The translations under genes were made by a program, and so were the position numbers. DNA of 64,000 nt from a bacterium BMS3Abin02 (GTDB taxonomy: Bacteria; Actinomycetota; Acidimicrobiia; Spongiisociales; UBA4744). The DNA lies in contig BDSU01000008.1 of assembly GCA_002897675.1 (NCBI GenBank), positions 1 to 64,000 of the forward strand. The letters run 5' to 3'. Positions 1 to 64,000 of this stretch are shown one piece after another. A model generated the notes under the pieces. The model saw only the letters and a list, made by a program, of their open reading frames with translations, had not been told where the DNA came from and made no database searches. Every line of letters starts with the position of its first letter. Positions within the stretch are counted from its first letter, which is position 1.

Positions 1-1
1 C

Positions 2-1540
2 CTGGCTATCGCGCTCGTTGCCGCAGCCATGGTCACGGCTCCCGGGACCATCCCGACCGTGTCTGCCCGCAACACGACGCTGGTCCCTCCGAGCCACCAC
101 CGGGCGGCCGTCCAGGTGCAAAAGCCAGCCGCCGTGGCGGAAACGATGGGGCCCGAGGGACGTGATCTCGTACCCACCAACGGCACCGTTACCATGCAGA
201 TAACCCACCTGTCGCTGTTTGCGGCCACGTCCGGGACCGACCCTCACGGCGGATACTCCGACTCGACGAATCTCTGCCAGGACTGCCACAGCGTCCACGC
301 AGCTTCCTCGCCGACCCACCTGCTTGTCCAACCCACCGAGAAAGAGACCTGCTACCGGTGTCACGACGGTACCGGTATTGCGTCCGATGTCCGGTCAGCC
401 TTCGGCGAGAGCGTCATCGGAGCGTCCACGAAGACGTCCTTCCACCCTGTGCCGACGGCCACGGACGGGTACGAGGTCGCCTGCACCGACTGTCACACGC
501 CCCACAAGCTCCGCTCCGACGTGACGAAGCTGCTTCGAGTGTGGACCGGCTCCACGTGGCTCTACTCCCCCACAGGATCCCCCGTCGGCAACGCCTATTG
601 CTACACGTGTCATGGGCCGGGAGCGCCCTACCCGGGTCTGAAAGGATGGGATCACAGTCCCTTCGATGCCGGCGCTCACGGTCTGCTGATCGCGAAAGAC
701 CCCGCGAAGGCGGAGATCCAGTGCCTCGAGTGCCACCAGCCCCACGGATCCGACTTCCGGGGTCTCACCATCGCGAACCAGGAGCAGACGTGCTTCACCT
801 GTCACACATCTGCCACACCGAACACGTCGGGAGGCACCAACCCCTATGAGGCATTCACCGCCGCCGCCAACGACACGACGACGGCCGATGGAGACCCGAT
901 CAGGATCTACCACCATCCCGTCGCGACGGCCGACCAGGACGGGGGCACACGTCAGGTCGAGTGCGTCTCCTGCCACAACCCTCACCTCGCGGATCAAAAT
1001 GATGGCGCCTCGACGTCCAAACTGGTCGATCCTTCCGACGTCACCACCAAGTGGATCGTCACCTGGGATACGGGATCTGCCGATCTCACCCGAGGTGACA
1101 TCGCTGGGTTCTGCGAAAAGTGTCACATCGACCCCGCGACCACCGCGCCGATCTCGACAGGCGCGACGGTTCCATACGACATCCGGCTCGTTGATGACAC
1201 CGCCTCCCTCGACGATGACGGCAAGCCGCACGACAGGTTCACCGCCACGGGCTGGGAGAACACTGCGGTGCACGGCCCCAGCGGCGACGGCAACCTCGCC
1301 TGCACCGCGTGCCACGACTTCCACGGTTCCTCCAACGCCTACATGCTGAAGGAGAACATGGTGAGCCCCGGCGGTACGAGGAGTGGCAACTTCACCGGCT
1401 TCGATGCACTGTCGTCGGCGTCGTGGGACAACCTCAAAACCAACTTCTGTTTCGTGTGTCATGGTGGCTTCCCCATGAGGCACTCGCGAAACCCCGGCCC
1501 GTGCACGAAGTGCCACTACCACGGGAGCGACGACTTTTGA
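2..1540 (+). CDS. Undecahaem c-type cytochrome, 5' end outside window
   Basis: Exported multihaem cytochrome. The reading frame is open to the left edge and the first residues (LAIALVAAAM) are a hydrophobic signal segment, so the true start lies upstream and the ATG at 29 is internal. I count 11 CXXCH sites (CQDCH, CYRCH, CTDCH, CYTCH, CLECH, CFTCH, CVSCH, CEKCH, CTACH, CFVCH, CTKCH). Several occur as CXXCH-x-PH or CXXCH...H pairs like those of the doubled-CXXCH family. No catalytic domain such as NrfA is recognisable, so an electron-carrying role outside the membrane is inferred from haem content and from the cytochrome genes downstream. Confidence 0.88.
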   Translation: MAIALVAAAMVTAPGTIPTVSARNTTLVPPSHHRAAVQVQKPAAVAETMGPEGRDLVPTNGTVTMQITHLSLFAATSGTDPHGGYSDSTNLCQDCHSVHAASSPTHLLVQPTEKETCYRCHDGTGIASDVRSAFGESVIGASTKTSFHPVPTATDGYEVACTDCHTPHKLRSDVTKLLRVWTGSTWLYSPTGSPVGNAYCYTCHGPGAPYPGLKGWDHSPFDAGAHGLLIAKDPAKAEIQCLECHQPHGSDFRGLTIANQEQTCFTCHTSATPNTSGGTNPYEAFTAAANDTTTADGDPIRIYHHPVATADQDGGTRQVECVSCHNPHLADQNDGASTSKLVDPSDVTTKWIVTWDTGSADLTRGDIAGFCEKCHIDPATTAPISTGATVPYDIRLVDDTASLDDDGKPHDRFTATGWENTAVHGPSGDGNLACTACHDFHGSSNAYMLKENMVSPGGTRSGNFTGFDALSSASWDNLKTNFCFVCHGGFPMRHSRNPGPCTKCHYHGSDDF

Positions 1541-1608
1541 ACGCAACAGCCGTCCGAAAGACACCCGGTCACCGACCTGCGAGCAGGTGTGACCGTCGAC
1601 GACGTACA

Positions 1609-1643
1609 GGGTCCTTTGGCCCCACATCGCGGTCCTTCGGCCC
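1609..1643. promoter_or_regulatory. Tandem GGTCCTTNGGCCC boxes upstream of the Rrf2 gene
   Basis: Two near-identical imperfect palindromes, GGGTCCTTTGGCCC (1609-1622) and GGTCCTTCGGCCC (1631-1643), lie about 21-22 bases apart centre to centre, on one face of the helix, about 85 bases before the Rrf2 start. The half-sites resemble actinobacterial DosR/DevR-type boxes for hypoxia and redox stress, but the identity of the binding protein is inference; no DosR gene is in the window. Confidence 0.4.
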
Positions 1644-1725
1644 TGCTCCGCCCGGAGCAGCCGACGTAGGCTCAGTGATGTCCGACACACCGTCAGGGCT
1701 GATATGCAGAGCTTGGAGATCCGTC

Positions 1726-2133
1726 ATGGTGATGACCCGTGAGGTTGACTACGCGCTGCGTTGCGTCCTGGAGATAGCCCGACGCGGTCGAGTAGGCACG
1801 GGCGAGATCGCGGAGGCTCAGGGTGTCCCCGCATCGTTCCTCGGCAAGATCGTCTCCGCCTTGGCCCGGGCGGGCATCGTCACGACTCGGCGGGGCGTCG
1901 GTGGTGGTGTGATGCTGGCTCGCGCACCTGCCTCGATCACGGTCCTCGAAGTCATCGAAGCCATCCAAGGCCCCTTCACCATCAACTACTGTGTCGGCGA
2001 TCCCTGCAACTGTGACCGGAGCGACGACTGTGCCCTCAAGCCCGTGTGCGACCGAGCCCAGCACGCGATGATCGAAGCCTTCAATGTCAGCTTTGAGGAC
2101 CTCCTGGACGGAAGCACGGGAATGGGGGCCTAG
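1726..2133 (+). CDS. Rrf2-family Fe-S transcriptional regulator
   Basis: 135-residue Rrf2 regulator (IscR/NsrR/RsrR family). An N-terminal winged helix (MTREVDYALRCVLEIARRG) is followed by a dimerisation helix and a Cys-rich loop near residues 85-107. The loop reads CVGDPCNC...C...C; its last three cysteines are spaced C-x5-C-x5-C, as in IscR, which suggests an Fe-S cluster sensing redox state, oxygen or NO. The ATG at 1726 is chosen because GGAG sits seven bases upstream; an ATG at 1732 is also possible. The gene lies six bases before a decahaem cytochrome gene, so it probably regulates this respiratory operon. The effector is not known. Confidence 0.88.
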   Translation: MVMTREVDYALRCVLEIARRGRVGTGEIAEAQGVPASFLGKIVSALARAGIVTTRRGVGGGVMLARAPASITVLEVIEAIQGPFTINYCVGDPCNCDRSDDCALKPVCDRAQHAMIEAFNVSFEDLLDGSTGMGA

Positions 2134-2139
2134 CCGGCG

Positions 2140-2952
2140 ATGGCGCGCAAGCTCACCATCGTCGTACTGATCCTTGCCGCCGCCGTCGGAGGTTGGCTCT
2201 TCCTTCGAAACCAGCATGGGGGAACGGCCTCACCAACCTCGACGAGCCCTCCGGCCTCCGCGGAATCGCCGGCCTTCGAGAAATGCGCCCAGTGCCACGG
2301 CAACCTCGACAAATCCCTGCTGGCAGGCGACGTCGCGCGTCTTCCCACGTTCACCCACGCGGCGCACTCCGCCGTCTCGACTGCGAGCTGCTCACAGTGC
2401 CACAACCCTGATACCCACGGGGTCACCCCCCCTATGGATCGCTGCTTCGCGTGCCATGGCCAGACGCCCGCCGCGTTCGCCCCCGGCCGCTGCACGCTAT
2501 GCCACAGCCTCGCCTTCATCCCGTCTCCCCGGAGCCATGCGGATGATTGGGCGAACCAGCACGGCGTAGGTCTCCAGGCCAACGCGGAGAGCTGCACCCT
2601 GTGCCACGACACTACGCAGTTCTGCACCTCCTGCCACGGGGTCGAGATGCCTCATCCCGCCGGCTGGTCCACCGACGCCCACGCGCTCGCGTACTTCGAA
2701 ACGGGGGCCAAGACGTGTGCGCGGTGCCATCAGTTGGAAGCATCGAACTCCCGGGACGACTGCGACGGCTGCCACCATCCTCAGGGCCGTGTGGACGTCT
2801 CCTGGAGAGTGGCACATCCAAAGGTCGTTCAGACTGTCGGCGGCAGCGCCTGTTTCGCATGTCACGAACCTGCCACCTGTGTGCGCTGCCACACCACCGG
2901 AGAAGAGAACCTGGAGGCCGACCGGTCTCGCTACCTCGGGTCCCACAGGTAG
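2140..2952 (+). CDS. Decahaem c-type cytochrome, membrane-anchored
   Basis: 270 residues. The N-terminal hydrophobic segment (about residues 5-22, LTIVVLILAAAVGGWLFL) lacks a clear cleavage site and probably anchors the protein in the membrane with the haem part outside. There are ten CXXCH sites (CAQCH, CSQCH, CFACH, CTLCH twice, CTSCH, CARCH, CDGCH, CFACH, CVRCH) and numerous extra histidines such as HPAGW that could be distal ligands. The gene follows the Rrf2 gene by six bases and precedes another decahaem gene by six, so the three are surely cotranscribed. It resembles the next two proteins in haem spacing, suggesting ancient duplication. Confidence 0.88.
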   Translation: MARKLTIVVLILAAAVGGWLFLRNQHGGTASPTSTSPPASAESPAFEKCAQCHGNLDKSLLAGDVARLPTFTHAAHSAVSTASCSQCHNPDTHGVTPPMDRCFACHGQTPAAFAPGRCTLCHSLAFIPSPRSHADDWANQHGVGLQANAESCTLCHDTTQFCTSCHGVEMPHPAGWSTDAHALAYFETGAKTCARCHQLEASNSRDDCDGCHHPQGRVDVSWRVAHPKVVQTVGGSACFACHEPATCVRCHTTGEENLEADRSRYLGSHR

Positions 2953-2958
2953 GTCGCC

Positions 2959-3762
2959 ATGGTTCGCCGAATCAAGATCAGATGGTGGCTTCCGGCACTG
3001 GGCGGCCTGGTGGCGATCATTCTGCTCGCAGGATTGACGCGGGCGCCGACGTCACAGTCGTTCTGTGGCTCCTGCCACGAGACTGCGGCGATATCCGCCG
3101 CGGCGTCGGTGCACGATCGGGTTCCCTGCCTGGCCTGCCATACCCGTCCGGGGCTCCTGGGCACCATCGAGTATCTGCCGACGCTGGCGCGTGAGGTGAC
3201 GGCCAGGGCGACGGGCTGGAACGTCGCCCGAGGCGTGCTGACCCCCGATACCTGTGCGGCGTGCCACGATCTCGCCGAAATGGAGCACCATCCCAAAGCA
3301 GAGGCCGACTGCGCCACATGTCACGGCAGCGCCGTCCACCTCGAAGCCGCCGTCCAGTCCGGACCACACCCCGACCGGTTCACGTTCTCTCATGGAGCCG
3401 CGGCGCTCGATACTCCCGACGAATGTGCGACGTGTCACGACACTCCGACGTTCTGCACCGCATGCCACGTTCGTGTCCAGATACCACATCCGAATGACTG
3501 GGGAACAACCCACGGAACCGTACAGCAGGCCGTGGGAGCCGACGCATGCGAACTCTGCCACCAGCCCTCCTACTGCGCGGGGTGCCACGGCACCGACATC
3601 CCCCATGCCGACTCGTGGCTTGCCCTGCACTACCGCAGCGTCGACGCCGTAAGCGCCGCAGCGTGTACGACGTGCCACGACCGCCGTGAGTGTGACGCAT
3701 GCCATGCGCGCCACGCGGTGCATCGCGAGCAGCGTCTGTTCCAGATGGGGGACGCGCCGTGA
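2959..3762 (+). CDS. Decahaem c-type cytochrome, NapC/NirT-like anchor
   Basis: 267 residues with an N-terminal membrane helix (about residues 9-25) followed closely by CGSCH, the layout of NapC/NirT-type quinol-linked cytochromes, although the protein has ten CXXCH sites rather than four. They are CGSCH, CLACH, CAACH, CATCH twice, CTACH, CELCH, CAGCH, CTTCH and CDACH. An inferred role is electron transfer between the quinol pool or Rieske/b complex and the other multihaem proteins. Its stop overlaps the GTG start of the next gene by four bases (GTGA), indicating translational coupling. Confidence 0.85.
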   Translation: MVRRIKIRWWLPALGGLVAIILLAGLTRAPTSQSFCGSCHETAAISAAASVHDRVPCLACHTRPGLLGTIEYLPTLAREVTARATGWNVARGVLTPDTCAACHDLAEMEHHPKAEADCATCHGSAVHLEAAVQSGPHPDRFTFSHGAAALDTPDECATCHDTPTFCTACHVRVQIPHPNDWGTTHGTVQQAVGADACELCHQPSYCAGCHGTDIPHADSWLALHYRSVDAVSAAACTTCHDRRECDACHARHAVHREQRLFQMGDAP

Positions 3763-4610
3763 GCCCTCGGAGAGCACTGCTGATTGCGTTCGCAGCACTC
3801 GTCCTCGTTCTCATCGAGGGCATCTTGATCGTCGCGATCTTCGTGTCGCCTACATTCCGAAACGACGTAAGTGGAACCATCGGGCGCGCAACGGCGACGT
3901 GGACCGGAACGGACACCACACCCGGGCTGCCTGAGCGGGCAGAGTCCTTGATCTCGTCACGGTATGTCGACTGGGTGCAGCCCCTTTGGAAGCTCCCTGC
4001 GCCGGCCCCGGCAGACCAGGACTTCTCTTCCTGCCTCGAGTGCCATGCCGACTACGCCCAGAAGCTGCGTTTCGGTGGCCTCGTGTTGAACCATGCCGAG
4101 CACGCCTCATTGGGCGTCACCTGCGCGACCTGTCATACCGATATCGCCCATCCCAAGCCGTTGCCTCCACCGGAAGACGCCTGCGCCGATTGCCACGACG
4201 TGAACGATCCATCCCTCTGCGACACCTGCCACACACCCGGATCCGTGGGGCACTTCTTCCGTCTCGGCTATCCGAGACCGGCGACACCGGACTGTGATAC
4301 GTGCCACCTGCCAGGCAGCATCGGGGGCCATCACGGAGGCCTCATCGATGCGGCACCGTTCAATGGCAGCGACCCCGGCGCCTGTGCAGCCTGTCATAAG
4401 CCGGAAGCGTGCGCCGCCTGTCACGACGTCTCGCATCCCAAGGATTGGGTTGCCACGCACGGCACTTCGACCGTACGGTCCGACCAAGGCCCCTGCACGA
4501 ACTGCCACACGATACGCTGGTGCTCGGACGCCTGCCACGCCGGTCGAAAGGTCCCTCTGCGCGACCTGCCGGCTTTCCCCCCGATCTCACGAACCGAAGG
4601 AGAACCGTGA
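3759..4610 (+). CDS. Multihaem c-type cytochrome with one CX3CH site
   Basis: 283 residues if started at the GTG at 3759, which overlaps the preceding stop. A strong N-terminal membrane helix (about residues 6-29) is followed by a roughly 60-residue haem-free spacer, then eight CXXCH sites (CLECH, CATCH, CADCH, CDTCH twice, CAACH twice, CTNCH). A final site near residue 255 reads CSDACH, that is CX3CH, a rare but documented haem-attachment variant. Total 8 or 9 haems. The gene is coupled by a four-base overlap to the SurA-like gene. The spacer may form a docking domain; that is inference. Confidence 0.86.
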   Translation: MSPRRALLIAFAALVLVLIEGILIVAIFVSPTFRNDVSGTIGRATATWTGTDTTPGLPERAESLISSRYVDWVQPLWKLPAPAPADQDFSSCLECHADYAQKLRFGGLVLNHAEHASLGVTCATCHTDIAHPKPLPPPEDACADCHDVNDPSLCDTCHTPGSVGHFFRLGYPRPATPDCDTCHLPGSIGGHHGGLIDAAPFNGSDPGACAACHKPEACAACHDVSHPKDWVATHGTSTVRSDQGPCTNCHTIRWCSDACHAGRKVPLRDLPAFPPISRTEGEP

Positions 4611-5254
4611 AACGCCGAACCATCCTGATGCTCTCGGCTGCTGCCGTCGCTGTCGCTGTCGCCGTCACGGTCTCGGCCACCACCCTGCTGAGATCCGATC
4701 CCGTCGTCGCCGAGGCCAACGGCGTGGCGATTCACCGCTCCGAGTTGGACCGGAGGCTCTCGAGCCTCACCTCGATGCACGGCGGAACCGCCACGGAACC
4801 TGGGCAGTGGAGTGAGATGGCCCTTCAATCACTCGTCGACGACATCATCCTCGAACAGGAGGCCGAACGCACCGGCATCGACGTGTCCACAAAGGACGTG
4901 AACGCGGATTTCGACTCCATGCGAAGCAGGTTCGCTTCCCGCAAGGAGTTCGAAGCCTGGATGGAGGAACTCGGACTCGACCGGAGGGAGCTGAAACGCC
5001 GCATCAGGCTGCAGCTCGTGGGATCGGCCGTGTTCGCGCACATCGTGAAGGACGTCGCCGTGTCCGACGACGAGCTGGCGACGTACTACGAGGCGCACAA
5101 GGACGAATACGAGAACCGGCCGCTACTCGAAGTGCGGACGGACCTTCGCGACAAGCTCGAGAAGACCAAGAAGGAAGAAGCCTACCGTTCCTGGCTGGAG
5201 GAGCAACGAGCCTCCGTCGTGCTCGTCCGGTATGACGAGGAGGGCCGGCCGTGA
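4607..5254 (+). CDS. SurA/PrsA-like periplasmic chaperone without PPIase domain
   Basis: 215 codons from the GTG at 4607, with AAGGAG upstream. An N-terminal signal or anchor segment (AAAVAVAVAVTVSATTLL) is followed by a SurA_N-like helical domain: VAEANGVAIHRSELDRRL, then LVDDIILEQEAERTGI and a helix-rich tail ending ETAR-like in a coiled coil. The parvulin catalytic domain normally found in SurA/PrsA is absent. Embedded among multihaem cytochromes, it is likely a dedicated folding or haem-maturation helper acting outside the membrane; this role is inferred from context. It overlaps both neighbours by four bases. Confidence 0.7.
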   Translation: MKRRTILMLSAAAVAVAVAVTVSATTLLRSDPVVAEANGVAIHRSELDRRLSSLTSMHGGTATEPGQWSEMALQSLVDDIILEQEAERTGIDVSTKDVNADFDSMRSRFASRKEFEAWMEELGLDRRELKRRIRLQLVGSAVFAHIVKDVAVSDDELATYYEAHKDEYENRPLLEVRTDLRDKLEKTKKEEAYRSWLEEQRASVVLVRYDEEGRP

Positions 5255-5913
5255 CCCCGAAACGTCCACCTGAAGCAGTCCCACACGGCCTCTTGATCGT
5301 CGTCGTCGCACTCACGCTCGTCGTGCTCGGCCTCGGTGCGGTCACCGTGGCGCTTCAGCTCCGCCCGGAGAGGGCGCCCGCCACCGCCGCCGAGAGGGAC
5401 ATCGCCATTTGGAAGGCACGGCTCGACGAGAACCCGTCGGCATGGGCCCACACGGGTCTCGGCCTCGCCTACCTCGATGCAGGGGACGAGACGGCAGCCA
5501 CCGAAGCGTTTCACGACGCTCTCGAGCTCAACCCGAACGACTGGATGGCGCTGTTCCAGCTCGGCCTCCTCGTCAAGGACACCGACCCGGACACCGCGGT
5601 GGACTACTTGTCTCGGAGCGGTGATGTGGCCCCCCGTTCCCAAGGTGTCGCGCCCCTGGTGGCCCTCGGAGACCTCCTGCTGGCACGCGGCGACGCCGCG
5701 GGCGCCAAGGCCGCGTTCGAGCGGGCCATCTCGGACTACCCGTTCGACTTCAGTTCCCACTTCGGCCTCGGCCAGGCACTGGAGCAACTCGGTGACGTCG
5801 CCGGTGCCCTCGAGCAATACCAACGCGCCGCCGACTTCAACCCTGACAGTGAAGAGGCCCTCGACGCCATCGAGCGGCTCGGGGGCTCTCCTACGACAAC
5901 GGAGGGACCATGA
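5251..5913 (+). CDS. Membrane-anchored TPR protein
   Basis: 220 residues from a GTG that overlaps the previous stop. One N-terminal helix (about residues 14-34, LLIVVVALTLVVLGLGAVTV) is followed by tetratricopeptide repeats with the usual signature (AWAHTGLGLAYLDAGDETAA, NDWMALFQLGLLVKD, FSSHFGLGQALEQLGDVAGA), about four or five in all. The layout resembles NrfG/CcmI-type TPR proteins of cytochrome c maturation, which bind apocytochrome. Its position inside a multihaem cytochrome operon supports such an assembly role, but the family assignment is by architecture only. Confidence 0.75.
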   Translation: MTPKRPPEAVPHGLLIVVVALTLVVLGLGAVTVALQLRPERAPATAAERDIAIWKARLDENPSAWAHTGLGLAYLDAGDETAATEAFHDALELNPNDWMALFQLGLLVKDTDPDTAVDYLSRSGDVAPRSQGVAPLVALGDLLLARGDAAGAKAAFERAISDYPFDFSSHFGLGQALEQLGDVAGALEQYQRAADFNPDSEEALDAIERLGGSPTTTEGP

Positions 5914-7064
5914 ACGAATCGCCACAGCCCACCGCAGAGCAACCGGGCACGCCGGGCCTTTCGACAACCCCCCGGCGTCTGCTGTGGCTGCTCCTCGCTC
6001 TGCTCGGCGCCGCGGCCGTCGGTCTCGGTGTTCTGATCGTGTTCCTTCTGCGCCCGTCGGAAGCACCCACTTCGAGCACGATCCTGCAGTCGGCTGGATG
6101 TCCCATGACCATCGAACGTTCCATCTACGGGATCGGAACAGACCCGGGAGACCTCTTGCTGCGTCCAATGGGTGTCGCCCTCGACCCTGATGGCAATGTG
6201 TGGGTCGCCGACACCGGCCACGCCCGGCTGTTGGAGTTCGACGCGACCGGCACCTTCATCCGGGAAGCAGGCGAGGGACGCCTGACGAGCCCCTACGGGC
6301 TCGCTTTCGACGAGACGGGCAGTCGTCTGTACGTCGCGGACTGGAACGCGCACCAGGTGCTCGTGTTCTCGGGCGACGGCCGCTACATCGAGTCGTATCC
6401 GGCACCCGATCAGGATCTCTCCGTTTTCGGCCCGGTCGGATTCACACCGTTCGAAGTCCGCGCGTGGGGGGCCTTCATCGTGGTCTCGAGCAACGACGGT
6501 CTGTACTTCTTCGACCGAGACGGGAAGGTCGTCGACTACTGGGGAACCGGAACGAGGTCTCGCGAGGTGGGCGGCTTCAATTTCCCGGATGCCTTCGACA
6601 TCGACCCGGAACTCGGGCGCTTCTACGTGGCGGACACGCTGAATCGACGCGTCGTGGCCCTCGACGAGACAGGCAACGTGCTGTGGGTGTCCGGTCAGCC
6701 CGACGAGCAGGGCAAGATCGTCGGCTTCTGGGAGCTGCCCCGCTCCGTCGCCGTGGGTCCCGACGGCAACGTGTACGTCGTCGACACGTTCAGGTTTCAG
6801 AACGAGTGCGCCGGCACAGGTCACATCGTCGTCCTCTCGCCCGAGGGGGACCTCATCGGCGAATTCGGGGCAGGTGGGCCCGGCGAGGACACGTTCAATT
6901 TCCCCGAAAAGCTGGCGATTGCCTCCAACGGAGTGTTCGCAATCGCAGATCGGGAAAACGGGCGGATCGCACTGTTCCGCCTGGACGGACTCCCCCGAGT
7001 AGACGAATCCGAGACCAAGCTGTACGCCAAGTCGTTCGTCCGATTCGGAGGCGTCGGACCTTGA
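5910..7064 (+). CDS. Membrane-anchored NHL-repeat beta-propeller protein
   Basis: 384 residues starting at an ATG that overlaps the TPR stop. A cytoplasmic Pro-rich head is followed by a membrane helix (about residues 25-46) and an extracytoplasmic propeller of about six NHL repeats. The repeats show motifs such as PMGVALDPDGNVWVADTGHARL, SPYGLAFDETGSRLYVADW, FNFPDAFDIDPELGRFYVADT and ELPRSVAVGPDGNVYVVDT. NHL proteins are found beside multihaem cytochromes in several anaerobes, often as scaffolds. No catalytic residues are apparent. I infer a structural or docking part of the same complex. Confidence 0.82.
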   Translation: MNESPQPTAEQPGTPGLSTTPRRLLWLLLALLGAAAVGLGVLIVFLLRPSEAPTSSTILQSAGCPMTIERSIYGIGTDPGDLLLRPMGVALDPDGNVWVADTGHARLLEFDATGTFIREAGEGRLTSPYGLAFDETGSRLYVADWNAHQVLVFSGDGRYIESYPAPDQDLSVFGPVGFTPFEVRAWGAFIVVSSNDGLYFFDRDGKVVDYWGTGTRSREVGGFNFPDAFDIDPELGRFYVADTLNRRVVALDETGNVLWVSGQPDEQGKIVGFWELPRSVAVGPDGNVYVVDTFRFQNECAGTGHIVVLSPEGDLIGEFGAGGPGEDTFNFPEKLAIASNGVFAIADRENGRIALFRLDGLPRVDESETKLYAKSFVRFGGVGP

Positions 7065-7185
7065 GTGCTCATCGCTATCCAGTCGATAGATGCAGCGGCG
7101 ATCGGACTTACGGCGTTATGGACCGCCATTTGGCCTCCTGATGGACCAGCCGTACACTCTGAAAGACAGAGGAGGGGAGACCACG

Positions 7186-7662
7186 GTGACCGATGATGTA
7201 AGTCGTCGCACACTTCTTTCGAAGATGGTCGCGGCTATCGGCGGGCTGATTGCCGCCGGTGTCGGCGTTCCGGCGATCGCCTACGTGGTCGCCCCGGCCT
7301 CCAAGAGCGGCCGTGAGGACGTATGGGTCCCCATCGGTTCGACTCGACAGATCGAACTGGGCACCCCCACCCTTTTCAAGGCAAAGATCGATCGTACGAC
7401 CGGCTGGGTCACCCAGACGGAGGAGACGGGTGTCTACGTCTACACGAACAACGGGCGCGACTATGTCGCACTCTCCAACGTCTGCACCCATCTCGGCTGT
7501 CGGGTGCGGTGGGTGGACGACCAGCAGTCGTTCTTCTGCCCTTGCCACAACGGCGTGTTTTCCAAGACCGGCAAGGTGCTCGACGGGCCACCGCCGAAGC
7601 CCCTTGAATCCTTCGACGTGCGCGTCGAAGGTGAACAACTCGAGGTGCACTGGGACGCATGA
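7186..7662 (+). CDS. Rieske [2Fe-2S] protein
   Basis: 158 residues. The GTG at 7186 is chosen because AGGAGGGGA lies just upstream (7170-7178); an in-frame ATG at 7141 lacks such a site. An SRRTLLSKM stretch precedes a membrane helix (about residues 15-38), like the uncleaved anchor of Rieske proteins. The cluster motifs are CTHLGC (about residues 102-107) and CPCHNG (about 120-125), giving the expected two Cys and two His ligands and the disulfide pair. It forms one unit with the cytochrome b genes that follow by a four-base overlap, and would accept electrons from quinol and pass them to c haems. Confidence 0.93.
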   Translation: MTDDVSRRTLLSKMVAAIGGLIAAGVGVPAIAYVVAPASKSGREDVWVPIGSTRQIELGTPTLFKAKIDRTTGWVTQTEETGVYVYTNNGRDYVALSNVCTHLGCRVRWVDDQQSFFCPCHNGVFSKTGKVLDGPPPKPLESFDVRVEGEQLEVHWDA

Positions 7663-8318
7663 CACTCTCAGACTGGATCGACGACCGCACCGGCTGGCGC
7701 CGGATCTGGGAGACTCTCTTCCTGCGCCGGATTCCGAAGGTGAACTGGCTGTACACGCTCGGGTCGGCGACACTGTTCGTGGCCATCAACCAGATCGTCA
7801 CCGGCATTCTGCTGTCCATCTACTACGTCCCGAGCCCCCAGGACGCCTATGCCAGCGTCCAGTACATCACCACCGGGGTATCTGCCGGCTGGCTCATCCG
7901 GGGACTGCACCATTGGGGCGCCAGCGCGATGGTGGTGCTCGCCGTCCTGCACATGCTCAGGGTCATCTTCCATGGCGCCTACAAGTACCCCCGGGAGATC
8001 ACCTGGTTCACCGGAGTCCTGCTCCTCCTCGTTGTGTTTGGTTTCGGATTCACCGGCTACCTCCTCCCCTGGGATCAAAAGGCCTACTGGGCGACCACGG
8101 TCGGCACTCGCATCATCGCAGTCGTCCCCGGCATCGGAGACTGGCTACTTCGCGTCGCCCGTGGCGGGGATGAGCTCTCCGCGGTGACCCTCACGCGCTT
8201 CTTCGGCACCCACGTATGGGTGCTGCCGGCCTTGCTGCTCCTGCTGCTCGGCATCCACTTGTTCCTCGTCATTCGCATCAGCATCAGTGCGCCGCCAAAG
8301 CGGGAACGATCCAGATGA
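7659..8318 (+). CDS. Cytochrome b N-terminal (b6-like) subunit
   Basis: 219 residues, the N-terminal four-helix part of a bc1/b6f cytochrome b. Haem ligand histidine pairs are visible on helix B (GLHHWGASAMVVLAVLH) and helix D (THVWVLPALLLLLLGIH, HX14H). PREITWFTGVLLLLVVFGFGFTGYLLPWDQ matches the conserved helix C and the GYLLPW Qo-side motif. The split arrangement, with the C-terminal half in the next gene, is as in b6f and many Gram-positive complexes. Its stop overlaps the next start by four bases. Confidence 0.93.
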   Translation: MTLSDWIDDRTGWRRIWETLFLRRIPKVNWLYTLGSATLFVAINQIVTGILLSIYYVPSPQDAYASVQYITTGVSAGWLIRGLHHWGASAMVVLAVLHMLRVIFHGAYKYPREITWFTGVLLLLVVFGFGFTGYLLPWDQKAYWATTVGTRIIAVVPGIGDWLLRVARGGDELSAVTLTRFFGTHVWVLPALLLLLLGIHLFLVIRISISAPPKRERSR

Positions 8319-10408
8319 ACGAGGAAGAACGGCGCCGATACCTCGCCGAGTACGAGGAAGAGAAGAAGAAGAAAGGCATCTCCTTCTTCCCCGACGCGAT
8401 CTTCAAAGACGCCGTCGTCATGCTCATCGTGTTCATCGTCCTGGTTGCCCTTTCCTACTTCCTGGGTTCGCCGCTCGAAGCGAGGGCCAACCCGGCGGAT
8501 GCGACCTACACGCCACGACCTGAGTGGTACTTCCTGTTCGTGTTCCAGCTCCTCAAGTACTTCCCCGGCAACCTCGAAGTGATCGGCGTGATCGTCATCC
8601 CGGCGATCGCCGTCGGCCTGCTGTTCGCGCTGCCTCTTCTCGACCGGTCGCCTCGACGTCACTTCCGCGACCGCCTCGGCATCACCGGCGTGACGGCCCT
8701 GGTGCTGGTGGGAGTCGTCGGACTGACCGTGCAAGCACTCCGTCAACAGGTGCCGCTGAGCGGCCAGGAACAGCCCGACAAGGTCGCCGCCCTCTACACA
8801 GCAAACTGTGCCGCATGCCATGGCCCCTCGCTGGCGGTTCCTCCAGGTGTCGACCTGCACGCGGTGATCGCACAAGGAAGCCACGAAGGCATGCCCGCGT
8901 GGGGCGCCGACCTCTCCGTCGACGAGATCGACGCCCTCGTCGGTTTCATCACTGCACCGAACGGGTGGGCGGTCTTCCGGGACGAGTGCAGCGAATGCCA
9001 TCAAGCCACCGACCTCGCGGAGCTGGATCCGTTCCAGCTTCGCGACGCCCTCGATCCCGGGTTCGCGGCGCACAAGGGTCTCGACACTCCCGACTGGAGC
9101 TCCAAACTCGATTCTTCGGCGGTGACGGCCCTCGTCAACTTCCTCATCGCTCCTGATGGACAACGCCTCTTCGCGGCCAACTGTGCGACGTGTCACGGCA
9201 CGGGCGTCACCGTCTCCGACGAGACCGAGGTTCGCTCGATCATCATGAAAGGTGGCCGGCATCGCACGATGCCGTCGTGGTCGGGGCGGCTCCCGGACGA
9301 GGATATCGTGACCCTGGCAAGGTATGTGGTGGACCCGGCGGCGGCACCTGGAGGCGCCAACCTGTTCACACAGAACTGCTCATCGTGCCACGGAGAACGC
9401 GTGCCGGCGGCCGCCACGGTGGATGCCGCATACAAAGCGATTGCCCAAGGCGCCGAGCACGAGACAATGCCCATCTGGGGAGACGTCCTCACCGACGAGC
9501 AGATCGACGCCCTGGTGGCCTACACCGTCAAAGTGTCGAAGGGAGCCCCGGAGGTCGAGGGCCGGCGGATCTTCTCCCAAAACTGCTCGATGTGTCACGG
9601 CGACTTCGGCGAAGGCGGTCCGCTCCCTGCCGACCCGACGAGAGTCATCGCTCCCATCAGCGTCAGCCAGTATCTCGGCACCCACGACAACGCGACGATC
9701 AAGGCAATCGTGACGAAAGGTCAGCCCGACCTGGGCATGTCGCCGTTCGGTGTAGCCTCCGGCGGCCCCCTCAGCGAGGACCAGATCGACGCAGTCGTCG
9801 CGTTCGTGCGGTCGTGGGAGAAGAACCCGCCGGTCGAACTGCCCCCTGAGATCGCACCGCAGCAGGTGGCAGGAAGCTCTCAGCAGATCTGGGACGAGTT
9901 CTGTGCCCAATGCCATGCAGCCGACGGGTCCGGCGCCATCGGTCCTTCGCTCATCGCCCCCGCATTCCAGGAGGGGAACAGCGACTCCGAGATCATCACC
10001 ACCATTCAACTCGGCCATCCGGCCACGGCGATGATCGCCTGGGGGCAGGTTCTGACGTCTCACCAAATCGAAGACCTGGTCGGCTTCATCCGTGCCCTCG
10101 CCGGGGAACCCACACCTGCCACGGAGGAACCGACGTTCGTCACGGACATCAAGCCACTCTTCGACGCCAACTGCTCGATGTGTCACGGCACGCTCGGAGG
10201 ATGGGACGCCTCCGGCTACCAGTCGGCGATGACCAGCGGCGACAATGCTCCTGTCATCGTGCCGGGCGACCCCAACGGCAGCATCCTGCTCCAGAAACTG
10301 CTGGGAACCCAGGAGTTCGGCGGCCCGATGCCGCCGTCAGGAGGGCTTTCCGACGCGGACATCCAGATGATCGAGGACTGGATCTCCAACGGGGCTCCCG
10401 AATCCTGA
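8315..10408 (+). CDS. Cytochrome b C-terminal domain fused to seven c-type haem sites
   Basis: 697 residues. The first 150 form a cytochrome b C-terminal/subunit IV-like domain with three helices and the Qo motif PEWYFL (about residue 69). Beyond about residue 160 follow class-I-like cytochrome c segments with seven CXXCH sites (CAACH, CSECH, CATCH, CSSCH, CSMCH, CAQCH, CSMCH). Most segments also contain a downstream MP-W or MP-S motif that could supply the Met ligand. The last 90 residues resemble the PSCyt/DUF-type cytochrome c domains (GDPNGSILLQKL ... GPMPP). Fusions of subunit IV with one or two c domains are known; seven sites is exceptional. It closes the rightward operon. Confidence 0.9.
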   Translation: MNEEERRRYLAEYEEEKKKKGISFFPDAIFKDAVVMLIVFIVLVALSYFLGSPLEARANPADATYTPRPEWYFLFVFQLLKYFPGNLEVIGVIVIPAIAVGLLFALPLLDRSPRRHFRDRLGITGVTALVLVGVVGLTVQALRQQVPLSGQEQPDKVAALYTANCAACHGPSLAVPPGVDLHAVIAQGSHEGMPAWGADLSVDEIDALVGFITAPNGWAVFRDECSECHQATDLAELDPFQLRDALDPGFAAHKGLDTPDWSSKLDSSAVTALVNFLIAPDGQRLFAANCATCHGTGVTVSDETEVRSIIMKGGRHRTMPSWSGRLPDEDIVTLARYVVDPAAAPGGANLFTQNCSSCHGERVPAAATVDAAYKAIAQGAEHETMPIWGDVLTDEQIDALVAYTVKVSKGAPEVEGRRIFSQNCSMCHGDFGEGGPLPADPTRVIAPISVSQYLGTHDNATIKAIVTKGQPDLGMSPFGVASGGPLSEDQIDAVVAFVRSWEKNPPVELPPEIAPQQVAGSSQQIWDEFCAQCHAADGSGAIGPSLIAPAFQEGNSDSEIITTIQLGHPATAMIAWGQVLTSHQIEDLVGFIRALAGEPTPATEEPTFVTDIKPLFDANCSMCHGTLGGWDASGYQSAMTSGDNAPVIVPGDPNGSILLQKLLGTQEFGGPMPPSGGLSDADIQMIEDWISNGAPES

Positions 10409-10598
10409 GTCATTTGCCGAGTCTTTGTCCGCCGGGAGACGAGACACGGCGTACCCTCACGGAACTACCCCTCACCCACCCACGAAAGCCTCAGTCGACC
10501 CTTCTTTCTTTCCTTCCCCCTTCAGGGGGAAGTGCCGAGCCCTGCGAGGCGATGGGGGTGTCGCCGCGAAGAGCGGACTCTCTGCCGCCATCGACAAG
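10409..10598. other. Intergenic region with a stem-loop
   Basis: This space separates two convergent genes. It holds a perfect eight-base stem, CTTCCCCC-ttca-GGGGGAAG at 10513-10532, on the 3' side of the respiratory operon. There is no T run on the plus strand side, so it may be an intrinsic terminator lacking a U tract or a processing hairpin. I see no gene here. Confidence 0.5.
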
Positions 10599-11426
10599 TC
10601 AACGTGCTATCTCGACGGTCAATCTGTCGACATACAGGTCTCTTCCGCCTGCAGCATTGCTTCCCCAGGGTAGATTACTGCCAATCCAGAATCCCATCAT
10701 GGACCTGAACTCACCCATCCCATTGTCCTTTCGCACGGTGAAGTTGGATCGAAACTCGTCACTGTTCCATTCCTCGTTGTCAACAGATACCCTTGTGTAT
10801 CGTCTTGTTTCCATATCAACTTCCAATACGACGTCATGCCATCTATCCGGTTCCATCGTGATCGTGCCCAACAACATCTCCCTGTCGTTCTCTCCAACGT
10901 AGATCACGTTACCTTTATTACTGACTCTTATCTGTGCGAATAGGTTATAGTTACCGTTTGCCTTGTCCGTAAAGATCTCTGGATTCATGTGAAAGAAGTA
11001 TTCCTCATCCATATCCTTGGAAGGGAACATGAATCGCGCCGTCATTCTGATCTTGGGATGGGGGAAGATGTACGCTTCTTCGTGTGTGGGTGTAGCCACG
11101 TCTGACCAGTTCGTCAGGAGATTCTCGTTGAGACCTTCTATCCAGCAGTTCTGACGTGCAATCGTTGTAGTAATCAGCGTCCCATCGTCTATCGTTGCTT
11201 TTACGCATGGATGGTCCGGATAAATCTCCCAGTCTTTGATCTTGGCCGGGTCGAACTCAAATGCATGTATCCTTTCAGAGGAATAATCGCTCGTGTAGAT
11301 AGTCGCCCAATTATCTCGTTGCACGAAAGATGCAGCAGATCGTCCTTCTCGAGCACATCCGCCAGTCAACCCAACCGTAAAAAGCAACAGCCAGGTCAAG
11401 AGCCTCACAGCGTTCATGCCCTTCAT
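10599..11426 (-). CDS. Putative lipoprotein, low-GC, lamin-like sugar-binding fold possible
   Basis: 275 residues with a lipoprotein signal (LLTWLLLFTVGLTGGC), so anchored outside the membrane. The mature part has beta-rich features reminiscent of concanavalin-like polysaccharide lyase or DUF-type domains (ARFMFPSKDMDEEYFFHM, RWHDVVLEVDME, GEFRSMMGFWIGSN, LYVDRLTVEIAR); this is a fold guess only. Base composition is unlike its neighbours: 26 G+C in the 60 bases at 10741-10800 against 38 in 60 of gltB at 16621-16680, and codons such as TTA, ATA and AGA are used. That suggests recent transfer. I do not recognise the family. Confidence 0.7.
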   Translation of the reverse strand: MKGMNAVRLLTWLLLFTVGLTGGCAREGRSAASFVQRDNWATIYTSDYSSERIHAFEFDPAKIKDWEIYPDHPCVKATIDDGTLITTTIARQNCWIEGLNENLLTNWSDVATPTHEEAYIFPHPKIRMTARFMFPSKDMDEEYFFHMNPEIFTDKANGNYNLFAQIRVSNKGNVIYVGENDREMLLGTITMEPDRWHDVVLEVDMETRRYTRVSVDNEEWNSDEFRSNFTVRKDNGMGEFRSMMGFWIGSNLPWGSNAAGGRDLYVDRLTVEIAR

Positions 11427-11479
11427 TATTGGGCAGCCCAGGTGGCGTCACTTGGCCGGCACGAGCCCTGCCGGTTGGG

Positions 11480-12253
11480 TCACGGGTCCCGATACCGAAG
11501 ACCCGCCCATGCTCCCACCAGCATCACCGCCGCCCATCCGACCAGTACGGCCACGGCATGCACCTGTGACATCTCCGTCCCCAGCAGATTCGTCAACGGC
11601 GCGGACTCTGCTGCGCCGAACCCCCCGAGCAACGACGCCGAGGCCTTGGACAGCGAGATCGGCCGATACACCGACCAAAACGCCAGGAGTCCCTCGATGA
11701 ACGAAAACGCCAAGGCCACACCGATGGCGATGCCGGTGGAACGAAACACCGCGATGGCGAACAGCCCGATCGCCACCCATGCCAGTTCGATCAGCGCCGC
11801 CTTCCAGACGAGTGCCAGCCATCCGGCCACTCCCAGCCCGACGGGACCGCCGATCAGGATGGACGCCGCGACGGTCCACACGAGCACCAACACGAGTGAG
11901 GTGAGCAACACCGCCGGCCAGAACACGAGAAGTCGCGCGATCAGATGCGCCCATCTCCGCGCGTCGCGCGTCAGCGAGGATGCCCAGATGGTTCGGCTCA
12001 CATCGGTGCCAAGTGCCACGACGGCAAGGATGAGGGGGAACCAGGACTGTCCGAGAATCTGCTGCGCCCCCAGCTTGATCACGTCGGACGCCACCGGCAG
12101 CGTGAGACCCTGCACGTCCTGGGGCACCAGCTTGGGCAACACCAGCATCACGAACACCAACAGCCCGACGAGGGCCAACAGCACGATCGACAGGACCCAG
12201 TAGAGCTTGCGATGGACGAGTTTGATGATCTCGGCGCGGATCAGCCCACTCAT
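11480..12253 (-). CDS. ABC-2 type transporter permease
   Basis: 257 residues, about six membrane helices. The N-terminus MSGLIRAEIIKLVHRKLYW is the characteristic amphipathic start of ABC-2 permeases of the NatB/BcrB type (E-x-x-K followed by the first helix). The start codon overlaps the stop of the ATPase gene by four bases, so the two form one exporter. Substrate cannot be read from sequence; relatives export antibiotics, Na+ or lipids. Confidence 0.85.
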   Translation of the reverse strand: MSGLIRAEIIKLVHRKLYWVLSIVLLALVGLLVFVMLVLPKLVPQDVQGLTLPVASDVIKLGAQQILGQSWFPLILAVVALGTDVSRTIWASSLTRDARRWAHLIARLLVFWPAVLLTSLVLVLVWTVAASILIGGPVGLGVAGWLALVWKAALIELAWVAIGLFAIAVFRSTGIAIGVALAFSFIEGLLAFWSVYRPISLSKASASLLGGFGAAESAPLTNLLGTEMSQVHAVAVLVGWAAVMLVGAWAGLRYRDP

Positions 12254-13149
12254 GGCGTCTCGTCCTCGGTCAGCTCGAGGAACCGCTGTTCCAGGTTGGA
12301 ACGGTTGGGCGTGATCCGCTCCGGGTAGAGATCCGCGAACGCCAGGGCCCGGGACACCGCCGGGCCATCGACGCCTTCGCCGATCACCTCCAGGCGCCTC
12401 TCGCCCGCATGCACCTCGAATCCGGCAGAACGGAGCACCGCGGCGGCCGCCTCCAAATCGGCGATCTCCACCATCACTCCCTGGGCCGGCCCGACGATGT
12501 CATCGAGCGTGCCCGCCGCAATGAGCCGACCCCGGCTGATGATCACGACGTGATCGGCGAGTTGTTCCACCTCGGCCAGGTTGTGGCTCGACACCACCAC
12601 CGACGTGCGTCCCTCATCCACCAGCCCCCGCAGCAGGCCCTTGAACTTGGCCTGGCCGGCGGGATCGAGCCCGTCGAGCGGTTCGTCCAGCAGCAGCACC
12701 TCGGGTTGTCCCAAGAGCGCCATCCCCAACGCCAGCCGCTGGCGCATGCCTTTCGAATACCCCTTGACCTTGCGACCGGCGTCCTCGCTCAGCTCGACGA
12801 ACTCCAACAGCTTCGGGATCTGATCGTCGCCCACTCCCAGCTCGCGTGCCGCGACGCGCAGGTTGTCCCTGCCGTTCAGAGTGTCCTGGACCCCGGGCTC
12901 CTCCACCACCGCCCCGACCCGCTTGACGATCGCCGGCGTGTCGGGACCAACCTGCATGCCCAGCACGTCGATCGTGCCCGACGTCAGCCGGGTGAGACCG
13001 AGGATCGAGCGGAAGGTGGTGGTCTTCCCGGCACCATTGGGACCGAGGAAGCCGGTGAGCGCTCCCGCCGGGATGGTCGTCGTCAGATGGTCGACGGCGG
13101 TCACCGAGCCATAGCGCTTGGTCACGTCTCGCAGTGTGATCGCATCCAT
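12250..13149 (-). CDS. ABC transporter ATP-binding protein (CcmA/NatA type)
   Basis: 299 residues from the ATG at 13149 (MDAITLRDVTKRYG); a longer frame to 13209 adds an unlikely tail. Motifs: Walker A GPNGAGKT (about residue 36), signature YSKGMRQRLALG (about 130), Walker B VLLLDEPLDGLD (about 153) and the switch His in VVVSSHNL. The C-terminal roughly 90 residues are the regulatory extension typical of drug/lipid exporters of this class. It pairs with the overlapping permease gene downstream. The promoter must lie in the space shared with the rightward sulfur operon. Confidence 0.92.
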   Translation of the reverse strand: MDAITLRDVTKRYGSVTAVDHLTTTIPAGALTGFLGPNGAGKTTTFRSILGLTRLTSGTIDVLGMQVGPDTPAIVKRVGAVVEEPGVQDTLNGRDNLRVAARELGVGDDQIPKLLEFVELSEDAGRKVKGYSKGMRQRLALGMALLGQPEVLLLDEPLDGLDPAGQAKFKGLLRGLVDEGRTSVVVSSHNLAEVEQLADHVVIISRGRLIAAGTLDDIVGPAQGVMVEIADLEAAAAVLRSAGFEVHAGERRLEVIGEGVDGPAVSRALAFADLYPERITPNRSNLEQRFLELTEDETP

Positions 13150-13381
13150 CCCGGGGATTCTACCCGACGCTGTGTCGGGATCAGAGATCACACATGTCGC
13201 GGCTGTCACCTGATGCCGACACCCTTCTCGTGCAGGCGCACCGCCATCGTGCAGGCGTCGCTCGGAGAAGGCGTCGCGACGGTTGGGAGAGGCGGTAGTC
13301 TTGACATGTCGACGAGACCGTGTTTGACTCGCTCGTCAACACGTCGATAGAACCTGACGCCGGATACGAGAGGAGCAGATG
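13150..13381. promoter_or_regulatory. Divergent intergenic region with candidate promoter for the sulfur operon
   Basis: The space between the leftward ABC exporter and the rightward Met/Cys leader. A plausible sigma-70-like promoter is TTGACT (13324-13329), 18-base spacer, TAGAAC (13348-13353), which would start RNA near 13360, about 20 bases before the leader ORF. The AGGAG ribosome-binding site of the leader is at 13371-13375. No gene is seen in the rest. Confidence 0.45.
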
Positions 13382-13492
13382 ATGGGTAGCCCTGCACCCG
13401 CCTCACTCGTCTCCGCGCGTGACCTTGTCATGTGCATGTGCATGCTCGGCTCTCGGGTGGCTCGCCCGAGCGCACCTGCACTGCGCTCCTAG
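13382..13492 (+). CDS. Met/Cys-rich leader peptide ORF
   Basis: 36 codons plus TAG. AGGAG lies six bases before the ATG at 13382 (an ATG at 13379 is also in frame). The middle reads SARDLVMCMCMLGSR: two Cys and three Met codons in a row of five. Immediately after these codons is a hairpin, CTCGGG-tggctcg-CCCGAG, still within the ORF. The next genes are an OsmC-type protein and metY. Cysteine-rich leader ORFs that act as attenuators upstream of sulfur-amino-acid genes are known in mycobacteria and other Actinobacteria. I infer that ribosome stalling at the Met-Cys codons controls the operon. Confidence 0.65.
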   Translation: MGSPAPASLVSARDLVMCMCMLGSRVARPSAPALRS

Positions 13493-13573
13493 GAACTGCC
13501 ACCGCCCGAGAGGTCACTTCGGCGTTCCACTTCAACCACACCGGCTCATCCGGTCACATTGAAAAGGACTCAC

Positions 13574-14092
13574 ATGACGACATCAACCATTCCACTCAAC
13601 GACGTCAACATCGAAGCCGTCGGCGCACTCGTACAGGCGATCCAGGCCGAGCCCACAAAGGGCCACACCACATGGAAGGCCTCCGTGACATGGGACGCAG
13701 GATTCCGGACGACGACCACAATCGGGGACTTCCCACCCTTCGCCACCGACGAGCCTGAGACACTCGGCGGGACCAACACCGCCCCCAACCCGGTGGAACA
13801 GCTCATCGGGGCGCTCGGCTCGTGCCTGGCCATCGGATACGCCGCGAATGCCAGCGCCGCGGGGATCCGCATCACCGATCTCCGGATCGACATCGAAGGC
13901 GAGCTCAACCTGGAGACGTTCCTTGGCATCCGAGAGGGCAACGCCGGCTATGAGACACTGCGGGCCACGGTCCACATCGTCACCGACGCCGACGACGCCA
14001 CTCTCGCGGAACTTCACGACAAGGTCGTGACGACATCGCCCGTCGGGCACACATTGAGCCGGGCGGTCCCACTCACGATCGAGCTTGCCTAG
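13574..14092 (+). CDS. OsmC/Ohr family protein
   Basis: 172 residues from the ATG at 13574, which has AAAAGGA about seven bases upstream; a TTG at 13559 is in frame but less likely. OsmC-like hallmarks are the GGTNTAPNPVEQLIGALGSCLAIGY block (about residues 60-84), which carries the first catalytic Cys, and a C-terminal THTLSR-like SPVGHTLSRAVPLTIEL. The second Cys of true Ohr/OsmC (usually in VCPYS) is replaced by SPVGHT, so thiol peroxidase activity is doubtful. Placed between the Met/Cys leader and metY, it may act in sulfur transfer, as other sulfur-operon OsmC proteins are thought to. Confidence 0.82.
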   Translation: MTTSTIPLNDVNIEAVGALVQAIQAEPTKGHTTWKASVTWDAGFRTTTTIGDFPPFATDEPETLGGTNTAPNPVEQLIGALGSCLAIGYAANASAAGIRITDLRIDIEGELNLETFLGIREGNAGYETLRATVHIVTDADDATLAELHDKVVTTSPVGHTLSRAVPLTIELA

Positions 14093-14265
14093 CAGCGTCG
14101 AGGTCCGGGCCCGTCGGGTTCGGACCCCGGCGCCGCTGCAACAAGAACCGTCCTGTTGTTCCTCGCCGTCGCACAATGTGCTGCCCTCCAGGGCATCGAC
14201 CTCCGCCACCTCATCGGTGGACGGATTACGCTCGACGACGATCACCGATCCACCGGAGCGCCCTC

Positions 14266-15552
14266 ATGACCGAACCTACCCACGATTACGGATTCGCCAC
14301 GAGATCCATTCACGCCGGTCAACGGCCCGACCCTGAGACCGGCGCCAGGGCCATGCCCATCTATGCCACAACGTCCTATGTCTTCGACGATGCTCAGCAT
14401 GCCGCCGACCTGTTCTCCCTCCAGACCTTTGGCAACATCTACACGCGCATCGGCAACCCGACATCGGCGGCATTCGAGGAGCGGATGGCATCACTCGAAG
14501 GTGGAATCGGAGCGCTGGCGACCGCATCGGGTCAGGCAGCTCAGCTGATCACCATTCTCACCCTGGCCCAGAAGGGCGACGAGCTCGTCGCCTCGAGATC
14601 ACTGTACGGCGGCACGTATACCCAGTTCGACGTGACCCTGCGCCGGATGGGTATCGATGTCACCTTCGTGGACATCCATGATCCCGAAGCGATCGACCAG
14701 GCGATTACCGACCGCACCAAGGCCGTGTATGGGGAGACGATCGGGAACCCGCGGGCCGACGTCCTCGATTTCCAAGCCGTGTCGGCTGTCGCCCACAGCC
14801 ATGGGCTCCCCCTCATCGTGGACAACACGTTCGCCACTCCCTACCTGTGCCGGCCGCTCGAGCACGGAGCCGATATCGTCACCCACTCGGCCACCAAGTT
14901 CATCGGAGGCCATGGCACCGTGATCGCCGGCTGCATCGTCGAGAGCGGCAGATTCCCGTGGGACAACGGCAACTTCCCTCTTCTCACCGACCCCTCCCCC
15001 GCCTACCACGACCTCCGGTTCTGGGAGAATTTCCGAGAGTATGCGTACCTGATGAAGGCACGCACCGAACTCCTGCGCGACACCGGGGCCTCGCTGTCGC
15101 CGTTCAACTCGTTCCTGTTGCTCCTGGGCCTCGAGACGCTGTCGCTCCGGATGAGACAGCATGTCGCCAACGCCAAGCTGGTCGCGCAGTTCCTTCGTGA
15201 CCACGCCAAGGTCGCCTGGGTCGGCTATCCGATCTTCGATGACAACGAATGGACCACCCAGGCCCGGCGCTACCTGCCCGAGGGCCCCGGAGCCATCTTC
15301 ACGTTCGGTCTCGTGGGAGGCTTTGCCGCGGGAGTCAGGTTCATCGAGAACGTCGAACTGGCCTCCCACGTCGCCAACGTCGGCGATGCCAAGACGCTCG
15401 TCATCCATCCGGCATCGACCACGCATCAGCAGGTGCCAGAAAACGAGCGAGCGGCCATGGGGGTGGGCAACGACATGATCCGAATCTCGGTCGGGATAGA
15501 GGACATCGACGACATCCTGTGGGATCTCGGGCGAGCACTGGAGGCGACATGA
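14266..15552 (+). CDS. metY: O-acetylhomoserine sulfhydrylase (aminocarboxypropyltransferase)
   Basis: 428 residues, a PLP enzyme of the Cys/Met metabolism family. It would make homocysteine (and methionine-pathway thioethers) from O-acetylhomoserine and sulfide. The N-terminus [30 protein letters not shown] and [11 protein letters not shown] are typical of MetY, as is the PLP lysine in [12 protein letters not shown] (about residue 209) and the long insert compared with MetB. GGAG stands eight bases before the ATG at 14266. A roughly 170-base spacer with a GGTCCG/CGGACC inverted repeat separates it from the OsmC gene. It overlaps the CoA-binding gene by four bases. Confidence 0.93.
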
Positions 15553-16034
15553 CGACGGCCACCGTTCCCGAAGCAACACCCGCCGAGCGTCTGGACATCA
15601 TTCGCAACGCCCGTTCCGTTGCCCTGGTAGGCGTGTCTGCCAACCCGATCCGCTCCTCGAACTTCGTCGCCGCCTACCTGATACGCACACCGTTTCGCAC
15701 CTACCCGGTCAACCCTGCGTATGACGAGGTGTTGGGAGTGAAATGCTATCCGTCGCTACGCGACCTCCCCGAGGTCCCCGACGTGGTCGACATCTTCCGA
15801 CGACCCGAAGCCATACCCGGGGTGGTCGACGAGGCGATCGAGGTCGGGGCCAGGGTCGTGTGGTTCCAGCTCGGGTTGCGCCACGACGAGGCTGCCCGCC
15901 GAGCACTCGACGCCGGCCTCCAGGTCGTTCAGGACCGATGTCTGAAGATCGAGCATGCCCGGTGGCACGGCGGGCTGCATCTCGGCGGATTCGATACCGG
16001 CATCATCTCGAGTAAACGGCACCGCCCGATCTGA
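15549..16034 (+). CDS. CoA-binding (YccU-type) Rossmann protein
   Basis: 161 residues, a single CoA_binding Rossmann domain: SVALVGVSANPIRSSNFVAAYL, then YPVNPAYDEVLGVKCYPSLRDLPEVPDVVDIFRRPE, and VWFQLGLRHDEAARRALDAGLQVVQDRCLKIEH. The conserved late Cys in QDRCLKIEH fits the family. It is often linked to homocysteine or methionine synthesis genes in Actinobacteria, and here it is translationally coupled to metY by an ATGA overlap. Its precise biochemical role is not established; a CoA or nucleotide-sensing partner of MetY is an inference. Confidence 0.87.
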   Translation: MTTATVPEATPAERLDIIRNARSVALVGVSANPIRSSNFVAAYLIRTPFRTYPVNPAYDEVLGVKCYPSLRDLPEVPDVVDIFRRPEAIPGVVDEAIEVGARVVWFQLGLRHDEAARRALDAGLQVVQDRCLKIEHARWHGGLHLGGFDTGIISSKRHRPI

Positions 16035-16209
16035 GTCGAGGCACACCGGCAGCCAGGCACCTGTGGTGCACTCCCGGCAACGATGGCAGGAAAGCCGGAG
16101 TCCCGCGTCGTGACCCCGCTCCCACGGCCCTCTTCTTCGCAGAATGGCCGACCTCTGGGTACTCTCAACCAGAACCGGTCGGTCGGCCGCCGACCGGATG
16201 TGAGGCAAT
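16035..16209. promoter_or_regulatory. gltB leader region with hairpin near the start codon
   Basis: A perfect eight-base stem, CCGGTCGG-tcggccg-CCGACCGG, lies at 16175-16197, ending three bases before the weak TGAGG ribosome-binding site and 12 before the gltB ATG. It could gate translation of gltB or be an operator palindrome. I recognise no known riboswitch fold in this segment. Confidence 0.4.
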
Positions 16210-20819
<4,610 letters not shown>

Positions 20820-20820
<1 letters not shown>

Positions 20821-22259
20821 TGGCCTCGCCGACAGGGTTCCAAGAGATCGAGCGCCAGGAGCGTGGCTACCTGCCGGTGCAGGAGCGCATCAAGAACTAT
20901 CGGGAGTTCTCGATTCCATTGACGGACGAGGCGGTGGCATCCCAAGGGGCCCGTTGCATGGACTGTGGCGTGCCGTACTGTCATTTTGGGTGCCCGGTCG
21001 ACAACATCATTCCCGATTGGAACGGCCTCGTATACCAGGGCAACTGGCGCGAGGCCGCCGACCTGCTGCACACGACGAACAACTTCCCCGAATTCACCGG
21101 CCGGGTCTGTCCGGCACTCTGCGAGGAGGCGTGCACGCTCAATCTCCACGACGCCCCGGTGACCATCAGAACGATCGAACACGCGATCATCGAAAAGGCC
21201 TGGCAGAATCGGTGGATCGACCCGCAGATCCCGGGAAGGCACACCGACAGGCGCGTCGCCGTCATCGGGTCGGGGCCCTCCGGTTTGGCTGCCGCGCAGC
21301 AGCTGGCCCGGGCGGGCCACCAGGTCGAGGTGTTCGAAAAGAATGCAAAGATCGGCGGCCTTCTCCGCTACGGGATCCCCGACTTCAAGCTCGCCAAGTC
21401 GGTCATCGACCGCCGGCTGGCGCAGATGCAGGCAGAGGGTGTCGAGTTTCGCGTGAACAGCCATGTCGGTGTGAACGTGCCGGTAGAGCGCCTCATCACC
21501 AAGTACGACGCCGTGGTGTTGGCTGCCGGGTGCGAGAAGCCGCGGGATCTCCCCGTCCCCAGGCGCGATCTCGACGGGATTCATTATGCGATGTCATTCC
21601 TGACTCAGCAGAACCGAAGAGTTGGCCGCGAGTCACCTGGTGGTCAGGAGCCGATCACCGCGGAGGGAAAGCACGTAGTCGTCATCGGTGGTGGCGACAC
21701 CGGCGCCGACTGTGTCGGGACATCGAACCGGCAGGGCGCTGCCTCCGTCACGCAACTGGAGTTGTTGCCGCGGCCCCCGGAGCATCCCGACAAGATGCTC
21801 ATCTGGCCCAACTGGCCGACGAAGCTGCGAACGTCCACATCTCACGACGAGGGATGCGAGCGGTTGTGGTCGGTTTCAACGACTTCGTTCGAGGGCTCGG
21901 CCGGGCGAGTCGAGACGCTGCGAGGTATCGGAGTCGACTGGAAGCAGGTCGACGGCCGCTGGGTAATGACCCAAGTCGCCGGACGCGAGTTCGAACTGCG
22001 GACGGATCTCGTCCTGTTGGCAACGGGGTTTGTCAGCCCCGTTCACGAGGGCCTGCTCGAACAGCTCGGCGTCGAGTTCGATCGGCACGGAAACGTGGCA
22101 GCGAACACCGACAACTATGCAACGAGCGTGCCCGGCGTCTTTGCGGCCGGAGACATGCGCCGCGGCCAGTCGTTGGTGGTGTGGGCCATCAGCGAGGGTC
22201 GCCGGTGTGCACGGGCAGTCGATGAGTACCTGATGGGTCACAGCGACCTTCCCCGCTGA
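20820..22259 (+). CDS. gltD: Glutamate synthase, small (beta) subunit
   Basis: 479 residues from the ATG in TGATG; a GTG three bases earlier is equally in frame. The N-terminal ferredoxin-like domain has the cysteines for two 4Fe-4S clusters ([14 protein letters not shown] and [13 protein letters not shown]). Two Rossmann folds follow: the FAD site [22 protein letters not shown] and the NADPH site [16 protein letters not shown]. It feeds electrons from NADPH to Glt[23 protein letters not shown] near the C-terminus is the conserved flavin-contacting end. Confidence 0.96.
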
Positions 22260-22541
22260 GCTTCGAACCGTCGTCGCGATGCGAGCCATGTGGTACCGGA
22301 CTGCACCTGGTGCCTCGACCGGCAACCTTTGCGGTGTTCTGCCGGCCGGGAACGCCGAGCAGCCCCCTTCCCCCCGGTTCTTGCGTGAGCCGGCTGCCCA
22401 TAGCGCGGGCGTTCTCACGCAAGAAGGGTTGGGCGCGCCTTCGTTCAGGCGCCCCTGCTCCGGCATCGACACACCGAACGTTACCGGCCGAGGCACTTAG
22501 TCTCCCTCCAGCGGTAGAGTGGCCGCAGGAGGCGGAAGGTA
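22260..22541. terminator. Inverted repeats after gltD
   Basis: A perfect 12-base inverted repeat, TTCTTGCGTGAG at 22378-22389 and CTCACGCAAGAA at 22414-22425 with a 24-base loop, is followed by a smaller stem, GGGCGC/GCGCCC, near 22431-22455. There is no T tract, so this may be a GC-type terminator of gltBD or an operator for the b-type module that follows. The ribosome-binding site AGGAGG of the next gene is at 22527-22532. No gene seen. Confidence 0.5.
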
Positions 22542-23198
22542 GTGGAGGTGTCGGTCGAGAGTGACGAGGTGGACGCCGAGCCCGAGGAGGGATTTCGGGA
22601 TCGCGTTGCCGAGCATGGCCGCCTGAGAGCGGTACTGGAGTCGTTCGCCTACCTCCCACCCTGGGGCGCGCTGTTCAAGAAATCCGCACCGTTCTATGCA
22701 GAATCGTACTGGTACTGCATGGGGGGGATCACCTTCCTCATGTTCGTCTACTTGACCATCAGCGGGATCCTGCTTGCCTGGCTGGGCCCCTTCTGGTGGC
22801 TCACCAGCCCCGTGGGTCGAGTGATCAAGGCAACCCACTACTGGAGCGCCCAGGCGTTCTTCTTCTTCCTGGTGCTGCACCTGATCCGCGTGTGGGCGAC
22901 CGGGGCGTATCGCGGCCGGCGCCGGCTGAACTGGGCCATCGGAACGATCACGCTGCTCCTCGGCCTTGGCCAGAACCTCTTCGGGCTCCTCGCCCGTGGA
23001 GACTGGGAGTCCCAGTTCGTGGCTATGCACTCCAGCGACATGCTGTTCACCGAACCGTTCTTCTTCAACCTGTTTTCGGCGGCGAACTTCACCGTGGATC
23101 TCGCGATCCATGTTGCAGTCATCCCGGTGATCATGTTCGCCCTGATCTTCGCCCATGTGACGCTGGTGCGCCTTCAGGGTATCGCCCGCCCACTGTGA
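22542..23198 (+). CDS. Cytochrome b6-like dihaem membrane protein
   Basis: 218 residues from the GTG at 22542, with AGGAGG nine bases upstream. Four hydrophobic helices are seen. His pairs for two b haems are in THYWSAQAFFFFLVLH (HX13-14H) and IHVAVIPVIMFALIFAH (HX14H). The GYLLPW motif of quinol-oxidising cytochrome b is not present; instead the C helix region reads LNWAIGTITLLLGLGQNLFGLL. It is thus a divergent paralogue of the cytochrome b at 7659-8318. It starts a four-gene unit together with an unknown membrane protein and two very small membrane proteins. Confidence 0.8.
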   Translation: MEVSVESDEVDAEPEEGFRDRVAEHGRLRAVLESFAYLPPWGALFKKSAPFYAESYWYCMGGITFLMFVYLTISGILLAWLGPFWWLTSPVGRVIKATHYWSAQAFFFFLVLHLIRVWATGAYRGRRRLNWAIGTITLLLGLGQNLFGLLARGDWESQFVAMHSSDMLFTEPFFFNLFSAANFTVDLAIHVAVIPVIMFALIFAHVTLVRLQGIARPL

Positions 23199-23216
23199 GG
23201 ATCTAAGGAGAGGACG

Positions 23217-24197
23217 ATGCAACACACGGATACCGTGGCAGAGCAGACCAGGGTCTCGGACCGACCTCCGGGACACTTCGTTCGGCACTGCTTCTGGAAG
23301 TACCCGCTGATCGCCGGCGGCCTGGCCATCCTGTTGATCGCCCTCGCCCTCATCGTGGGCTCGCCCAACTGGCCGAGGGACACCGTTGCCGGAGTCTCCC
23401 AGAGTGATCCCGGCGGGGCCGTCCTCGCCTTCACCCAGGAACTCAACGGAACGTCCGCCTCGTGGGCGAACGTCGGCTCGCACGGGATGGGGGAGCCGAG
23501 CCAGGTGTTCGTCCTCGGACCCGTGAGCGACTTCGCCTCCCTGCTCGGCCCGAGCGTTGTTCAGGCCGTGGGCACGTACGAGGAAGCAAGCACTACCCAA
23601 CGGCAGGCTTGGGCCGGCGCCTATGAACAGGCGCTGGGGACCATCACTCCGCAGGTGACAGGTGAGGCCGAGGAACTGGGGATGATCCTCAGCCCCGACT
23701 ACGCTCGGCTCGACACCCTGACCGGAGACTTCGGTCCGGTGCCGGCGCTGGTGCAGGCGGATCTCACACTCGCTCAGCGCGGATACCTCGAACAGTACCT
23801 TGTGGGGCGGGACCCGGGGCACTCGCTGCAGTTGGGGACGATCTGGCTCTACGACCACCCGGGCATGGTGAACGCCGCCATCACGAACGGGCTCACCGAT
23901 GACCAATGGGGCATGGTGAAGGAACGAGGCTTCTCCGTAGGACCTTGGTATCTGATCATCCCCGCGATCTTTCACGTGAAGTTCCCCGGTGGGTCGATCG
24001 GTACGGGCTTCGTCCTGTGGAATCTGTTGGCGGCCCTGATCTTCCTGCTTGCCGTGCCCATGCTCCCAGGTCTTCGGGATCTCCCCCGCCGTGTTCGTTT
24101 GTACCGGTTGATCTACCGTTACCCCACCCGGGGCGAGCTGGTGGCGACCGCGAGCGCGCCGCGAGGGGAAGACGCCGGGAAGGCGAAGGCTCCATGA
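23217..24197 (+). CDS. Unknown membrane protein, partner of b-type cytochrome
   Basis: 326 residues. A first helix (about residues 30-47) is followed by a roughly 200-residue extracytoplasmic part and a second helix near residue 265 (GTGFVLWNLLAALIFLLAVPML), with a hydrophobic GPWYLIIPAIFH segment before it. The last helix and LPRRVRLYRLIYRYPTRGE recall the tail of split cytochrome b C-terminal subunits, but I find no PEWY motif. AAGGAGAGGA precedes the ATG. Its position directly after a cytochrome b6-like gene suggests it is the second subunit of a divergent quinol-linked complex. Family not recognised. Confidence 0.65.
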   Translation: MQHTDTVAEQTRVSDRPPGHFVRHCFWKYPLIAGGLAILLIALALIVGSPNWPRDTVAGVSQSDPGGAVLAFTQELNGTSASWANVGSHGMGEPSQVFVLGPVSDFASLLGPSVVQAVGTYEEASTTQRQAWAGAYEQALGTITPQVTGEAEELGMILSPDYARLDTLTGDFGPVPALVQADLTLAQRGYLEQYLVGRDPGHSLQLGTIWLYDHPGMVNAAITNGLTDDQWGMVKERGFSVGPWYLIIPAIFHVKFPGGSIGTGFVLWNLLAALIFLLAVPMLPGLRDLPRRVRLYRLIYRYPTRGELVATASAPRGEDAGKAKAP

Positions 24198-24385
24198 ACC
24201 GCCGGCAGGGACTCTCTGAGCTGACACTGTTCTTCGCTGCTGCGGCCGCCGGCGTCTACGGGTTGGGCCGCGCGTTCCAGGGGAACGCCCTCTGGCTCGG
24301 AGTCTCGGCAGTGGCGCTCATAGTGCTCGCGAAGCAGATGAGCAGGATCCAGGATCACTGGCCGCGTCGCCGGGACGAGCAATGA
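24194..24385 (+). CDS. Small membrane protein, 63 residues
   Basis: The ATG at 24194 overlaps the stop of the preceding gene by four bases. The protein has two short hydrophobic stretches (LTLFFAAAAAGVYGLG and ALWLGVSAVALIVLAK) and a basic-acidic tail (HWPRRRDEQ). Nothing catalytic is seen. Translational coupling suggests it is a small structural subunit of the b-type complex. Confidence 0.65.
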   Translation: MNRRQGLSELTLFFAAAAAGVYGLGRAFQGNALWLGVSAVALIVLAKQMSRIQDHWPRRRDEQ

Positions 24386-24401
24386 AAAGGAGGCCATCGA
24401 G

Positions 24402-24503
24402 ATGAAGCGATTCCACCGCGATGCCTATTCGGTCATGATCGGCACGTTGTTGCTGTTCGGAATCATCTGGTTGATGCTCGCAACCTTGAACCCGGTTCGA
24501 TAG
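24402..24503 (+). CDS. 33-residue single-helix membrane peptide
   Basis: A tiny ORF, MKRFHRDAYSVMIGTLLLFG followed by IIWLMLATLNPVR, with an excellent ribosome-binding site AAAAGGAGG ending eight bases before the ATG. It forms one transmembrane helix with a basic head. The strong initiation signal and its place at the end of the b-type unit argue that it is real. Small single-helix subunits are typical of cytochrome bc, b6f and oxidase complexes, so a stabilising subunit is inferred. Confidence 0.65.
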   Translation: MKRFHRDAYSVMIGTLLLFGIIWLMLATLNPVR

Positions 24504-24575
24504 GAAGACCGCACCGGCCCGCAGACCCCCAAGATCGCGCAGCTCTTCAACCGAGGCCGACAGGTATGGGATCGG

Positions 24576-25352
24576 TCATTGGACACCTTCCATCTGGCGA
24601 GCCTTGTGGTACCAGGGAATCGTGATCCGTTCGAAGAGGACGATGAGGCCAAAGAAGCCCACACCGAGCACCGACAGCGCGAAGATGATGGCAAACACCT
24701 CGTCGGTGTTGACCGCACGGTTCTCCAGCAGCAGCAGGTATCCGAGCCCGCCCTTCGCTCCGACCCACTCTCCGAAGACTGCACCCAACACGCTGAACGC
24801 CGCGGCCACCTTCATCCCGGTGAAGATGTGTGGCAAGGCCACGGGAATGCGAACCTCTCTGAAGGTCCGGGCGCGGCTCGCCCCGAACGTCCGCATGAGT
24901 CGCACCATCTCCGGGTCGACTGCCTTCAGGCCGTCGACGGTGCTGACTGCGATCGGGAAGAAGGCGATCAGCATCACGACCAGCACCTTCGGCAAGATCG
25001 CGAAGCCGAACCAGATCACCAGCACCGCGGCGACGGCCGGAATCGGGATGGTCTGGCTGACGATGAGCCAAGGGTACACGGCGGAATGCGCCACCTTCGA
25101 GTACGCGAGCACGATGCCGATGCTGATACCGACCACTGCCCCGAGCGCGAAGCCCAGCACCATCTCGAGGGTCGTGATCCCTGCATTCCTCAGCAGGGCG
25201 CTCGGGTTCTCGAGAAGAGCACCGACGATCTCGCTCGGCGCCGGGTAGATGCGGGGGTCGGCATCGGTGACGATAGTGAGCAGCTCCCACCCCAGGACCA
25301 CGAGCAGCCCGAAGACGACCGGGGGCAGGGCCTTCTTGAGCCGGCTAGCCAT
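24576..25352 (-). CDS. ABC importer permease (ThiX/SsuC type)
   Basis: 258 residues, six helices of the BPD_transp_1 fold. The EAA loop reads RTFGASRARTFREVRIPVALPHIFTGMKVA. PAPSEIVGALLEN near the N-terminus is typical of the NitT/TauT/ThiX subfamily. Its start overlaps the stop of the ATPase gene by eight bases. Together with the ATPase and the NMT1-like binding protein it forms an importer for a thiamine precursor, riboflavin, or another small aromatic compound; the exact substrate is not shown. Confidence 0.87.
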   Translation of the reverse strand: MASRLKKALPPVVFGLLVVLGWELLTIVTDADPRIYPAPSEIVGALLENPSALLRNAGITTLEMVLGFALGAVVGISIGIVLAYSKVAHSAVYPWLIVSQTIPIPAVAAVLVIWFGFAILPKVLVVMLIAFFPIAVSTVDGLKAVDPEMVRLMRTFGASRARTFREVRIPVALPHIFTGMKVAAAFSVLGAVFGEWVGAKGGLGYLLLLENRAVNTDEVFAIIFALSVLGVGFFGLIVLFERITIPWYHKARQMEGVQ

Positions 25353-26136
25353 CCGAGGTCATCTCCTCGCCATTCACGTCCTGTGCGTCAGGGTGCAGGT
25401 AACGAATCGCCTGCACCTTCAGGGCCAGGAACTCGGGCGACAGCACCGTTTCGTAGGGGCGGGGCCTTGGCAAGTCGATCTCGAGGGTGAGCACGACGCT
25501 CGCCGGGCGTTTCGACAGAACGTAGACACGATCGGACAACCGGATGGCCTCGTCCACGTCGTGGGTGATGAACAACACGGATGCGGCCGACGCCTGCCAG
25601 ATGTCGAGCAGCCACGACTGCATCTGCAGCCGCGTCAGGCTGTCGAGGGCACCGAACGGCTCGTCCAACAGCAGCACGTCGTCACCGGCGAGGAAAGTCC
25701 GAGCGAGTGCCGCCCGCTGTCGCATCCCACCAGAGATCTCACTCGCGTAGCGATGGCCGAATCCACCGAGGCCGAACCGCTCCAGGACCTCCTCGGCTCT
25801 GGCTCGCGCCTCACGACGCGGTGTCCCCTTCACGATGAGACCGAGCGCCACGTTGTCGGTGATGCACTTCCAGGGCATGAGCAGATCCTTCTGCTGCATG
25901 TACCCGCACGTGCCGAGCCGGTCTGCCGACCCGTCGACGAGCGCGACGCCGTCACTCGGTTCGAAGAGCCCCGAGATGATGTTCAACAGGGTGGACTTGC
26001 CGCAGCCGCTTGGACCGAGGAGGCTGACGAAGTGGTGTTGGCCGACTTGAACATCGATCCCGTCGAGAACTTCTACACGGTCGGCGCCCATCCCGAAGCC
26101 CTTCGAGATGTTCCTGACACTGATGCGCTCTTTCAT
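25345..26136 (-). CDS. ABC importer ATPase (ThiZ/SsuB type)
   Basis: 263 residues from the ATG at 26136 (MKERISVRNISKGFG), preceded by GGAAAGG; a longer in-frame version to 26196 is unlikely. Walker A GPSGCGKST (about residue 41), Q-loop, signature ISGGMRQRAALARTF, Walker B VLLLDEPFGALD and the switch His in FITHDVDEA are intact. The NitT/TauT subgroup is recognised from FGALD and the DVDEAIRLSDRV block. It is transcribed after the binding-protein gene and before the permease. Confidence 0.93.
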   Translation of the reverse strand: MKERISVRNISKGFGMGADRVEVLDGIDVQVGQHHFVSLLGPSGCGKSTLLNIISGLFEPSDGVALVDGSADRLGTCGYMQQKDLLMPWKCITDNVALGLIVKGTPRREARARAEEVLERFGLGGFGHRYASEISGGMRQRAALARTFLAGDDVLLLDEPFGALDSLTRLQMQSWLLDIWQASAASVLFITHDVDEAIRLSDRVYVLSKRPASVVLTLEIDLPRPRPYETVLSPEFLALKVQAIRYLHPDAQDVNGEEMTSDG

Positions 26137-26199
26137 GGCGGCCCTTTCCGTGATGAGTGGCGGAGGACACGGTTCGTCCCCTCCGGCCGACGCCACCGT

Positions 26200-27192
26200 T
26201 CAGGGGAGGAACTCGGTGGTGACCAGATTCTCCGGCATGGACTCGAGCACACCGACTTCGTCCGCCCAGGTTAGATAATCGGCGATCGCCTCGTCGGAGA
26301 TCTCGCCGTACTTCCCGTTCGGTCCGAGATAGTACGGTTTGACGTTGTTGAACTCCGCAGTCGCGAATTCGACATCGATGCCGTCCGCGTTGGCGGCCAG
26401 GTCGGCAATCGCCGTGTCCTGGTTGTTGAGGGCGAACCTGTAGCCTCTGGCGACGGCCCTTGCGAAGGCCCTGAGGATCTCAGGCCGATTCTCGATCGTG
26501 TCCCTGCCGGCGAAGAACACCAGCTCCGGGTACGGCGGTGCGCCGTACTCGTCGGGCCGGAATACGTAGGGCGTCTCGCCCTGGAGTTCCAGCGCAACTG
26601 CCTCTGAACTCCAGAAGCCGATGGCCGCATCCACCGTCTGGCCAATGAGGTTCCCGACCGCATCGAATCCGATGGTAACGAACTCGACGGTGTCGAGATC
26701 CACACCGCTATTGGACAGAATCACTCGTGCGATCGCCTCGTCCGATGGCACGCCGGTGACGCCGATCGTGGCTCCGGTCAACTGGCTCGGGTCGGTGACA
26801 CCGATCGCGGCAGTCGAGATCAAGGCTACGAGCGGTACCTGCTCCATGGCCATGAAGATCTGGATGTCCTCACCCCGGGCGCGCAGCGACGCGACGTCGG
26901 CGATCGGCGCGATGCCGATGGTGGCCTTCCCGGCCAGTACCAGGCGTAGCGTGTCGGCGGATGATGTCGGCGGCTCGATGTCGATGTTGATGTTCGCGTC
27001 GTCGAAGTAGCCCTCGGCGAGCGCCGAGTAGATGCCGGCATGGATGCCTCCAGGGACGAAGTCCAGGATCAGTGTGGCGTCTTCCTCCTTGCCCATGCCG
27101 CTGACGTCGTTGGCACAGGCTGCGGCGACGAGTGAGACGGTCAGCATCAGTACCGTCAGCCTCGTGATCCCTCCTCGTGTTGCCCTCATCAT
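26200..27192 (-). CDS. ABC importer substrate-binding lipoprotein (NMT1/ThiY-like)
   Basis: 330 residues from the ATG at 27192. Lipoprotein signal with lipobox LVAAAC (about residue 27). The mature part is a periplasmic-binding-protein type 2 fold of the NMT1/THI5 family: [52 protein letters not shown], and a hinge region [19 protein letters not shown]. Relatives bind hydroxymethylpyrimidine-type thiamine precursors or riboflavin. I looked for a TPP riboswitch upstream and did not find its conserved core, so substrate stays open. Confidence 0.85.
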
Positions 27193-27492
27193 GCCCTGTC
27201 TCCCATTCCGCCGGTTCCCCCAATCGGTCTCTCCTCTCCCGACGACTCGGTCGAGAGTCACGCGCACCCGTTCCACCAGGATGATCTTCCCCCGTTTTGT
27301 GGACACGATGTTTCGCTGTTCATGATACGAACCGGGTGGCCTATTCCACCGGTACGAGGTCACCGAGGCCGCGGCCATCGCAAAGGAGGCCATCCAGGAG
27401 TGAGGGCACACCGCGGCCGGCGGCGCGGAAGTCGACACCGGAGGCTTCGGCTATCCTTCCCGCCTCGTCCGCCCGCGAGCCAGGACGTTGAC
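27193..27492. other. Divergent intergenic region before leuC
   Basis: This 300-base space divides the leftward importer from leuC. It contains a strong ribosome-binding site AAAGGAGG (27382-27389) ten bases before a GTG at 27400, which is in frame with leuC and would add about 31 Arg/Pro-rich residues. No riboswitch consensus is recognised. Either the GTG marks an alternative leuC start or a short leader. Confidence 0.35.
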
Positions 27493-28899
27493 ATGGCACA
27501 ACGCTTATTCGAGAAAGTCTGGAACGACCACATCGTCCACTCGGCCGTGGGCGAGCCCGACCTGCTCTTCGTGGATCTGCAGCTGCTCCACGAAGTCACC
27601 TCCCCACAGGCCTTCGAAGGCCTCCGCCTTGCAGGACGCACGGTACGCCGGCCCGACCTGAGCTTGGCCACCATCGACCACGGCGTCCCGACCGTCCATC
27701 GAGATCTGGGCATTCGCGACCCTCTCTCCAAACGACAAATCGAGACCCTGATCGCCAACTGTGAAGAGTTCGGGATCACGCTGTTCGGGCTGGACGATCC
27801 CCGCCAGGGCATCGTTCACGTGATCGGGCCCGAGCAGGGCATCACGCAGCCTGGCATGGTGATCGTCTGCGGCGACTCCCACACGGCCACCCACGGCGCC
27901 TTCGGCGCTCTCGCCTTCGGCATCGGCACATCGGAGGTCGAGCATGTGCTCGCCACGCAGACCCTCCCTCAAGTCAAGCCACGATCGATGGCGATCACCG
28001 TCGGTGGCTCATTGCCCTACGGCGTGACCGCCAAGGACGTCATCCTGGGAATCATCTCCCGGATCGGTGTCGACGGGGGCATCGGGCACGTCATCGAGTT
28101 TCGGGGCGAGGCGATCGAGAATCTCTCGATGGAGGGTCGGATGACGGTCTGCAACATGTCTATCGAGGCCGGAGCTCGAGCAGGGATGGTCGCCCCCGAC
28201 GACACTACCTTCGCGTACCTGGAGGGACGCCCCCATGCCCCCACCGGTGCCGCCTGGGAGCAGGCCCTCGACTACTGGCGTTCACTCCCCGGCGACCCCG
28301 AAGCCCTGTTCGATACCGAGGTGACCATCTCGGCTTCCGAACTCGAACCATACGTGTCGTGGGGCACGAACCCGGCCCACACCCTCCCGGTGCAGAGCAC
28401 GGTGCCCTTCCCGGATGCTACGAGCGACCCGAACGAGCAGGAGTCGATCCGTCGGGCCCTGGCGTACATGGGCCTCGAGGCCGGAACTCCCCTCACCGAT
28501 ATCCACATCGACCGGGCATTCATCGGATCGTGCACCAACGCTCGGATAGAAGACCTGCGCGAGGTGGCGCGCCTCGTCGACGGTCGGAAGGTGCATGCCG
28601 ACGTCTCGGCGATGATCGTGCCGGGCTCCGGGCTGGTGAAGCTCCAGGCGGAGGACGAGGGCCTCGATCGCGTGTTCAAGGCTGCCGGTTTCGAGTGGCG
28701 GGATGCCGGCTGTTCGATGTGCCTCGGGATGAATCCCGACATCCTCTCCCCCGGCGAACGCTGTGCATCCACCTCGAACCGCAACTTCGAGGGACGCCAG
28801 GGACGAGGAGGGCGAACCCACCTCGTCAGCCCGGCGATGGCTGCGGCCGCCGCCATCGAAGGCCATTTCGTAGATATCCGAACCTGGGAGAACGTGTGA
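27493..28899 (+). CDS. leuC: 3-isopropylmalate dehydratase, large subunit
   Basis: 468 residues, aconitase-type enzyme of leucine synthesis acting with LeuD. The ATG at 27493 gives the family N-terminus [16 protein letters not shown]. The 4Fe-4S ligands are the Cys in GSCTNAR (about residue 347) and the two in [10 protein letters not shown] (about 407 and 410). Substrate residues are seen in [14 protein letters not shown] and [11 protein letters not shown]. An alternative GTG at 27400 has a better ribosome-binding site but yields an Arg-rich extension not expected in LeuC. leuD overlaps its stop by one base. Confidence 0.96.
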
Positions 28900-29519
28900 T
28901 GGAGCCGATCGACCGCATCGTGGGCACGATGCTGCCACTGCCACGGGTCAACGTCGACACCGACCAGATCATGCCGAAGGAGTTCTTGAAGAGAGTGGAA
29001 CGCACCGGCTACGGGGAGTTCCTCTTCCATGATTGGCGGCGGACGCCGGACGGTGAGCTCGACCCCGACTTCGTCATCAACCGTCCCGAGTATCGAAACG
29101 CCCGCATTCTGCTGACGGGCGCGAATTTCGGATCCGGCTCGTCGCGCGAGCACGCACCCTGGGGCCTGATGGACTGGGGTTTCCAGGCGATCGTGGCGCC
29201 TTCCTTTGCCGACATCTTCTACAGCAACTGCACCAAGATCGGTCTGCTCCCTGTCCAACTCTCCGAGGACGAGACACGCCGGCTGATAGGCCTTGCGGAG
29301 GCCGACCCCTCCACCAAGGCGACGATCGACCTCGCCGATCAGACGGTCGGCGTCACCACTCCACACGAAGGGGAATCGTTCGAGGCACACTTCGAGATCG
29401 ACCCGTTCGTCAGGTACCGCCTCCTGAACGGACTCGACGATATCGGTATCACGTTGCGCCACAGCAGCGATATCGACGCGTTCGAGCACGGCCGCCCGGC
29501 ATTCATGCCCCGCTTGTGA
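28899..29519 (+). CDS. leuD: 3-isopropylmalate dehydratase, small subunit
   Basis: 206 residues, the swivelling aconitase_C domain. Conserved blocks are LPRVNVDTDQIMPKEFLK, ILLTGANFGSGSSREHAPW (substrate-binding loop) and APSFADIFYSNCTKIGLLP. Translation is coupled to leuC through TGATG. Together the pair isomerises 2-isopropylmalate to 3-isopropylmalate. The gene is convergent with ilvD, with a short hairpin in between. Confidence 0.96.
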   Translation: MEPIDRIVGTMLPLPRVNVDTDQIMPKEFLKRVERTGYGEFLFHDWRRTPDGELDPDFVINRPEYRNARILLTGANFGSGSSREHAPWGLMDWGFQAIVAPSFADIFYSNCTKIGLLPVQLSEDETRRLIGLAEADPSTKATIDLADQTVGVTTPHEGESFEAHFEIDPFVRYRLLNGLDDIGITLRHSSDIDAFEHGRPAFMPRL

Positions 29520-29520
29520 C

Positions 29521-29542
29521 GCGCCACCTCCGGAAGTGGTGC
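29521..29542. terminator. Hairpin between convergent leuD and ilvD
   Basis: GCGCCAC-ctccggaa-GTGGTGC forms a seven-base stem with one G-T pair and lies in the 24-base gap between the two stop codons. Its position suggests a bidirectional terminator, although a T run is absent. Confidence 0.4.
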
Positions 29543-29543
29543 G

Positions 29544-31211
29544 TCAGCCGGTAACGGCACCGTGTTCGGCAGAACCCACCAGCTTCGCGTACTTGGCCAG
29601 TGCTCCGGAAGGGTATCGAGGTGCATGAGGCTTCCAGACCGCTCGCCGCCGGTCCAGCGTTCCCTCGTCCACCAGGAGATCGAGGGTGCGGGCGGGAAGG
29701 TCGACCCGGACACGATCGTCTTCCTCGACGAGCGCCAGCGGCCCACCCACCTCGGATTCGGGGGCAACGTGCCCGACACACAGCCCGGTCGTGCCACCGG
29801 AGAAACGGCCATCGGTGATGAGCAACACATCCTTGCCCAACCCTGCACCTTTGATCCCCGCCGTGATCTGCAGCATCTCCCGCATCCCGGGTCCTCCCTT
29901 GGGTCCTTCGGTGCGGATGACGACGACGTCCCCGTGCCGAATCTGATGTTTGAACAGGGCATCGAGGGCCCCCTGCTCACCATCGAACACCCGGGCAGGG
30001 CCTTCAAACGAGTCGAGCTCGATTCCGGCCACCTTGACGACTGCTCCTCCGGGAGCGAGTGAGCCACGGAGCACGGCGATGCCCCCCTCGCCGGCCAGCG
30101 GACGATCCACCGGAGCCAGCACGTCCTGGCCGTCGGGCACCTCGACCTCGGCGAGGTTCTCGGCCATCGTCGCACCGGTCACGGTCAGAACGTCGCCCTC
30201 CAGCAGCCCGGCGTCGAGCAGCACCTTGAGGACCGCCGGCACGCCACCGATCCGGTCCAGGTCGACCATGTGATAGCGGCCAAACGGCTTGAGATCACCG
30301 ATGTGGGGTGTCCTGCGCGAAATCCGATCGAAGTCCTCGAGGGTCAGCTCGACTCCGGCCTCATCGGCGATGGCCAGCAGGTGCAGTACGGCGTTGGTGG
30401 AACCGCCCAAGGCCATCACCGTGGTGATGGCGTTCTCGAACGCCGGTCGGGTCATGATCTGTCGAGGTCGGATGTCCGCTTCGAGCAGCGCCATCACCGC
30501 CTTGCCCGAAGCCACGGCGAATTCGTCGAGACGTGGGTCGGAGGCGGGGACCGCCGCCGAGCCGGGCAGCGACATGCCAATCGCCTCACCGACCGAAGCC
30601 ATCGTGTTGGCGGTGAACATTCCGGCGCAGGAGCCCTCCCCGGGGCAGGCGTGGCGCTCGATGTCGAGCAGCTCCTCCTTGGTGAGGGTCCCCTCCGAAA
30701 AGGCGCCGATTCCCTCGAAGACGTCGACGATCGAGATGTCCTTTCCCCGCCAACGTCCCGGCAGGCTCGAGCCTCCGTAGAGGAAGACGCTCGGCAGGTT
30801 GGTGCGGGCGGCCGCCATCAACATCCCGGGAAGCGACTTGTCGCAGCCGGCGATGGTGACCATGCCGTCGAAACGCTCGGCGTGCATGACCAACTCGACC
30901 GAGTCGGCGATCACTTCCCGTGACACGAGGGAGGCGCGCATCCCCTCATGGCCCATCGCGATCCCGTCCGACACGGCGATGGTGGCGAACACGAGGCCGA
31001 CACCTCCCCGGTCGCGCACACCCTGTTTGGCGCGCTTGGAGAGGCGTGGCCCGCTGAGATTGCACGGCGTAACCTCGTTTCCGGCCGACACCAATCCGAT
31101 CTGCGGCTTGGCGAAATCCTCATCGGTGAGCCCGACTGCTCGGAGCATGGCCCGGGCACCTGCCTTGGAGGAACCCTCGGTGACGTCTTGGGAGTGGATC
31201 TTGTGTGCCAT
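29544..31211 (-). CDS. ilvD: Dihydroxy-acid dehydratase
   Basis: 555 residues from [13 protein letters not shown] (ATG at 31211). It dehydrates dihydroxy-isovalerate and dihydroxy-methylvalerate in valine and isoleucine synthesis. Cluster cysteines are seen in [24 protein letters not shown] and [18 protein letters not shown]. The C-terminal domain contains GMPEM-like [16 protein letters not shown] and [17 protein letters not shown]. It is transcribed opposite to leuCD and ilvBNC; its promoter must lie in the space shared with the ilvB leader. Confidence 0.96.
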
Positions 31212-31260
31212 GGCGGAGATCATACGCATCGAAGTCCTGGCCGGCGACACGTGCCGGTGG

Positions 31261-31289
31261 TTGACAATTTCGTCGCTAATGCGTATGTT
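31261..31289 (+). promoter_or_regulatory. ilvBNC promoter
   Basis: A perfect -35 hexamer TTGACA (31261-31266), 17-base spacer and TATGTT (31284-31289) match the vegetative sigma consensus well. RNA would start near 31296-31300, only a few bases before the leader ATG at 31300, so the leader peptide would be read from a leaderless or nearly leaderless message. Confidence 0.65.
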
Positions 31290-31299
31290 CCTTACGCCA

Positions 31300-31332
31300 A
31301 TGAACCACAGCTACATTCTCGTACTTATGTAA
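31300..31332 (+). CDS. ilv leader peptide
   Basis: Ten-codon [13 protein letters not shown] followed by TAA; an in-frame ATG at 31279 would give [17 protein letters not shown] but lies upstream of the predicted RNA start. The run Ile-Leu-Val-Leu contains codons for all three end products of the pathway. It is followed directly by two hairpins and then ilvB, the classical layout of ribosome-mediated attenuation described for actinobacterial ilvB operons. Confidence 0.75.
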
Positions 31333-31392
31333 CGCACACGCCCCAAGCCCGGTGTGTGCGTTTCCCAGCCCTCCCAAAGCGGAGGGTTTCTT
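31333..31392 (+). terminator. ilv attenuator hairpins
   Basis: The first hairpin begins immediately after the leader stop: CGCACACGCC (31333-31342) pairs with GGTGTGTGCG (31351-31360), a ten-base stem with one G-T pair. The second is an intrinsic terminator: CCCTCC (31369-31374), loop of six, GGAGGG (31381-31386), followed by TTTCTT. ilvB begins 54 bases later. Stalling on the Ile-Leu-Val codons would be expected to alter folding of the first stem and so the terminator. Confidence 0.75.
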
Positions 31393-31445
31393 GCACCCCG
31401 AGCACCCCGGCGCCCTGCCAACCCAGTGACTGAAAGGGCCAGACC

Positions 31446-33182
31446 TTGACCAAGAGAACCGGAGCCGAAGTCCTCATCACCTCCCTCGAGTCGGAAGGTG
31501 TAGACGTTGTTTTCGGAGTCCCCGGCGGCGCGATCCTCCCCGCCTACGACCCGCTCTACGACAGCCCGATCCGTCACATCCTCGCCCGCCACGAGCAGGG
31601 CGCCGGCCACATGGCCGAGGGTTACGCCTGGGCGACCGGAAAGGTCGGAGTATGCATCGCCACTTCGGGTCCGGGTGCCACGAACCTGGTCACACCCCTT
31701 GCCGACGCCCTGATCGATTCGGTTCCACTGGTCGCGATCACCGGTCAGGTGGCTACCCGCTCCGTCGGCAACGATGCCTTCCAGGAGGCATACACGGTTG
31801 GTATCACGATGTCCGCCACCAAACACAACTACTTCGTGACCGACCCGAACGACATCGCCGATGCGGTCCATGAGGCGTTCCACATCGCGGCCACCGGGCG
31901 ACCCGGCCCGGTGTTGATCGACATCCCCAAGGATGTGCTGGCCGGCCTGGCCACAAACCACACGCCTCAGGAGATACACCTGCCGGGCTACAAGCCAAGA
32001 TCGGAAGGGCATTACCGCAAGGCGAAGGAGGCGGTGTCGCTGATCGCTTCGGCCACACGCCCGGTCCTGTACGTCGGCGGCGGGATCATCAAGGCAGGCG
32101 CCCACGAGGAGGTGCGCCGGCTGGCCGAGGCGGCCAACCTGCCGGTGGTGACGACCCTGATGGGGCGTGGCGCCTTCCCGGACCACCATCCGCTCGCCCT
32201 CGGTATGTCGGGCATGCACGGAACCTACACGGCGACCACCGCCATTCAGAAAGCAGACCTGCTGATCGCGATCGGTGTCAGGTTCGACGATCGTGTCACC
32301 GGCGACCCGGCTTCGTTCGCTCCCCACGCCAAGGTGATCCACGCCGATATCGATCCCGCCGAGATCGGCAAGGTTCGCAAGGCGGACGTCCCGATCGTCG
32401 GCGACGCCCGGCGGGTGCTCGGTCAGCTGCTCGACGAATGGGGCGACCGAGAGATCCCCGACCGGACATCCTGGTTGACGATCCTGAACGACTGGCAGCA
32501 CGAGTATCCGCTGAAATACGACCAGCAGCCGGATGGGCCGATCAAGCCCCAGTACGTGATCGAGGAGCTCTACCGGCTGACCGGAGGCGATGCCATCCTG
32601 GTCTCAGGAGTCGGGCAGCACCAGATGTGGGCATCGCAGTTCTGGAAGTTCGACGAGCCGAACCGGTGGATCAACTCGGGAGGGCTGGGCACCATGGGGT
32701 TTGCGGTTCCGGCCGCCGTCGGCGCCAAAGCCGGAAAACCCGACGAACTCGTGTACGCGATCGACGGCGACGGCTGCTTCCAAATGACCCTTCAGGAACT
32801 GATCACCGCCGCCACGGAGCAGATCCCCGTGAAGATCGCCGTCATGAACAACGGCGCCCACGGCATGGTAAAACAGTGGCAGAAGCTCTTCTACTCCGGG
32901 CGCTTCTCGGCCACTCTGCTCGGCGACAAGGTCGACTACGTCCAGCTGGTGGAGGGGATGGGCTGTGCGGGGCTGCGCGCCCAGACACCCGAGGAAGTCG
33001 CCCCGGTCATCGAGAAGTCACTGGCGATCGACGATCGGCCGGTCGTGGTCGAGTTCGTCGTCGATCCGGACGAAATGGTGTTCCCGATGGTACGTGCCGG
33101 AGGGACGAACGACGAGGTGATGATCGGTCCCGACACGATCGTCAAGCAGAATCCGAACGACATCCCGAGATTGGACACGTAA
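31446..33182 (+). CDS. ilvB: Acetolactate synthase, large (catalytic) subunit
   Basis: 578 residues from the TTG at 31446, preceded by AAAGGG. ThDP-dependent AHAS of valine, leucine and isoleucine synthesis. The activating glutamate is in [15 protein letters not shown]; the FAD domain and [15 protein letters not shown]-type central part follow; the ThDP-Mg motif is [29 protein letters not shown] (GDG to NN). Length and motifs are those of a standard biosynthetic enzyme. It is followed two bases later by its regulatory subunit gene. Confidence 0.97.
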
Positions 33183-33184
33183 CC

Positions 33185-33706
33185 GTGAGCAATTCCATGC
33201 AGATACAACACACGTTGTCGGTGCTCGTCGAGGATAGGCCGGGAGTGTTGGCGCGGGTATCACTGTTGCTGGCCCGCCGCGGGTTCAACATCCACTCGCT
33301 GGCCGTCGGACCCGCCAGAGACGATGGCACGGCGCTCATGACCATCGTTGTCGAGGCCCCGGAACTGGAACAGGTGAAGAAGCAACTGCACAAGCTGATC
33401 AACGTCGTGAAGATCGCAGAACTGGACCCTGAACAGTCCCTCGAGCGCGAGATCATGATCGTACGCGTCAGCGCTCCTTCCAGCCGCCGAGGCGAGGTAT
33501 TGGAGGTGGCCGCGATCTTCAAGGCAATCGCCGTGGACGTCGGTCCCGCGACGATCGCCTTCCAGGTCACAGGCGATGCGACCAAGCTCAGAGACTTCCT
33601 GAATCTGGTCCGCCCCTACGGAATCACCGACCTCGTAACATCCGGACGGATAGCGATGGCCAGAGAAGTGAAGAACAACAGCGCAAGCTTGCGCGCGATC
33701 GGCTGA
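33185..33706 (+). CDS. ilvN: Acetolactate synthase, small (regulatory) subunit
   Basis: 173 residues from the GTG at 33185. An N-terminal ACT domain ([34 protein letters not shown]) binds the valine effector, and the C-terminal ALS_ss_C domain ([13 protein letters not shown]...[15 protein letters not shown]) activates the large subunit. The length is that of the longer ilvH/ilvN type of Actinobacteria. It stands in the ilvBNC operon between ilvB and ilvC. Confidence 0.95.
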
Positions 33707-33714
33707 GAGGGAAC

Positions 33715-34722
33715 ATGGCCACCATCTACTACGACCAAGACAGCGACCCGTCGATCATCAGGGACCGAAAGGTGGCGGTGATCGGCTACGGAAGCCAAGG
33801 GCACGCCCATGCGCTGAACCTGAACGAAGCAGGCGTCGATGTCGTCGTCGGCCTCCGCCCCGACTCGGGCAGCCGAGGGCAGGCCGAAGAAGCCGGGCTG
33901 CGAGTGATGGACGTCCCGGACGCCGCCGCCTGGGCGGACGTCGTCATGCTGCTGGTGCCCGACCAGTTGATGGCCGACCTGTACACGACCGAGGTGGCGC
34001 CCCACCTCGAGCCGGGCGACACCCTGATGTTCGCCCACGGTTTCAACATCCACTTCGGGTTCATCCAACCCCCCGAAGGGGTCGATGTGGTGATGGTGGC
34101 ACCCAAGGGCCCGGGACATCTGGTTCGTCGCACCTACACGGAGAGCTCGGGCGTCCCCTGCCTCCTGGCCGTTCACCAGGACGCCACCGGAGGCGCCCAT
34201 GATCTGGGCCTCTCGTATGCCTGGGGAATCGGCGGGACCAGAGCCGGGGTGCTGGAGACGACCTTCAAGGAGGAGACGGAGACAGACCTGTTCGGGGAGC
34301 AGGTGATTCTGTGCGGGGGCGTCTCATCTCTGATCAAAGCGTCGTTCGAGACTCTGGTCGAGGCCGGGTACCAGCCCGAATCCGCCTACTTCGAGACCCT
34401 CCACGAACTCAAGCTGATCGTCGACCTCCTCTTCGAGGGCGGCCTCTCGTGGATGCGATACAGCGTCTCCGACACCGCAGAGTATGGCGACTACACGCGT
34501 GGCCCTCGCATCGTCACCGACCAGACCAAGACGGCGATGAGGGACGTGCTCGACGAGATCCAGTCGGGCGCCTTCGCCAAAGAGTGGATGTCCCAGGCGC
34601 GAGCCGGAGCCCCGTTCCTCCTGGAGCATCGTGCGCAGGATCGCGACCACCTCATCGAGCAGGTGGGACGCAGCCTTCGCCAGATGATGCCCTTCCTCGA
34701 CCCGAAGCAGCCCCCGGAGTGA
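33715..34722 (+). CDS. ilvC: Ketol-acid reductoisomerase (class I)
   Basis: 335 residues, the short class I form. The nucleotide site is [19 protein letters not shown] (about residues 22-41) and metal-binding acidic residues are in the C-terminal helical domain ([20 protein letters not shown]). It converts acetolactate to dihydroxy-isovalerate with NAD(P)H and Mg. The gene follows ilvN by eight bases and closes ilvBNC; a leucine leader begins two bases after its stop. Confidence 0.96.
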
Positions 34723-34724
34723 AC

Positions 34725-34802
34725 ATGCAGGACGCTCGAATGGCTCGACTCCCCCGTTGGAGGCTTCTCGTGCTTCCCAGGCCGGGCAGCCTCATCGGCT
34801 GA
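34725..34802 (+). CDS. leuA leader peptide ORF
   Basis: 25 codons plus TGA: MQDARMARLPRWRLLVLPRP and then GSLIG. Leucine codons cluster in RLLVL and LIG. The last five codons and the stop are inside a strong hairpin, and leuA begins 84 bases after the stop. Leucine-coding leaders upstream of leuA are described for Actinobacteria, so this is a reasonable attenuator candidate, though no ribosome-binding site stands out. Confidence 0.55.
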   Translation: MQDARMARLPRWRLLVLPRPGSLIG

Positions 34803-34838
34803 CCCGGCCCCCTCCGGCAGGCAGGCCACCGCCTGCCG
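34780..34838 (+). promoter_or_regulatory. Two hairpins of the leuA leader
   Basis: Stem 1: GGCCGGGCAGCC (34780-34791), loop tcatc, GGCTG-a-CCCGGCC (34797-34809), a twelve-base stem with one bulged A that contains the leader stop codon. Stem 2: CGGCAGG (34815-34821) with CCTGCCG (34832-34838), loop of ten. No T tract follows, so control could be through translation or a GC-type terminator. Ribosome position on the leucine codons would decide whether stem 1 can form. Confidence 0.5.
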
Positions 34839-34886
34839 TCGTCCCGCGCCGGAAGTCACCGGCAACGAGAGAACAAGGAGTTTGCC

Positions 34887-36398
34887 ATGTCCGACCGTTT
34901 GATCCTCTTCGACACCACCCTGCGTGACGGGGAACAGGCTCCGGGGATCGCCCTTTCCCCCGATGAGAAAGTAGCCATCGCCCAGCAGCTCGCCAAGCTG
35001 CGCATCGACGTGATCGAGGCCGGCTTTGCAGCGTCCTCCCCGGGGGACTTCGATGCCGTCTCCCGCATCGCCGAGAACGTAAAGGGACCGGTCATCGCCA
35101 GCCTGGCACGAACCCATCCGGACGACATCGATCAGGCCTGGGACGCTCTTCGCGGCGCCGAGCGGGCTCGCATCCACGTCTTCATGTCCACGTCGCAGGT
35201 ACACATGGAAAAGATGCTGCGCATGACACCCGACGAGGTGCTCGCAGCGTCGGCCGAGGGTGTGAAGAGAGCCCGGAGCTACTGCGACGACGTCGAGTTC
35301 AGCCCGCAGGACGCCACCCGAACCGACCCGGACTTCCTGATGGCCGTGTGCAAAGTCGCGGTCGAGGCAGGCGCAACCACCATCAACATTCCCGACACCG
35401 TCGGCTACGCGATACCAACCGACTTCGCGGAGCTCATCCGCCGGGTGTACGCGGAAGTCCGAGGTGACCACGACGACGTGGTCATCTCGGTCCACTGCCA
35501 CAACGACCTGGGACTCGCCGTCGCGAACTCGCTGGCGGCGATCTCCGCCGGCGCCCGCCAGATCGAAGGGGCTATCAACGGGATAGGCGAACGTGCCGGG
35601 AACACCTCCATCGAAGAGGTGATCATGGCGGTGCGGACCCGATCCGACCGCTTCGACGTGACGGTCGAAGCCGACAGCACCCAGATCTTCGAGACGTCCC
35701 GGCTGGTCTCTCGACTTACCGGCTACCCGGTCCAGTACAACAAGGCGGTCGTTGGACGCAACGCTTTCGCCCACGAGGCGGGCATCCACCAGCACGGTGT
35801 CCTGCGGGACCGTCTCACCTACGAGATCATGGATGCGGCCTCCGTCGGCCAGGAGGGTGGCCAGATCATCCTGGGGAAGCACTCGGGGAGGGCCGGTTTT
35901 GCCGACACGCTCACCAAGATGGGAATCGTCCTGGAGGACGAGGCATTCGGCAAGGCGTTCGATCGGTTCAAGCAACTCGCCGATCGGAAGGTCCACATTA
36001 CCGAGGATGAGATCCGGGCGATCGTCGAGGATGAGGTCCGCCAGCCACAGCAGTCCACCGAACTCGTCGGGCTGCACGTCGCCGGAGGTGATGAGGTCAC
36101 TCCCCGGGCAGTGGTGCGACTGAGAATGAACGGCGGTGAGCAGGAGTTCACCGGCGAAGGAGACGGCATGGTGCATGCCGCCTTCGCAGCGATCCGCCAA
36201 GCGTTCGATCTCGACGCGGCACTGGTCGACTACCGGGTCGTCCCCGTGACCTCCGGAGCGGACGCGATGGCAGAGGTGAACGTCGTGGTCAGGGTCGGGG
36301 ACGGTGCCTACTCGGGACGAAGCGTCTCGACCGACGTCGTCGAAGGCTCGGCTAAAGCGTTCGTCTCGGCACTCGACAAGGCGTCATGGCAGGTTTGA
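34887..36398 (+). CDS. leuA: 2-isopropylmalate synthase
   Basis: 503 residues, the roughly 500-residue bacterial type. It condenses acetyl-CoA with 2-oxoisovalerate, the first committed step to leucine. The HMGL-like barrel has [12 protein letters not shown] at the start and the metal-binding HCHNDLG near residue 205; [16 protein letters not shown]-like [17 protein letters not shown] is also seen. The C-terminal LeuA dimer/allosteric domain (about residues 380-503) should confer leucine feedback inhibition. AAGGAG precedes the ATG. Confidence 0.96.
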
Positions 36399-36438
36399 GC
36401 GTCGGTACACTCGTCCATCCCTGCGTGGAAGGTACAGC

Positions 36439-37500
36439 ATGGCCAAGCATCGAATCGCGGTGATCGGAGGCGACGGGATCGGACCGGAGGTCACCGCCGA
36501 GGCGCTGAAAGTCCTCTCGGCGGCAGCGGAACGGTTCTCGTTCACCATCGAGACCACCGAGTACGGCCTGGGAAGCGCGCTCTACCTGGCGACCGGGGAG
36601 GTCCTCCCCGACTCGATCGAGGCCGAGCTCGACGACCACGACGCCATCCTGCTGGGCGCGGTCGGCAGCCCCGACGTTCCTCCCGGGGTACTCGAACGGG
36701 GCCTGCTGCTGCGGCTTCGATTCGACTTCGACCAGTACGTCAACCTGCGTCCCGTGAAGCTGTATCCGGGGGTCTCTTCACCGATCGCCGGCCTGACACC
36801 GGAACGCTGCGACCTGGTGGTGGTCAGGGAGAACACCGAGGGGCTCTATGTGGGCGCCGGGGGGACGCTGCGAAGAGGAACCTCCGATGAGGTGGCGACC
36901 CAGGAGTCGATCAACACCCGCACGGGCGTGGAACGGGTGGTTCGCTACGCCTTCTCCAAGGCGGAGCAACGCAGCGGGCGACTCACCTTGTGCCACAAGA
37001 CCAACGTCCTCGTTTACGCCGGCGACCTGTGGACGAGAACCACGGAGGAGGTCTCGGCCGAGTTCCCGGAGGTGACGCTCGACTATGCCCATGTCGATGC
37101 GATGTGCCTCTACCTGGTGACCGAGCCCGAGCGGTTCGACGTTGTCGTGACCGACAACCTGTTCGGCGACATCATCACCGACCTGGGTGCTGCCGTTCAG
37201 GGTGGGATGGGATTGGCTGCCAGCGGGAACCTCAACCCTCCCGGCGATCACCCTTCGATGTTCGAGCCGGTCCACGGCTCGGCACCGGACATCGCCGGCA
37301 GGGGTTGGGCCAACCCGGTCGCATCGGTCCTGTCGACCGCCATGTGTCTCGCAGCCCTGGGTGAGACCGATGCCGCCCGTGCGGTGGAGGCGGCGGCAAG
37401 CTCGGCGCTGTCCGAGCTTGGGTCGATGAGCGGACCCGAAATGGGCGCCACGACCGCGCAGATCGGCGACCGTGTCGCGACGCTGGTGGCGACAGGCTGA
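36439..37500 (+). CDS. leuB: 3-isopropylmalate dehydrogenase
   Basis: 353 residues from the ATG at 36439 ([18 protein letters not shown]). Beta-decarboxylating dehydrogenase: the substrate loop has [11 protein letters not shown] and [13 protein letters not shown], the metal site [20 protein letters not shown], and the NAD site [20 protein letters not shown]. It oxidises 3-isopropylmalate to the leucine keto acid. It lies 40 bases after leuA, the last gene before the disturbed region and island. Confidence 0.96.
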
Positions 37501-37521
37501 GGGCCGCCGATCGCTCCGGCG

Positions 37522-37963
37522 CTACCCGGTGTCGACGACTTCGGGTGGTCCCACGATGAGAAGGGTGACGAGTCTTCGCCGCACGTCGCTTCGCAAACCG
37601 TGCAGTCCGGGTATCAAGGTCATCCCGTCGTAGCGGGTGAACCGAAAGTGCCCTGAGGGGCGCCCGTCGATCCGCCAGTCGCCTTCGTGAGCGAGACGGT
37701 GGTGGTGCCCGCAGAGCATCGCCAACCAGGCGCTCATCGACGTGGCCCCGTCTTGGCGCCACAGCTCCTGCCGGTCGCAGGCGGCGATCACCTCGAGTTG
37801 GGTTGCCGGCATGCGGACCGCGTCGATCCGTCCGATCGTGTCGGCCAACTCGCTCGGTGGATACGCGTCCCCATGGTCATCTTCTCGATCGCCGGGGAAG
37901 CATCCTCGAGATATCGGCCGGGTGCGACAGAAACGCCTTCTGCGCCGGGGACCACTCGGCCAT
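37522..37963 (-). pseudogene. DUF222/HNH endonuclease (13E12-type) remnant
   Basis: A proper start is seen at 37963 (ATG with AAGGAGGTG upstream) reading MAEWSPAQKAFLSHPADISR. The frame shifts near 37880 and continues as PSELADTIGRIDAVRMPATQ and SMSAWLAMLCG, the N-terminal part of DUF222 proteins. It then runs straight into HHHRLAHEGDWRI and HFRFTRYDG, the end of the HNH domain. The middle roughly 250 residues are missing, apparently by a deletion between two Cys/His-containing parts. So it is a broken and internally deleted gene. Confidence 0.7.
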
Positions 37964-38119
37964 TCACACCTCCTTGGTAACGCCCTGAACATTCGGATGG
38001 CTGAGGTCGAGGGCGGCGTGAAAGTGCTGAGGCTCTGACGGGACCTGGAGGCAATTCGGACATCGTCTCGACGAAGGGCGGATAGACATGAACACCTGTG
38101 AACACAAGGCGTTTCGCAA
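37964..38119. other. Spacer between the HNH relic and the island
   Basis: About 150 bases with no credible gene. It is the chromosomal flank left of the duplicated tRNA end. Confidence 0.5.
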
Positions 38120-38168
38120 GCTCCGGGGGTGAGACTCGAACTCACAACCTGCGGATTAACAGTCCGTT
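38120..38168. repeat. Left attachment repeat (orphan tRNA-Asn 3' part)
   Basis: 49 bases identical to 47737-47785, beginning GCTCCGGGGGTGAGACTCGA and ending AACAGTCCGTT. It covers the T arm, variable loop and the anticodon arm of tRNA-Asn but lacks the rest, so it is no tRNA gene. It marks the left junction of the island. Confidence 0.9.
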
Positions 38169-38769
38169 CTGGCACAGTTCTCTGACCGGGCGCAACGGGC
38201 CAACACACCGTGTGACCAGGGCTTTTGTGTCTGCACTGGTGTGCAGCGTCTTGCACTGTTTCTCACCGAAACGCGTCCTGAGCGCGTCCTAGCCCCGCGA
38301 CCAGTCGACCCGCGAGCGCCAGAAAGACCATCGACGGTCTGGTCGCCGATCGCTACAGATGCGACCGACTGGAGGAAGCGGTCGGCGCCGTGGCGCTTCG
38401 ATGACGGTCTCGCCCCCGGACGTGCCGTCGGCAAGATCGGAGCCGGCAGCGACGTCGACTCGAGAGTCGTAGCTTCCGGAGTCGACAGGGCCCATATCCC
38501 CGCCCGGGGTCCCACACGACGACCCGTTGCCAGCTCATCAACGTTGAGGTGCCCGCACAACGGCCGCCTCGACCCACGGCGGAGAACTGGCGGGTCACCA
38601 ACAGGGACGATCCGCCATTCGTGCTCGCCTTCGGGGTCCCGGGCAGGTCTCTTGTTACGAGCATCAGCTACGAACGTGGCTTCGGTCTCAGGGCGGCACT
38701 AGACGTCATCTACCCGATCACAACGGCAGCCACAGACGCGGCACGGCTCCTGCGACTGATCTGAACTCT
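38169..38769. other. Gene-poor left end of the island with an integrase relic
   Basis: About 600 bases with no gene I can support. Bases 38269-38290 are identical to 47654-47675 in the recombinase gene, and the translated stretch QRLALFLTETRPERVL matches the recombinase C-terminus DRLDTKTASKTRPERVL. It thus appears to be the decayed 3' end of a second integrase, next to the left att repeat, as left behind by tandem insertions. A CTGCAC-tggt-GTGCAG hairpin lies at about 38231-38246. Confidence 0.5.
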
Positions 38770-39033
38770 GGCACCAGGTGTGCGCCGCGACCGGCACCGT
38801 GGTGAACAAGACGCGCCCGTATCGGCCCAAACCGCCGGCAGAGCCGAACGCTCCCACCGCATCCTGCTCGAGGAATGGCCCTACATCCGCCCCTGGCACT
38901 CAGAGACCCAACGCACCCAGGAGGCGTGTGCCGGGTTCATCCACTTCTACAATCACCACCACCCCACGGAGCGTTCGGGTGGGCCACCCCCGCCAGCCTC
39001 ATCCAGGAAAACCTCCCCGAAGAGCACACCTAG
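38770..39033 (+). pseudogene. IS481-family transposase 3' remnant
   Basis: Pieces of the C-terminal part of an IS481-type DDE transposase appear in order in three frames: VVNKTRPYRP, then RAERSHRILLEEWPYIRPWH and GFIHFYNHHHP, then FGWATPASLIQENLPEEHT followed by a stop. At least two frameshifts and loss of the 5' part show it is dead. It is evidence of earlier insertions in this island. Confidence 0.75.
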
Positions 39034-39443
39034 CCGTCTCCTTGGCTGCCGATTTCGATGGTCGTAACGGGTAACGTCGGAACATCGTCGGGTGACTGTC
39101 CCAGTGGCACGAATCCCCGACCGGGGTACATGTGACCGACGACACGCTCCAGGGACCCATCGACAACCGGGACTGGTCCATCAGAAGGTGCCACGTTGGT
39201 GTCCGATGGCAGGATGTCCTCTTTGCGTACATAACCGGCCACGTCTCCCTGCTGGTCAAGGGCAGGGATGTAGTCGGGAACCTGCGCGGCATCAATCCCG
39301 TTCGGGGTGAACGCGGATTCTGGCACGGGTCCAACACTTGGACTGGGCACCGAATCCGCAGCGGGGTTCAGAACGATCACGACACCCACGACGACAAGGA
39401 GCGAAGTGAGTAGTAGGCCGACTCGGCGTTTGTGGCTTTTCAT
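39030..39443 (-). CDS. Secreted or anchored protein of unknown function
   Basis: 137 residues. An N-terminal basic head and one helix (MKSHKRRVGLLLTSLLVVVGVVIVLN) precede a Pro/Asp-rich extracytoplasmic part containing VPDYIPALDQQGDVAGYVRKEDIL. That block looks like a small beta domain seen in actinobacterial hypothetical proteins. GAGGA lies upstream of the ATG. It follows the frameshifted secreted gene by 18 bases and probably shares its R1 promoter (40154-40179). Confidence 0.65.
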   Translation of the reverse strand: MKSHKRRVGLLLTSLLVVVGVVIVLNPAADSVPSPSVGPVPESAFTPNGIDAAQVPDYIPALDQQGDVAGYVRKEDILPSDTNVAPSDGPVPVVDGSLERVVGHMYPGRGFVPLGQSPDDVPTLPVTTIEIGSQGDG

Positions 39444-39461
39444 AGCGTCCTCGCAGGTTCT

Positions 39462-39984
39462 CTAATAGTTCTGGTTCGGCGATGTGGCGGAGATCAGGTG
39501 GAAGTACCCCCATTCGCCGCCCCATGGTTCCCAATACGTGCCGTACGCGACGGTGTGAAACGTCTGCAAGCCTGAGGGGTTCGAACAGAGGACAGCACCC
39601 ACACCGAACAGGTACGTCGATGAGCCGCTGTAGTACATGCCTGTGGTCCCGCAGTCGTATCCATCACTGTCAACGACGGTTGAATTCTGCGCGGTTCGCG
39701 CCGGTTGAATTCTGCGCGGTTTAGCGGTTGTCCACGTACGTACCCGAGTACGGACCGCTTGTTCGCCCGAACACGTAGTCAGAGCTCGCCGTAGCAAATA
39801 CCGGTAGGGCAAGCAAGAGAACCAGGGCCGCAACAACGAGACCGACAACAAGCGCCGGACGAACTGGATCGAGTCGCCCGGAATCTCTGCGCCCTACCGC
39901 TTCTGCCGCTCGGAGCCCACGGTCGCTGCGGACAAGGCCACTGCGATCTGGGCTTCTCACGAAGAACTTGACCACCGTTCTCAC
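39462..39984 (-). pseudogene. Secreted protein gene broken by stop and 25-bp duplication
   Basis: The 5' part from the GTG at 39984 (AAAGGAAG upstream) encodes a basic head, a helix PALVVGLVVAALVLLLALPVF and TASSDYVFGRTSGPYSG before TAA at 39721-39723. The 3' part continues in another frame as NSTVVDSDGYDCGTTGMYYSG through HLISATSPNQNY. Removing one copy of the 25-bp direct repeat at 39677-39721 brings both parts into one frame, leaving only the TAA. So an originally single secreted protein of about 165 residues was inactivated; the short 87-residue product may still be made. Confidence 0.65.
39677..39721. repeat. Tandem 20-bp repeat with 25-bp period
   Basis: CGGTTGAATTCTGCGCGGTT occurs at 39677-39696 and 39702-39721, separated by CGCGC. 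The 25-bp duplication shifts the frame of the host gene by one. Confidence 0.9.
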
Positions 39985-40020
39985 CCTTCCTTTCCTGACG
40001 ATCCCACAACTGATTCATCA

Positions 40021-40260
40021 TGGGAGACCCATGAACCCTCCTGACGTAGGCACCAATCGGAGTTCAGCTCCTGCCGGCGGGAGGTGACCTCCGCTGACAG
40101 CAGCTGTCGATACCAAGGCTCGACTTCGACGCTCTCCGGTATCTCATCCCCTATGTGTCCGGACGGGACGATTCGTTTCACCCGGACGGCGACTTCCTCA
40201 ACTCGGCCGGTCGGGTTCCCCGGCTGTCGGCGGCCCCGCCAGTTCGAGGGCCTCGATGAA
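40021..40260. repeat. Copy 1 of a 220-bp dispersed island repeat
   Basis: This segment is clearly similar to 42421-42640, and its right half to 44170-44310. Shared blocks include the GTGACCTCCGC...CAGCAGCTGTCGAT block, the GACTTCGACGCTCTC block, the promoter motif and the tail of the HTH genes (TCGGGTTCCC-GGCTGTCGGCG). The repeat comprises an HTH gene end, the promoter, a conserved roughly 110-base leader and the AGGAGGG-ATGGGTCTC start of a secreted gene, so it looks like a duplicated expression cassette. Confidence 0.75.
40154..40179 (-). promoter_or_regulatory. Island promoter motif R1
   Basis: On the minus strand GAAACG, 12 bases, CGGACACA, upstream of the secreted gene at 39984. It is one of five copies (see 42558, 44189, 44574, 44605). 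GAAAC fits the -35 element of ECF sigma promoters. Confidence 0.6.
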
Positions 40261-40473
40261 TACAGGCCCGGCTACCGGTGAGGCGGCGACGTCGACCCAG
40301 CCCATCTGGCCGGCGAGTGCGAGGGCGGCGCGGGGGTGGTCGACTCCGAGACGGTGCGTGAGTTCCCGGATGAGGCGGCGGGTGTGGCGTTCGGATCGGC
40401 CGATCCACCGGGCGACGGCGCCCATAGTGGGTCCGTCGAGGACATCGGCATCGAGTTCGTAGGACTCCGACAC
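40198..40473 (-). CDS. LuxR-type HTH mini-regulator, copy 1
   Basis: 91 residues from the GTG at 40473. The core TMGAVARWIGRSERHTRRLIRELTHRLGVDHPRAALALAGQMGW is a GerE/LuxR-like four-helix HTH with the expected recognition helix (RSERHTRRLIREL). No receiver or sensor domain is present. It is strongly similar to the protein at 44311-44541 but has a different C-terminal tail, probably after a frameshift in one copy. It begins seven bases after the end of the lipoprotein gene and its 3' end overlaps the R1 repeat. Confidence 0.7.
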   Translation of the reverse strand: MSESYELDADVLDGPTMGAVARWIGRSERHTRRLIRELTHRLGVDHPRAALALAGQMGWVDVAASPVAGPVFIEALELAGPPTAGEPDRPS

Positions 40474-40479
40474 CAGCTC

Positions 40480-41064
40480 TCACACCCTATCTTCGTCGAT
40501 GTCGACACATCCGAAGCTCGAACCCGTGCGGCCGACGACGGTGACGTCCAACCCCAGGCCCAGGTCCACCCACGGTTCCCTCTCGAATCGCAGCACCGTC
40601 CCGGCAAAGCGGATCGGTCCTCCCGTCGGACCGCCGACCAGCAACTCGGCCACCCCGTCGGCGTCGACGTCCATCGGGAACACCTCGGCCGGCTTGTTGA
40701 CGTCCCCCACCTGGAACGGTTCGACCGTCAGACCGGTGCCACACACCGCGATCGTCGTCTCCCCGATGGCAGGCCGGTCCACCGCGATCGTCTCGGGCCG
40801 ACCGTCCCCGTCCAGGTCGTTCTCGAATCTCGGACTCCACGGATGCGTCTTCTCGGGGCAAACGATCGTGCCGTCGGCGAGGGTCACGACGGAGGTGACC
40901 TTGGGCACCGTCGTCGATATTGAAGACATCGACGTGGGAGGCCCAGTGGACGTCGGCGCCGTGGACGAACCCGTCACGGAGATCTCCACCGTCGAAGACA
41001 CCGACGAGGCCCCGACGGTCGCACACCCGCCAACCAGAACGGCACCGGCGAGCACCCGCCCCAA
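40480..41064 (-). CDS. Lipoprotein with DGDG (FG-GAP/VCBS-like) motifs
   Basis: 194 residues from a TTG; a GTG nine bases further in is also possible. Lipobox LAGAVLVGGC near the start, then a Ser/Thr linker, then ENDLDGDGRPETIAVD and FPMDVDADGVAELLVGG, which look like calcium-binding loops of FG-GAP propeller repeats. Four Cys could form disulfides outside the cell. It is located in a minus-strand run with the metzincin and lipoprotein genes, 31 bases after the latter. Function unknown. Confidence 0.65.
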   Translation of the reverse strand: MGRVLAGAVLVGGCATVGASSVSSTVEISVTGSSTAPTSTGPPTSMSSISTTVPKVTSVVTLADGTIVCPEKTHPWSPRFENDLDGDGRPETIAVDRPAIGETTIAVCGTGLTVEPFQVGDVNKPAEVFPMDVDADGVAELLVGGPTGGPIRFAGTVLRFEREPWVDLGLGLDVTVVGRTGSSFGCVDIDEDRV

Positions 41065-41095
41065 GAGATGAGGTGCGTGGGCTACCGTCGATGCG

Positions 41096-41845
41096 TCAGG
41101 GCGATGCAGTGGTTATGACTTCTCGTACCTGCTCGAGAGATGCCGAGAATACATCGGAAGTAGCTGTGGGCCTTTCTTCGCCATCTGAGCCCACAACCGG
41201 TTGCTTGTCTTGGATGCTCTCGCCCTTTCGCAGGCTCGTCACGGCAGGCGATCGTGCTGTGACCTCGTTTGCGTCGTTGACGTCGAACACGCCGTTGTCC
41301 GAGCTCAGTGGGGAGAACACCTGCTTCAGCGGGCGAATTGCCGGCACTTCGTCTGCAGATACACGGTCGAGGAACAGCAACAGTCGCTGTCCACTCTTGA
41401 TGTCACTCTGTTCGTCGACGATGAGCTTGTCGGTGTCGAACAGGCTTACATAGAACGTGGCGCCCTCGATGTACCCGTTCGGGTCGAAAAGGATGTCATC
41501 CACAGAGAATTCCCGATACACCATGGGAATCCCACTGCCGGGGTTCGCAGGATCACCTTCGACCGCCCGATGGGCGGTATCACCCGCGGTTGCGACGACA
41601 ATGACGTCGGCGGCTGCGGCCAGTTCCTCAACCGACGAGTACTCGGCGTACGACCCGGAGAGACGAATCCGAACAGTGGGTTCGGCCGAGGATGAGCCGG
41701 GTTCGACCGAGGATGAGGCGGGTTCGACCGAGGATGAGGCGGGTTCGACCGAGGATGATGAGCAGGAGGTCATCACGACCGCAAGGCTCAACATCACGAC
41801 CGCAAACAACCAGATGTGAGATTGACGGCTTCGAGTGTATGTCAT
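41096..41845 (-). CDS. Lipoprotein with SSSVEPA repeats
   Basis: 249 residues from the ATG at 41845, preceded by GAAGGGGGA. Signal with lipobox VVMTSC; the mature start is a repeat linker, SSSVEPA three times and variants, coded by 21-bp tandem repeats. The folded part (YAEYSSVEELAAAADVIVVATAGDTAHRA ... REFSVDDILFDPNGYIEGATFYV ... GQRLLLFLDR) resembles small beta-barrel lipoproteins of unknown role with an LLFL strand. It lies 14 bases after the metzincin gene and thus in its operon under promoter R2. Confidence 0.7.
   Translation of the reverse strand: MTYTRSRQSHIWLFAVVMLSLAVVMTSCSSSSVEPASSSVEPASSSVEPGSSSAEPTVRIRLSGSYAEYSSVEELAAAADVIVVATAGDTAHRAVEGDPANPGSGIPMVYREFSVDDILFDPNGYIEGATFYVSLFDTDKLIVDEQSDIKSGQRLLLFLDRVSADEVPAIRPLKQVFSPLSSDNGVFDVNDANEVTARSPAVTSLRKGESIQDKQPVVGSDGEERPTATSDVFSASLEQVREVITTASP
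41679..41762. repeat. 21-bp tandem repeats, four units
   Basis: GGGTTCGACCGAGGATGAGGC-like units repeat four times without a break in frame and encode the SSSVEPA linker of the lipoprotein at 41096-41845. Copy number could vary by slippage without disrupting the frame. Confidence 0.85.
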
Positions 41846-41859
41846 GTTTTCCCCCTTCA

Positions 41860-42435
41860 TCAGTACACCGCATTGACTCCGTTGACGTCGTTTGGATATG
41901 GAGCCCATGGATCTCCGCAGTTGTCATAGACCCAGGTTGGATCGCTTCGCATCACTGGTCTATTGGTGCCACAGCCGAGAGAAGAGTGCGCGAGACCATA
42001 GGCATGACCCAACTCGTGAGTCGCGACCAGAAACTTCTCAGTGGCTGACAAGCTATCCGCGGTACGATTGTTGAAGGTGATGGTAACCAACTCGTTGTAC
42101 CACACCTGGCCGCCACCAGAATCACAACCTCCCTGGGCCAGCCCCCACCACGTTGACGAAGACCAGTAGTCTTGAACCTTGATATTCGGAGTATCGTCCG
42201 AAGGCGTATAGGTGAAGTAGCCCGGCGCGCTCGTAGCATCCCATTCGTTCTGGCCCGAATTGAACGCGGACTGCCATATGCTGGATAGCGAGTAGTAGCG
42301 GTATCCGATAGCCGGATTGGTGCCTGCATACTTGCAGCCATTCAATACCCACGCGTTGGCAGGAGGACCAGGAAGCACCATGAACGCCAAGACGAACGCG
42401 GAGAGCCCATAACTGATTCGTCGTGCGAGACCCAT
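41860..42435 (-). CDS. Secreted metzincin-type zinc metalloprotease
   Basis: 191 residues from the ATG at 42435, which has AGGAGGG upstream. Signal peptide about residues 1-29 ending PPANA. The zinc site HELGHAYGLAHSS (HExxHxxGxxH) lies near residue 143, and VMRS 15 residues later may be the Met-turn, both typical of metzincins related to matrixins. Conserved WNGC- and C-containing loops suggest disulfides. No propeptide or further domain is present, so the enzyme is minimal. It is the first gene after promoter R2, followed by two lipoprotein genes. Confidence 0.82.
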   Translation of the reverse strand: MGLARRISYGLSAFVLAFMVLPGPPANAWVLNGCKYAGTNPAIGYRYYSLSSIWQSAFNSGQNEWDATSAPGYFTYTPSDDTPNIKVQDYWSSSTWWGLAQGGCDSGGGQVWYNELVTITFNNRTADSLSATEKFLVATHELGHAYGLAHSSLGCGTNRPVMRSDPTWVYDNCGDPWAPYPNDVNGVNAVY

Positions 42436-42640
42436 GAACCCTCCTGGTGTAGGCAATAGTCGGAGTTCAGTTCCCTGCTGGCTGGAGGTGACCTCCGCCA
42501 ACAGCAGCTGTCGATGCCAAAACTCGACTTCGACGCTCTCTGGCATCTCATCCCTTATGTGTCCGGATGGGACCGATTCGTTTCACCCGGACGGCGACTT
42601 CTTCCCGCTCGGCTAATCGGGTTCCCTGCTGTCGGCGCCC
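42421..42640. repeat. Copy 2 of the 220-bp dispersed island repeat
   Basis: Similar to 40021-40260 in the promoter, the leader with CAGCAGCTGTCGATGCC, and the AGGAGGG-ATGGGTCTC start. No HTH gene is left on its right side, but a short GGGTTCCCTGCTGTCGGCG block of the HTH gene end is still recognisable. This and the space up to 42753 hold no separate gene. Confidence 0.7.
42558..42584 (-). promoter_or_regulatory. Island promoter motif R2
   Basis: On the minus strand GAAACG, 13 bases, CGGACACA, followed by TAAGGGATGAG. It lies about 120 bases upstream of the metzincin start and should drive metzincin and the two lipoprotein genes. Confidence 0.6.
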
Positions 42641-42753
42641 TCGCCGGCGCCAGCACTCGAAACCCCAACCGGCTAGAAAGGACAACAACGAGGTCGACGC
42701 GGCATCACTCATACACCATGCCGCCCGTCGTGACCGTCGCGGGCTCCGAACGG

Positions 42754-43209
42754 TCACGAGTGTGCGGTTCTGAAGGGTGGAAGCAAAAGGGCAAGCTGTT
42801 GTGCGGCGATGCCTCCTTCGGTTTCGGGGCTGATGTCCAGGACTCTCGTTTGGTAGGTGTCGAGGAGCGTAAGGTTGTCGCACTTGAGTTCTTCGGCTCG
42901 TTGCGCAATGGCGTCGGTTCGCTGGCGGTACTGTTGCTGTACCTCCACCGCAGCCGGTGTAGCCATGTCGAAGTCTGACTGCGTGAGATCGGCGCCGGCG
43001 TCAATGAGTTGTTGTGCCGAAGCAACGGCCACGTCGACGAGCCGGTCGCACGAACGCACCGACTGCGGATCTGTGGACACACCTCCCTGACAGGCTGCCG
43101 CCACCAGGGTCATCCCCAGCACCGGCAGCAGTATGCGCCTGAGCCACGCCGGGACGCCGCCGACACTGTGCGGTGTCGGCAGCAGCCCATGGATGCGTGC
43201 AGTGGCCAT
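42754..43209 (-). CDS. Small lipoprotein of unknown function
   Basis: 151 residues. The start at 43209 forms TGATG with the preceding stop and has AGGAC upstream. Signal with lipobox TLVAAAC near residue 40, unusually far from the start, preceded by a long n-region (MATARIHGLLPTPHSVGGVP). The mature part is helical (LVDVAVASAQQLIDAG, QQQYRQRTDAIAQRAEELK) with three cysteines. It is translated together with the secreted protein at 43209-43628. Family not recognised. Confidence 0.6.
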   Translation of the reverse strand: MATARIHGLLPTPHSVGGVPAWLRRILLPVLGMTLVAAACQGGVSTDPQSVRSCDRLVDVAVASAQQLIDAGADLTQSDFDMATPAAVEVQQQYRQRTDAIAQRAEELKCDNLTLLDTYQTRVLDISPETEGGIAAQQLALLLPPFRTAHS

Positions 43210-43628
43210 CAGCGTCCTGTGGCCCGGTAGACGCTCTCGACGAGACGCTTGTACTGCTGGTCGCAGGTGTCGTAGGCGGCGTCCATCGGCGCCATCGCGT
43301 CTTCGGCTGTGACCGCCTGCGGGTCCCCTGGGTTCAAGACCGTGATCACGAATCCGGCCTCTCCAGATACCTCATCGGCCCGGGCGTCGTATCCTGCCGC
43401 TTCGAGACAGCTGACCGTCGCCCGCACGGCCTGTCCATACTCGCTGACCGTGACCTTGCCGTCGGCGAGGATCGCTGCTTGCGATTCCAGCCCTTCCTGC
43501 GCGGCAGCAGACGCCAGAGCGGCGACCTGCTGCTCGCTGACACCTGACGGCTGGGCCGCGATGCCTGCTGCCGCGGACAGAACCACGAGCAACGCCACAC
43601 TGGCGACTATCAGGGTCGTCATCTTCAT
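43209..43628 (-). CDS. Secreted protein of unknown function
   Basis: 139 residues from MKMTTLIVASVALLVVLSAA (ATG at 43628; an ATG at 43646 is also open). The signal peptide ends near GIAAQ. The mature part is helical with two Cys (TVSCLEAAGYDARADEV and YDTCDQQYKRLVESVY). The CLEAAGYD...C layout resembles small actinobacterial exported proteins of unknown role with one disulfide. It lies 49 bases after the stop-interrupted gene and probably under promoter R3. Confidence 0.65.
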   Translation of the reverse strand: MKMTTLIVASVALLVVLSAAAGIAAQPSGVSEQQVAALASAAAQEGLESQAAILADGKVTVSEYGQAVRATVSCLEAAGYDARADEVSGEAGFVITVLNPGDPQAVTAEDAMAPMDAAYDTCDQQYKRLVESVYRATGR

Positions 43629-43677
43629 GTCCTGGATCCTCTCCATTCTCCATCACATCGCTGCATGTCGAGTTCTT

Positions 43678-44073
43678 TCACTGACCCCAGTACCAACCCG
43701 TGATACTTGGGTTCGGCTCGCCGGAGCAATCGTTGTTCGGATCGTCGCAGTAGCTTGCCCGTCCGTAGTTGGCAACGATCACATTCCACGACTTGTATGC
43801 TCGGGACTGCCATCCGTCCCAGTAGCCGTACGTTGTCGCGTACGGGTACTACCACCAATAGGTGTGGTAGTACCCGGCGGACACATCCTTGGCCTGCACC
43901 TGCCAGCAGCTGATCGGGATACTGTCGATCGCCAGCGAGAACGTTTCGTCATACCCAAGTTCGACCTCGAAGTCGCAGGTAGAACCAGATCCGACCACCG
44001 TCGCCTCGGCGAACTGGGCAAATCCGATGGTCATCAATCCAATCAGCGTTACCACCGCCATGACCTTCCGCAT
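43678..44073 (-). pseudogene. Secreted protein gene with in-frame TAG
   Basis: From the ATG at 44073 (AAGGGG upstream) a signal peptide (MRKVMAVVTLIGLMTIGFAQFAEA-type) and a Cys-containing beta domain are read up to GYYHTYWW, then TAG at 43849-43851. The same frame continues coherently for 56 codons (YPYATTYGYWDGWQSRAYKS, SYCDDPNNDCSGEPN) to TGA at 43678. The amber codon is within a palindrome. Either it is a recent nonsense mutation or the codon is read through; readthrough is less likely but testable. Confidence 0.65.
43844..43875. repeat. Inverted repeat containing the amber codon
   Basis: GGGTACTACCA (43844-43854) and TGGTAGTACCC (43865-43875) form a perfect 11-bp inverted repeat with a ten-base loop. 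The TAG of the secreted gene lies in the left arm. Template switching at such a palindrome would be one way to create the mutation. Confidence 0.8.
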
Positions 44074-44188
44074 GCTGCGCCCCTTTCGTCGTGCTGCTGT
44101 CATCCCCTAGCTCGTCGAGCGAGTCTGGTTCCCGGGACGTTTGGGCCGCCTCATCTCATGCTCCTCCTCTGGTCGCGTTCATCCCGTA

Positions 44189-44215
44189 TGTGTCCAGATG
44201 CGATCGGTTCGTTTC
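44189..44215 (-). promoter_or_regulatory. Island promoter motif R3
   Basis: On the minus strand GAAACG, 13 bases, TGGACACA (one change from the others), followed by TACGGGATGA. It lies about 115 bases upstream of the secreted gene at 44073 and just after the end of the HTH gene at 44311-44541, the same order as around R1. The space 44104-44310 holds no other gene. Confidence 0.55.
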
Positions 44216-44310
44216 ACGGCATCGCCGGCTCTCGTTCCCGCTCGGCCAATCGGGTTCCCCGGCTGTCGGCGGCCTCGCCGGTTTGAGGGCCTCGATGATT
44301 TCAGGCTCGG

Positions 44311-44541
44311 TTACCGGCGACGCGCGACGTCGACCCACCCCATCTGGCCGGCGAGTGCAACGGCAGCGCGAGGGTGGTCGACTCCGAGACGGTGCGTGAG
44401 TGCCCGGACGAGGCGCCGAGTGTGTCGTTCGGATCGGCCGATCCGTCGGGCAACGGCGCCCATGGTAGGTTCGTCGACGAGGGCTTGGAGGAGCTCTCGT
44501 TCGGCTGCGCTGAGCCTGCTGGTGGTGTCGTGGTACAGCAC
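44311..44541 (-). CDS. LuxR-type HTH mini-regulator, copy 2
   Basis: 76 residues from the GTG at 44541, which has GGGGAGG seven bases upstream. The protein LSAAERELLQALVDEPTMGA plus RRIGRSERHTRRLVRALTHR and GVDHPRAAVALAGQMGW is a free-standing GerE/LuxR HTH. It is a paralogue of the protein at 40198-40473. A copy of the island promoter motif (44574-44600) lies directly upstream, back to back with the one for the inhibitor gene. It could tune the ECF regulon. Confidence 0.75.
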   Translation of the reverse strand: MLYHDTTSRLSAAERELLQALVDEPTMGAVARRIGRSERHTRRLVRALTHRLGVDHPRAAVALAGQMGWVDVARRR

Positions 44542-44573
44542 GGTTTGCCTCCCCTTTCCTGCCGTACCCCTGT

Positions 44574-44600
44574 TGTGTCCGGATGGGTGGTGCTCGTTTC
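44574..44600 (-). promoter_or_regulatory. Island promoter motif R4b
   Basis: Minus strand: GAAACG, 13 bases, CGGACACA, followed by ACAGGGG. It stands 33 bases before the GTG of the HTH gene at 44541. It is divergent to R4a; the two -35 elements are only four bases apart. Confidence 0.55.
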
Positions 44601-44604
44601 GGAT

Positions 44605-44630
44605 GAAACGCTCGGCCGTTTCCGGACACA
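44605..44630 (+). promoter_or_regulatory. Island promoter motif R4a
   Basis: Plus strand: GAAACG, 12 bases, CGGACACA, followed by TACGGGACGA. It lies 47 bases before the ATG of the I36-like gene and is the only copy facing right, toward the inhibitor and the ECF sigma gene, which suggests autoregulation. Confidence 0.6.
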
Positions 44631-44677
44631 TACGGGACGAGAACCGGTTGTCCACTATCGATCAGGAGGTCGACACG

Positions 44678-45262
44678 ATGTTCAAGCGCCGACTGACAGC
44701 ACTGATGGTTGTCGTTGCGATCGGGTGGCTTGCCCTGGCGGCGGGAGCGACTGGCGCTGCACGAGCTGAGCAACCCGCCGACAGCACGGAGCCGGTCGGA
44801 CAGGTAGCTGTCTTCGAGGGTTCGACGATCGATCTGGCTCGAGGGTGGGGCGACGCCCATGCCTGTGCGATCTGGGAAGACCGTGTTGCCGAGTGTTTCC
44901 GTACCGAGGCGGAACTCGAGGCGTGGCTCGCAGGACTCATGTCGCCAGCACAGGAGACGAGCGAGAAGTCTGTCACGACGGCGGCGACGGCATGCTCGTC
45001 GGCGCTGAGGCTGTATGACGGCGTCGGCTACAGCGGGGACGTCCTGTACCTGTGGAGTCGAGGATCGTGGATCGACCTGTGGGACGTCGGGTTCGCCAAT
45101 CGGACCTCGTCGTACAAGATCGGGGCCTGCTCGTCGTACTTTGCCGACTATCCAGGCGGCGGGGGCGACTGGTACCCGACGAGCCTGACGTCGGCGTACC
45201 TGTGGTCGTCGTCGATGCTGTCAGGCTGGGACAACCGGGTGTCGTCGGTGTACCTGCGATAG
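44678..45262 (+). CDS. Secreted peptidase inhibitor I36-like protein
   Basis: 194 residues from the ATG at 44678 with AGGAGG upstream. A signal peptide (about residues 1-31, ending in GAARAEQ) is followed by an acidic spacer with one disulfide candidate and then a beta/gamma-crystallin-like domain: ALRLYDGVGYSGDVLYLWSR, WDVGFANRTSSYKIGACSSYFADY and NRVSSVYLR. This layout is that of the I36 family; its founding member SMPI from Streptomyces inhibits metalloproteases. The neighbouring metzincin is an obvious possible target, but that is inference. Confidence 0.75.
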   Translation: MFKRRLTALMVVVAIGWLALAAGATGAARAEQPADSTEPVGQVAVFEGSTIDLARGWGDAHACAIWEDRVAECFRTEAELEAWLAGLMSPAQETSEKSVTTAATACSSALRLYDGVGYSGDVLYLWSRGSWIDLWDVGFANRTSSYKIGACSSYFADYPGGGGDWYPTSLTSAYLWSSSMLSGWDNRVSSVYLR

Positions 45263-45342
45263 CGCAAGGCGACAGGCAACCACTCCTCGCTTCTGGGCGC
45301 GTAGTCTGGACCGGACCGGCAGGAGCACTCACGAAAGACGAC

Positions 45343-45966
45343 ATGGCACCGGAGGAGGCTGCGGAGCGGTTCACCCGCCTGTATGCGGCGACGTACGCCG
45401 ACGTGCTGGCGTATGCGCTCCGTCGGACGACCAGCCGCCAAGATGCCGAGGATGTGGTCTCCGCCACCTATTTGACGGCGTGGCGGCGTCTCGACGACGT
45501 TGCCGACGCGCGAGTTCCGCTGGCCTGGCTGTACCGGGTCGCCGCGGGACATCTTGCCAACCAGCGCCGCAGCGGCGGACGGTTTGCCGCCCTCCGGATC
45601 CGCCTCTTCTCAGTCCCGGTGCCGCAACGGTCCAACAATCCAGCTGACGCCGCCGTCGCTGAGGCCGACGCCGCCTTGGTGCTGGCCGCGTTGGCGACCC
45701 TGTCTGCCGGCGATCAGGAACTGCTGCGACTCACCGCATTCGAAGGGCTTTCCCCTGCCGACATCGCCGCCGCGTGGGGTGTCCCCTCCCGCCTCGTCAG
45801 AGTGCGGCTGCATCGAGCGCGCCGTCGTCTCGAGGCGGCCCTCGATCGGCAGGCCGGTGGATCCAGTATGAAACGAACGTCCCCTGGTGGACACAATGAG
45901 ATGAGGACTTCACCATCGGGCGCTTCGCCCGACAACGATCGAGAAGACGATGAACGACCGACCTGA
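45343..45966 (+). CDS. ECF-type RNA polymerase sigma factor
   Basis: 207 residues from the ATG at 45343. Region 2 (about residues 9-50: RFTRLYAATYADVLAYALRR, DAEDVVSATYLTAWRRL) and region 4 (about 112-165: LATLSAGDQELLRLTAFEGL, ADIAAAWGVPSRLVRVRLHR) are complete. Regions 1 and 3 are absent, as in ECF factors. A roughly 40-residue Ser/Asp-rich tail is extra. The next gene starts within its end and encodes a single-pass membrane protein, probably its anti-sigma. I infer it reads the five GAAACG/CGGACACA motifs on the island. Confidence 0.88.
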   Translation: MAPEEAAERFTRLYAATYADVLAYALRRTTSRQDAEDVVSATYLTAWRRLDDVADARVPLAWLYRVAAGHLANQRRSGGRFAALRIRLFSVPVPQRSNNPADAAVAEADAALVLAALATLSAGDQELLRLTAFEGLSPADIAAAWGVPSRLVRVRLHRARRRLEAALDRQAGGSSMKRTSPGGHNEMRTSPSGASPDNDREDDERPT

Positions 45967-46678
45967 CGCCTTCGAACGGCTCCGAGCCGCCAACCCGGTC
46001 GACCCGGCCACGGTCGACGGCCCCGACTCGCCACGAGCCCAGCAGTTGCTGGCGTCGATCCTCGCCACCCAACGCACCCCAGAGGTCGCCGTCGTCCGGC
46101 GTCACCGCCGGCCGCTCGTCATCGTCGTCGCCCTTGTCGCCATCCTGGGCGGAGCAGCCACCTGGATCATCACCCGACCCGTCACCAGCCCCGTCACCGT
46201 CTCCTGCTACGCCCAACCGGCCCTGCACGGCACCCAGGCCGGTCTGGTCGGTGTTCCCCTCGATGTGAAATCGTGCGCTCCCTATTGGGAGGACGGGACC
46301 CTCACCAGCCCCGACTACCCGCCCGGCGTGGTGCCTCCTCTCGTCGCGTGCGTCACCGACGTTGGCACCTTCGCCGTCTTCCCCTCCAACAACCCCAACC
46401 TGTGTGAAACCCTCGGCCTCGCCCCACCGGAGCCGCAGTCGATCGAAGAGGCCAAACCGACCCTCGACCTCGACCACGCGATCTCCGAGTACTTCGCCAC
46501 CAGCCGGTGCATCCCGATCCCCCAGGCAGTAAGCGACGTCCGTAGGATCCTCGACGAGCACGGAGCGGCCGACTGGACGGTCACCGTCGGCGAACAACGC
46601 CCCGACCGGCCCTGCGCCAGCCTCTCCTTCGAACCGAAGAGTCACACCGTCCGGATCGTCCCCATCCCAGAGCCCTGA
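45950..46678 (+). CDS. Single-pass membrane protein, probable anti-sigma partner
   Basis: 242 residues; its ATG overlaps the sigma gene end by 17 bases, so the two are coupled. A cytoplasmic part of about 50 residues (NDRPDAFERLRAANPVDPAT) is followed by one helix (about 55-75, PLVIVVALVAILGGAATWII) and an outside domain with six Cys. The cytoplasmic part lacks the HxxxCxxC zinc motif of common anti-sigmas. The position and topology are those of actinobacterial ECF partners; a role as sensor and inhibitor is inferred. Confidence 0.7.
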   Translation: MNDRPDAFERLRAANPVDPATVDGPDSPRAQQLLASILATQRTPEVAVVRRHRRPLVIVVALVAILGGAATWIITRPVTSPVTVSCYAQPALHGTQAGLVGVPLDVKSCAPYWEDGTLTSPDYPPGVVPPLVACVTDVGTFAVFPSNNPNLCETLGLAPPEPQSIEEAKPTLDLDHAISEYFATSRCIPIPQAVSDVRRILDEHGAADWTVTVGEQRPDRPCASLSFEPKSHTVRIVPIPEP

Positions 46679-46731
46679 CCCCTCCTACGCGGTGAGCTTC
46701 ATCACGCCGACAGACAGCGGTCACCGCGCCG

Positions 46732-47721
46732 GTGAATCTCCCCGCTCGGGAACCCAAACGGCGCCCCGACCGGCTGCGACTACCAGTCGGCACTCACATG
46801 GCCGCCATCGGCGAGGGTTCCGGCCTCTCCGTCGACGGACCGCCACACAACACGCCCGTCTGCATACGCAATGATCAGATAGGCGCCGGACGGGTCGATG
46901 CTCTGATCGACCACCGACCCGTCATAGGCGACCTCGTCGACGACCTCACCGGAGGCCACGTCCACCACCTCGCCGCCATCCTGGAACAGGCCGTCGACGA
47001 TGGCCTCATCGGCCGCAACCCCGCCCGCCGCACCGAACTCCCCCGAGCTACCGAGCCCGAGCGCCGCTACCTGACCGCCAAACAGGTCACCCGCCTCGCC
47101 GAAGCCATGCCCACCCGCCAACACGCCACCATGGTGTACGTCCTCGCCTACGGGGGACTCCGCTGGGGAGAACTCGTAGCATTACGCCGTGGTCGAGTGG
47201 ATTCTCTCCGTCGCACGCTCCAGATAGCACAGTCTGCGACGGAAGTCGCCGGGTACCTCGAGTTCGGAACGACAAGGACCCATCAGTCGCGAATCGTGCA
47301 CCTTCCGGCCTTTGTTTCCGAGTTGCTGGGCCGGCATCTGGAGGACATCGAAGACAAGCCGGAAGCATTCGTGTTCCCCGCCCCGCGCGGAGGGCCACTG
47401 AGGTACCCGAACATGAGAAAGGCTGTCTGGGATCGTGCGCGCGACCAGGCCGAAGGGGATCTCGCTGATATCACACCCCATGATCTCCGCCACACCTGCG
47501 CATCCCTCATGCGGGCTACCGGCGCCGACGTCAAAGCCATCCAACAACAACTCGGACATCGCAACGCCACCATCACCCTGAACACCTACACCCACCTCTT
47601 CGAAGGTGACCTGGCGGCCGTGATGGACCGTCTCGACACCAAAACCGCGTCCAAAACGCGTCCTGAGCGCGTCCTGCGCGAGGTCGTCGACCTTCCTCAG
47701 CAAGCACAAAACCCCCGCTGA
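46732..47721 (+). CDS. Tyrosine recombinase/integrase with damaged N-terminus
   Basis: 329 residues. The catalytic domain is complete: Arg in YGGLRWGEL, His and Arg in HDLRHTCASLMR, LGH, and Tyr in TLNTYTHLF. Only the end of the core-binding domain is recognisable (HHLAAILEQAVDDGLIGRNPARR, from about residue 77). The first 75 residues do not resemble an integrase, and on the opposite strand the same DNA reads like a beta-propeller protein. I conclude a deletion joined the integrase to foreign DNA, so the protein is probably not functional. The 3' end abuts tRNA-Asn, its attachment site. Confidence 0.75.
   Translation: MNLPAREPKRRPDRLRLPVGTHMAAIGEGSGLSVDGPPHNTPVCIRNDQIGAGRVDALIDHRPVIGDLVDDLTGGHVHHLAAILEQAVDDGLIGRNPARRTELPRATEPERRYLTAKQVTRLAEAMPTRQHATMVYVLAYGGLRWGELVALRRGRVDSLRRTLQIAQSATEVAGYLEFGTTRTHQSRIVHLPAFVSELLGRHLEDIEDKPEAFVFPAPRGGPLRYPNMRKAVWDRARDQAEGDLADITPHDLRHTCASLMRATGADVKAIQQQLGHRNATITLNTYTHLFEGDLAAVMDRLDTKTASKTRPERVLREVVDLPQQAQNPR
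46780..46968 (-). pseudogene. Beta-propeller protein 3' fragment opposite the integrase start
   Basis: In minus-strand frame the residues VVDVASGEVVDEVAYDGSVV, DQSIDPSGAYLIIAYADGRV and VWRSVDGEAGTLADGGHV look like a WD40/TolB-type blade and end at a stop at 46780. Upstream of about 46968 the frame loses this character where the integrase coding begins. So it is the orphan end of a propeller gene, joined to the integrase by deletion. Confidence 0.45.
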
Positions 47722-47734
47722 CTAGGGGTTTTGT
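47706..47734. terminator. Terminator after the integrase
   Basis: ACAAAACCCC (47706-47715), nine-base loop, GGGGTTTTGT (47725-47734): a perfect ten-base stem rich in A and T at the base, working in both directions. It contains the integrase stop and lies two bases from the att repeat, so it can also end tRNA-Asn transcripts. Confidence 0.75.
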
Positions 47735-47736
47735 TG

Positions 47737-47785
47737 GCTCCGGGGGTGAGACTCGAACTCACAACCTGCGGATTAACAGTCCGTT
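47737..47785. repeat. Right attachment repeat
   Basis: Identical to 38120-38168 over 49 bases. It overlaps the 3' part of the intact tRNA-Asn gene, which is therefore kept functional after integration. Confidence 0.9.
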
Positions 47786-47810
47786 GCTCTGCCGATTGAG
47801 CTACCCCGGA
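47738..47810 (-). tRNA. tRNA-Asn (GTT)
   Basis: On the minus strand a full cloverleaf can be drawn: acceptor TCCGGGG with CCCCGGA, D arm AGCTC...GAGC, anticodon arm with CTGTTAA (anticodon GTT), and T arm with GTTCGAGTC. Discriminator G; CCA appears to be encoded (47735-47737). It is the integration site of the island. Confidence 0.95.
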
Positions 47811-47863
47811 TCGGAGAGGGATGGTACCACCGTACAATTGGGCATCGAACGAAGGGAGCAATA

Positions 47864-48076
47864 ATGAAGTTTCGACTTGGCCTGGTGCTCGGTTTCGGCC
47901 TCGGATACATCCTCGGAGCGAAAGCCGGCAGGGAACGGTACGAACAGATCGTCGACGCATGCCGTGGACTCACAAAAATCGAGGGAGTCCAGAGCGCTAC
48001 CGACAAGGTGAAGGAAACCGTTGGAGAGGGAATGACAACGGCGTCACAGCGGATCCGGGACCACATCGAGACCTGA
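47864..48076 (+). CDS. YtxH-like small membrane protein
   Basis: 70 residues with AAGGGA before the ATG. One N-terminal glycine-rich helix (FRLGLVLGFGLGYILGAKAG) is followed by RERYEQIVD and an amphipathic helical tail (ATDKVKETVGEG). This is the common actinobacterial YtxH-type layout. Function of the family is unclear; stress related in Bacillus. It is convergent with sigA. Confidence 0.75.
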   Translation: MKFRLGLVLGFGLGYILGAKAGRERYEQIVDACRGLTKIEGVQSATDKVKETVGEGMTTASQRIRDHIET

Positions 48077-48089
48077 CCGGTCACCCGGC

Positions 48090-49223
48090 TCAGTCGTCGC
48101 CGAGGAAGCCCTCGAGCCGCTTCGACCGAGCCGGATGCCGCAGTTTCGCCAGGGCTTTCGTTTCGAGCTGGCGGATCCGCTCTCTGGTCACGCTGAAATG
48201 CTTCCCGACCTCTTCGAGCGTGCGCACCCGCCCATCCTCGAGACCGAACCGCATCACGATGACCTGTCGTTCCCGGTCGTTGAGTTCTTCGAGCGCGTGC
48301 GCGACGTACTCTTGAAGCAGCTTGAAAGCTGCCGCCTCGACCGGAACGTCGGCTTCCGGATCCTGCACGAAATCGCCGAGCGTGGAGTCGTCTTCCTCCC
48401 CGAGCGGGGTCTCGAGCGATACCGGATCCTGAGCGATGCGACGAAGCTCGGAGACCCTGTCGGGGTCCACCTCGAGTTCGGCTGCAATCTCTGCGATCGT
48501 CGGCTCTCGTCCGAGTACCTGCAACAGGCGCCGCTGCGCGTGGGCAAGCTTGTTGATCGTCTCCACCATGTGCACCGGGACTCTGATGGTCCGCCCCTGG
48601 TCGGCGAGGGCCCGCGTCACCGACTGTCGGATCCACCAGGTCGCATACGTCGAGAACTTGAAACCCTTGCGATAGTCGAATTTCTCCACTGCACGCATGA
48701 GGCCGAGATTCCCTTCCTGGATCAAGTCCAGGAGCGGCATACCGCGTCCCACGTACCGCTTGGCGATGGACACGACCAGCCGAAGATTCGCCTCCACGAG
48801 TCGCTGCTGCGCGGTGTCGCCTCGGTGTCGGTCACGCTCGAGAATCGCCCGATCTTCGGCGCTGAGCGACGCGTCCTCGCTTTCAAGCCGCTCTGCGGCA
48901 CGTCGCCCCAACTCGTGCAGCATCGCAAGCTCGACCTCCTGCTGCGGGGTGAGTAACGCAACTCGCCCGATCTCCCTCAGATACATCCGCACGGGATCCG
49001 AGACTGCCATCAGGTCGTCCTCGACGACGCGGATGTCGAGAACGTCCTCGCTGTCCTCCTCGATACGTACGTCGTGGTTCCTCAGCCGGTCGGCGACGTG
49101 ATCGAACGCTTCGACAGGCGCCTTCAAGTCTTCGAGTTCCTGCTGGATCTCGCCCACGGTCACGAACCCGCGCTGGCGGGCGCGTTTGGCAAGGACCTCG
49201 ATCAGGTCATGGAACGATTCCAA
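48090..49223 (-). CDS. sigA: Primary sigma factor (SigA/RpoD)
   Basis: 377 residues from a TTG immediately after the dnaG stop. The N-terminal region 1.1 is short. Region 1.2/2 includes [56 protein letters not shown] and [13 protein letters not shown]; region 3 HMVETINKL; region 4 [38 protein letters not shown]. This is the housekeeping sigma factor of group 1. The dnaG-sigA pair is a classic macromolecular synthesis arrangement. Confidence 0.96.
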
Positions 49224-50987
49224 CTAGTTCCTCTTTCCCATCTCGCGCTTCTCGCGCTCCAAACCTATCAACTCGCCGAACAAGGTGGAATGGGTCTGCG
49301 GTTCCGATCCCGGATCGATCTGCTCCAACCTGCGGCGAAGCTCCGCCACCTGAGCGTCGAGCCGGCCAATCCCCAACCTGCGGACGAGTGCCGCAGGATC
49401 CTCCAGCGGCTGTTCGTCGACGATCAACGCTCGAACCATCTGGCCGATCCGATCGTTCCGTTCACCGACCACAGCACCCAGCTCAGGGCGCATGCCGGGG
49501 GGAAGGCCGGCCAACGCCTTCTGGAGTAGATCGTATGCGTCGCGATGCTCCTCTCCACCGAAGAGTTCCCGGTCGATTTCGAGTCCCTCGAGTCCGGGAT
49601 GGTTCACGGCAAGAGCCCGAAGGAGTTGACGTTCCGCCTTTTCGATTCCGGACCGGCGAGCGGGTGGACGTTCCTTCACCGGTTTGCTCCGACCGCCGGC
49701 GAAAGCCTCCTCGACGGCCGAGAGGACCGGTGCAAACTCGGAGCCGGCCTTCCTCGCGAGAAAGCGGGCGTACTCGCGACGCACCAGTGAGTCGGGCTGT
49801 CGGGCGAGCAAGCCCACGATCGATCGGATCGCCCGTGCCCGTGCTTCCGGTTCATCCAGGTTGTACCCGGACAGTTCCCTTTCGATCCGAAACTGCAGCA
49901 GAGGCCTCGACTGCTCGATCGCCTCCCGCAGCTCGTCGACTCGCCCGTCCTGCACCATATCGGCAGGATCTCTTCCCTCGGGCATGATCGCGACGCGCAC
50001 GTCGAGATCCAGCTGCACGGGGGTGCGCAGCTCGTCTCCGCGGATCGCGGCTCCGACACCCGCTTGATCGGCATCGAACGCGAGCACGACCCGGTCGGCG
50101 AAGCGGCGTAACACATCGAAGTGATCCTCACCGAGCGCCGTGCCACATGTTGCCACGGCCTGAGGGATCCCGGCCTGATGCATGCCCATCACGTCGGTGT
50201 ATCCCTCGACGATTACCGAGAACCCGGAACGGCTGATGTCCCCCTTCGCCCAGTTGAGACCGTAGAGCAGCCTCGCCTTCCGATAGATCCGGGTCTCAGG
50301 GCTGTTCAGGTATTTCGGCCCCGTGCCTTCGAGGAGACGAGCTCCGAATCCGACCGGGTCGCCACGAAGATCGAAGATCGGGAACATCACCCGGTTCCGA
50401 AACCAGTCCCTGAGCCGTCCCTTGCTCGTCCGGGCTGCAAGGCCGGCGCCCACCATCACCTTCTCCGACACCTTGCGGTCGCGAAGGTGATCGATCAGGG
50501 CGCTCCATTGCTCCGGCGCATAGCCGATCTGGAACCGATCGATCACGTCACCGTCGTAGCCCCGGCCGCGAAGGTAGGCACGCGCCCGGCCTGCATCGAC
50601 ACCGCTTCGGAGACGCTCGTTGTAGAACGAAACGGCGATCCGAACGGCGTCGACCAGGGCCTCCCTCTCCCCTTTTCGACGTGCGGCCTGCGGATCACGA
50701 TGCAGCGTGATACCGGCCTGTGCAGCCAGGTACTCGACTGCCTCGCTGAAGTCCAGACCCTGTGTCTCCTGCACGAACCGAAAGATGTCTCCGCCGGCGC
50801 CACAGCCAAAACAGTGATAGAGCCCTTGGGCGACGTCGATGGACAGCGACGGTGTCTTCTCCTGGTGAAACGGGCAGATCGCCTTGTAACTGCGACCGGT
50901 TCTCTTGACGGTGGTGACCGCTTCGAGCAGATCCACGATATTGACCGAGGATCTGACACGCTCGATGTCGGTACGCTGATAGGCCAT
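49224..50987 (-). CDS. dnaG: DNA primase
   Basis: 587 residues from the ATG at 50987 (MAYQRTDIERVRSSVNIVDLL). CHC2 zinc finger CPFHQEKTPSLSID...YHCFGCG (about residues 38-63), catalytic TOPRIM with VIVEGYTDVMGMHQAGI and the acidic DADQAG triad (about 255-310), and a C-terminal DnaB-binding domain. A longer frame to 51911 runs antisense to the neighbouring pseudogene and is not coding. Synthesises RNA primers at the replication fork. Confidence 0.96.
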   Translation of the reverse strand: MAYQRTDIERVRSSVNIVDLLEAVTTVKRTGRSYKAICPFHQEKTPSLSIDVAQGLYHCFGCGAGGDIFRFVQETQGLDFSEAVEYLAAQAGITLHRDPQAARRKGEREALVDAVRIAVSFYNERLRSGVDAGRARAYLRGRGYDGDVIDRFQIGYAPEQWSALIDHLRDRKVSEKVMVGAGLAARTSKGRLRDWFRNRVMFPIFDLRGDPVGFGARLLEGTGPKYLNSPETRIYRKARLLYGLNWAKGDISRSGFSVIVEGYTDVMGMHQAGIPQAVATCGTALGEDHFDVLRRFADRVVLAFDADQAGVGAAIRGDELRTPVQLDLDVRVAIMPEGRDPADMVQDGRVDELREAIEQSRPLLQFRIERELSGYNLDEPEARARAIRSIVGLLARQPDSLVRREYARFLARKAGSEFAPVLSAVEEAFAGGRSKPVKERPPARRSGIEKAERQLLRALAVNHPGLEGLEIDRELFGGEEHRDAYDLLQKALAGLPPGMRPELGAVVGERNDRIGQMVRALIVDEQPLEDPAALVRRLGIGRLDAQVAELRRRLEQIDPGSEPQTHSTLFGELIGLEREKREMGKRN

Positions 50988-51060
50988 CACGGCGAGTGTA
51001 AACCGGTGCCGTGCCGACGGGAACAGCGACGAACGCCCTCGACTCCGTACAATCGCCGGC

Positions 51061-52390
51061 ATGCGCATCGCGTTTCTCAACCCGCAAGGGGATTTCGATC
51101 CACAGGATCGATACTGGACCCAGCACCCTGACTTCGGTGGCCAGTTGGCAGACGTGAAGCAGGTGACGAACGCGCTCGCCGCCCAAGGACATGACCTCGA
51201 CATCCTTACTCGACGCATCGTCGATCCTCGGGTGGCCCAGCTTCGAAGGCGAGCAGGACGCCTACCCCCGGTGGCGCCCGGATCGTGCGACCCCACGGCG
51301 CAGGACCGAACGACCGGTTCGTGCGTAAAGAGGACCTTTGGTCTCTGCTCGGCTCGGACTGGGTACCCAGCATCCTCGCCTTCTGTGGTGTGGACCTCCC
51401 CGACGTGTTCGCGGCGCACTGTGGCGACGGGATCAGCTCCGTACACGTCCGCTCGAACACGGGGATTCCGTACACGTTCACGGCCCATTCGCTCGGAGCA
51501 CAAGAACGCGACGGCCTGCTCGCCGCCGGCGAATCCGTCAACGAAGACTGCGACCACTTCGCACGGCACCTCGAGGCCGAGCGCGTCGCCATGAACGACG
51601 CCCGCGTCGTGATCACGTCGAACGACCAGGAACGATCTCTCCAATACGGTCATCCCGCTTACGACGGGGCCATCGACCCGAGCGACGACCGGCGTTTCGC
51701 CGTCGTGCCGCCGGGGGTCGACCAATCTGTGTTCTGCCCGGGGTCCGTCGACGAAACCGCTTCTCGACGGATTCGTGCTTTCCCGGAAAGAGATCCCGAA
51801 GCCTCTCGGACCGAACTCCCTGCCGTCGTTTCGTCGAGCAGGCTCGACCCGAAGAAGAATCATCGCGTTCTCGTCGATGCATTCGGTCACAATCGAGAGC
51901 TTCGATCTCATGCAAATCCGCTATTCATCGCGGGGGCGATCAAGGATCCGCTGCGCGACGACGGCTCCGCCTCGCCCGCCGGCCGCCCAGCGCGTCCTCC
52001 CCGACTTGCGTGAAGCGATCGCCTCCTACCGCCTCGGCGGAATCGTCTCGGGTTTCGCCATCAACGGCCGGCTCTCTCTCGCCACCGCGTACCGACTCTT
52101 CACCGCCCGAAAGTCGGTCTTCGCTCTCACGGCACTGTACGAGCCGTTCGGACTCGCGCCCCTCGAGGCAGCGTCGACCGGGCTCCCTGTCGTCGTGACT
52201 CGCAACGGTGGGCCCGTCGAGAGTTTGCGTGACGAACACACGCAGTATGGGATCTTGGTCGACCCGTCCGATCCCGACGACGTTGCGAGCGGTCTCCTCA
52301 GGGCACTCGACCAGCGGCACCACTTCGCCCGAGCGGGCCCTCGCGCATCCATCCGGTCCCACGGAGCCCAACCTGGCATGGTGCGGTCTC
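51061..52390 (+). pseudogene. Sucrose-phosphate-synthase-like glycosyltransferase, frameshifted
   Basis: Begins with an ATG and MRIAFLNPQGDFDPQDRYWT, HPDFGGQLADVKQVTNALAA, the start of SPS-type GT4 enzymes. The frame shifts near 51230 (WPSFEGEQDAYPRWRPD in a second frame) and 51290 (NDRFVRKEDLWSLLGSDWVP, IPYTFTAHSLGAQERDGLLA in a third). It shifts again near 51960 to the C-terminal domain (FALTALYEPFGLAPLEAAST, GLPVVVTRNGGPVESLRDEH). At least three frameshifts, so not functional. The catalytic E-x7-E-like YEPFGLAPLE is still recognisable. Confidence 0.85.
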
Positions 52391-52913
52391 AGGAGCTGAC
52401 GATCCTACGCTTCCGCTCGGTGAACAGATCCGCTACGCCGACGGCGAAGAGCGGGAGAAGCGGCCCCGCGAGCAAGCCCGCCTCTGTAACGGTTCTCAAG
52501 AGCACGAACACATAGGCCGTCACGACTCCGACGGAGATCCAACGTCCGAGCCGCGAGTGCCGCTCGGGGTCGAATCGCAGCGCGATGACACCCCCGGCCC
52601 CGTAGCCTGCCACCATTCCGGTCACCACATCACGGGCCACCGCCAGTACCGGAACGGCAACGACGATAGAGAGCAGCATCGCGACGACCGTGGCGGCCGC
52701 CGGACTCGGATGTTTCGAGCCGAAGGCCAGCACGAGGAACGCAAAGGGGACGGCCGCCAATCCGAGCGCCAGCAACCCGCCCGACTGTGTCTGGCCGTCG
52801 ACCTTGCCGGAGAGGAACGCGAGCAGCATGGCCGCCGAGCTTCCGGCGGCGATCACCGTGGCGAACGTCAGCGCCAACCATGTGCGTCGAGCAGTGATCG
52901 GCTCGTCGGTCAA
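52389..52913 (-). CDS. Integral membrane protein of unknown function
   Basis: 174 residues from a TTG, four base steps after the permease stop. Five or so hydrophobic helices (LALTFATVIAAGSSAAMLLA, LLALGLAAVPFAFLVLAFGS, AATVVAMLLSIVVAVPVLAV and others), no motifs. It closes the sugar importer operon and converges with the SPS-like pseudogene. Family not recognised. Confidence 0.7.
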   Translation of the reverse strand: MTDEPITARRTWLALTFATVIAAGSSAAMLLAFLSGKVDGQTQSGGLLALGLAAVPFAFLVLAFGSKHPSPAAATVVAMLLSIVVAVPVLAVARDVVTGMVAGYGAGGVIALRFDPERHSRLGRWISVGVVTAYVFVLLRTVTEAGLLAGPLLPLFAVGVADLFTERKRRIVSS

Positions 52914-52916
52914 CGA

Positions 52917-53843
52917 TCAGCCTTTGACGGAGCCGGCGGTCAGGCCACGGACGAAGTACCGCTGCAGTGAGAAGAACACCGTCAGCGGGAGGATCATCGT
53001 GATGAACGCGCCCGAAGTCAGCAACTCCCACGCTTCACCGCGGGTGCCGTTCAACTCGGCCAGCGCCTGGGTGATCACCCGTACGTCCTGAGTGCCACCC
53101 AGGAAGACGAGGGCTACCAGGAAGTCGTTCCACACCCAGAGAAACTGGAAGATCGCAAACGACGCCAGGGCAGGCACCGACAGCGGAATGATCAGTCGCC
53201 AGAAGATCGTGAAGTGGTTCGCCCCGTCGATCTTGGCCGACTCGATCGTCGAAGACGGCAGCGAGCCGATGTAGTTCCGCAAGAGATACACCGCGAGGGG
53301 AAGCCCGAAGCCGGTGTGGGCGAGCCACACCGCCATATAGGTTCCGGTCAAACGCAGGTTCGGAAAGATCGTCACCCCCATGAAATGCCCACCGCGTGAG
53401 TACAGGCTGAGGATCGGGATCAGTGCCATCTGCAGCGGAACGACCATCAGACCGACCACCGCCACGAACAGCCACTGGCGGCCCTTGAAATCCATCCAGG
53501 CGAACGCGTACGCAGCGAACGCTGCGATCGTGATCGGAATCACCGTCGCCGGAATCGACACGGCCAGGCTGTTCAGGAAAGCGTTCCCGAAGCCCTCTGA
53601 GGCGAGAACGTCCTTGTAGTTCGCAAGGGTCCACTGGGCCTTGTCGAACAGGTGCGGCAGGACCGTCCACCATCCTGACGTCCGAACCAGATTCGGGTTG
53701 CGGAACGAGCTGATGAGCAGCCCGACCGTCGGTATCATCCACAGCAGCGTGATGATGATGATCGTCAGCTTGCTGGGCATGCGTTCGAAGAGTCGCCGGA
53801 AGAACCCGGGCGTACGGTTGAGGCGGGCCGTTGCCGTCGTCAT
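52917..53843 (-). CDS. Carbohydrate ABC importer permease (MalG/AglG type)
   Basis: 308 residues, six helices, MalG family. The EAA loop reads ESAKIDGANHFTIFWRLIIPLSVPAL; FLWVWNDFLVALVFLG and the late GxxxG-type end RYFVRGLTAGSVKG are typical of CUT1 permeases. It overlaps the MalF-type gene by four bases and should form the membrane channel with it. The closest familiar type is the alpha-glucoside importer AglEFG. No ATPase gene is nearby, so a shared MsiK-like ATPase is likely. Confidence 0.92.
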   Translation of the reverse strand: MTTATARLNRTPGFFRRLFERMPSKLTIIIITLLWMIPTVGLLISSFRNPNLVRTSGWWTVLPHLFDKAQWTLANYKDVLASEGFGNAFLNSLAVSIPATVIPITIAAFAAYAFAWMDFKGRQWLFVAVVGLMVVPLQMALIPILSLYSRGGHFMGVTIFPNLRLTGTYMAVWLAHTGFGLPLAVYLLRNYIGSLPSSTIESAKIDGANHFTIFWRLIIPLSVPALASFAIFQFLWVWNDFLVALVFLGGTQDVRVITQALAELNGTRGEAWELLTSGAFITMILPLTVFFSLQRYFVRGLTAGSVKG

Positions 53844-54967
53844 CGGATCGCCTCCTCCGCCTTGAAGCGCTTCACGTTGAGCACCATGATCGGGATGACC
53901 GCCACGAAGAGCACGACCGCGATCGCGGCACCTTTGCCGTTGTCTCCGAACTTGAAGAACCAGCGGAGCATCCGCTCCGCGATCACCTCCGTGCCGTTCT
54001 GACCGTTCGTCATCACCCAGATGATGTCGAAGATCTTCATCGCATTGATGAACATCGTCGTGGTGACCACCACAATCGTCGACATGATCGATGGAACGAT
54101 CACCCGCCAGAACACCTGGAACTCTCTCGCACCGTCGATGCGGGCAGCCTCGAGGATCTCATCGGGCACGGCCTTGATCCCCGCCGAGAGGATCACCATG
54201 GCAAACCCTGTCTGGAGCCACACCATGACCACCATGAGCAGGAGGTTGTTCCATGGCTGTTCCTGGAGCCACGGAATCGGCTGCTTCCCGGCGCTCACCA
54301 TGATGCCGTTGAGCAGTCCGATCTGATTGCCGAAGCCTTCCGGTCGGAAGCTGTACACGAACCGCCAGACGATCGACGCGCCGACGAACGAAACGGCCAT
54401 CGGCAGGAAGATCAGCGACTTGGCGACCGCTTCACCCCGGTGGAGACGGTCGACGAGTGTGGCGAATCCGAGACCCACCCCGACGGTGAACAAAGGAATG
54501 GCGATGACCCACCCGAAGGTGTTACGGATCGACCGCAGCATCGCCGGGTCGCTGAACACGAACTTGTAGTTGTCCAGACCCACGAATGTCGAGGACGTGG
54601 CATCTTTGAAGCTCAGTATCGTCGTATTGATCGCCGGGTACACCAAGAACACGGACAGAATGACCAGCGCCGGCCCGACGAACACGTACGGGCGAACCCG
54701 TTCTTGCACCCGGTCCGAAAACCGGCTCACTGCGAAATCCATCGCCCAGAACAGCAAGAAGATCCCGCCGACACCGACGATGATCGCCACGAGCGCGAGG
54801 ACCAGCTTCGGGGCGTCGCTCTTCCGAAGGAACTGAAACGTCAGCCAGAGAAGAATGAACGCCACGATCGGCACCCCGAGTGACGCGACCAGTCGAAGAA
54901 CGCCGACCCAGACCGATCGTGCGGCCCGTTCGGCGACAGACGCTTCGGGTTTCATCTCCACACTCAA
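53840..54967 (-). CDS. Carbohydrate ABC importer permease (MalF/AglF type)
   Basis: 375 residues. The N-terminus has two extra helices (residues about 25-50 and 60-90) before the CUT1 core starting RPYVFVGPALVILSVFLVYPAI. EAA loop: EAARIDGAREFQVFWRVIVPSIMSTI. Large outside loop TSSTFVGLDNYKFVFSD follows the first core helix. It pairs with the MalG-like protein downstream. It is separated from the binding-protein gene by a strong terminator-like hairpin. Confidence 0.92.
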   Translation of the reverse strand: MSVEMKPEASVAERAARSVWVGVLRLVASLGVPIVAFILLWLTFQFLRKSDAPKLVLALVAIIVGVGGIFLLFWAMDFAVSRFSDRVQERVRPYVFVGPALVILSVFLVYPAINTTILSFKDATSSTFVGLDNYKFVFSDPAMLRSIRNTFGWVIAIPLFTVGVGLGFATLVDRLHRGEAVAKSLIFLPMAVSFVGASIVWRFVYSFRPEGFGNQIGLLNGIMVSAGKQPIPWLQEQPWNNLLLMVVMVWLQTGFAMVILSAGIKAVPDEILEAARIDGAREFQVFWRVIVPSIMSTIVVVTTTMFINAMKIFDIIWVMTNGQNGTEVIAERMLRWFFKFGDNGKGAAIAVVLFVAVIPIMVLNVKRFKAEEAIR

Positions 54968-55005
54968 ACGCGCTCCTCCTGACGCTCGGCCTGACTATAC
55001 AGAAA

Positions 55006-55032
55006 GGGAGGCGGCCGCATCGGCCGCCTCCC
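55006..55032 (-). terminator. Partial terminator between binding protein and permeases
   Basis: Perfect 12-base stem GGGAGGCGGCCG-CAT-CGGCCGCCTCCC; on the minus strand it is followed by TTTCTGT. It lies between the binding-protein stop (55055) and the first permease start (54967). Such a site gives more binding protein than permease, as known from maltose-type operons. Confidence 0.8.
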
Positions 55033-55054
55033 GAATCGTCAATACCCGTTCGTC

Positions 55055-56359
55055 CTACGAGGACGGCCAGGAATCGTCGATGTCCTTGAGGACTTTGTCG
55101 AGCGAGCTGGGCCCGCCCTGCATGTAGTCGATCATCCCGGTCCAGAACGAGCCGGAGCCCACGACCGAAGGCATCAGGTCGGAGGCGTCGAATCGAGCAC
55201 CGTCGATCTTCAAGGCGGCCACGATGGCGCCGGCCGCCGTACCGGTGATGCTGTCCTTGTAGCAGTCAGGGCCAACGTTGACGTTCGGCGAGATACGCCC
55301 TGCGTCGGTTCCACCCTGAGCACACTGCACGTCCGTTGAGATGAAGTCGTTGAGGAACTCCCGCACCTCCGGGCGATCGGCGAAGACCGCACCGAGCTCA
55401 CCGGCGATGAGCGCACCCTTCTTGCCCGGGTCGATATCCGGGAACGCGAACACGTTGTAGTCTTTGCCGGCGACGAGCGTGCGCCCGTCCGCTGCATCGA
55501 AGAACTGTGTGATGAACGACGCCTGCCGGTGCATGAAGCACGACGGCGGGCTGTTGAACATCGGGTCCGGCGCGTCACGGAAGTCGATCGCGGGGATCTG
55601 TTCCGCGCCACCCAGAACGTATCCGGGGGTGAACGTCACGTCGCCGAGCAGTTCGAAGGCCCGTTTGACCTCTGGGCTCTCGAAGGGCAGCTTGTGCGTG
55701 ACCCACTGGTCATACAGATCGGGACCGGCGGTCCGAAGCATGATGTCTTCGATCCAGTCGGTGCCGGTCCAACCGGTTGCCGCATCCGATCCGAAGCCGA
55801 TGCACCACGGTGTGTTGCCGTCGGCGACCATCTTGTTGCTGAGAGTGATCATCTCGTCCCACGTCTTCGGCACCGTGTACCCGGCGTCGGTGAATGCCGG
55901 CTCCGGATACCACACCAGACTTTTGAGGTTCGTGTTCGTCGGGAGTCCGTAGTGCTTTCCGTTGTACTCACCGAGTGACAACAGGTACTTCCCGAACGTC
56001 GCCTCGAGCGCCGACATGTCGAACCCGAGATCTTCGAGTGCGATCGCCTTGCCGGCCTTCGCCATCTCGATAACCGAGCCCGGCTGCGGATACAAGGCAA
56101 TGTCGGGCGGATTCCCACCGTCGACACGAATCTTGATCTGCTCCTCGAAGCTGTCCGAACCCTCATACGTCGCCGTGTAGTCCTTGTCGGCATTGTTGAT
56201 CTTGTCGTCGATCACCGACTGGACCGCCTGTGCTTCGGTACCGCTGAAGGCCCCGAAAACATTGACCTTCGCCTTCTCTGCGGTTCCTCCGCCCCCTCCG
56301 CAAGCAACCACGATCATGGCCATGATCGCGAGCACGACCAACCATCGCACTCTCTTCAT
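55055..56359 (-). CDS. Carbohydrate ABC importer binding lipoprotein (AglE type)
   Basis: 434 residues. Lipoprotein signal with lipobox MIVVACGGGGG near residue 20. The mature protein is a CUT1 solute-binding protein: VNVFGAFSGTEAQAVQSVID, YEGSDSFEEQIKIRVDGGNPPDIALYPQPG, GLPTNTNLKSLVWYPEPAF, GTDWIEDIMLR. PPDIALYPQPG and the Cys pairs resemble alpha-glucoside (AglE) rather than maltose proteins. Probably binds sucrose, trehalose or similar disaccharides. First gene of the operon. Confidence 0.9.
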   Translation of the reverse strand: MKRVRWLVVLAIMAMIVVACGGGGGTAEKAKVNVFGAFSGTEAQAVQSVIDDKINNADKDYTATYEGSDSFEEQIKIRVDGGNPPDIALYPQPGSVIEMAKAGKAIALEDLGFDMSALEATFGKYLLSLGEYNGKHYGLPTNTNLKSLVWYPEPAFTDAGYTVPKTWDEMITLSNKMVADGNTPWCIGFGSDAATGWTGTDWIEDIMLRTAGPDLYDQWVTHKLPFESPEVKRAFELLGDVTFTPGYVLGGAEQIPAIDFRDAPDPMFNSPPSCFMHRQASFITQFFDAADGRTLVAGKDYNVFAFPDIDPGKKGALIAGELGAVFADRPEVREFLNDFISTDVQCAQGGTDAGRISPNVNVGPDCYKDSITGTAAGAIVAALKIDGARFDASDLMPSVVGSGSFWTGMIDYMQGGPSSLDKVLKDIDDSWPSS

Positions 56360-56450
56360 AGTCTTGTCCTTCCCTCGACATGCGGCCTTGAGGCCGTCAG
56401 CATTTCATGCTACCCGCGAGGAAGTCCTCGCGCCTCTGGGACCGGGGCCC

Positions 56451-57758
56451 TCAGACTCCGAGACGGTCCCGAAGATGGACGATCAACTGATCGATCGAAA
56501 CCCGATCCTGCTCCATCGTGTCGCGATCGCGCACCGTGACGGCACGATCTTCGAGCGAGTCGAAGTCGAACGTGATCGCGTACGGAGTGCCGATCTCGTC
56601 GTGGCGCCGGTACCTACGACCGATCGACTGTGTGACGTCGAGTTCCAGCATGAAATGAGGACGGAGCATGTCGGCAACCTTCTCCGCTTCCGCCACGAGG
56701 TGCGGCTTCTTGGACAGCGGAAGCACGGCGACCTGATACGGGGCCAGCCTCGCGTCCAACCGCAGGACCACCCGTTTCTCTCCCCGGACCTCTTCCTCGT
56801 GGTACGCGTCCATGAGAAACGCGAACGTGGTTCTGGTCGCACCCGCCGCCGGCTCGATGACGTAGGGAAAGAACCGTTCCCCGGACTCGTCATCGAAGTA
56901 GCTGAGGTCCTGGCCACTGGCCTCGGCGTGCGCGCGCAGGTCGAAGTCGGTCCGGTTGGCGATCCCCTCGAGTTCGTCCCAACCCCACGGGTAGCGGTAC
57001 TCGATGTCCGAGCATGCCGCGGCGTAGTGCGCCAACTCGTCGTGACCGTGCGGCCGCAGGCGGATGTTCTCGTCGGCCATGCCGAGATCCAGATACCAGC
57101 GGTGACGCTCACGGGACCAGTACCGATACCATTCGTCCGCCTCTTCGGGTCGGCAGAAGAACTCCATCTCCATCTGTTCGAACTCGCGAGTCCGAAACAC
57201 GAACTGCCCAGGGGTGATCTCGTTGCGGAACGTCTTGCCGACCTGGGCAATGCCGAAAGGAAGTTTCATCCGTGCCGTGCGGCGCACGTTCTCGTAGTTG
57301 ATGAAGATTCCCTGCGCCGTCTCCGGGCGAAGGTACACGAGACCGGCATCGCTCTCCACCGGGCCCATGAACGTCTTGAACATCAGGTTGAACTGGCGTG
57401 GCTCACCAAACGTACCCCGCCGGCCGCAATGTGGACACAGATCCTGGTCTTCGAGCTTGTCCAACCGATAGCGGGTATGACAGCTCGAACATTCGACCAG
57501 CGGGTCCGTGAATGAAGTCTCATGTCCCGAGGCGGCCCAGACTTGGCGTGCCTGAAGAATCGCCGAGTCGAGTCCGACGATGTCTCCGCGTAGCTGCACC
57601 ATCGAACGCCACCACTCGTCCTTGACGTTTCGCAGCACCTGGACGCCCAGCGGGCCGTAGTCGTAGGCGGAGCGCAGACCACCGTAGATCTCCGAGGAAG
57701 GAAACACGAAGCCCCGCCGCTTTGCGAGGTTGACGATGGTGTCGAGTGTGACGGGCAT
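56451..57758 (-). CDS. glyS: Glycyl-tRNA synthetase
   Basis: 435 residues from MPVTLDTIVNLAKRRGFVFP (ATG at 57758). Single-chain class II GlyRS of the archaeal/eukaryotic and actinobacterial kind, not the alpha2beta2 type. Class II motif 2 is FRNEITPGQFVFRTREFEQME, motif 3 GVDRLVL-like is replaced by family blocks around FPYVIEPAAGATRTTFAFL. An inserted zinc knuckle CSSCHTRY...CPHCG is seen. Anticodon-binding domain at the C-terminus (LAPYQVAVLPLSKK). Confidence 0.95.
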   Translation of the reverse strand: MPVTLDTIVNLAKRRGFVFPSSEIYGGLRSAYDYGPLGVQVLRNVKDEWWRSMVQLRGDIVGLDSAILQARQVWAASGHETSFTDPLVECSSCHTRYRLDKLEDQDLCPHCGRRGTFGEPRQFNLMFKTFMGPVESDAGLVYLRPETAQGIFINYENVRRTARMKLPFGIAQVGKTFRNEITPGQFVFRTREFEQMEMEFFCRPEEADEWYRYWSRERHRWYLDLGMADENIRLRPHGHDELAHYAAACSDIEYRYPWGWDELEGIANRTDFDLRAHAEASGQDLSYFDDESGERFFPYVIEPAAGATRTTFAFLMDAYHEEEVRGEKRVVLRLDARLAPYQVAVLPLSKKPHLVAEAEKVADMLRPHFMLELDVTQSIGRRYRRHDEIGTPYAITFDFDSLEDRAVTVRDRDTMEQDRVSIDQLIVHLRDRLGV

Positions 57759-57864
57759 GATCGGCTGCGTCCTCTGGTCGTGGCGGGAACGGGAATGATA
57801 GGCGAGACAGAGTACCCGGTACCGAGTACTTGGCACAGGGTACCGGAAAGGGAAGCGAGTCCGG
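57759..57864. other. Spacer with GGTACC-containing imperfect repeats
   Basis: The 106-base gap between glyS and uppS contains GTACCCGGTACCGAGTAC followed by a second GGGTACCGG. It may form small hairpins. No gene and no clear promoter are seen. Confidence 0.35.
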
Positions 57865-58593
57865 CTACGCGGTCCCGAAGCGGCGCTTGCGACGTTGATA
57901 CTCGGCGATCGCTGCGACCAGGTCTTCCCTGGAGAAGTCGGGCCAGAGGACTTCTGGGAACACGAACTCGGCATAGGCCGCCTGCCACAGCAGGAAGTTC
58001 GACAGGCGCATCTCGCCCGAGGTCCTGATGACGAGATCCACATCCGGCATCTCCGGCACGTAGAGCTGTCCTGCGAACGTCGACGGATCGATCCGTTCGG
58101 GATTCAACTCGCCCTGCTGAACGAGCAGCGCAAGACGTCTGGCAGCCTCGGCGATCTCCACCCTGCCGCCATAGTTGAAGGCGAACACGAGGCACATGCC
58201 ATCGTTCGTTGCCGTCATTGCCGAGGTCTCCGCCATTCGAGCCCGGTTGCGCTCAGGGATGCGAGGGTCGTCCAGATCGCCGGCGAAAAAAATGCGAATC
58301 CCCTGCGCGTCGAGTTCGTCGCGCCGCCGAAGCAGAAGGTCCTCGTTGAAGAACATGAGGAACTCCACCTCGTCCTTGGATCGGGACCAGTTCTCCGTCG
58401 AGAATGTGAAGGCGCTGAGCCAGTCCACACCGAGTTCCCGTGCCGACTCGATGGTGGCAAACAGCGATGCTTCCCCCGCAGCATGCCCTGCGGTACGCGG
58501 AAGAGCGCGCTGCTCGGCCCAACGTCCGTTGCCGTCGAGGATGAGTCCGATGTGAGTCGGGATCCGACTCGAGTCGAGGTTCGGTTCACTCAT
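57865..58593 (-). CDS. uppS: Isoprenyl transferase (undecaprenyl diphosphate synthase)
   Basis: 242 residues, cis-prenyltransferase fold. Conserved regions: HIGLILDGNGRWAEQRALPR (catalytic Asp), FSTENWSRSKDEVEFLM, FAFNYGGRVEIAEAARRL, and DLVIRTSGEMRLSNFLLWQAAYAEFVF near the end. Makes the polyprenyl diphosphate lipid carrier for cell wall synthesis. Its start overlaps the recO end by eight bases. Confidence 0.96.
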   Translation of the reverse strand: MSEPNLDSSRIPTHIGLILDGNGRWAEQRALPRTAGHAAGEASLFATIESARELGVDWLSAFTFSTENWSRSKDEVEFLMFFNEDLLLRRRDELDAQGIRIFFAGDLDDPRIPERNRARMAETSAMTATNDGMCLVFAFNYGGRVEIAEAARRLALLVQQGELNPERIDPSTFAGQLYVPEMPDVDLVIRTSGEMRLSNFLLWQAAYAEFVFPEVLWPDFSREDLVAAIAEYQRRKRRFGTA

Positions 58594-59305
58594 GCATCAC
58601 CGCCAGGGAGGACAATCTCCGCTCCAGATGGTGTTCGAGGAATCTCCTCGTGATGCCGAGCGCTTCACCGCAGAAGGCGGAGTCCTCTGGAGGAAGCCTA
58701 TCGAGATCCGAAGCGGCGAGGCCTGCCAGATAGTTGGTCAGGCCAGGGCGCAGCCGGATCGTCCCACTCGGCCGGCAGGAGGTGCACACGGCCCCGCCTG
58801 CCGAAAGGCTGAACCGAAGGGGAACATCTCCTCTTCCACAACCGGCACAATGATCGAGCGCTGGAGCGAACCCGATGACATCGCTGAGCTTCAACAAGAA
58901 AGAGGTCACGAGATCGGGCCTCTCACCGCGTCGATCGAGGACCCTGAGACCTCGCTGCAGCAGCAGGAAGAGTCGGAGTGAAGGGTCGTCCTCCGTCGCA
59001 ACCGCGTCCACGACCTCGACCATCGTGCCGGCCGCCAGCACCCGATCCAGATCCGCCCGAACGTTTGGGAATGCTTCGATCACGGAGACCTGGGTGATCG
59101 TGTCCAGGTTACGCCCCTCGTACAGAATCAGGTCGACGTGCGTGAATGGCTCGAGACGGCCACCAAATCGACTCTTCGTCTTGCGGATTCCCTTTGCGAC
59201 CGTCCTGAGCTTGCCGTTGTTGGGGCTCAGGATGACCACGACACGGTCCGCTTCCCCGAATGCGTAGCTGCGGAGCACGATCCCTTGGTCGCTGCGAAGA
59301 CCCAT
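58586..59305 (-). CDS. recO: DNA repair protein RecO
   Basis: 239 residues from MGLRSDQGIVLRSYAFGEAD (ATG at 59305). N-terminal OB fold with SPNNGKLRTVAKGIRKTKSRFGGRLEPF, helical C-terminal domain with a zinc knuckle (CAGCGRGD...CTSC). Mediates RecA loading with RecR. It overlaps uppS and follows era after about 130 bases. Confidence 0.94.
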   Translation of the reverse strand: MGLRSDQGIVLRSYAFGEADRVVVILSPNNGKLRTVAKGIRKTKSRFGGRLEPFTHVDLILYEGRNLDTITQVSVIEAFPNVRADLDRVLAAGTMVEVVDAVATEDDPSLRLFLLLQRGLRVLDRRGERPDLVTSFLLKLSDVIGFAPALDHCAGCGRGDVPLRFSLSAGGAVCTSCRPSGTIRLRPGLTNYLAGLAASDLDRLPPEDSAFCGEALGITRRFLEHHLERRLSSLAVMHE

Positions 59306-59433
59306 GGGTGAGATGGTAATGGTCGGACTGCGGGCAGCCGGCAATCAGCCGGCGGCCCGATGCCACCAGGCGTCAAAACATTCCCGACAGAGGACGGCGC
59401 GACGACTACTGACGACTGAACACTGGCAACTGA

Positions 59434-60321
59434 TCACTTTCCGAATCCGAATCGATCCAGCATCTGAGGTTTGCGCTGCCAGTTCTTCTCGACCCTGACG
59501 CGTAAATCGAGATAGACGCGTGCTCCGAACAGCCGTTCCAACTCCGTGCGGGCCTCAGATCCTGCGTCGCGGAGCAGAAGCCCACCCTTGCCGATGACGA
59601 TGCCCTTCTGGGAAGTGCGCTCGACGATGATGCGGGCGTCGACGTACACCGAACCGTCGGGACGCTGCTCGATCTCGCGAACGTCGACGACGAGTGAATG
59701 AGGAAGCTCGTCTCGGAGGCGGGCAAGGAACTTCTCTCTGATCAACTCCCCGGCGAGAAAGGACTCCGGTTGATCGGTGACGGCATCCGCCGGGTAATAG
59801 CGCGGACCCTCGGGTAGGAGTTTGCCCAACTCACTCAGGATCGACTCCAAGCCCTCTCCGTGCAGCGCACTCACCGGCACGTATGCGGCGAATCCCCATG
59901 CTGCAGCCTCGGCCAGACGTTCAGGGATCTGACCTTTCCTTGCAGCGTCGGTCTTGTTGACAACGACGATCACGGGCGATCCCGCTTTCGCAAGTCGTTC
60001 CGCGATCAGGCGATCGCCAGGACCGACCGGGGCGGTCGCGTCGATGAGAAAAACGACCGCGTCCGCCTCGGCGAGTGTTCCGTAGACGAGCCGATTGAGT
60101 CGTTCACCCAGAGCGTTGCGAGGTTTGTGAAGGCCCGGGGTGTCGACCAGGACGGCTTGGAACTCGGGCTCTTCGGTCACGGTCACGACGCCGCGCACCA
60201 CGTTGCGTGTCGTCTGCGGACGAGGAGACGTGATCACCACCTTGCTCCCGACGAGCGCATTGACCAGCGTCGACTTGCCGACATTCGGTCGTCCAACGAC
60301 CGCCACGAACCCCGACTTCAT
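59434..60321 (-). CDS. era: GTPase Era
   Basis: 295 residues. G1 GRPNVGKST, G2 region SPRPQTTRN, G3 DTPGLHKPR, G4 NKTD, G5 VSALHG, then the KH domain with ARIIVERTSQKGIVIGKGG. It binds the 3' end of 16S rRNA and acts in 30S maturation. Its start overlaps the stop of the CorC-like gene by four bases. Confidence 0.96.
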   Translation of the reverse strand: MKSGFVAVVGRPNVGKSTLVNALVGSKVVITSPRPQTTRNVVRGVVTVTEEPEFQAVLVDTPGLHKPRNALGERLNRLVYGTLAEADAVVFLIDATAPVGPGDRLIAERLAKAGSPVIVVVNKTDAARKGQIPERLAEAAAWGFAAYVPVSALHGEGLESILSELGKLLPEGPRYYPADAVTDQPESFLAGELIREKFLARLRDELPHSLVVDVREIEQRPDGSVYVDARIIVERTSQKGIVIGKGGLLLRDAGSEARTELERLFGARVYLDLRVRVEKNWQRKPQMLDRFGFGK

Positions 60322-61484
60322 GTGGTTGCCGAACGGGTCACACGAACCTGGATCACCCTCCGCCCCTGCACGCTGACCACGATAAAGCGGATGCCGTGTC
60401 CCTCGAAGGCCTCCCCCTCATATGGGACCCGACCGGCGAGGTCCAAGAGCAGGCCACCGACCGTATCCCACTCGTCGTGTGGCAACTCGACATCGAGTGC
60501 ATCTTCCAGGTCTTCGACAGGGAAACGGCCGTCGACGAGATAGGTGCCGCCTTCCTCTTCGACGAAGAGGCGGTCCTCCGTGTCGTATTCGTCGATGATC
60601 TCCCCGACGAGTTCCTCCAGAAGATCCTCGATGGTCACGAGACCGGCCGTCCCCCCGAACTCGTCCACTACGATCGCCATGTGCTGCTGTCGAGTCTGCA
60701 TGTCCCGCAGCAGGTCGGGGATACGTTTGGTCTCGGGCACGAAGTAGACCGGCCGCATGATGCGGGTCACGGGCTCCGGACCGCCGCCGCGATCCATGAT
60801 GCCCAGTAGGTCTTTGGCGTACACGAAACCGACGATGTCATCAGGGCTCTCCCCCACGACGGGAATCCTCGAGAAACCGTCCTCGATCACGATGTCGAGC
60901 GCCTTGTCCGTCGTCTCCCCCCGGTCGATCGTCACCATGTCCGGCCGAGGAATCATCACCTCGCGTACGAGCGTGTCCGAGAACTCGAGGACAGAACTGA
61001 TCAGCTTCAATTCCTCCTCCTCGTCCTCGTCGGGCACATCGCCCTCTTCCGGTTCCTCGATCAGCAGGTCGCCCGTGCGCCGTCCAAGCGCGGCCACCAA
61101 GAAGAGCAATCCTGAAAAACGGTACGCGAGCGAGCCGGGATGGCCTCGACCGTAGGCTCGTGGGAGGATGTCCCCCACGAGGAGGACGACGGCCACGAGA
61201 GCGGCGAGCGCGCCGAGGAGCGCCCACCCTGTCAGGACGGTCGTGAGCGCCCACGTTGCCGGAACCGCAGACACCACCAGGATTCCTGAATGAACCATCC
61301 CGATGGACGGTTGGAGCCTCACTCGATCCTCGAGGAGATCCGCGACGGTATCGGCACCCGCCACCGACGCCGCCCCATCTCTCATGGCGTCCGCACGCGG
61401 TGTCAGCATCAACGAGACCGCGCCGGCACGGACCACGCCGGCGAGCACCAGGAACAGCAGCGATGCAATGAAACCGAGGATCAC
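60318..61484 (-). CDS. CNNM/CorC-type transporter-associated protein (HlyC/CorC family)
   Basis: 388 residues. Three or four N-terminal helices form a divergent DUF21/CNNM domain (about residues 1-140). A very acidic stretch (EEPEEGDVPDEDEEEE) follows, then two CBS domains (REVMIPRPDMVTIDRGETTD, GFVYAKDLLGI, TRIMRPVYFVPETKRIPDLL, EFGGTAGLVTIEDLLEELVG) and the C-terminal CorC_HlyC domain (VDGRFPVEDL). Such proteins are linked to Mg2+ efflux. The order ybeY-corC-era is common in Actinobacteria. Confidence 0.92.
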   Translation of the reverse strand: MILGFIASLLFLVLAGVVRAGAVSLMLTPRADAMRDGAASVAGADTVADLLEDRVRLQPSIGMVHSGILVVSAVPATWALTTVLTGWALLGALAALVAVVLLVGDILPRAYGRGHPGSLAYRFSGLLFLVAALGRRTGDLLIEEPEEGDVPDEDEEEELKLISSVLEFSDTLVREVMIPRPDMVTIDRGETTDKALDIVIEDGFSRIPVVGESPDDIVGFVYAKDLLGIMDRGGGPEPVTRIMRPVYFVPETKRIPDLLRDMQTRQQHMAIVVDEFGGTAGLVTIEDLLEELVGEIIDEYDTEDRLFVEEEGGTYLVDGRFPVEDLEDALDVELPHDEWDTVGGLLLDLAGRVPYEGEAFEGHGIRFIVVSVQGRRVIQVRVTRSATT

Positions 61485-61551
61485 GAGCGGCCCCCGCAGC
61501 AGACGTCTGGCGCGAGGCGTCCGACACGAAGAACGAAGGAGCGAGGGCCGA

Positions 61552-62016
61552 TCATGGCCATCGCCTTCCGGCTTTTGTCAAGAGCGCTCGTTCGCGGGCT
61601 TCCATTCGTTCTGCGTCCTCGTCACTCGTGTGGTCATAGCCGAGCAGGTGAAGGATGCCATGCACGACCATGAGCGCCAGTTCATCTTCGAATGACACCC
61701 CCAACTGGTCCGCTTGTTGCCGTACATACCGCGGAGCGATCACGACGTCCCCCAGATTCAGCGGCGGATCTCCCGGACCGGGATCCGGATACTCCCCCGG
61801 AGAGAGATGTTCGAGGGGAAACGCCAGAACATCGGTCGGTCCACTCCGTTCCATGAAGCGCTCGTTGTACTCGGTCATCTGGTCGAGACCAACGAGCATC
61901 AGCGTCACGTCGGCTTGGTTCGGAAGGCCTTCTTCTTCGAGCACGGTCGCGGCAAGCCGCCGAAGCGGCTCGGCTTCCAAGGGATCGTCTTGTTCGTCGG
62001 TCAGAAAGACGTTCAT
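61552..62016 (-). CDS. ybeY: Endoribonuclease YbeY
   Basis: 154 residues. The zinc-binding motif HGILHLLGYDH near residue 119 is diagnostic. ERSGPTDVLAFPLE and LGDVVIAPRYV are the other conserved blocks. It participates in 16S rRNA 3' processing and ribosome quality control. The start overlaps the stop of the HD-domain gene by four bases. Confidence 0.96.
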   Translation of the reverse strand: MNVFLTDEQDDPLEAEPLRRLAATVLEEEGLPNQADVTLMLVGLDQMTEYNERFMERSGPTDVLAFPLEHLSPGEYPDPGPGDPPLNLGDVVIAPRYVRQQADQLGVSFEDELALMVVHGILHLLGYDHTSDEDAERMEARERALLTKAGRRWP

Positions 62017-64000
62017 GAGGTCGCCTCGGGCACCGATGCATCAGCGTCATCCGGGAACCCCGGGTACGGAATCCGTTGGTGGTAGTAGCCGACGAGCGAA
62101 TCGACGAATGCGGCCTTGACCCTCGTGAGCTCACCAAGCGTGAGGTCACTCTCGCCCAACTGCCCATCGGCGACCTTCTCCCCGACGACCTGTTCGACAA
62201 CCTCCTCGATGCGGTCCGGCGTCGGGTCCTCGTCGGAGAACACCGCCCTCGCCGCACTCTCCAGGGCATCGGCCATCATGAGGATCGCCATCTCCTTCGA
62301 CTGGGGCTTGTGTCCGTAATGGCGATAGTCGTCCACGTCGACGTTGTCGACGCCATAACGTTCACACGCCTTGTGATAGAAGTACCGCATGATTCCGTCA
62401 CCGTGATGTGAGACGATTCCGTCCGCCACCGCCGTCGGTATCCGATAACGTTTCGCCAACTCGACTCCCTTGGAGACGTGGTCGCGAATGATCGCGGCAG
62501 ACTCCTCCGGCGGAAGACTGTCGTGCGGGTTGGAGATGCCGAACTGGTTCTCGATGAAGAACTGGGGATTCTGTGTCTTGCCGAGGTCGTGATAGTACGC
62601 GGCTGCCCTCGCGAGCAGGTTGTTGGCGCCGATCGCCCTGGCGGCCCTGTCGGCGAGCGTCCCGACCATCAACGAGTGGTTGAACGTGCCCCGGGCCTCC
62701 TCCTCCATCATCTGGAGTGCCGGATGGTTGCGATCGGTCAGGTCCAGCAGTCGAAGCGTCGTCGTCACGTCGAACATGATCTCGAGGAACGAAACGGCGG
62801 CCACACCGATCAGCCCGGATAGGAACAGGCCGTTTGCGAACCCGTACAATCCCGCTGCGATCGCACCGTCCCACCCGTTGAAGAACCATGCGATTCCTCC
62901 GGCCATGGGGAACATCACCAGCGCGGTGTACACGATCGCCTTGCGCAGGTCTCCTCTCGCGGAAATGGATGAGACGAAGGGGATGGGTGTCATCGCGGAG
63001 AGCAAGGCAAAGAGCGTGAGGCCGACGTCGCGGGTGGCGAGGCCCGTCAGCGCCCCGACCGCCACGGCCATGACGACGCCGATTCGCGCATCGAACAGGA
63101 TCGCGGCCATGAATCCGAACATCGCGGCGGGAAGCAGGAATCCGACCGCCGGCTGATCGGCAGGCGTCAGTATTGCCACGCCCCGCGCCACCAGCGCTGC
63201 CAGCACGATGAGGAGCCCGAACAAGAGCACCCTTCTCGTGTGCCCCCAGAACTGGGACCGGAACCGGGCCAGGTAGAAGATCAACATGCCGACCACCAGG
63301 ACGACGACGAGCAGCATGGCCGCCCGCTCGGGCCCGGTTTGGCGCAACAGGCTGAGCTTTTCGATGGCGGCGAGCTGAACATCGGTCACCGGGGTGCCGA
63401 CACCCACGATCTTCTCGCCCTGTTTGTACTCCACCTCGGCGTCGGGGATCGCGTCCCTGGCCTCTTGCTTGAGTTGCTCGGTCTTGGCCTCGTCTTTGAA
63501 CTTGTTGATCTGGAGCAACGCAGACACGACGTCGCCGGCCGCCTTGCTCGCATCGAAGTCGAGACTCCCGTCCAAACTGACCGTGGGCGGGATCTGCGCG
63601 AGGCCCGCCCGAGCAGTGGCGAGGTCGTCGGCATTCGCCAGGCCTTGCTGCAGCAAGGTTCCCGCACGGTCGAGCGCGGCCGCCCGGATCTCGGCAAGGT
63701 ACGGAACGCGGCCGGTCGCAAGACGCATCACGTCCGCGGTGGCCACCGACACCAGGAACTTCCGAGTCTCGGGCTGCAAGGTCGGGTACTCGGCTTCGAG
63801 TAGCTGGGCCTGCGTTTCGAGGTCGCTCAACTGCGGCGCGTAGCCAATCGGATCCACCTCGAGCACTTTGCCCTCTCGAGCGGTGAAGGACTGCGGATCG
63901 CCGATGGTCGAGAGTGCGAAATGCTTGGGAATCGTTGAATCATCGACATCGACGACCACGGTTCCGACATCCACACCCGTGGCCCGATACCGGCCTTCTT
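62013..64000 (-). CDS. 7TM-HD family protein (PgpH-like), 5' end outside window
   Basis: At least 662 residues; the frame is open to the right edge (EGRYRATGVDVGT before the GTG at 63974), so the start lies beyond the window. An extracytoplasmic 7TMR-HDED part with coiled segments comes first, then seven helices (about 63340-62830 in the DNA), then a cytoplasmic HD domain. The metal site is in YYHDLGKTQNPQFF and SHHGDGIMRYFYHKA. PgpH in Listeria degrades c-di-AMP; the same role is inferred. It is coupled to ybeY, as in many Gram-positives. Confidence 0.92.
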   Translation of the reverse strand, partial: EGRYRATGVDVGTVVVDVDDSTIPKHFALSTIGDPQSFTAREGKVLEVDPIGYAPQLSDLETQAQLLEAEYPTLQPETRKFLVSVATADVMRLATGRVPYLAEIRAAALDRAGTLLQQGLANADDLATARAGLAQIPPTVSLDGSLDFDASKAAGDVVSALLQINKFKDEAKTEQLKQEARDAIPDAEVEYKQGEKIVGVGTPVTDVQLAAIEKLSLLRQTGPERAAMLLVVVLVVGMLIFYLARFRSQFWGHTRRVLLFGLLIVLAALVARGVAILTPADQPAVGFLLPAAMFGFMAAILFDARIGVVMAVAVGALTGLATRDVGLTLFALLSAMTPIPFVSSISARGDLRKAIVYTALVMFPMAGGIAWFFNGWDGAIAAGLYGFANGLFLSGLIGVAAVSFLEIMFDVTTTLRLLDLTDRNHPALQMMEEEARGTFNHSLMVGTLADRAARAIGANNLLARAAAYYHDLGKTQNPQFFIENQFGISNPHDSLPPEESAAIIRDHVSKGVELAKRYRIPTAVADGIVSHHGDGIMRYFYHKACERYGVDNVDVDDYRHYGHKPQSKEMAILMMADALESAARAVFSDEDPTPDRIEEVVEQVVGEKVADGQLGESDLTLGELTRVKAAFVDSLVGYYHQRIPYPGFPDDADASVPEATS

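Follow-up and report, generated by a model that had tools for sequence, protein, structure and literature searches.

A mixed cysteine and methionine codon leader, probably a ribosome-mediated attenuator, recurs upstream of sulfur metabolism genes in an order of Acidimicrobiia

The locus studied here lies in a stretch of 64,000 nucleotides (hereafter, the window) at the start of contig BDSU01000008.1 of bacterium BMS3Abin02, a member of the Acidimicrobiia (order Spongiisociales). It comprises an operon that begins with an OsmC-family gene and metY (O-acetylhomoserine sulfhydrylase), followed by a gene for a CoA-binding protein and a gene at 16210-20820 that is gltB-like as judged from its ORF and translation only. 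Ahead of the operon, positions 13382-13492 form a leader ORF that encodes MGSPAPASLVSARDLVMCMCMLGSRVARPSAPALRS, is provided with a Shine-Dalgarno sequence and ends approximately 80 nt before the osmC start (Table 1). A preliminary description of this DNA had reported such a leader before a metY operon; metY does belong to the operon, but as its second gene, and osmC as the first gene was missed, as were the pseudoknot, the other genes that would be controlled and the SAM riboswitch of relatives described below. Elsewhere in the window, positions 8216-10408 encode a single protein with a cytochrome b C-terminal domain (PF00032) and, after it, six or more cytochrome c domains (PF13442 in six stretches; seven CxxCH motifs counted by eye).

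Table 1. Features of the leader region and the first two genes of the operon in the window.
Feature	Position	Strand	Basis or remark
Putative promoter: -35 TTGACA (13301-13306), 17-nt spacer, -10-like TTGACT (13324-13329)	13301..13329	+	sequence
Shine-Dalgarno GAGGAG of leader ORF	13370..13375	+	6 nt before ATG 13382
Leader ORF (uORF), 36 codons and TAG	13382..13492	+	ORF reading, frame conservation
Candidate regulatory codons ATG TGC ATG TGC ATG (MCMCM)	13430..13444	+	sequence and family conservation
Strand S1, the P1 5' arm CTCTCGGGTGG, also encoding S-R-V	13450..13460	+	pairing with 13502-13512
P0 3' arm CCCGAG, pairs with 13452-13457; alternative partner of S1	13465..13470	+	weak covariation
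P4 hairpin, GAGCGC (13468-13473) with GCGCTC (13483-13488)	13468..13488	+	covariation
CTCCT (anti-Shine-Dalgarno-like), overlapping leader stop TAG	13486..13492	+	in the window pairs with osmC Shine-Dalgarno as TCCT/AGGA only
P2 5' arm GGAAC-(T)-GCC	13492..13500	+	pairing
P1 3' arm CCGCCCGAGAG	13502..13512	+	11 pairs with 13450-13460
P2 3' arm GGCGTTCC	13521..13528	+	none of 5000 permutations pairs as well
OsmC-family gene, first of operon	13574..14092	+	PF02566, E 1.8e-18
metY, O-acetylhomoserine sulfhydrylase, second gene	14266..15552	+	PF01053; TIGR01326 633.6 bits (cut-off 495.1)

The reading frame extends over 13379-13492, and the second ATG, at 13382, is the likely start because it leaves a 6-nt spacer after GAGGAG and because the first ATG reads ATA in the closest relative, L002. 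The 36 codons, the ribosome-binding site and the MCMCM cluster of the preliminary description were all confirmed. The cluster is unique in the window when six frames are searched for runs of five Cys/Met residues with at least two of each, and it ends 15 codons ahead of the stop; the hairpin that had been noted beyond it (CTCGGG 13452-13457 with CCCGAG 13465-13470) begins within three codons. The leader's own promoter, also claimed there, is plausible only: the TTGACA-17-TTGACT pair lies approximately 50 nt upstream of the leader start and a TTGAC(A/T)-17-TTNACT-like spacing is seen by eye in L002, L003 and L033 (it is absent from L032), but a strict scan for promoters and intrinsic terminators returned neither. 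An Rfam search of the 64-kb window and of the leader gave no relevant family at gathering score, and the SAM-I riboswitch (RF00162) is absent from the window, so that the leader is not of the SAM-I riboswitch kind. A short ORF with translation signals is situated between a putative promoter and the first gene, as in a leader-peptide attenuator. Just 5' of the osmC Shine-Dalgarno, at 13529-13565, there is a further hairpin (ACCGG/CCGGT inside TTCAA/TTGAA), which by eye seems to covary among the close relatives L002, L031 and L032.

Homologues of the leader were collected by protein homology of the downstream gene. An OsmC match was present in 41 of 59 related genomes, and a contig search gave 80 named loci, mostly from metagenome-assembled Acidimicrobiia and Actinomycetes with some other groups. 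The 110 loci yielded 35 distinct upstream elements, nine of them seen twice, and 34 were complete enough for use. Nine duplicate osmC loci were dropped and L054 (truncated at a contig end) was kept out of the tests; L021 (incomplete) and L004, L018 and L019 (without a complete P1-type element) are likewise not among the 34. A covariance model added 38 copies, from which L149, the first element of L153 and L165 had been removed as repeats of osmC elements, giving a family of 72; L178 lacks a gene start and analyses requiring one used 71.

The osmC leaders share a plan: Cys and Met codons, a conserved S-R-V (or close to it) encoded in CTCTCGGGTGG or a variant, in most of them the stop codon, and then CCACCCGAGAG or the matching variant. 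The leader stop follows directly after the Ser in L008 and L016, unlike most osmC leaders. Of the 72 leaders, 69 have two or more Cys/Met codons in the 10-codon stretch that precedes the conserved Ser and none is without any; both amino acids are represented in 54, Cys alone in 15 and Met alone in three. The distance from the last such codon to the Ser is 0 codons in 23 leaders, 1 in three and 2 in 46. In the 23 non-redundant osmC-type leaders the eight codons before the Ser hold 74 Cys/Met residues against 11.8 expected from nucleotide shuffling (sd 3.3, maximum 22 in 2000), and the mean per osmC-type leader is 3.22 in the leader frame versus 1.39 and 0.17 in the other two frames. The 20 codons before the Ser are free of in-frame stops in all 34 osmC-type leaders, and an in-frame start accompanied by a Shine-Dalgarno-like match is present in 54 of the 72 leaders of the family.

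Codons for the amino acids made by the operon are kept in frame, then, while the order and number of the residues vary freely: MCMCM, CSC, CCC, MMMM and MAMM all occur, and further readings before the Ser include MCMCQC, TCMCLCMC, MCMCLMC, MCVCMCVC, MMMM and CCCGCC. In the window's own clade of six sequences, both Cys codons and four of the five MCMCM residues are retained in every member, the middle Met being replaced once by Ile, and the first Cys codon varies between TGC and TGT, synonymously only. The outcome that the preliminary description had named as telling against its proposal, MCMCM codons unconserved amid conserved surrounding DNA, was looked for in these relatives and was not what we found. 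Leader Cys codons are TGT in 101 cases and TGC in 61. The corresponding counts are 4 and 77 for the genes downstream of 71 copies (p 8e-20) and 11 and 23 for six ORFs of the window (p 0.002 against the leaders), both p values being too small because related sequences are counted apart. Selection for slow Cys codons would be expected to produce such a preference.

Some other upstream regions differ from this plan. Several non-osmC leaders (L141-L146, L159, L168, L170 and L180) have no Shine-Dalgarno and, 7-10 nt ahead of the ATG, carry a TANNNT box (10 of 19, versus a control rate of 1.3 per cent), which suggests that several non-osmC uORFs may be leaderless, like mycobacterial ones. The osmC upstream regions of L004 and L018 contain a SAM riboswitch and then a different short leader that ends in THRCPMS(S)G or THRCPMSN and has no P1 element, perhaps a second type of Cys/Met leader.

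The conserved codons lead into an RNA fold of several helices. P1 (CTCTCGGGTGG with CCACCCGAGAG) is paired in 96 per cent of cells over 34 sequences, with two-sided changes at six of 11 pairs; shuffling gave a mean of 2.0 (0 of 500 as good) and a slid pairing at most two. P2 joins the bases immediately 5' and 3' of the P1 3' arm and occurs as GAACGCC/GGCGTTC, GACACC/GGTGTC, GACGACCGCC/GGCGGTCGTC and others. The P1 3' arm falls inside the P2 loop, hence P1 and P2 cross in a pseudoknot topology. P4 joins the strand after the P1 5' arm to the stop-codon strand, with covariants GAGTGC/GCACTC, GAGCGT/ACGCTC and GAGGGG/CTCCTC. P0, the near partner of S1, covaries weakly (12 of 500 shuffles).

For 49 representatives of the 71 copies, the sequences' own pairing beat permuted pairings for P1, P2, P4 and the anti-Shine-Dalgarno with the Shine-Dalgarno (0 of 5000 each), P0 gave 8 of 5000 and three control pairings did not beat permutation; these numbers are not exact probabilities, since permutation does not remove relatedness. 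Among these rows, 13 of 49 have an empty S3 segment and constant energies, and the comparison stays valid. The 19 copies of the CTCC class (defined below) gave 0 of 5000 for both P4 and the anti-Shine-Dalgarno pairing and 147 of 5000 for P0. P0 and P1 share S1, and P0 and P4 overlap by GAG, so that the helices would compete as in an attenuator; 70 of 71 copies have the leader stop in the interval between the two P1 arms. The unpaired stretches of the fold show no conservation.

The distribution of the element was surveyed with two covariance models. Model R1 was built from osmC leaders only and run on 395 genomes of the class, of which 88 had a match at E <= 0.1; many genomes of the order hold two to four copies, and all 19 matched genomes outside the order had E values of 0.0027 or worse, which is chance level. 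From R1 matches with E <= 1.5e-4 at loci not yet in the set, 40 further regions were taken and the 38 further copies were read; weaker matches and several near-duplicates of OsmC-paralogue copies were left out, and opposite-strand matches (17 of 106), which arise from the near-palindromic P1, were not counted as copies, and the alignment that includes them entered no test. For the order, 138 genomes were scanned with model R2, trained on a mixed set, and 60 contained the element at E <= 0.001. In a sample of the phylum, eight of 396 genomes gave a match at E <= 0.01; only two, both of the order, stand out, and those outside it (E 0.001 to 0.007) are at chance level.

A recognised sulfur-related family gene follows each of the 72 copies, including all 38 found with R1. 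By family search and BLAST, the first recognised gene of these 38 is a rhodanese in 13, an OsmC paralogue in nine (followed by an FAD oxidoreductase in L147 and L152), MetY in six, MetZ in four, and OsmC then MetY, DUF4395 and an NMT1-like binding protein in two each; metY, metZ or rhodanese accompany 25 of 38, and sulfite reductase or MetX comes next in several non-osmC copies. Rhodanese and sulfite reductase are also the kinds of product encoded by cysA2 and nirA of mycobacteria. The OsmC-family, DUF4395 and NMT1-like genes are probably parts of sulfur metabolism in the order. The window's own genome holds a second copy, L141 (G000:C3:24500-28500; L141:3337-3445, minus strand; leader at G000:C3:27834-27944), which precedes rhodanese and sulfite reductase genes, reads MCMCQC-SRV and has an anti-Shine-Dalgarno that pairs over 8 nt with the gene's Shine-Dalgarno. 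Looser settings returned no third copy in this genome, only weak matches with E values of 0.055 to 9.5, which we do not take as copies; one of these, L218, is without a Cys/Met cluster.

A SAM riboswitch (RF00162) is found upstream of 41 of the 72 copies, mainly those before osmC-metY, metY and OsmC paralogues; the L009-type leader is an example. It is missing from the copies before rhodanese and sulfite reductase and from the window's clade, in which L033 is counted as lacking it on a contig that is too short upstream to judge. Met codons number 1.94 per 10 codons without the riboswitch and 1.27 with it (p 0.038, all 72); the same comparison among the 49 representatives gave p values of 0.08 to 0.83 by stretch length, and the idea that Met codons replace a lost SAM riboswitch was not supported there. 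In L040, a SAH riboswitch (RF01057) lies at 490-580 on the minus strand near a SAM riboswitch ahead of osmC, and no leader of the present type is visible there.

A candidate output step involves the region of the leader stop. CTCC occurs near the stop in 31 of 71 copies, of which 19 have GGAG within the gene's Shine-Dalgarno; of those 19, 16 have the stop codon immediately 3' of CTCC. Across the 19, the nucleotide preceding CTCC covaries with the one following GGAG (A/T 7, G/C 8, G/T 1, G/A 3; Fisher p 1.6e-4, or 1.4e-3 after three close pairs were collapsed), and complementarity extends to 8 to 12 nt in six (L141, L142, L150, L153b, L175 and L176). In many non-osmC copies the leader stop overlaps an anti-Shine-Dalgarno that covaries with the gene's Shine-Dalgarno. 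When the osmC leaders, codon region included, were examined by a sliding scan, no stretch covaried with the Shine-Dalgarno; at fixed offsets in the CTCC class, the same scan reached only z -1.9 for the segment around S3.

The states of the ribosome were modelled for 46 of 71 copies by equilibrium folding in which the footprint was barred from pairing. Shine-Dalgarno accessibility with a free, stalled and stop-positioned ribosome was 0.20, 0.22 and 0.28 for the CTCC class (28 copies), 0.46, 0.41 and 0.46 for the others (18 copies) and 0.42, 0.42 and 0.43 for the window copy L001. Equilibrium folding with a masked footprint in these 46 copies hence hardly altered accessibility and revealed no clear switch, a result that counts against a simple nested-structure model; pseudoknots and co-transcriptional folding fall outside such a calculation.

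Taken as a whole, we consider it likely that the element works in cis as a ribosome-mediated attenuator, with the availability of charged tRNA-Cys and tRNA-Met as its signal and translation initiation as its target. A ribosome would initiate at 13382 and translate the leader. When Cys-tRNA or Met-tRNA is short it would wait in MCMCM, two codons before the Ser of S1; given the size of a ribosome footprint and the position of the last Cys/Met codon 0-2 codons before the Ser throughout the family, the RNA occupied by such a ribosome would include part of the P1 5' arm. S1, once covered, would pair neither with the near P0 nor with the far P1 that crosses P2, and 13468-13473 would be free to form P4 with 13483-13488, hiding CTCCT and the stop, with expression of osmC-metY as the outcome. 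When both amino acids are plentiful the ribosome would proceed to the stop, S1 would pair with P0 or P1, the P1/P2 fold would close, and CTCCT would be available to mask the first gene's ribosome-binding site, with a fall in expression. Which of the states is on, translation initiation as the output and the equal weight of Met and Cys stalls are what we infer; the output step of the window's own copy, in which the predicted anti-Shine-Dalgarno pairing spans 4 nt only, is the least certain part. Judged from the sequences, the earlier interpretation of a leader that would sense both sulfur amino acids is supported. One leader reads two amino acids also in the E. coli thr operon, with interleaved Thr and Ile codons; unlike the Cys/Met leaders, it has an intrinsic terminator and serves a single operon.

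The alternative that deserves the most attention retains this sensor and places the output in Rho-dependent termination or mRNA decay instead of Shine-Dalgarno access: a stalled ribosome would shield the RNA, and a released one would expose the stretch up to osmC to Rho. We regard it as rather unlikely, although the missing intrinsic terminator, the osmC set without a covarying Shine-Dalgarno partner and the approximately 80 nt between leader stop and osmC start all speak in its favour, and the available parts of two papers provide parallels in Rho control of the mycobacterial Mbox leader with an anti-Shine-Dalgarno near the uORF (PMC12810186) and in the suggestion by Seliverstov et al. 2005 (PMC1262725) that Rho acts at the Cys leaders of mycobacteria. 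Rho alone leaves unexplained the covariation of anti-Shine-Dalgarno and Shine-Dalgarno in the non-osmC copies. The crossing and covariation of P1 and P2 could also belong to a pseudoknot that itself senses by binding a ligand or a protein, the leader peptide being incidental, which is how the actinobacterial leuA LEU element is read in the portion of PMC1262725 at hand. Such a sensor is improbable here: the unpaired parts are not conserved, and the Cys/Met codons hold a single frame despite synonymous changes and stay at a fixed distance from S1.

Clusters of Cys and Met can bind soft metals, to whose ligands MCMCM bears a resemblance, and OsmC proteins have links to peroxide stress, so the nascent peptide might be imagined to sense copper, zinc or redox state and to arrest the ribosome in cis or act in trans. 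The free variation in residue order and number, together with downstream genes for sulfite reductase, MetZ, MetX and MetY in place of metal genes, renders this very improbable. Short ORFs are common in the window, and the leader could for that reason be a chance ORF; the conservation of codons and their position across the family refutes this, and we give it practically no credence.

Ribosome-mediated attenuation is a known kind of regulation and Cys-rich leaders are known in mycobacteria. In the parts available of Shell et al. 2015 (PMC4633059) and of the account in PMC9031893 of Canestrari et al. 2020 (Mol Microbiol), Cys-rich leaderless uORFs are described before mycobacterial cysA2, nirA and Rv0485. 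The present element resembles these in having clustered Cys codons before sulfurtransferase and sulfite reductase genes of actinobacteria, and Cys-limited progress of the ribosome is proposed in those sections. It is unlike them, as they are presented there, in that the window cluster mixes Met with Cys rather than being Cys-only at the C-terminus (54 of 72 leaders are mixed), the window leader has a Shine-Dalgarno and a putative promoter instead of being leaderless, and the family combines a covarying pseudoknotted fold, metY, metZ, metX or osmC downstream and often a SAM riboswitch.

The sections at hand of Seliverstov et al. 2005 (PMC1262725) report mycobacterial Cys leaders without conserved hairpins at cys genes and no conserved RNA structure before the methionine operons of the genomes studied there. 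Shared with the systems in those sections are actinobacterial leader peptides of amino acid operons without obvious terminators, including LEU, a pseudoknot with a codon run. The LEU codon run, as given there, pairs with the Shine-Dalgarno, whereas here the stop-codon segment does so in non-osmC copies; the osmC leaders, codon region included, have no covarying Shine-Dalgarno partner, and the genes are sulfur genes and not leuA. The M. tuberculosis Mbox riboswitch of D'Halluin et al. 2026 (PMC12810186), with its uORF and its anti-Shine-Dalgarno and anti-anti-Shine-Dalgarno strands, and the B12 riboswitch-uORF modules (PMC11260477) share the order of riboswitch and translated uORF; the portions available of these papers describe no amino-acid-sensing codons, unlike the present element, in which the codon run would be the sensor and the SAM riboswitch an optional upstream addition. 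The uORFC-8-2 motif of Rhodobacterales cysS, in the part of PMC8632094 at hand, shares ribosome-mediated attenuation with Cys codons, but has two tandem Cys codons and an intrinsic terminator with a U-run, is confined to cysS and belongs to alphaproteobacteria. In the literature searched, mostly by title and the opening of the abstract, no publication on a combined Cys/Met leader was found, and none on leader peptides in Acidimicrobiia; as far as this search extends, mixed Cys/Met codons, the fold, the gene set and the SAM riboswitch are new in combination.

The recurrence of the element allows a wider proposal, which we advance tentatively and with slightly less than even confidence: that sulfur assimilation in the order depends in large part on one recurring RNA module, which would follow the ribosome at interleaved Cys and Met codons. 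In more than half of the copies, stacked with a SAM riboswitch, a single transcript would integrate charged tRNA-Cys, charged tRNA-Met and SAM, and the window's clade may have lost the riboswitch and rely on a longer Met/Cys run alone. If true, an attenuator for two amino acids, Cys and Met, would be employed as a module at several operons per genome, spanning sulfite reduction to homocysteine synthesis and often operating in series with a SAM riboswitch. The cysteine leaders of mycobacteria would be extended to methionine genes and to an uncultured order, with a defined covarying architecture, and it would become testable how a single transcript joins ribosome stalling with a pseudoknot and a riboswitch.

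Follow-up and report, generated by a model that had tools for sequence, protein, structure and literature searches.

Organization of the locus

The window, which is the whole 64,000-nucleotide stretch analyzed here, contains an island in which a gene for an ECF sigma factor lies among genes for putative secreted and regulatory proteins. The genes and element ends considered below are as follows:

38104..38168 (no strand): left attachment copy, 65 nt, 91% identical to 47721-47785 (family D7)
39721..39984 (-): broken gene for a secreted protein, its frame disrupted close to a short repeat (sequence, ORF)
40198..40473 (-): a further HTH gene copy, divergent (75% identity)
41096..41845 (-): lipoprotein-like gene after the metzincin gene; N terminus resembles that of a metzincin-adjacent gene in genome G005
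41860..42435 (-): secreted metzincin with HELGHAYGLAH (Pfam Matrixin 3.4e-5)
43849..44073 (-): secreted gene ended early by an in-frame stop (sequence, ORF)
44311..44541 (-): HTH mini-regulator, weak HTH hits only
44678..45262 (+): secreted I36-like/beta-gamma-crystallin-like protein; its gene opens the sigma operon
45343..45966 (+): ECF sigma factor (Pfam Sigma70_r2 3e-10, Sigma70_r4_2 1e-11; TIGR02937 1e-19)
45950..46678 (+): membrane protein with a single pass, probably an anti-sigma; its start and the ECF stop overlap by 17 bp
46732..47721 (+): tyrosine-recombinase-type integrase (from sequence); a relative adjoins a second copy of the sigma module in the same genome
47735..47810 (-): tRNA-Asn, right attachment side

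The attachment sides place the whole set on an element inserted at tRNA-Asn.

Bipartite sites in the window and in the genome

A search of the window with the pattern GAAACG-N11..14-GGACACA gave exact matches at all five positions where a preliminary description of this DNA had placed a GAAACG-N12/13 motif, with a spacing of 12 or 13 and with the single TGGACACA copy it had mentioned. Its five copies are therefore real, but they are not the full set, because a sixth, at 45870-45895 (+), had been missed. The sites are:

40154..40179 (-): site 1, GAAACGAATCGTCCCGTCCGGACACA; in a duplicated block; GTG start of a broken secreted gene 170 bp downstream
42558..42584 (-): site 2, a duplicate of site 1; metzincin ATG 123 bp downstream
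44189..44215 (-): site 3, the TGGACACA variant; upstream of a broken secreted gene at a distance of 86 bp or more
44574..44600 (-): site 4; GTG of the HTH mini-regulator 33 bp downstream
44605..44630 (+): site 5; I36-like ATG 48 bp downstream, followed by the ECF and membrane protein genes
45870..45895 (+): site 6, GAAACG-N12-TGGACACA; within the 3' end of the ECF gene, with the membrane protein gene (45950) 55 bp downstream

Six strict sites compare with 0.01 expected by chance, and no shuffle reached six. The earlier description put its copies 30-170 bases before island genes; the distances measured for these five are 33, 48, 86 or more, 123, and 170 bp. Both boxes are retained and the spacer sequence is free to vary. 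The TAnGGG-like block said to follow each copy is present after most of them, but 44574 has AACAGGG and 45870 has AATGAGATGA. Sites 4 and 5 stand back to back with 4 bp separating their hexamers, an arrangement kept in genome G012, and the position of site 6 is repeated in G012, in the second module copy of the window's own genome (contig C7), and in G001, G005, G012b, and G076b.

Sites 1, 2, and 3 lie inside duplicated blocks of 85-97% identity (families D1, D2, D4, D6, and D8), site 3 sharing its block with site 1, and they are therefore copies of one promoter and not three independent finds. Treating the five copies as separate holds for sites 4 and 5, which are outside the block, but not for sites 1 to 3; judged from sequence, the window contains about four independent sites. 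Because duplicated DNA accounts for three of the five reported copies, and two of these precede broken genes, the motif might be taken for a functionless remnant of segmental duplication. This is extremely unlikely, since sites 4, 5, and 6 are independent of the duplicated block and the same sites precede orthologous genes in lineages whose proteins share 37-50% identity, which refutes the explanation for these three sites.

In the 2.5 Mb host genome there were seven strict matches, six of them in the window, and the reversed-pattern control gave none. The seventh, on contig C45, falls inside a 545-codon open frame, and all remaining GAAACG matches lie within long open coding frames. Contig C7, which carries the other copy of the ECF module in this genome, has a variant site there; coding-frame matches aside, GAAACG-type sites are thus limited to the two modules belonging to this sigma clade. 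The preliminary description had proposed such a whole-genome search and had regarded many copies elsewhere as evidence against its interpretation; the strict sites proved to be confined to the island, plus the C7 variant, and the other matches sit in coding frames.

Conservation in relatives and the changing first box

A module consisting of a LuxR-type HTH gene, a divergent I36-like secreted gene, the ECF gene, and the single-pass membrane protein gene recurs in Acidimicrobiia and beyond, together with the site. The common upstream site is [GAAACG or GCGAYR]-N12/13-[C/T]GGACAC. At loci outside the window's clade, it was found upstream of the I36 gene in 9/11, the HTH gene in 5/5, and the membrane protein gene in 5/10 cases, where the shuffle means were 0.01-0.02; the strict pattern missed two I36 loci, and half of the independent loci had no clear membrane-gene site. 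Spacing at independent loci peaked at 12, with 13 seen once and a few stray values. The genes it precedes are the same in lineages with ECF proteins of 37-50% identity. The unplaced ECF of locus L025 (31% identity) has sites 29 and 65 bp upstream. No sites were found upstream of module genes in the more distant class members L106 and L109-L112. As a separate reading, GGACAC was considered as a -35 box; nothing was conserved 16-18 bases downstream of it, and the box exactly 12 bases upstream was conserved, so this reading was rejected.

The density of GCGAYR-type sites was 2.69 per Mb in genomes with the module versus 0.99 in those without it (p = 0.005; reversed control p = 0.21), so that the association of motif and sigma factor suggested for checking is borne out by a 2.7-fold difference. 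In the sigma tree, from which only this clade was used, the window, C7, and G012a sequences form a clade supported at 100/99 that carries GAAACG, and most others have GCGAYR. G012 has two modules, with GAAACG at 4/4 sites on contig C109 and GCGAYR at 3/3 sites on C91. In these comparisons, the first box changes with the lineage of the sigma factor, even inside one genome.

It may be asked whether the sites are ECF promoters read mainly by another host ECF factor, the island sigma being incidental. The genome has 13 ECF-like matches, and on contig C1 a GCGACG-type site precedes a secreted gene with no obvious cognate sigma in the genome. We consider this highly unlikely, because GAAACG-type sites are restricted to this clade's two modules outside coding frames and the box type tracks the module's own sigma, also within one genome. 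The earlier proposal that the ECF factor at 45343 reads the sites is thus favored by covariation of site and module and by the presence of sites before the same genes in lineages with 37-50% identical ECF proteins; recognition by the island sigma is what we infer from it.

A second possibility is that the motif is an operator of the LuxR/GerE-type HTH protein or another activator, with transcription by the housekeeping sigma. The window HTH protein gives weak hits, and a longer relative at L054 matches GerE (9.5e-8). The HTH gene is divergent from the I36 gene at most loci and bears the motif itself, and G005 has paired HTH copies on another contig with two sites each. Against this, the motif is kept at L050, L055, L105, and L115, loci at which the search of the surroundings turned up no HTH gene; it is directional and bipartite, with 12/13 spacing and a promoter-like position 40-80 bp before starts; and a search for sigma-70-like promoters across the island found none, including any adjoining the sites. 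An operator is accordingly a highly unlikely explanation.

The sigma factor and its probable anti-sigma partner

The sigma factor has Sigma70_r2 at residues 13-80 and Sigma70_r4_2 at residues 112-163, lacks regions 1 and 3, and scores above the TIGR02937 cut-off; it thus has the two-domain, short-linker form of ECF (group 4) sigma factors. No relative was found on the viral contigs searched. An older hallmark of ECF promoters is AAC in the -35 box and CGT in the -10 box (PMC8103513). The AAC is present in GAAACG and absent from the GCGAYR of relatives, and the -10 block is CGGACAC, a departure from the usual CGT that speaks against our preferred reading. Since ECF factors are currently defined by their domains alone (PMC8103513), membership stands despite this -10 block.

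The preliminary description overlooked the partner of the ECF factor, the membrane protein encoded at 45950, which is its probable anti-sigma. The gene adjoins the ECF gene in nearly all loci, and the N-terminal part recurs next to other ECF genes in 6/6 loci examined, with different outer domains. A structure model has helices at 7-13 and 28-39, a membrane helix at 54-75, and a folded outer domain, with moderate to low confidence in the inner-helix region. Among relatives, the NCBIfam models for anti-sigma proteins and for CU044_5270 give weak matches, all below the curated cut-offs: 9/12 match CU044_5270 (NCBIfam NF038083), at best 1.2e-5, and the window protein reaches 12.7 bits where the cut-off is 100 and so is not a member by score. 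Searches with the window protein gave no significant Pfam match, no PDB profile match, and no usable Foldseek fold match. Class I anti-sigma proteins have about four helices and are detectable by profile; two short inner helices are predicted here, and the window protein does not fit that class.

Predicted targets

With the I36-like protein, all top Foldseek hits were beta/gamma crystallins (probability 0.99 but E 0.04), and the modelled fold looks like a beta/gamma crystallin. A PDB profile search gave no match. The window protein did not match PF03995 (Peptidase inhibitor I36) and relatives reached 0.07 at best, which places it outside this family by score; Pfam I36/Crystall matches among relatives are weak, and another predicted target, in G119, passes PF03995. 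The lipoprotein-like gene is possibly on the metzincin transcript.

Outside the module, 16/17 targets have signal-peptide-like N termini, compared to 43/210 (20%) of the background (p = 1e-9), signal-peptide and gene-start calls being made with crude custom scripts. The idea of a private regulon of exported proteins is supported by these targets; regulators belong to the predicted regulon as well, and the system extends far wider than the island.

Proposed circuit

Taken together, these results make it very probable that the six sites are promoters of a circuit of ECF sigma and anti-sigma that is carried by the island, regulates itself, and drives secreted proteases, I36-like proteins, and small exported proteins. 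GAAACG would be the -35 element and CGGACAC(A) the -10 region; the CAC lies 17-18 bases after GAAAC, about where the ECF -10 core is positioned. The sigma gene has no site immediately upstream, but it stands behind the I36-like gene and would therefore be transcribed from the 44605 promoter, making the circuit self-activating. Self-control, as previously suggested, is thus plausible from the promoter-like site ahead of the operon in 9/11 independent loci, although none lies directly before the sigma gene.

The membrane protein, with its two-helix inner part, one membrane helix, and outer sensor domain, would act as anti-sigma, and site 6, which lies within the sigma gene, would provide it with a further sigma-dependent promoter, a built-in brake. 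Site 4, the back-to-back promoter, would drive the small HTH regulator; since two -35 boxes are 4 bp apart, polymerase should occupy one of the divergent promoters at a time. We infer both the anti-sigma activity and this mutual exclusion. The other sites would switch on exported proteins, namely the metzincin and small secreted proteins.

A broader reading, which we put forward tentatively and regard as somewhat less than evenly probable, is that there is one mobile family of Acidimicrobiia cassettes in which the -10 (CGGACAC) is fixed and the -35 was swapped from GCGAYR to GAAACG, insulating co-resident cassettes, with the divergent, overlapping promoters acting as a switch that turns on either the secreted-protein/sigma operon or the HTH gene.

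Significance and comparison with known systems

A literature search, thin on subscription journals, found no paper on the motif with an ECF factor, on Acidimicrobiia ECFs, or on CU044_5270. The recurrence of the arrangement in distant relatives points to a real regulatory circuit, apparently undescribed to date. Predicted by sequence alone, it supplies a sigma lineage of a largely uncultured class with a candidate promoter code, a logic for the operon, and a defined set of secreted-protein genes as regulon. Sigma relatives differ naturally in their -35 word, and G012 has both types, which makes them suitable for studying how sigma factors recognize DNA and for building orthogonal switches. The mobile island would also bring along the sigma factor that runs its program of exported proteases and I36-like proteins.

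Pairs of the RpoE-RseA and SigW-RsiW type (reviewed in PMC8103513) share the two-domain sigma, the adjoining single-pass membrane partner, self-transcription (predicted here), and AAC in the -35 box. Here, however, CGGACAC replaces CGT, the sigma gene stands behind a secreted-protein gene, the predicted anti-sigma promoter is inside the sigma gene, and the element is tRNA-targeted. CnrH-CnrY of Cupriavidus (PMC7406223) has a class II anti-sigma, in which a two-helix inner domain wraps the sigma and one membrane helix follows. Two short helices and then one membrane helix are also predicted here, and solved structures matching the island sigma alignment best include that of CnrH; the outer domain and targets differ, and the anti-sigma likeness is one of predicted helices. 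ECF41 factors, which read TGTCACA-N16-CGTC and have a fused C-terminal control domain (PMC3426412), likewise have a conserved group-specific promoter upstream of the sigma and partner genes across phyla, whereas a membrane protein serves as the putative partner in the island and the promoter sequence is different.

Copies of the Motif in the Window and Genome

The window and the whole genome were searched for the pattern GAAACG-N11..14-GGACACA, and six exact matches were found in the window, compared to 0.01 expected. These comprise all five copies listed in the preliminary description, each at the position given there, and a sixth that lies within the 3′ end of the ECF sigma gene, 55 bp upstream of the membrane-protein gene, the start of which overlaps the ECF stop:

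40154-40179 (-), site 1, in a duplicated block
42558-42584 (-), site in a duplicated block
44189-44215 (-), site in a duplicated block
44574-44600 (-), site preceding the HTH gene
44605-44630 (+), site preceding the I36-like gene
45870-45895 (+), sixth site, within the ECF gene

Repeat analysis places the sites at 40154, 42558 and 44189 in duplicated blocks: families D1 and D4 have a spacing of ~4038, and D2, D6 and D8 one of ~2404. If these three are counted as one, the window yields about four independent sites, the others being 44574, 44605 and 45870. The duplication weakens the argument from counts but leaves the overall case standing, because the comparative evidence makes no use of duplicates. 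The rest of the genome gave one further exact match, within a 545-codon open frame, which is probably due to chance. A looser pattern (BGGACA) also picked up a variant, GAAACG-N12-TGGACATA, which occupies the position of the sixth window copy in the second module copy of this genome, on contig C7; all other matches to this pattern fall within coding frames.

Recurrence of the Module and Site

Within the order, the membrane protein was found in 10 of 138 genomes; a profile search of the class gave 31 of 395, about nine of them by the N-terminal part only. Those records that have a name are MAGs from Acidimicrobiia and other Actinomycetota. Its recurring neighbourhood consists of an HTH gene divergent from an I36-like gene, followed by the ECF gene and the membrane-protein gene. 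Reading of the intergenic DNA by eye and by script showed that one bipartite site, in which 12 or 13 bases separate a hexamer from [C/T]GGACAC, precedes the I36-like, HTH and membrane-protein genes, with both boxes conserved and the spacer not. Among lineages that do not belong to the window's clade, 9 of 11 I36-like loci, 5 of 5 HTH loci and 5 of 10 membrane-protein loci have the site in its strict form, G..A[CT][AG]-N12/13-[CT]GGACAC, within 150 bp of the gene, compared to 0.01-0.02 in shuffled sequence. Genomes with the module contained 2.69 GCGAYR-type sites per Mb, whereas those without it contained 0.99 (p = 0.005; the reversed control was not significant).

The First Box and the Sigma Lineage

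The first box is GAAACG in the window, in the C7 copy and in one module of the related genome G012, the sigma factors of which form a clade with support of 100/99, and GCGACG, GCGATG or GCGACA in most other modules. G012 has one module of each type, and the sites match the module in 4 of 4 cases on the GAAACG-type contig and 3 of 3 on the GCGAYR-type contig. This covariation of box and sigma factor is the strongest indication that the sites are read by the module's own sigma factor. The recognition-helix region differs in parallel, being VRV in the GAAACG clade versus VRS or VRT in most others, but this difference represents a single evolutionary event and proves little.

On another contig of the window's genome (C1:453, L196:453, +), there is a GCGACG-type site 203 bp upstream of a small secreted-protein gene, although both known modules of this genome are GAAACG-type; near-identical counterparts exist in the congener G001 (C2, C34). 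In genome G005 (L024:1551-1637 and 4684-4764), two HTH genes, with a metzincin and a lipoprotein-like gene between them, each have a GAAACG-type and a GCGATG-type site in tandem, an arrangement that looks as if two sigma factors could read them. A distant ECF gene in genome G052 (L025:5391-5456), with a divergent small secreted gene, is preceded by a GCGACG-type site at 65 bp and a GAAACG-type site at 29 bp.

Mobile Carriers

The element measures ~9.6 kb. On its left is a tRNA-Asn attachment copy (38104-38168), followed by secreted genes, some of them broken, and by a metzincin gene accompanied by a lipoprotein-like one. Next come the genes for the HTH mini-regulator, the I36-like protein, the ECF sigma factor, the membrane protein and an integrase, and then the tRNA-Asn gene. 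Nothing resembling a terminator separates the I36-like and ECF genes, and no sigma-70-like promoter was found within the island. The lipoprotein-like gene contains at least three direct repeats of 21 bp (41678-41758) that encode an SSVEPAS-type repeat, and a short direct repeat (GGTTGAATTCTGCGCGGTT, twice; 39680-39725) coincides with the point of frame loss in the secreted gene that follows site 1. Two neighbouring secreted-protein-like genes (42754-43628, - strand) have no site of their own.

The C7 module (C7:1-1772, L047; 79 and 83% identity for the ECF/membrane-protein pair) has a tRNA-Met gene and an integrase relative as neighbours; its contig starts within an I36-like gene 97% identical to that of the window. 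A G012 contig bears a tRNA-Asn and an integrase remnant. In genome G020 (L050:8275-11599), one I36-like gene and one site lie between two divergent ECF/membrane-protein pairs.

Predicted Regulon

For sites at other positions on the module contigs, and for sites on a small number of further contigs, the next gene was taken to be the target, the best start in the following 260 bp being selected. Using a crude script, a signal-peptide-like N-terminus was called in 16 of the 17 targets outside the HTH, I36-like and membrane-protein set; the corresponding figure for background reading frames was 43 of 210 (p = 1e-9). Among the predicted targets are the metzincin of the window, a trypsin-like protein just under the cut-off (L057) and an I36 inhibitor that passes the Pfam cut-off (L051); many others are small secreted proteins with no assigned family. 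The secreted proteases and I36-like proteins suggest a role in extracellular proteolysis or its control.

The Membrane Protein and a Proposed Mechanism

A structure model of the membrane protein predicts two short helices on the inner side, a membrane helix at 54-75 and an outer domain that is folded with confidence and has conserved cysteines. An anti-sigma domain of two helices is the architecture described for class II (CnrY) anti-sigma factors (PMC7406223). Relatives of the protein gave weak matches to the NCBIfam anti-sigma and CU044_5270 models. The N-terminal part alone was found beside ECF genes in all six such loci examined, and the outer domain differs from that of the window in all five that could be read through. 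It is quite likely that the membrane protein functions as an anti-sigma factor.

In the most likely mechanism, the membrane protein would hold the sigma factor and a cell-surface signal would release it. Once free, the sigma factor would use site 44605 to transcribe its own operon, 45870 for the anti-sigma gene and 44574 for the HTH gene, with the remaining sites serving the secreted genes. In the divergent pair, 4 bp separate the hexamers in the window and in G012; in G005 and G076 they overlap or have only 2 bp between them. This leaves too little room for two polymerases, so that in these genomes transcription in one direction should preclude the other. G001, G119 and G108 have a gap of 11-18 bp.

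Comparison with Known ECF Circuits

About 100 ECF groups were noted to be unstudied (PMC8103513). The group of the window's sigma factor may already be numbered. Self-transcribing ECF circuits are of a known kind. The circuit described here departs from them in its predicted -10 block, which is CGGACAC in place of CGT, in the natural change of the -35 word, in the putative promoter for the brake inside the sigma gene and in the mobile carrier.
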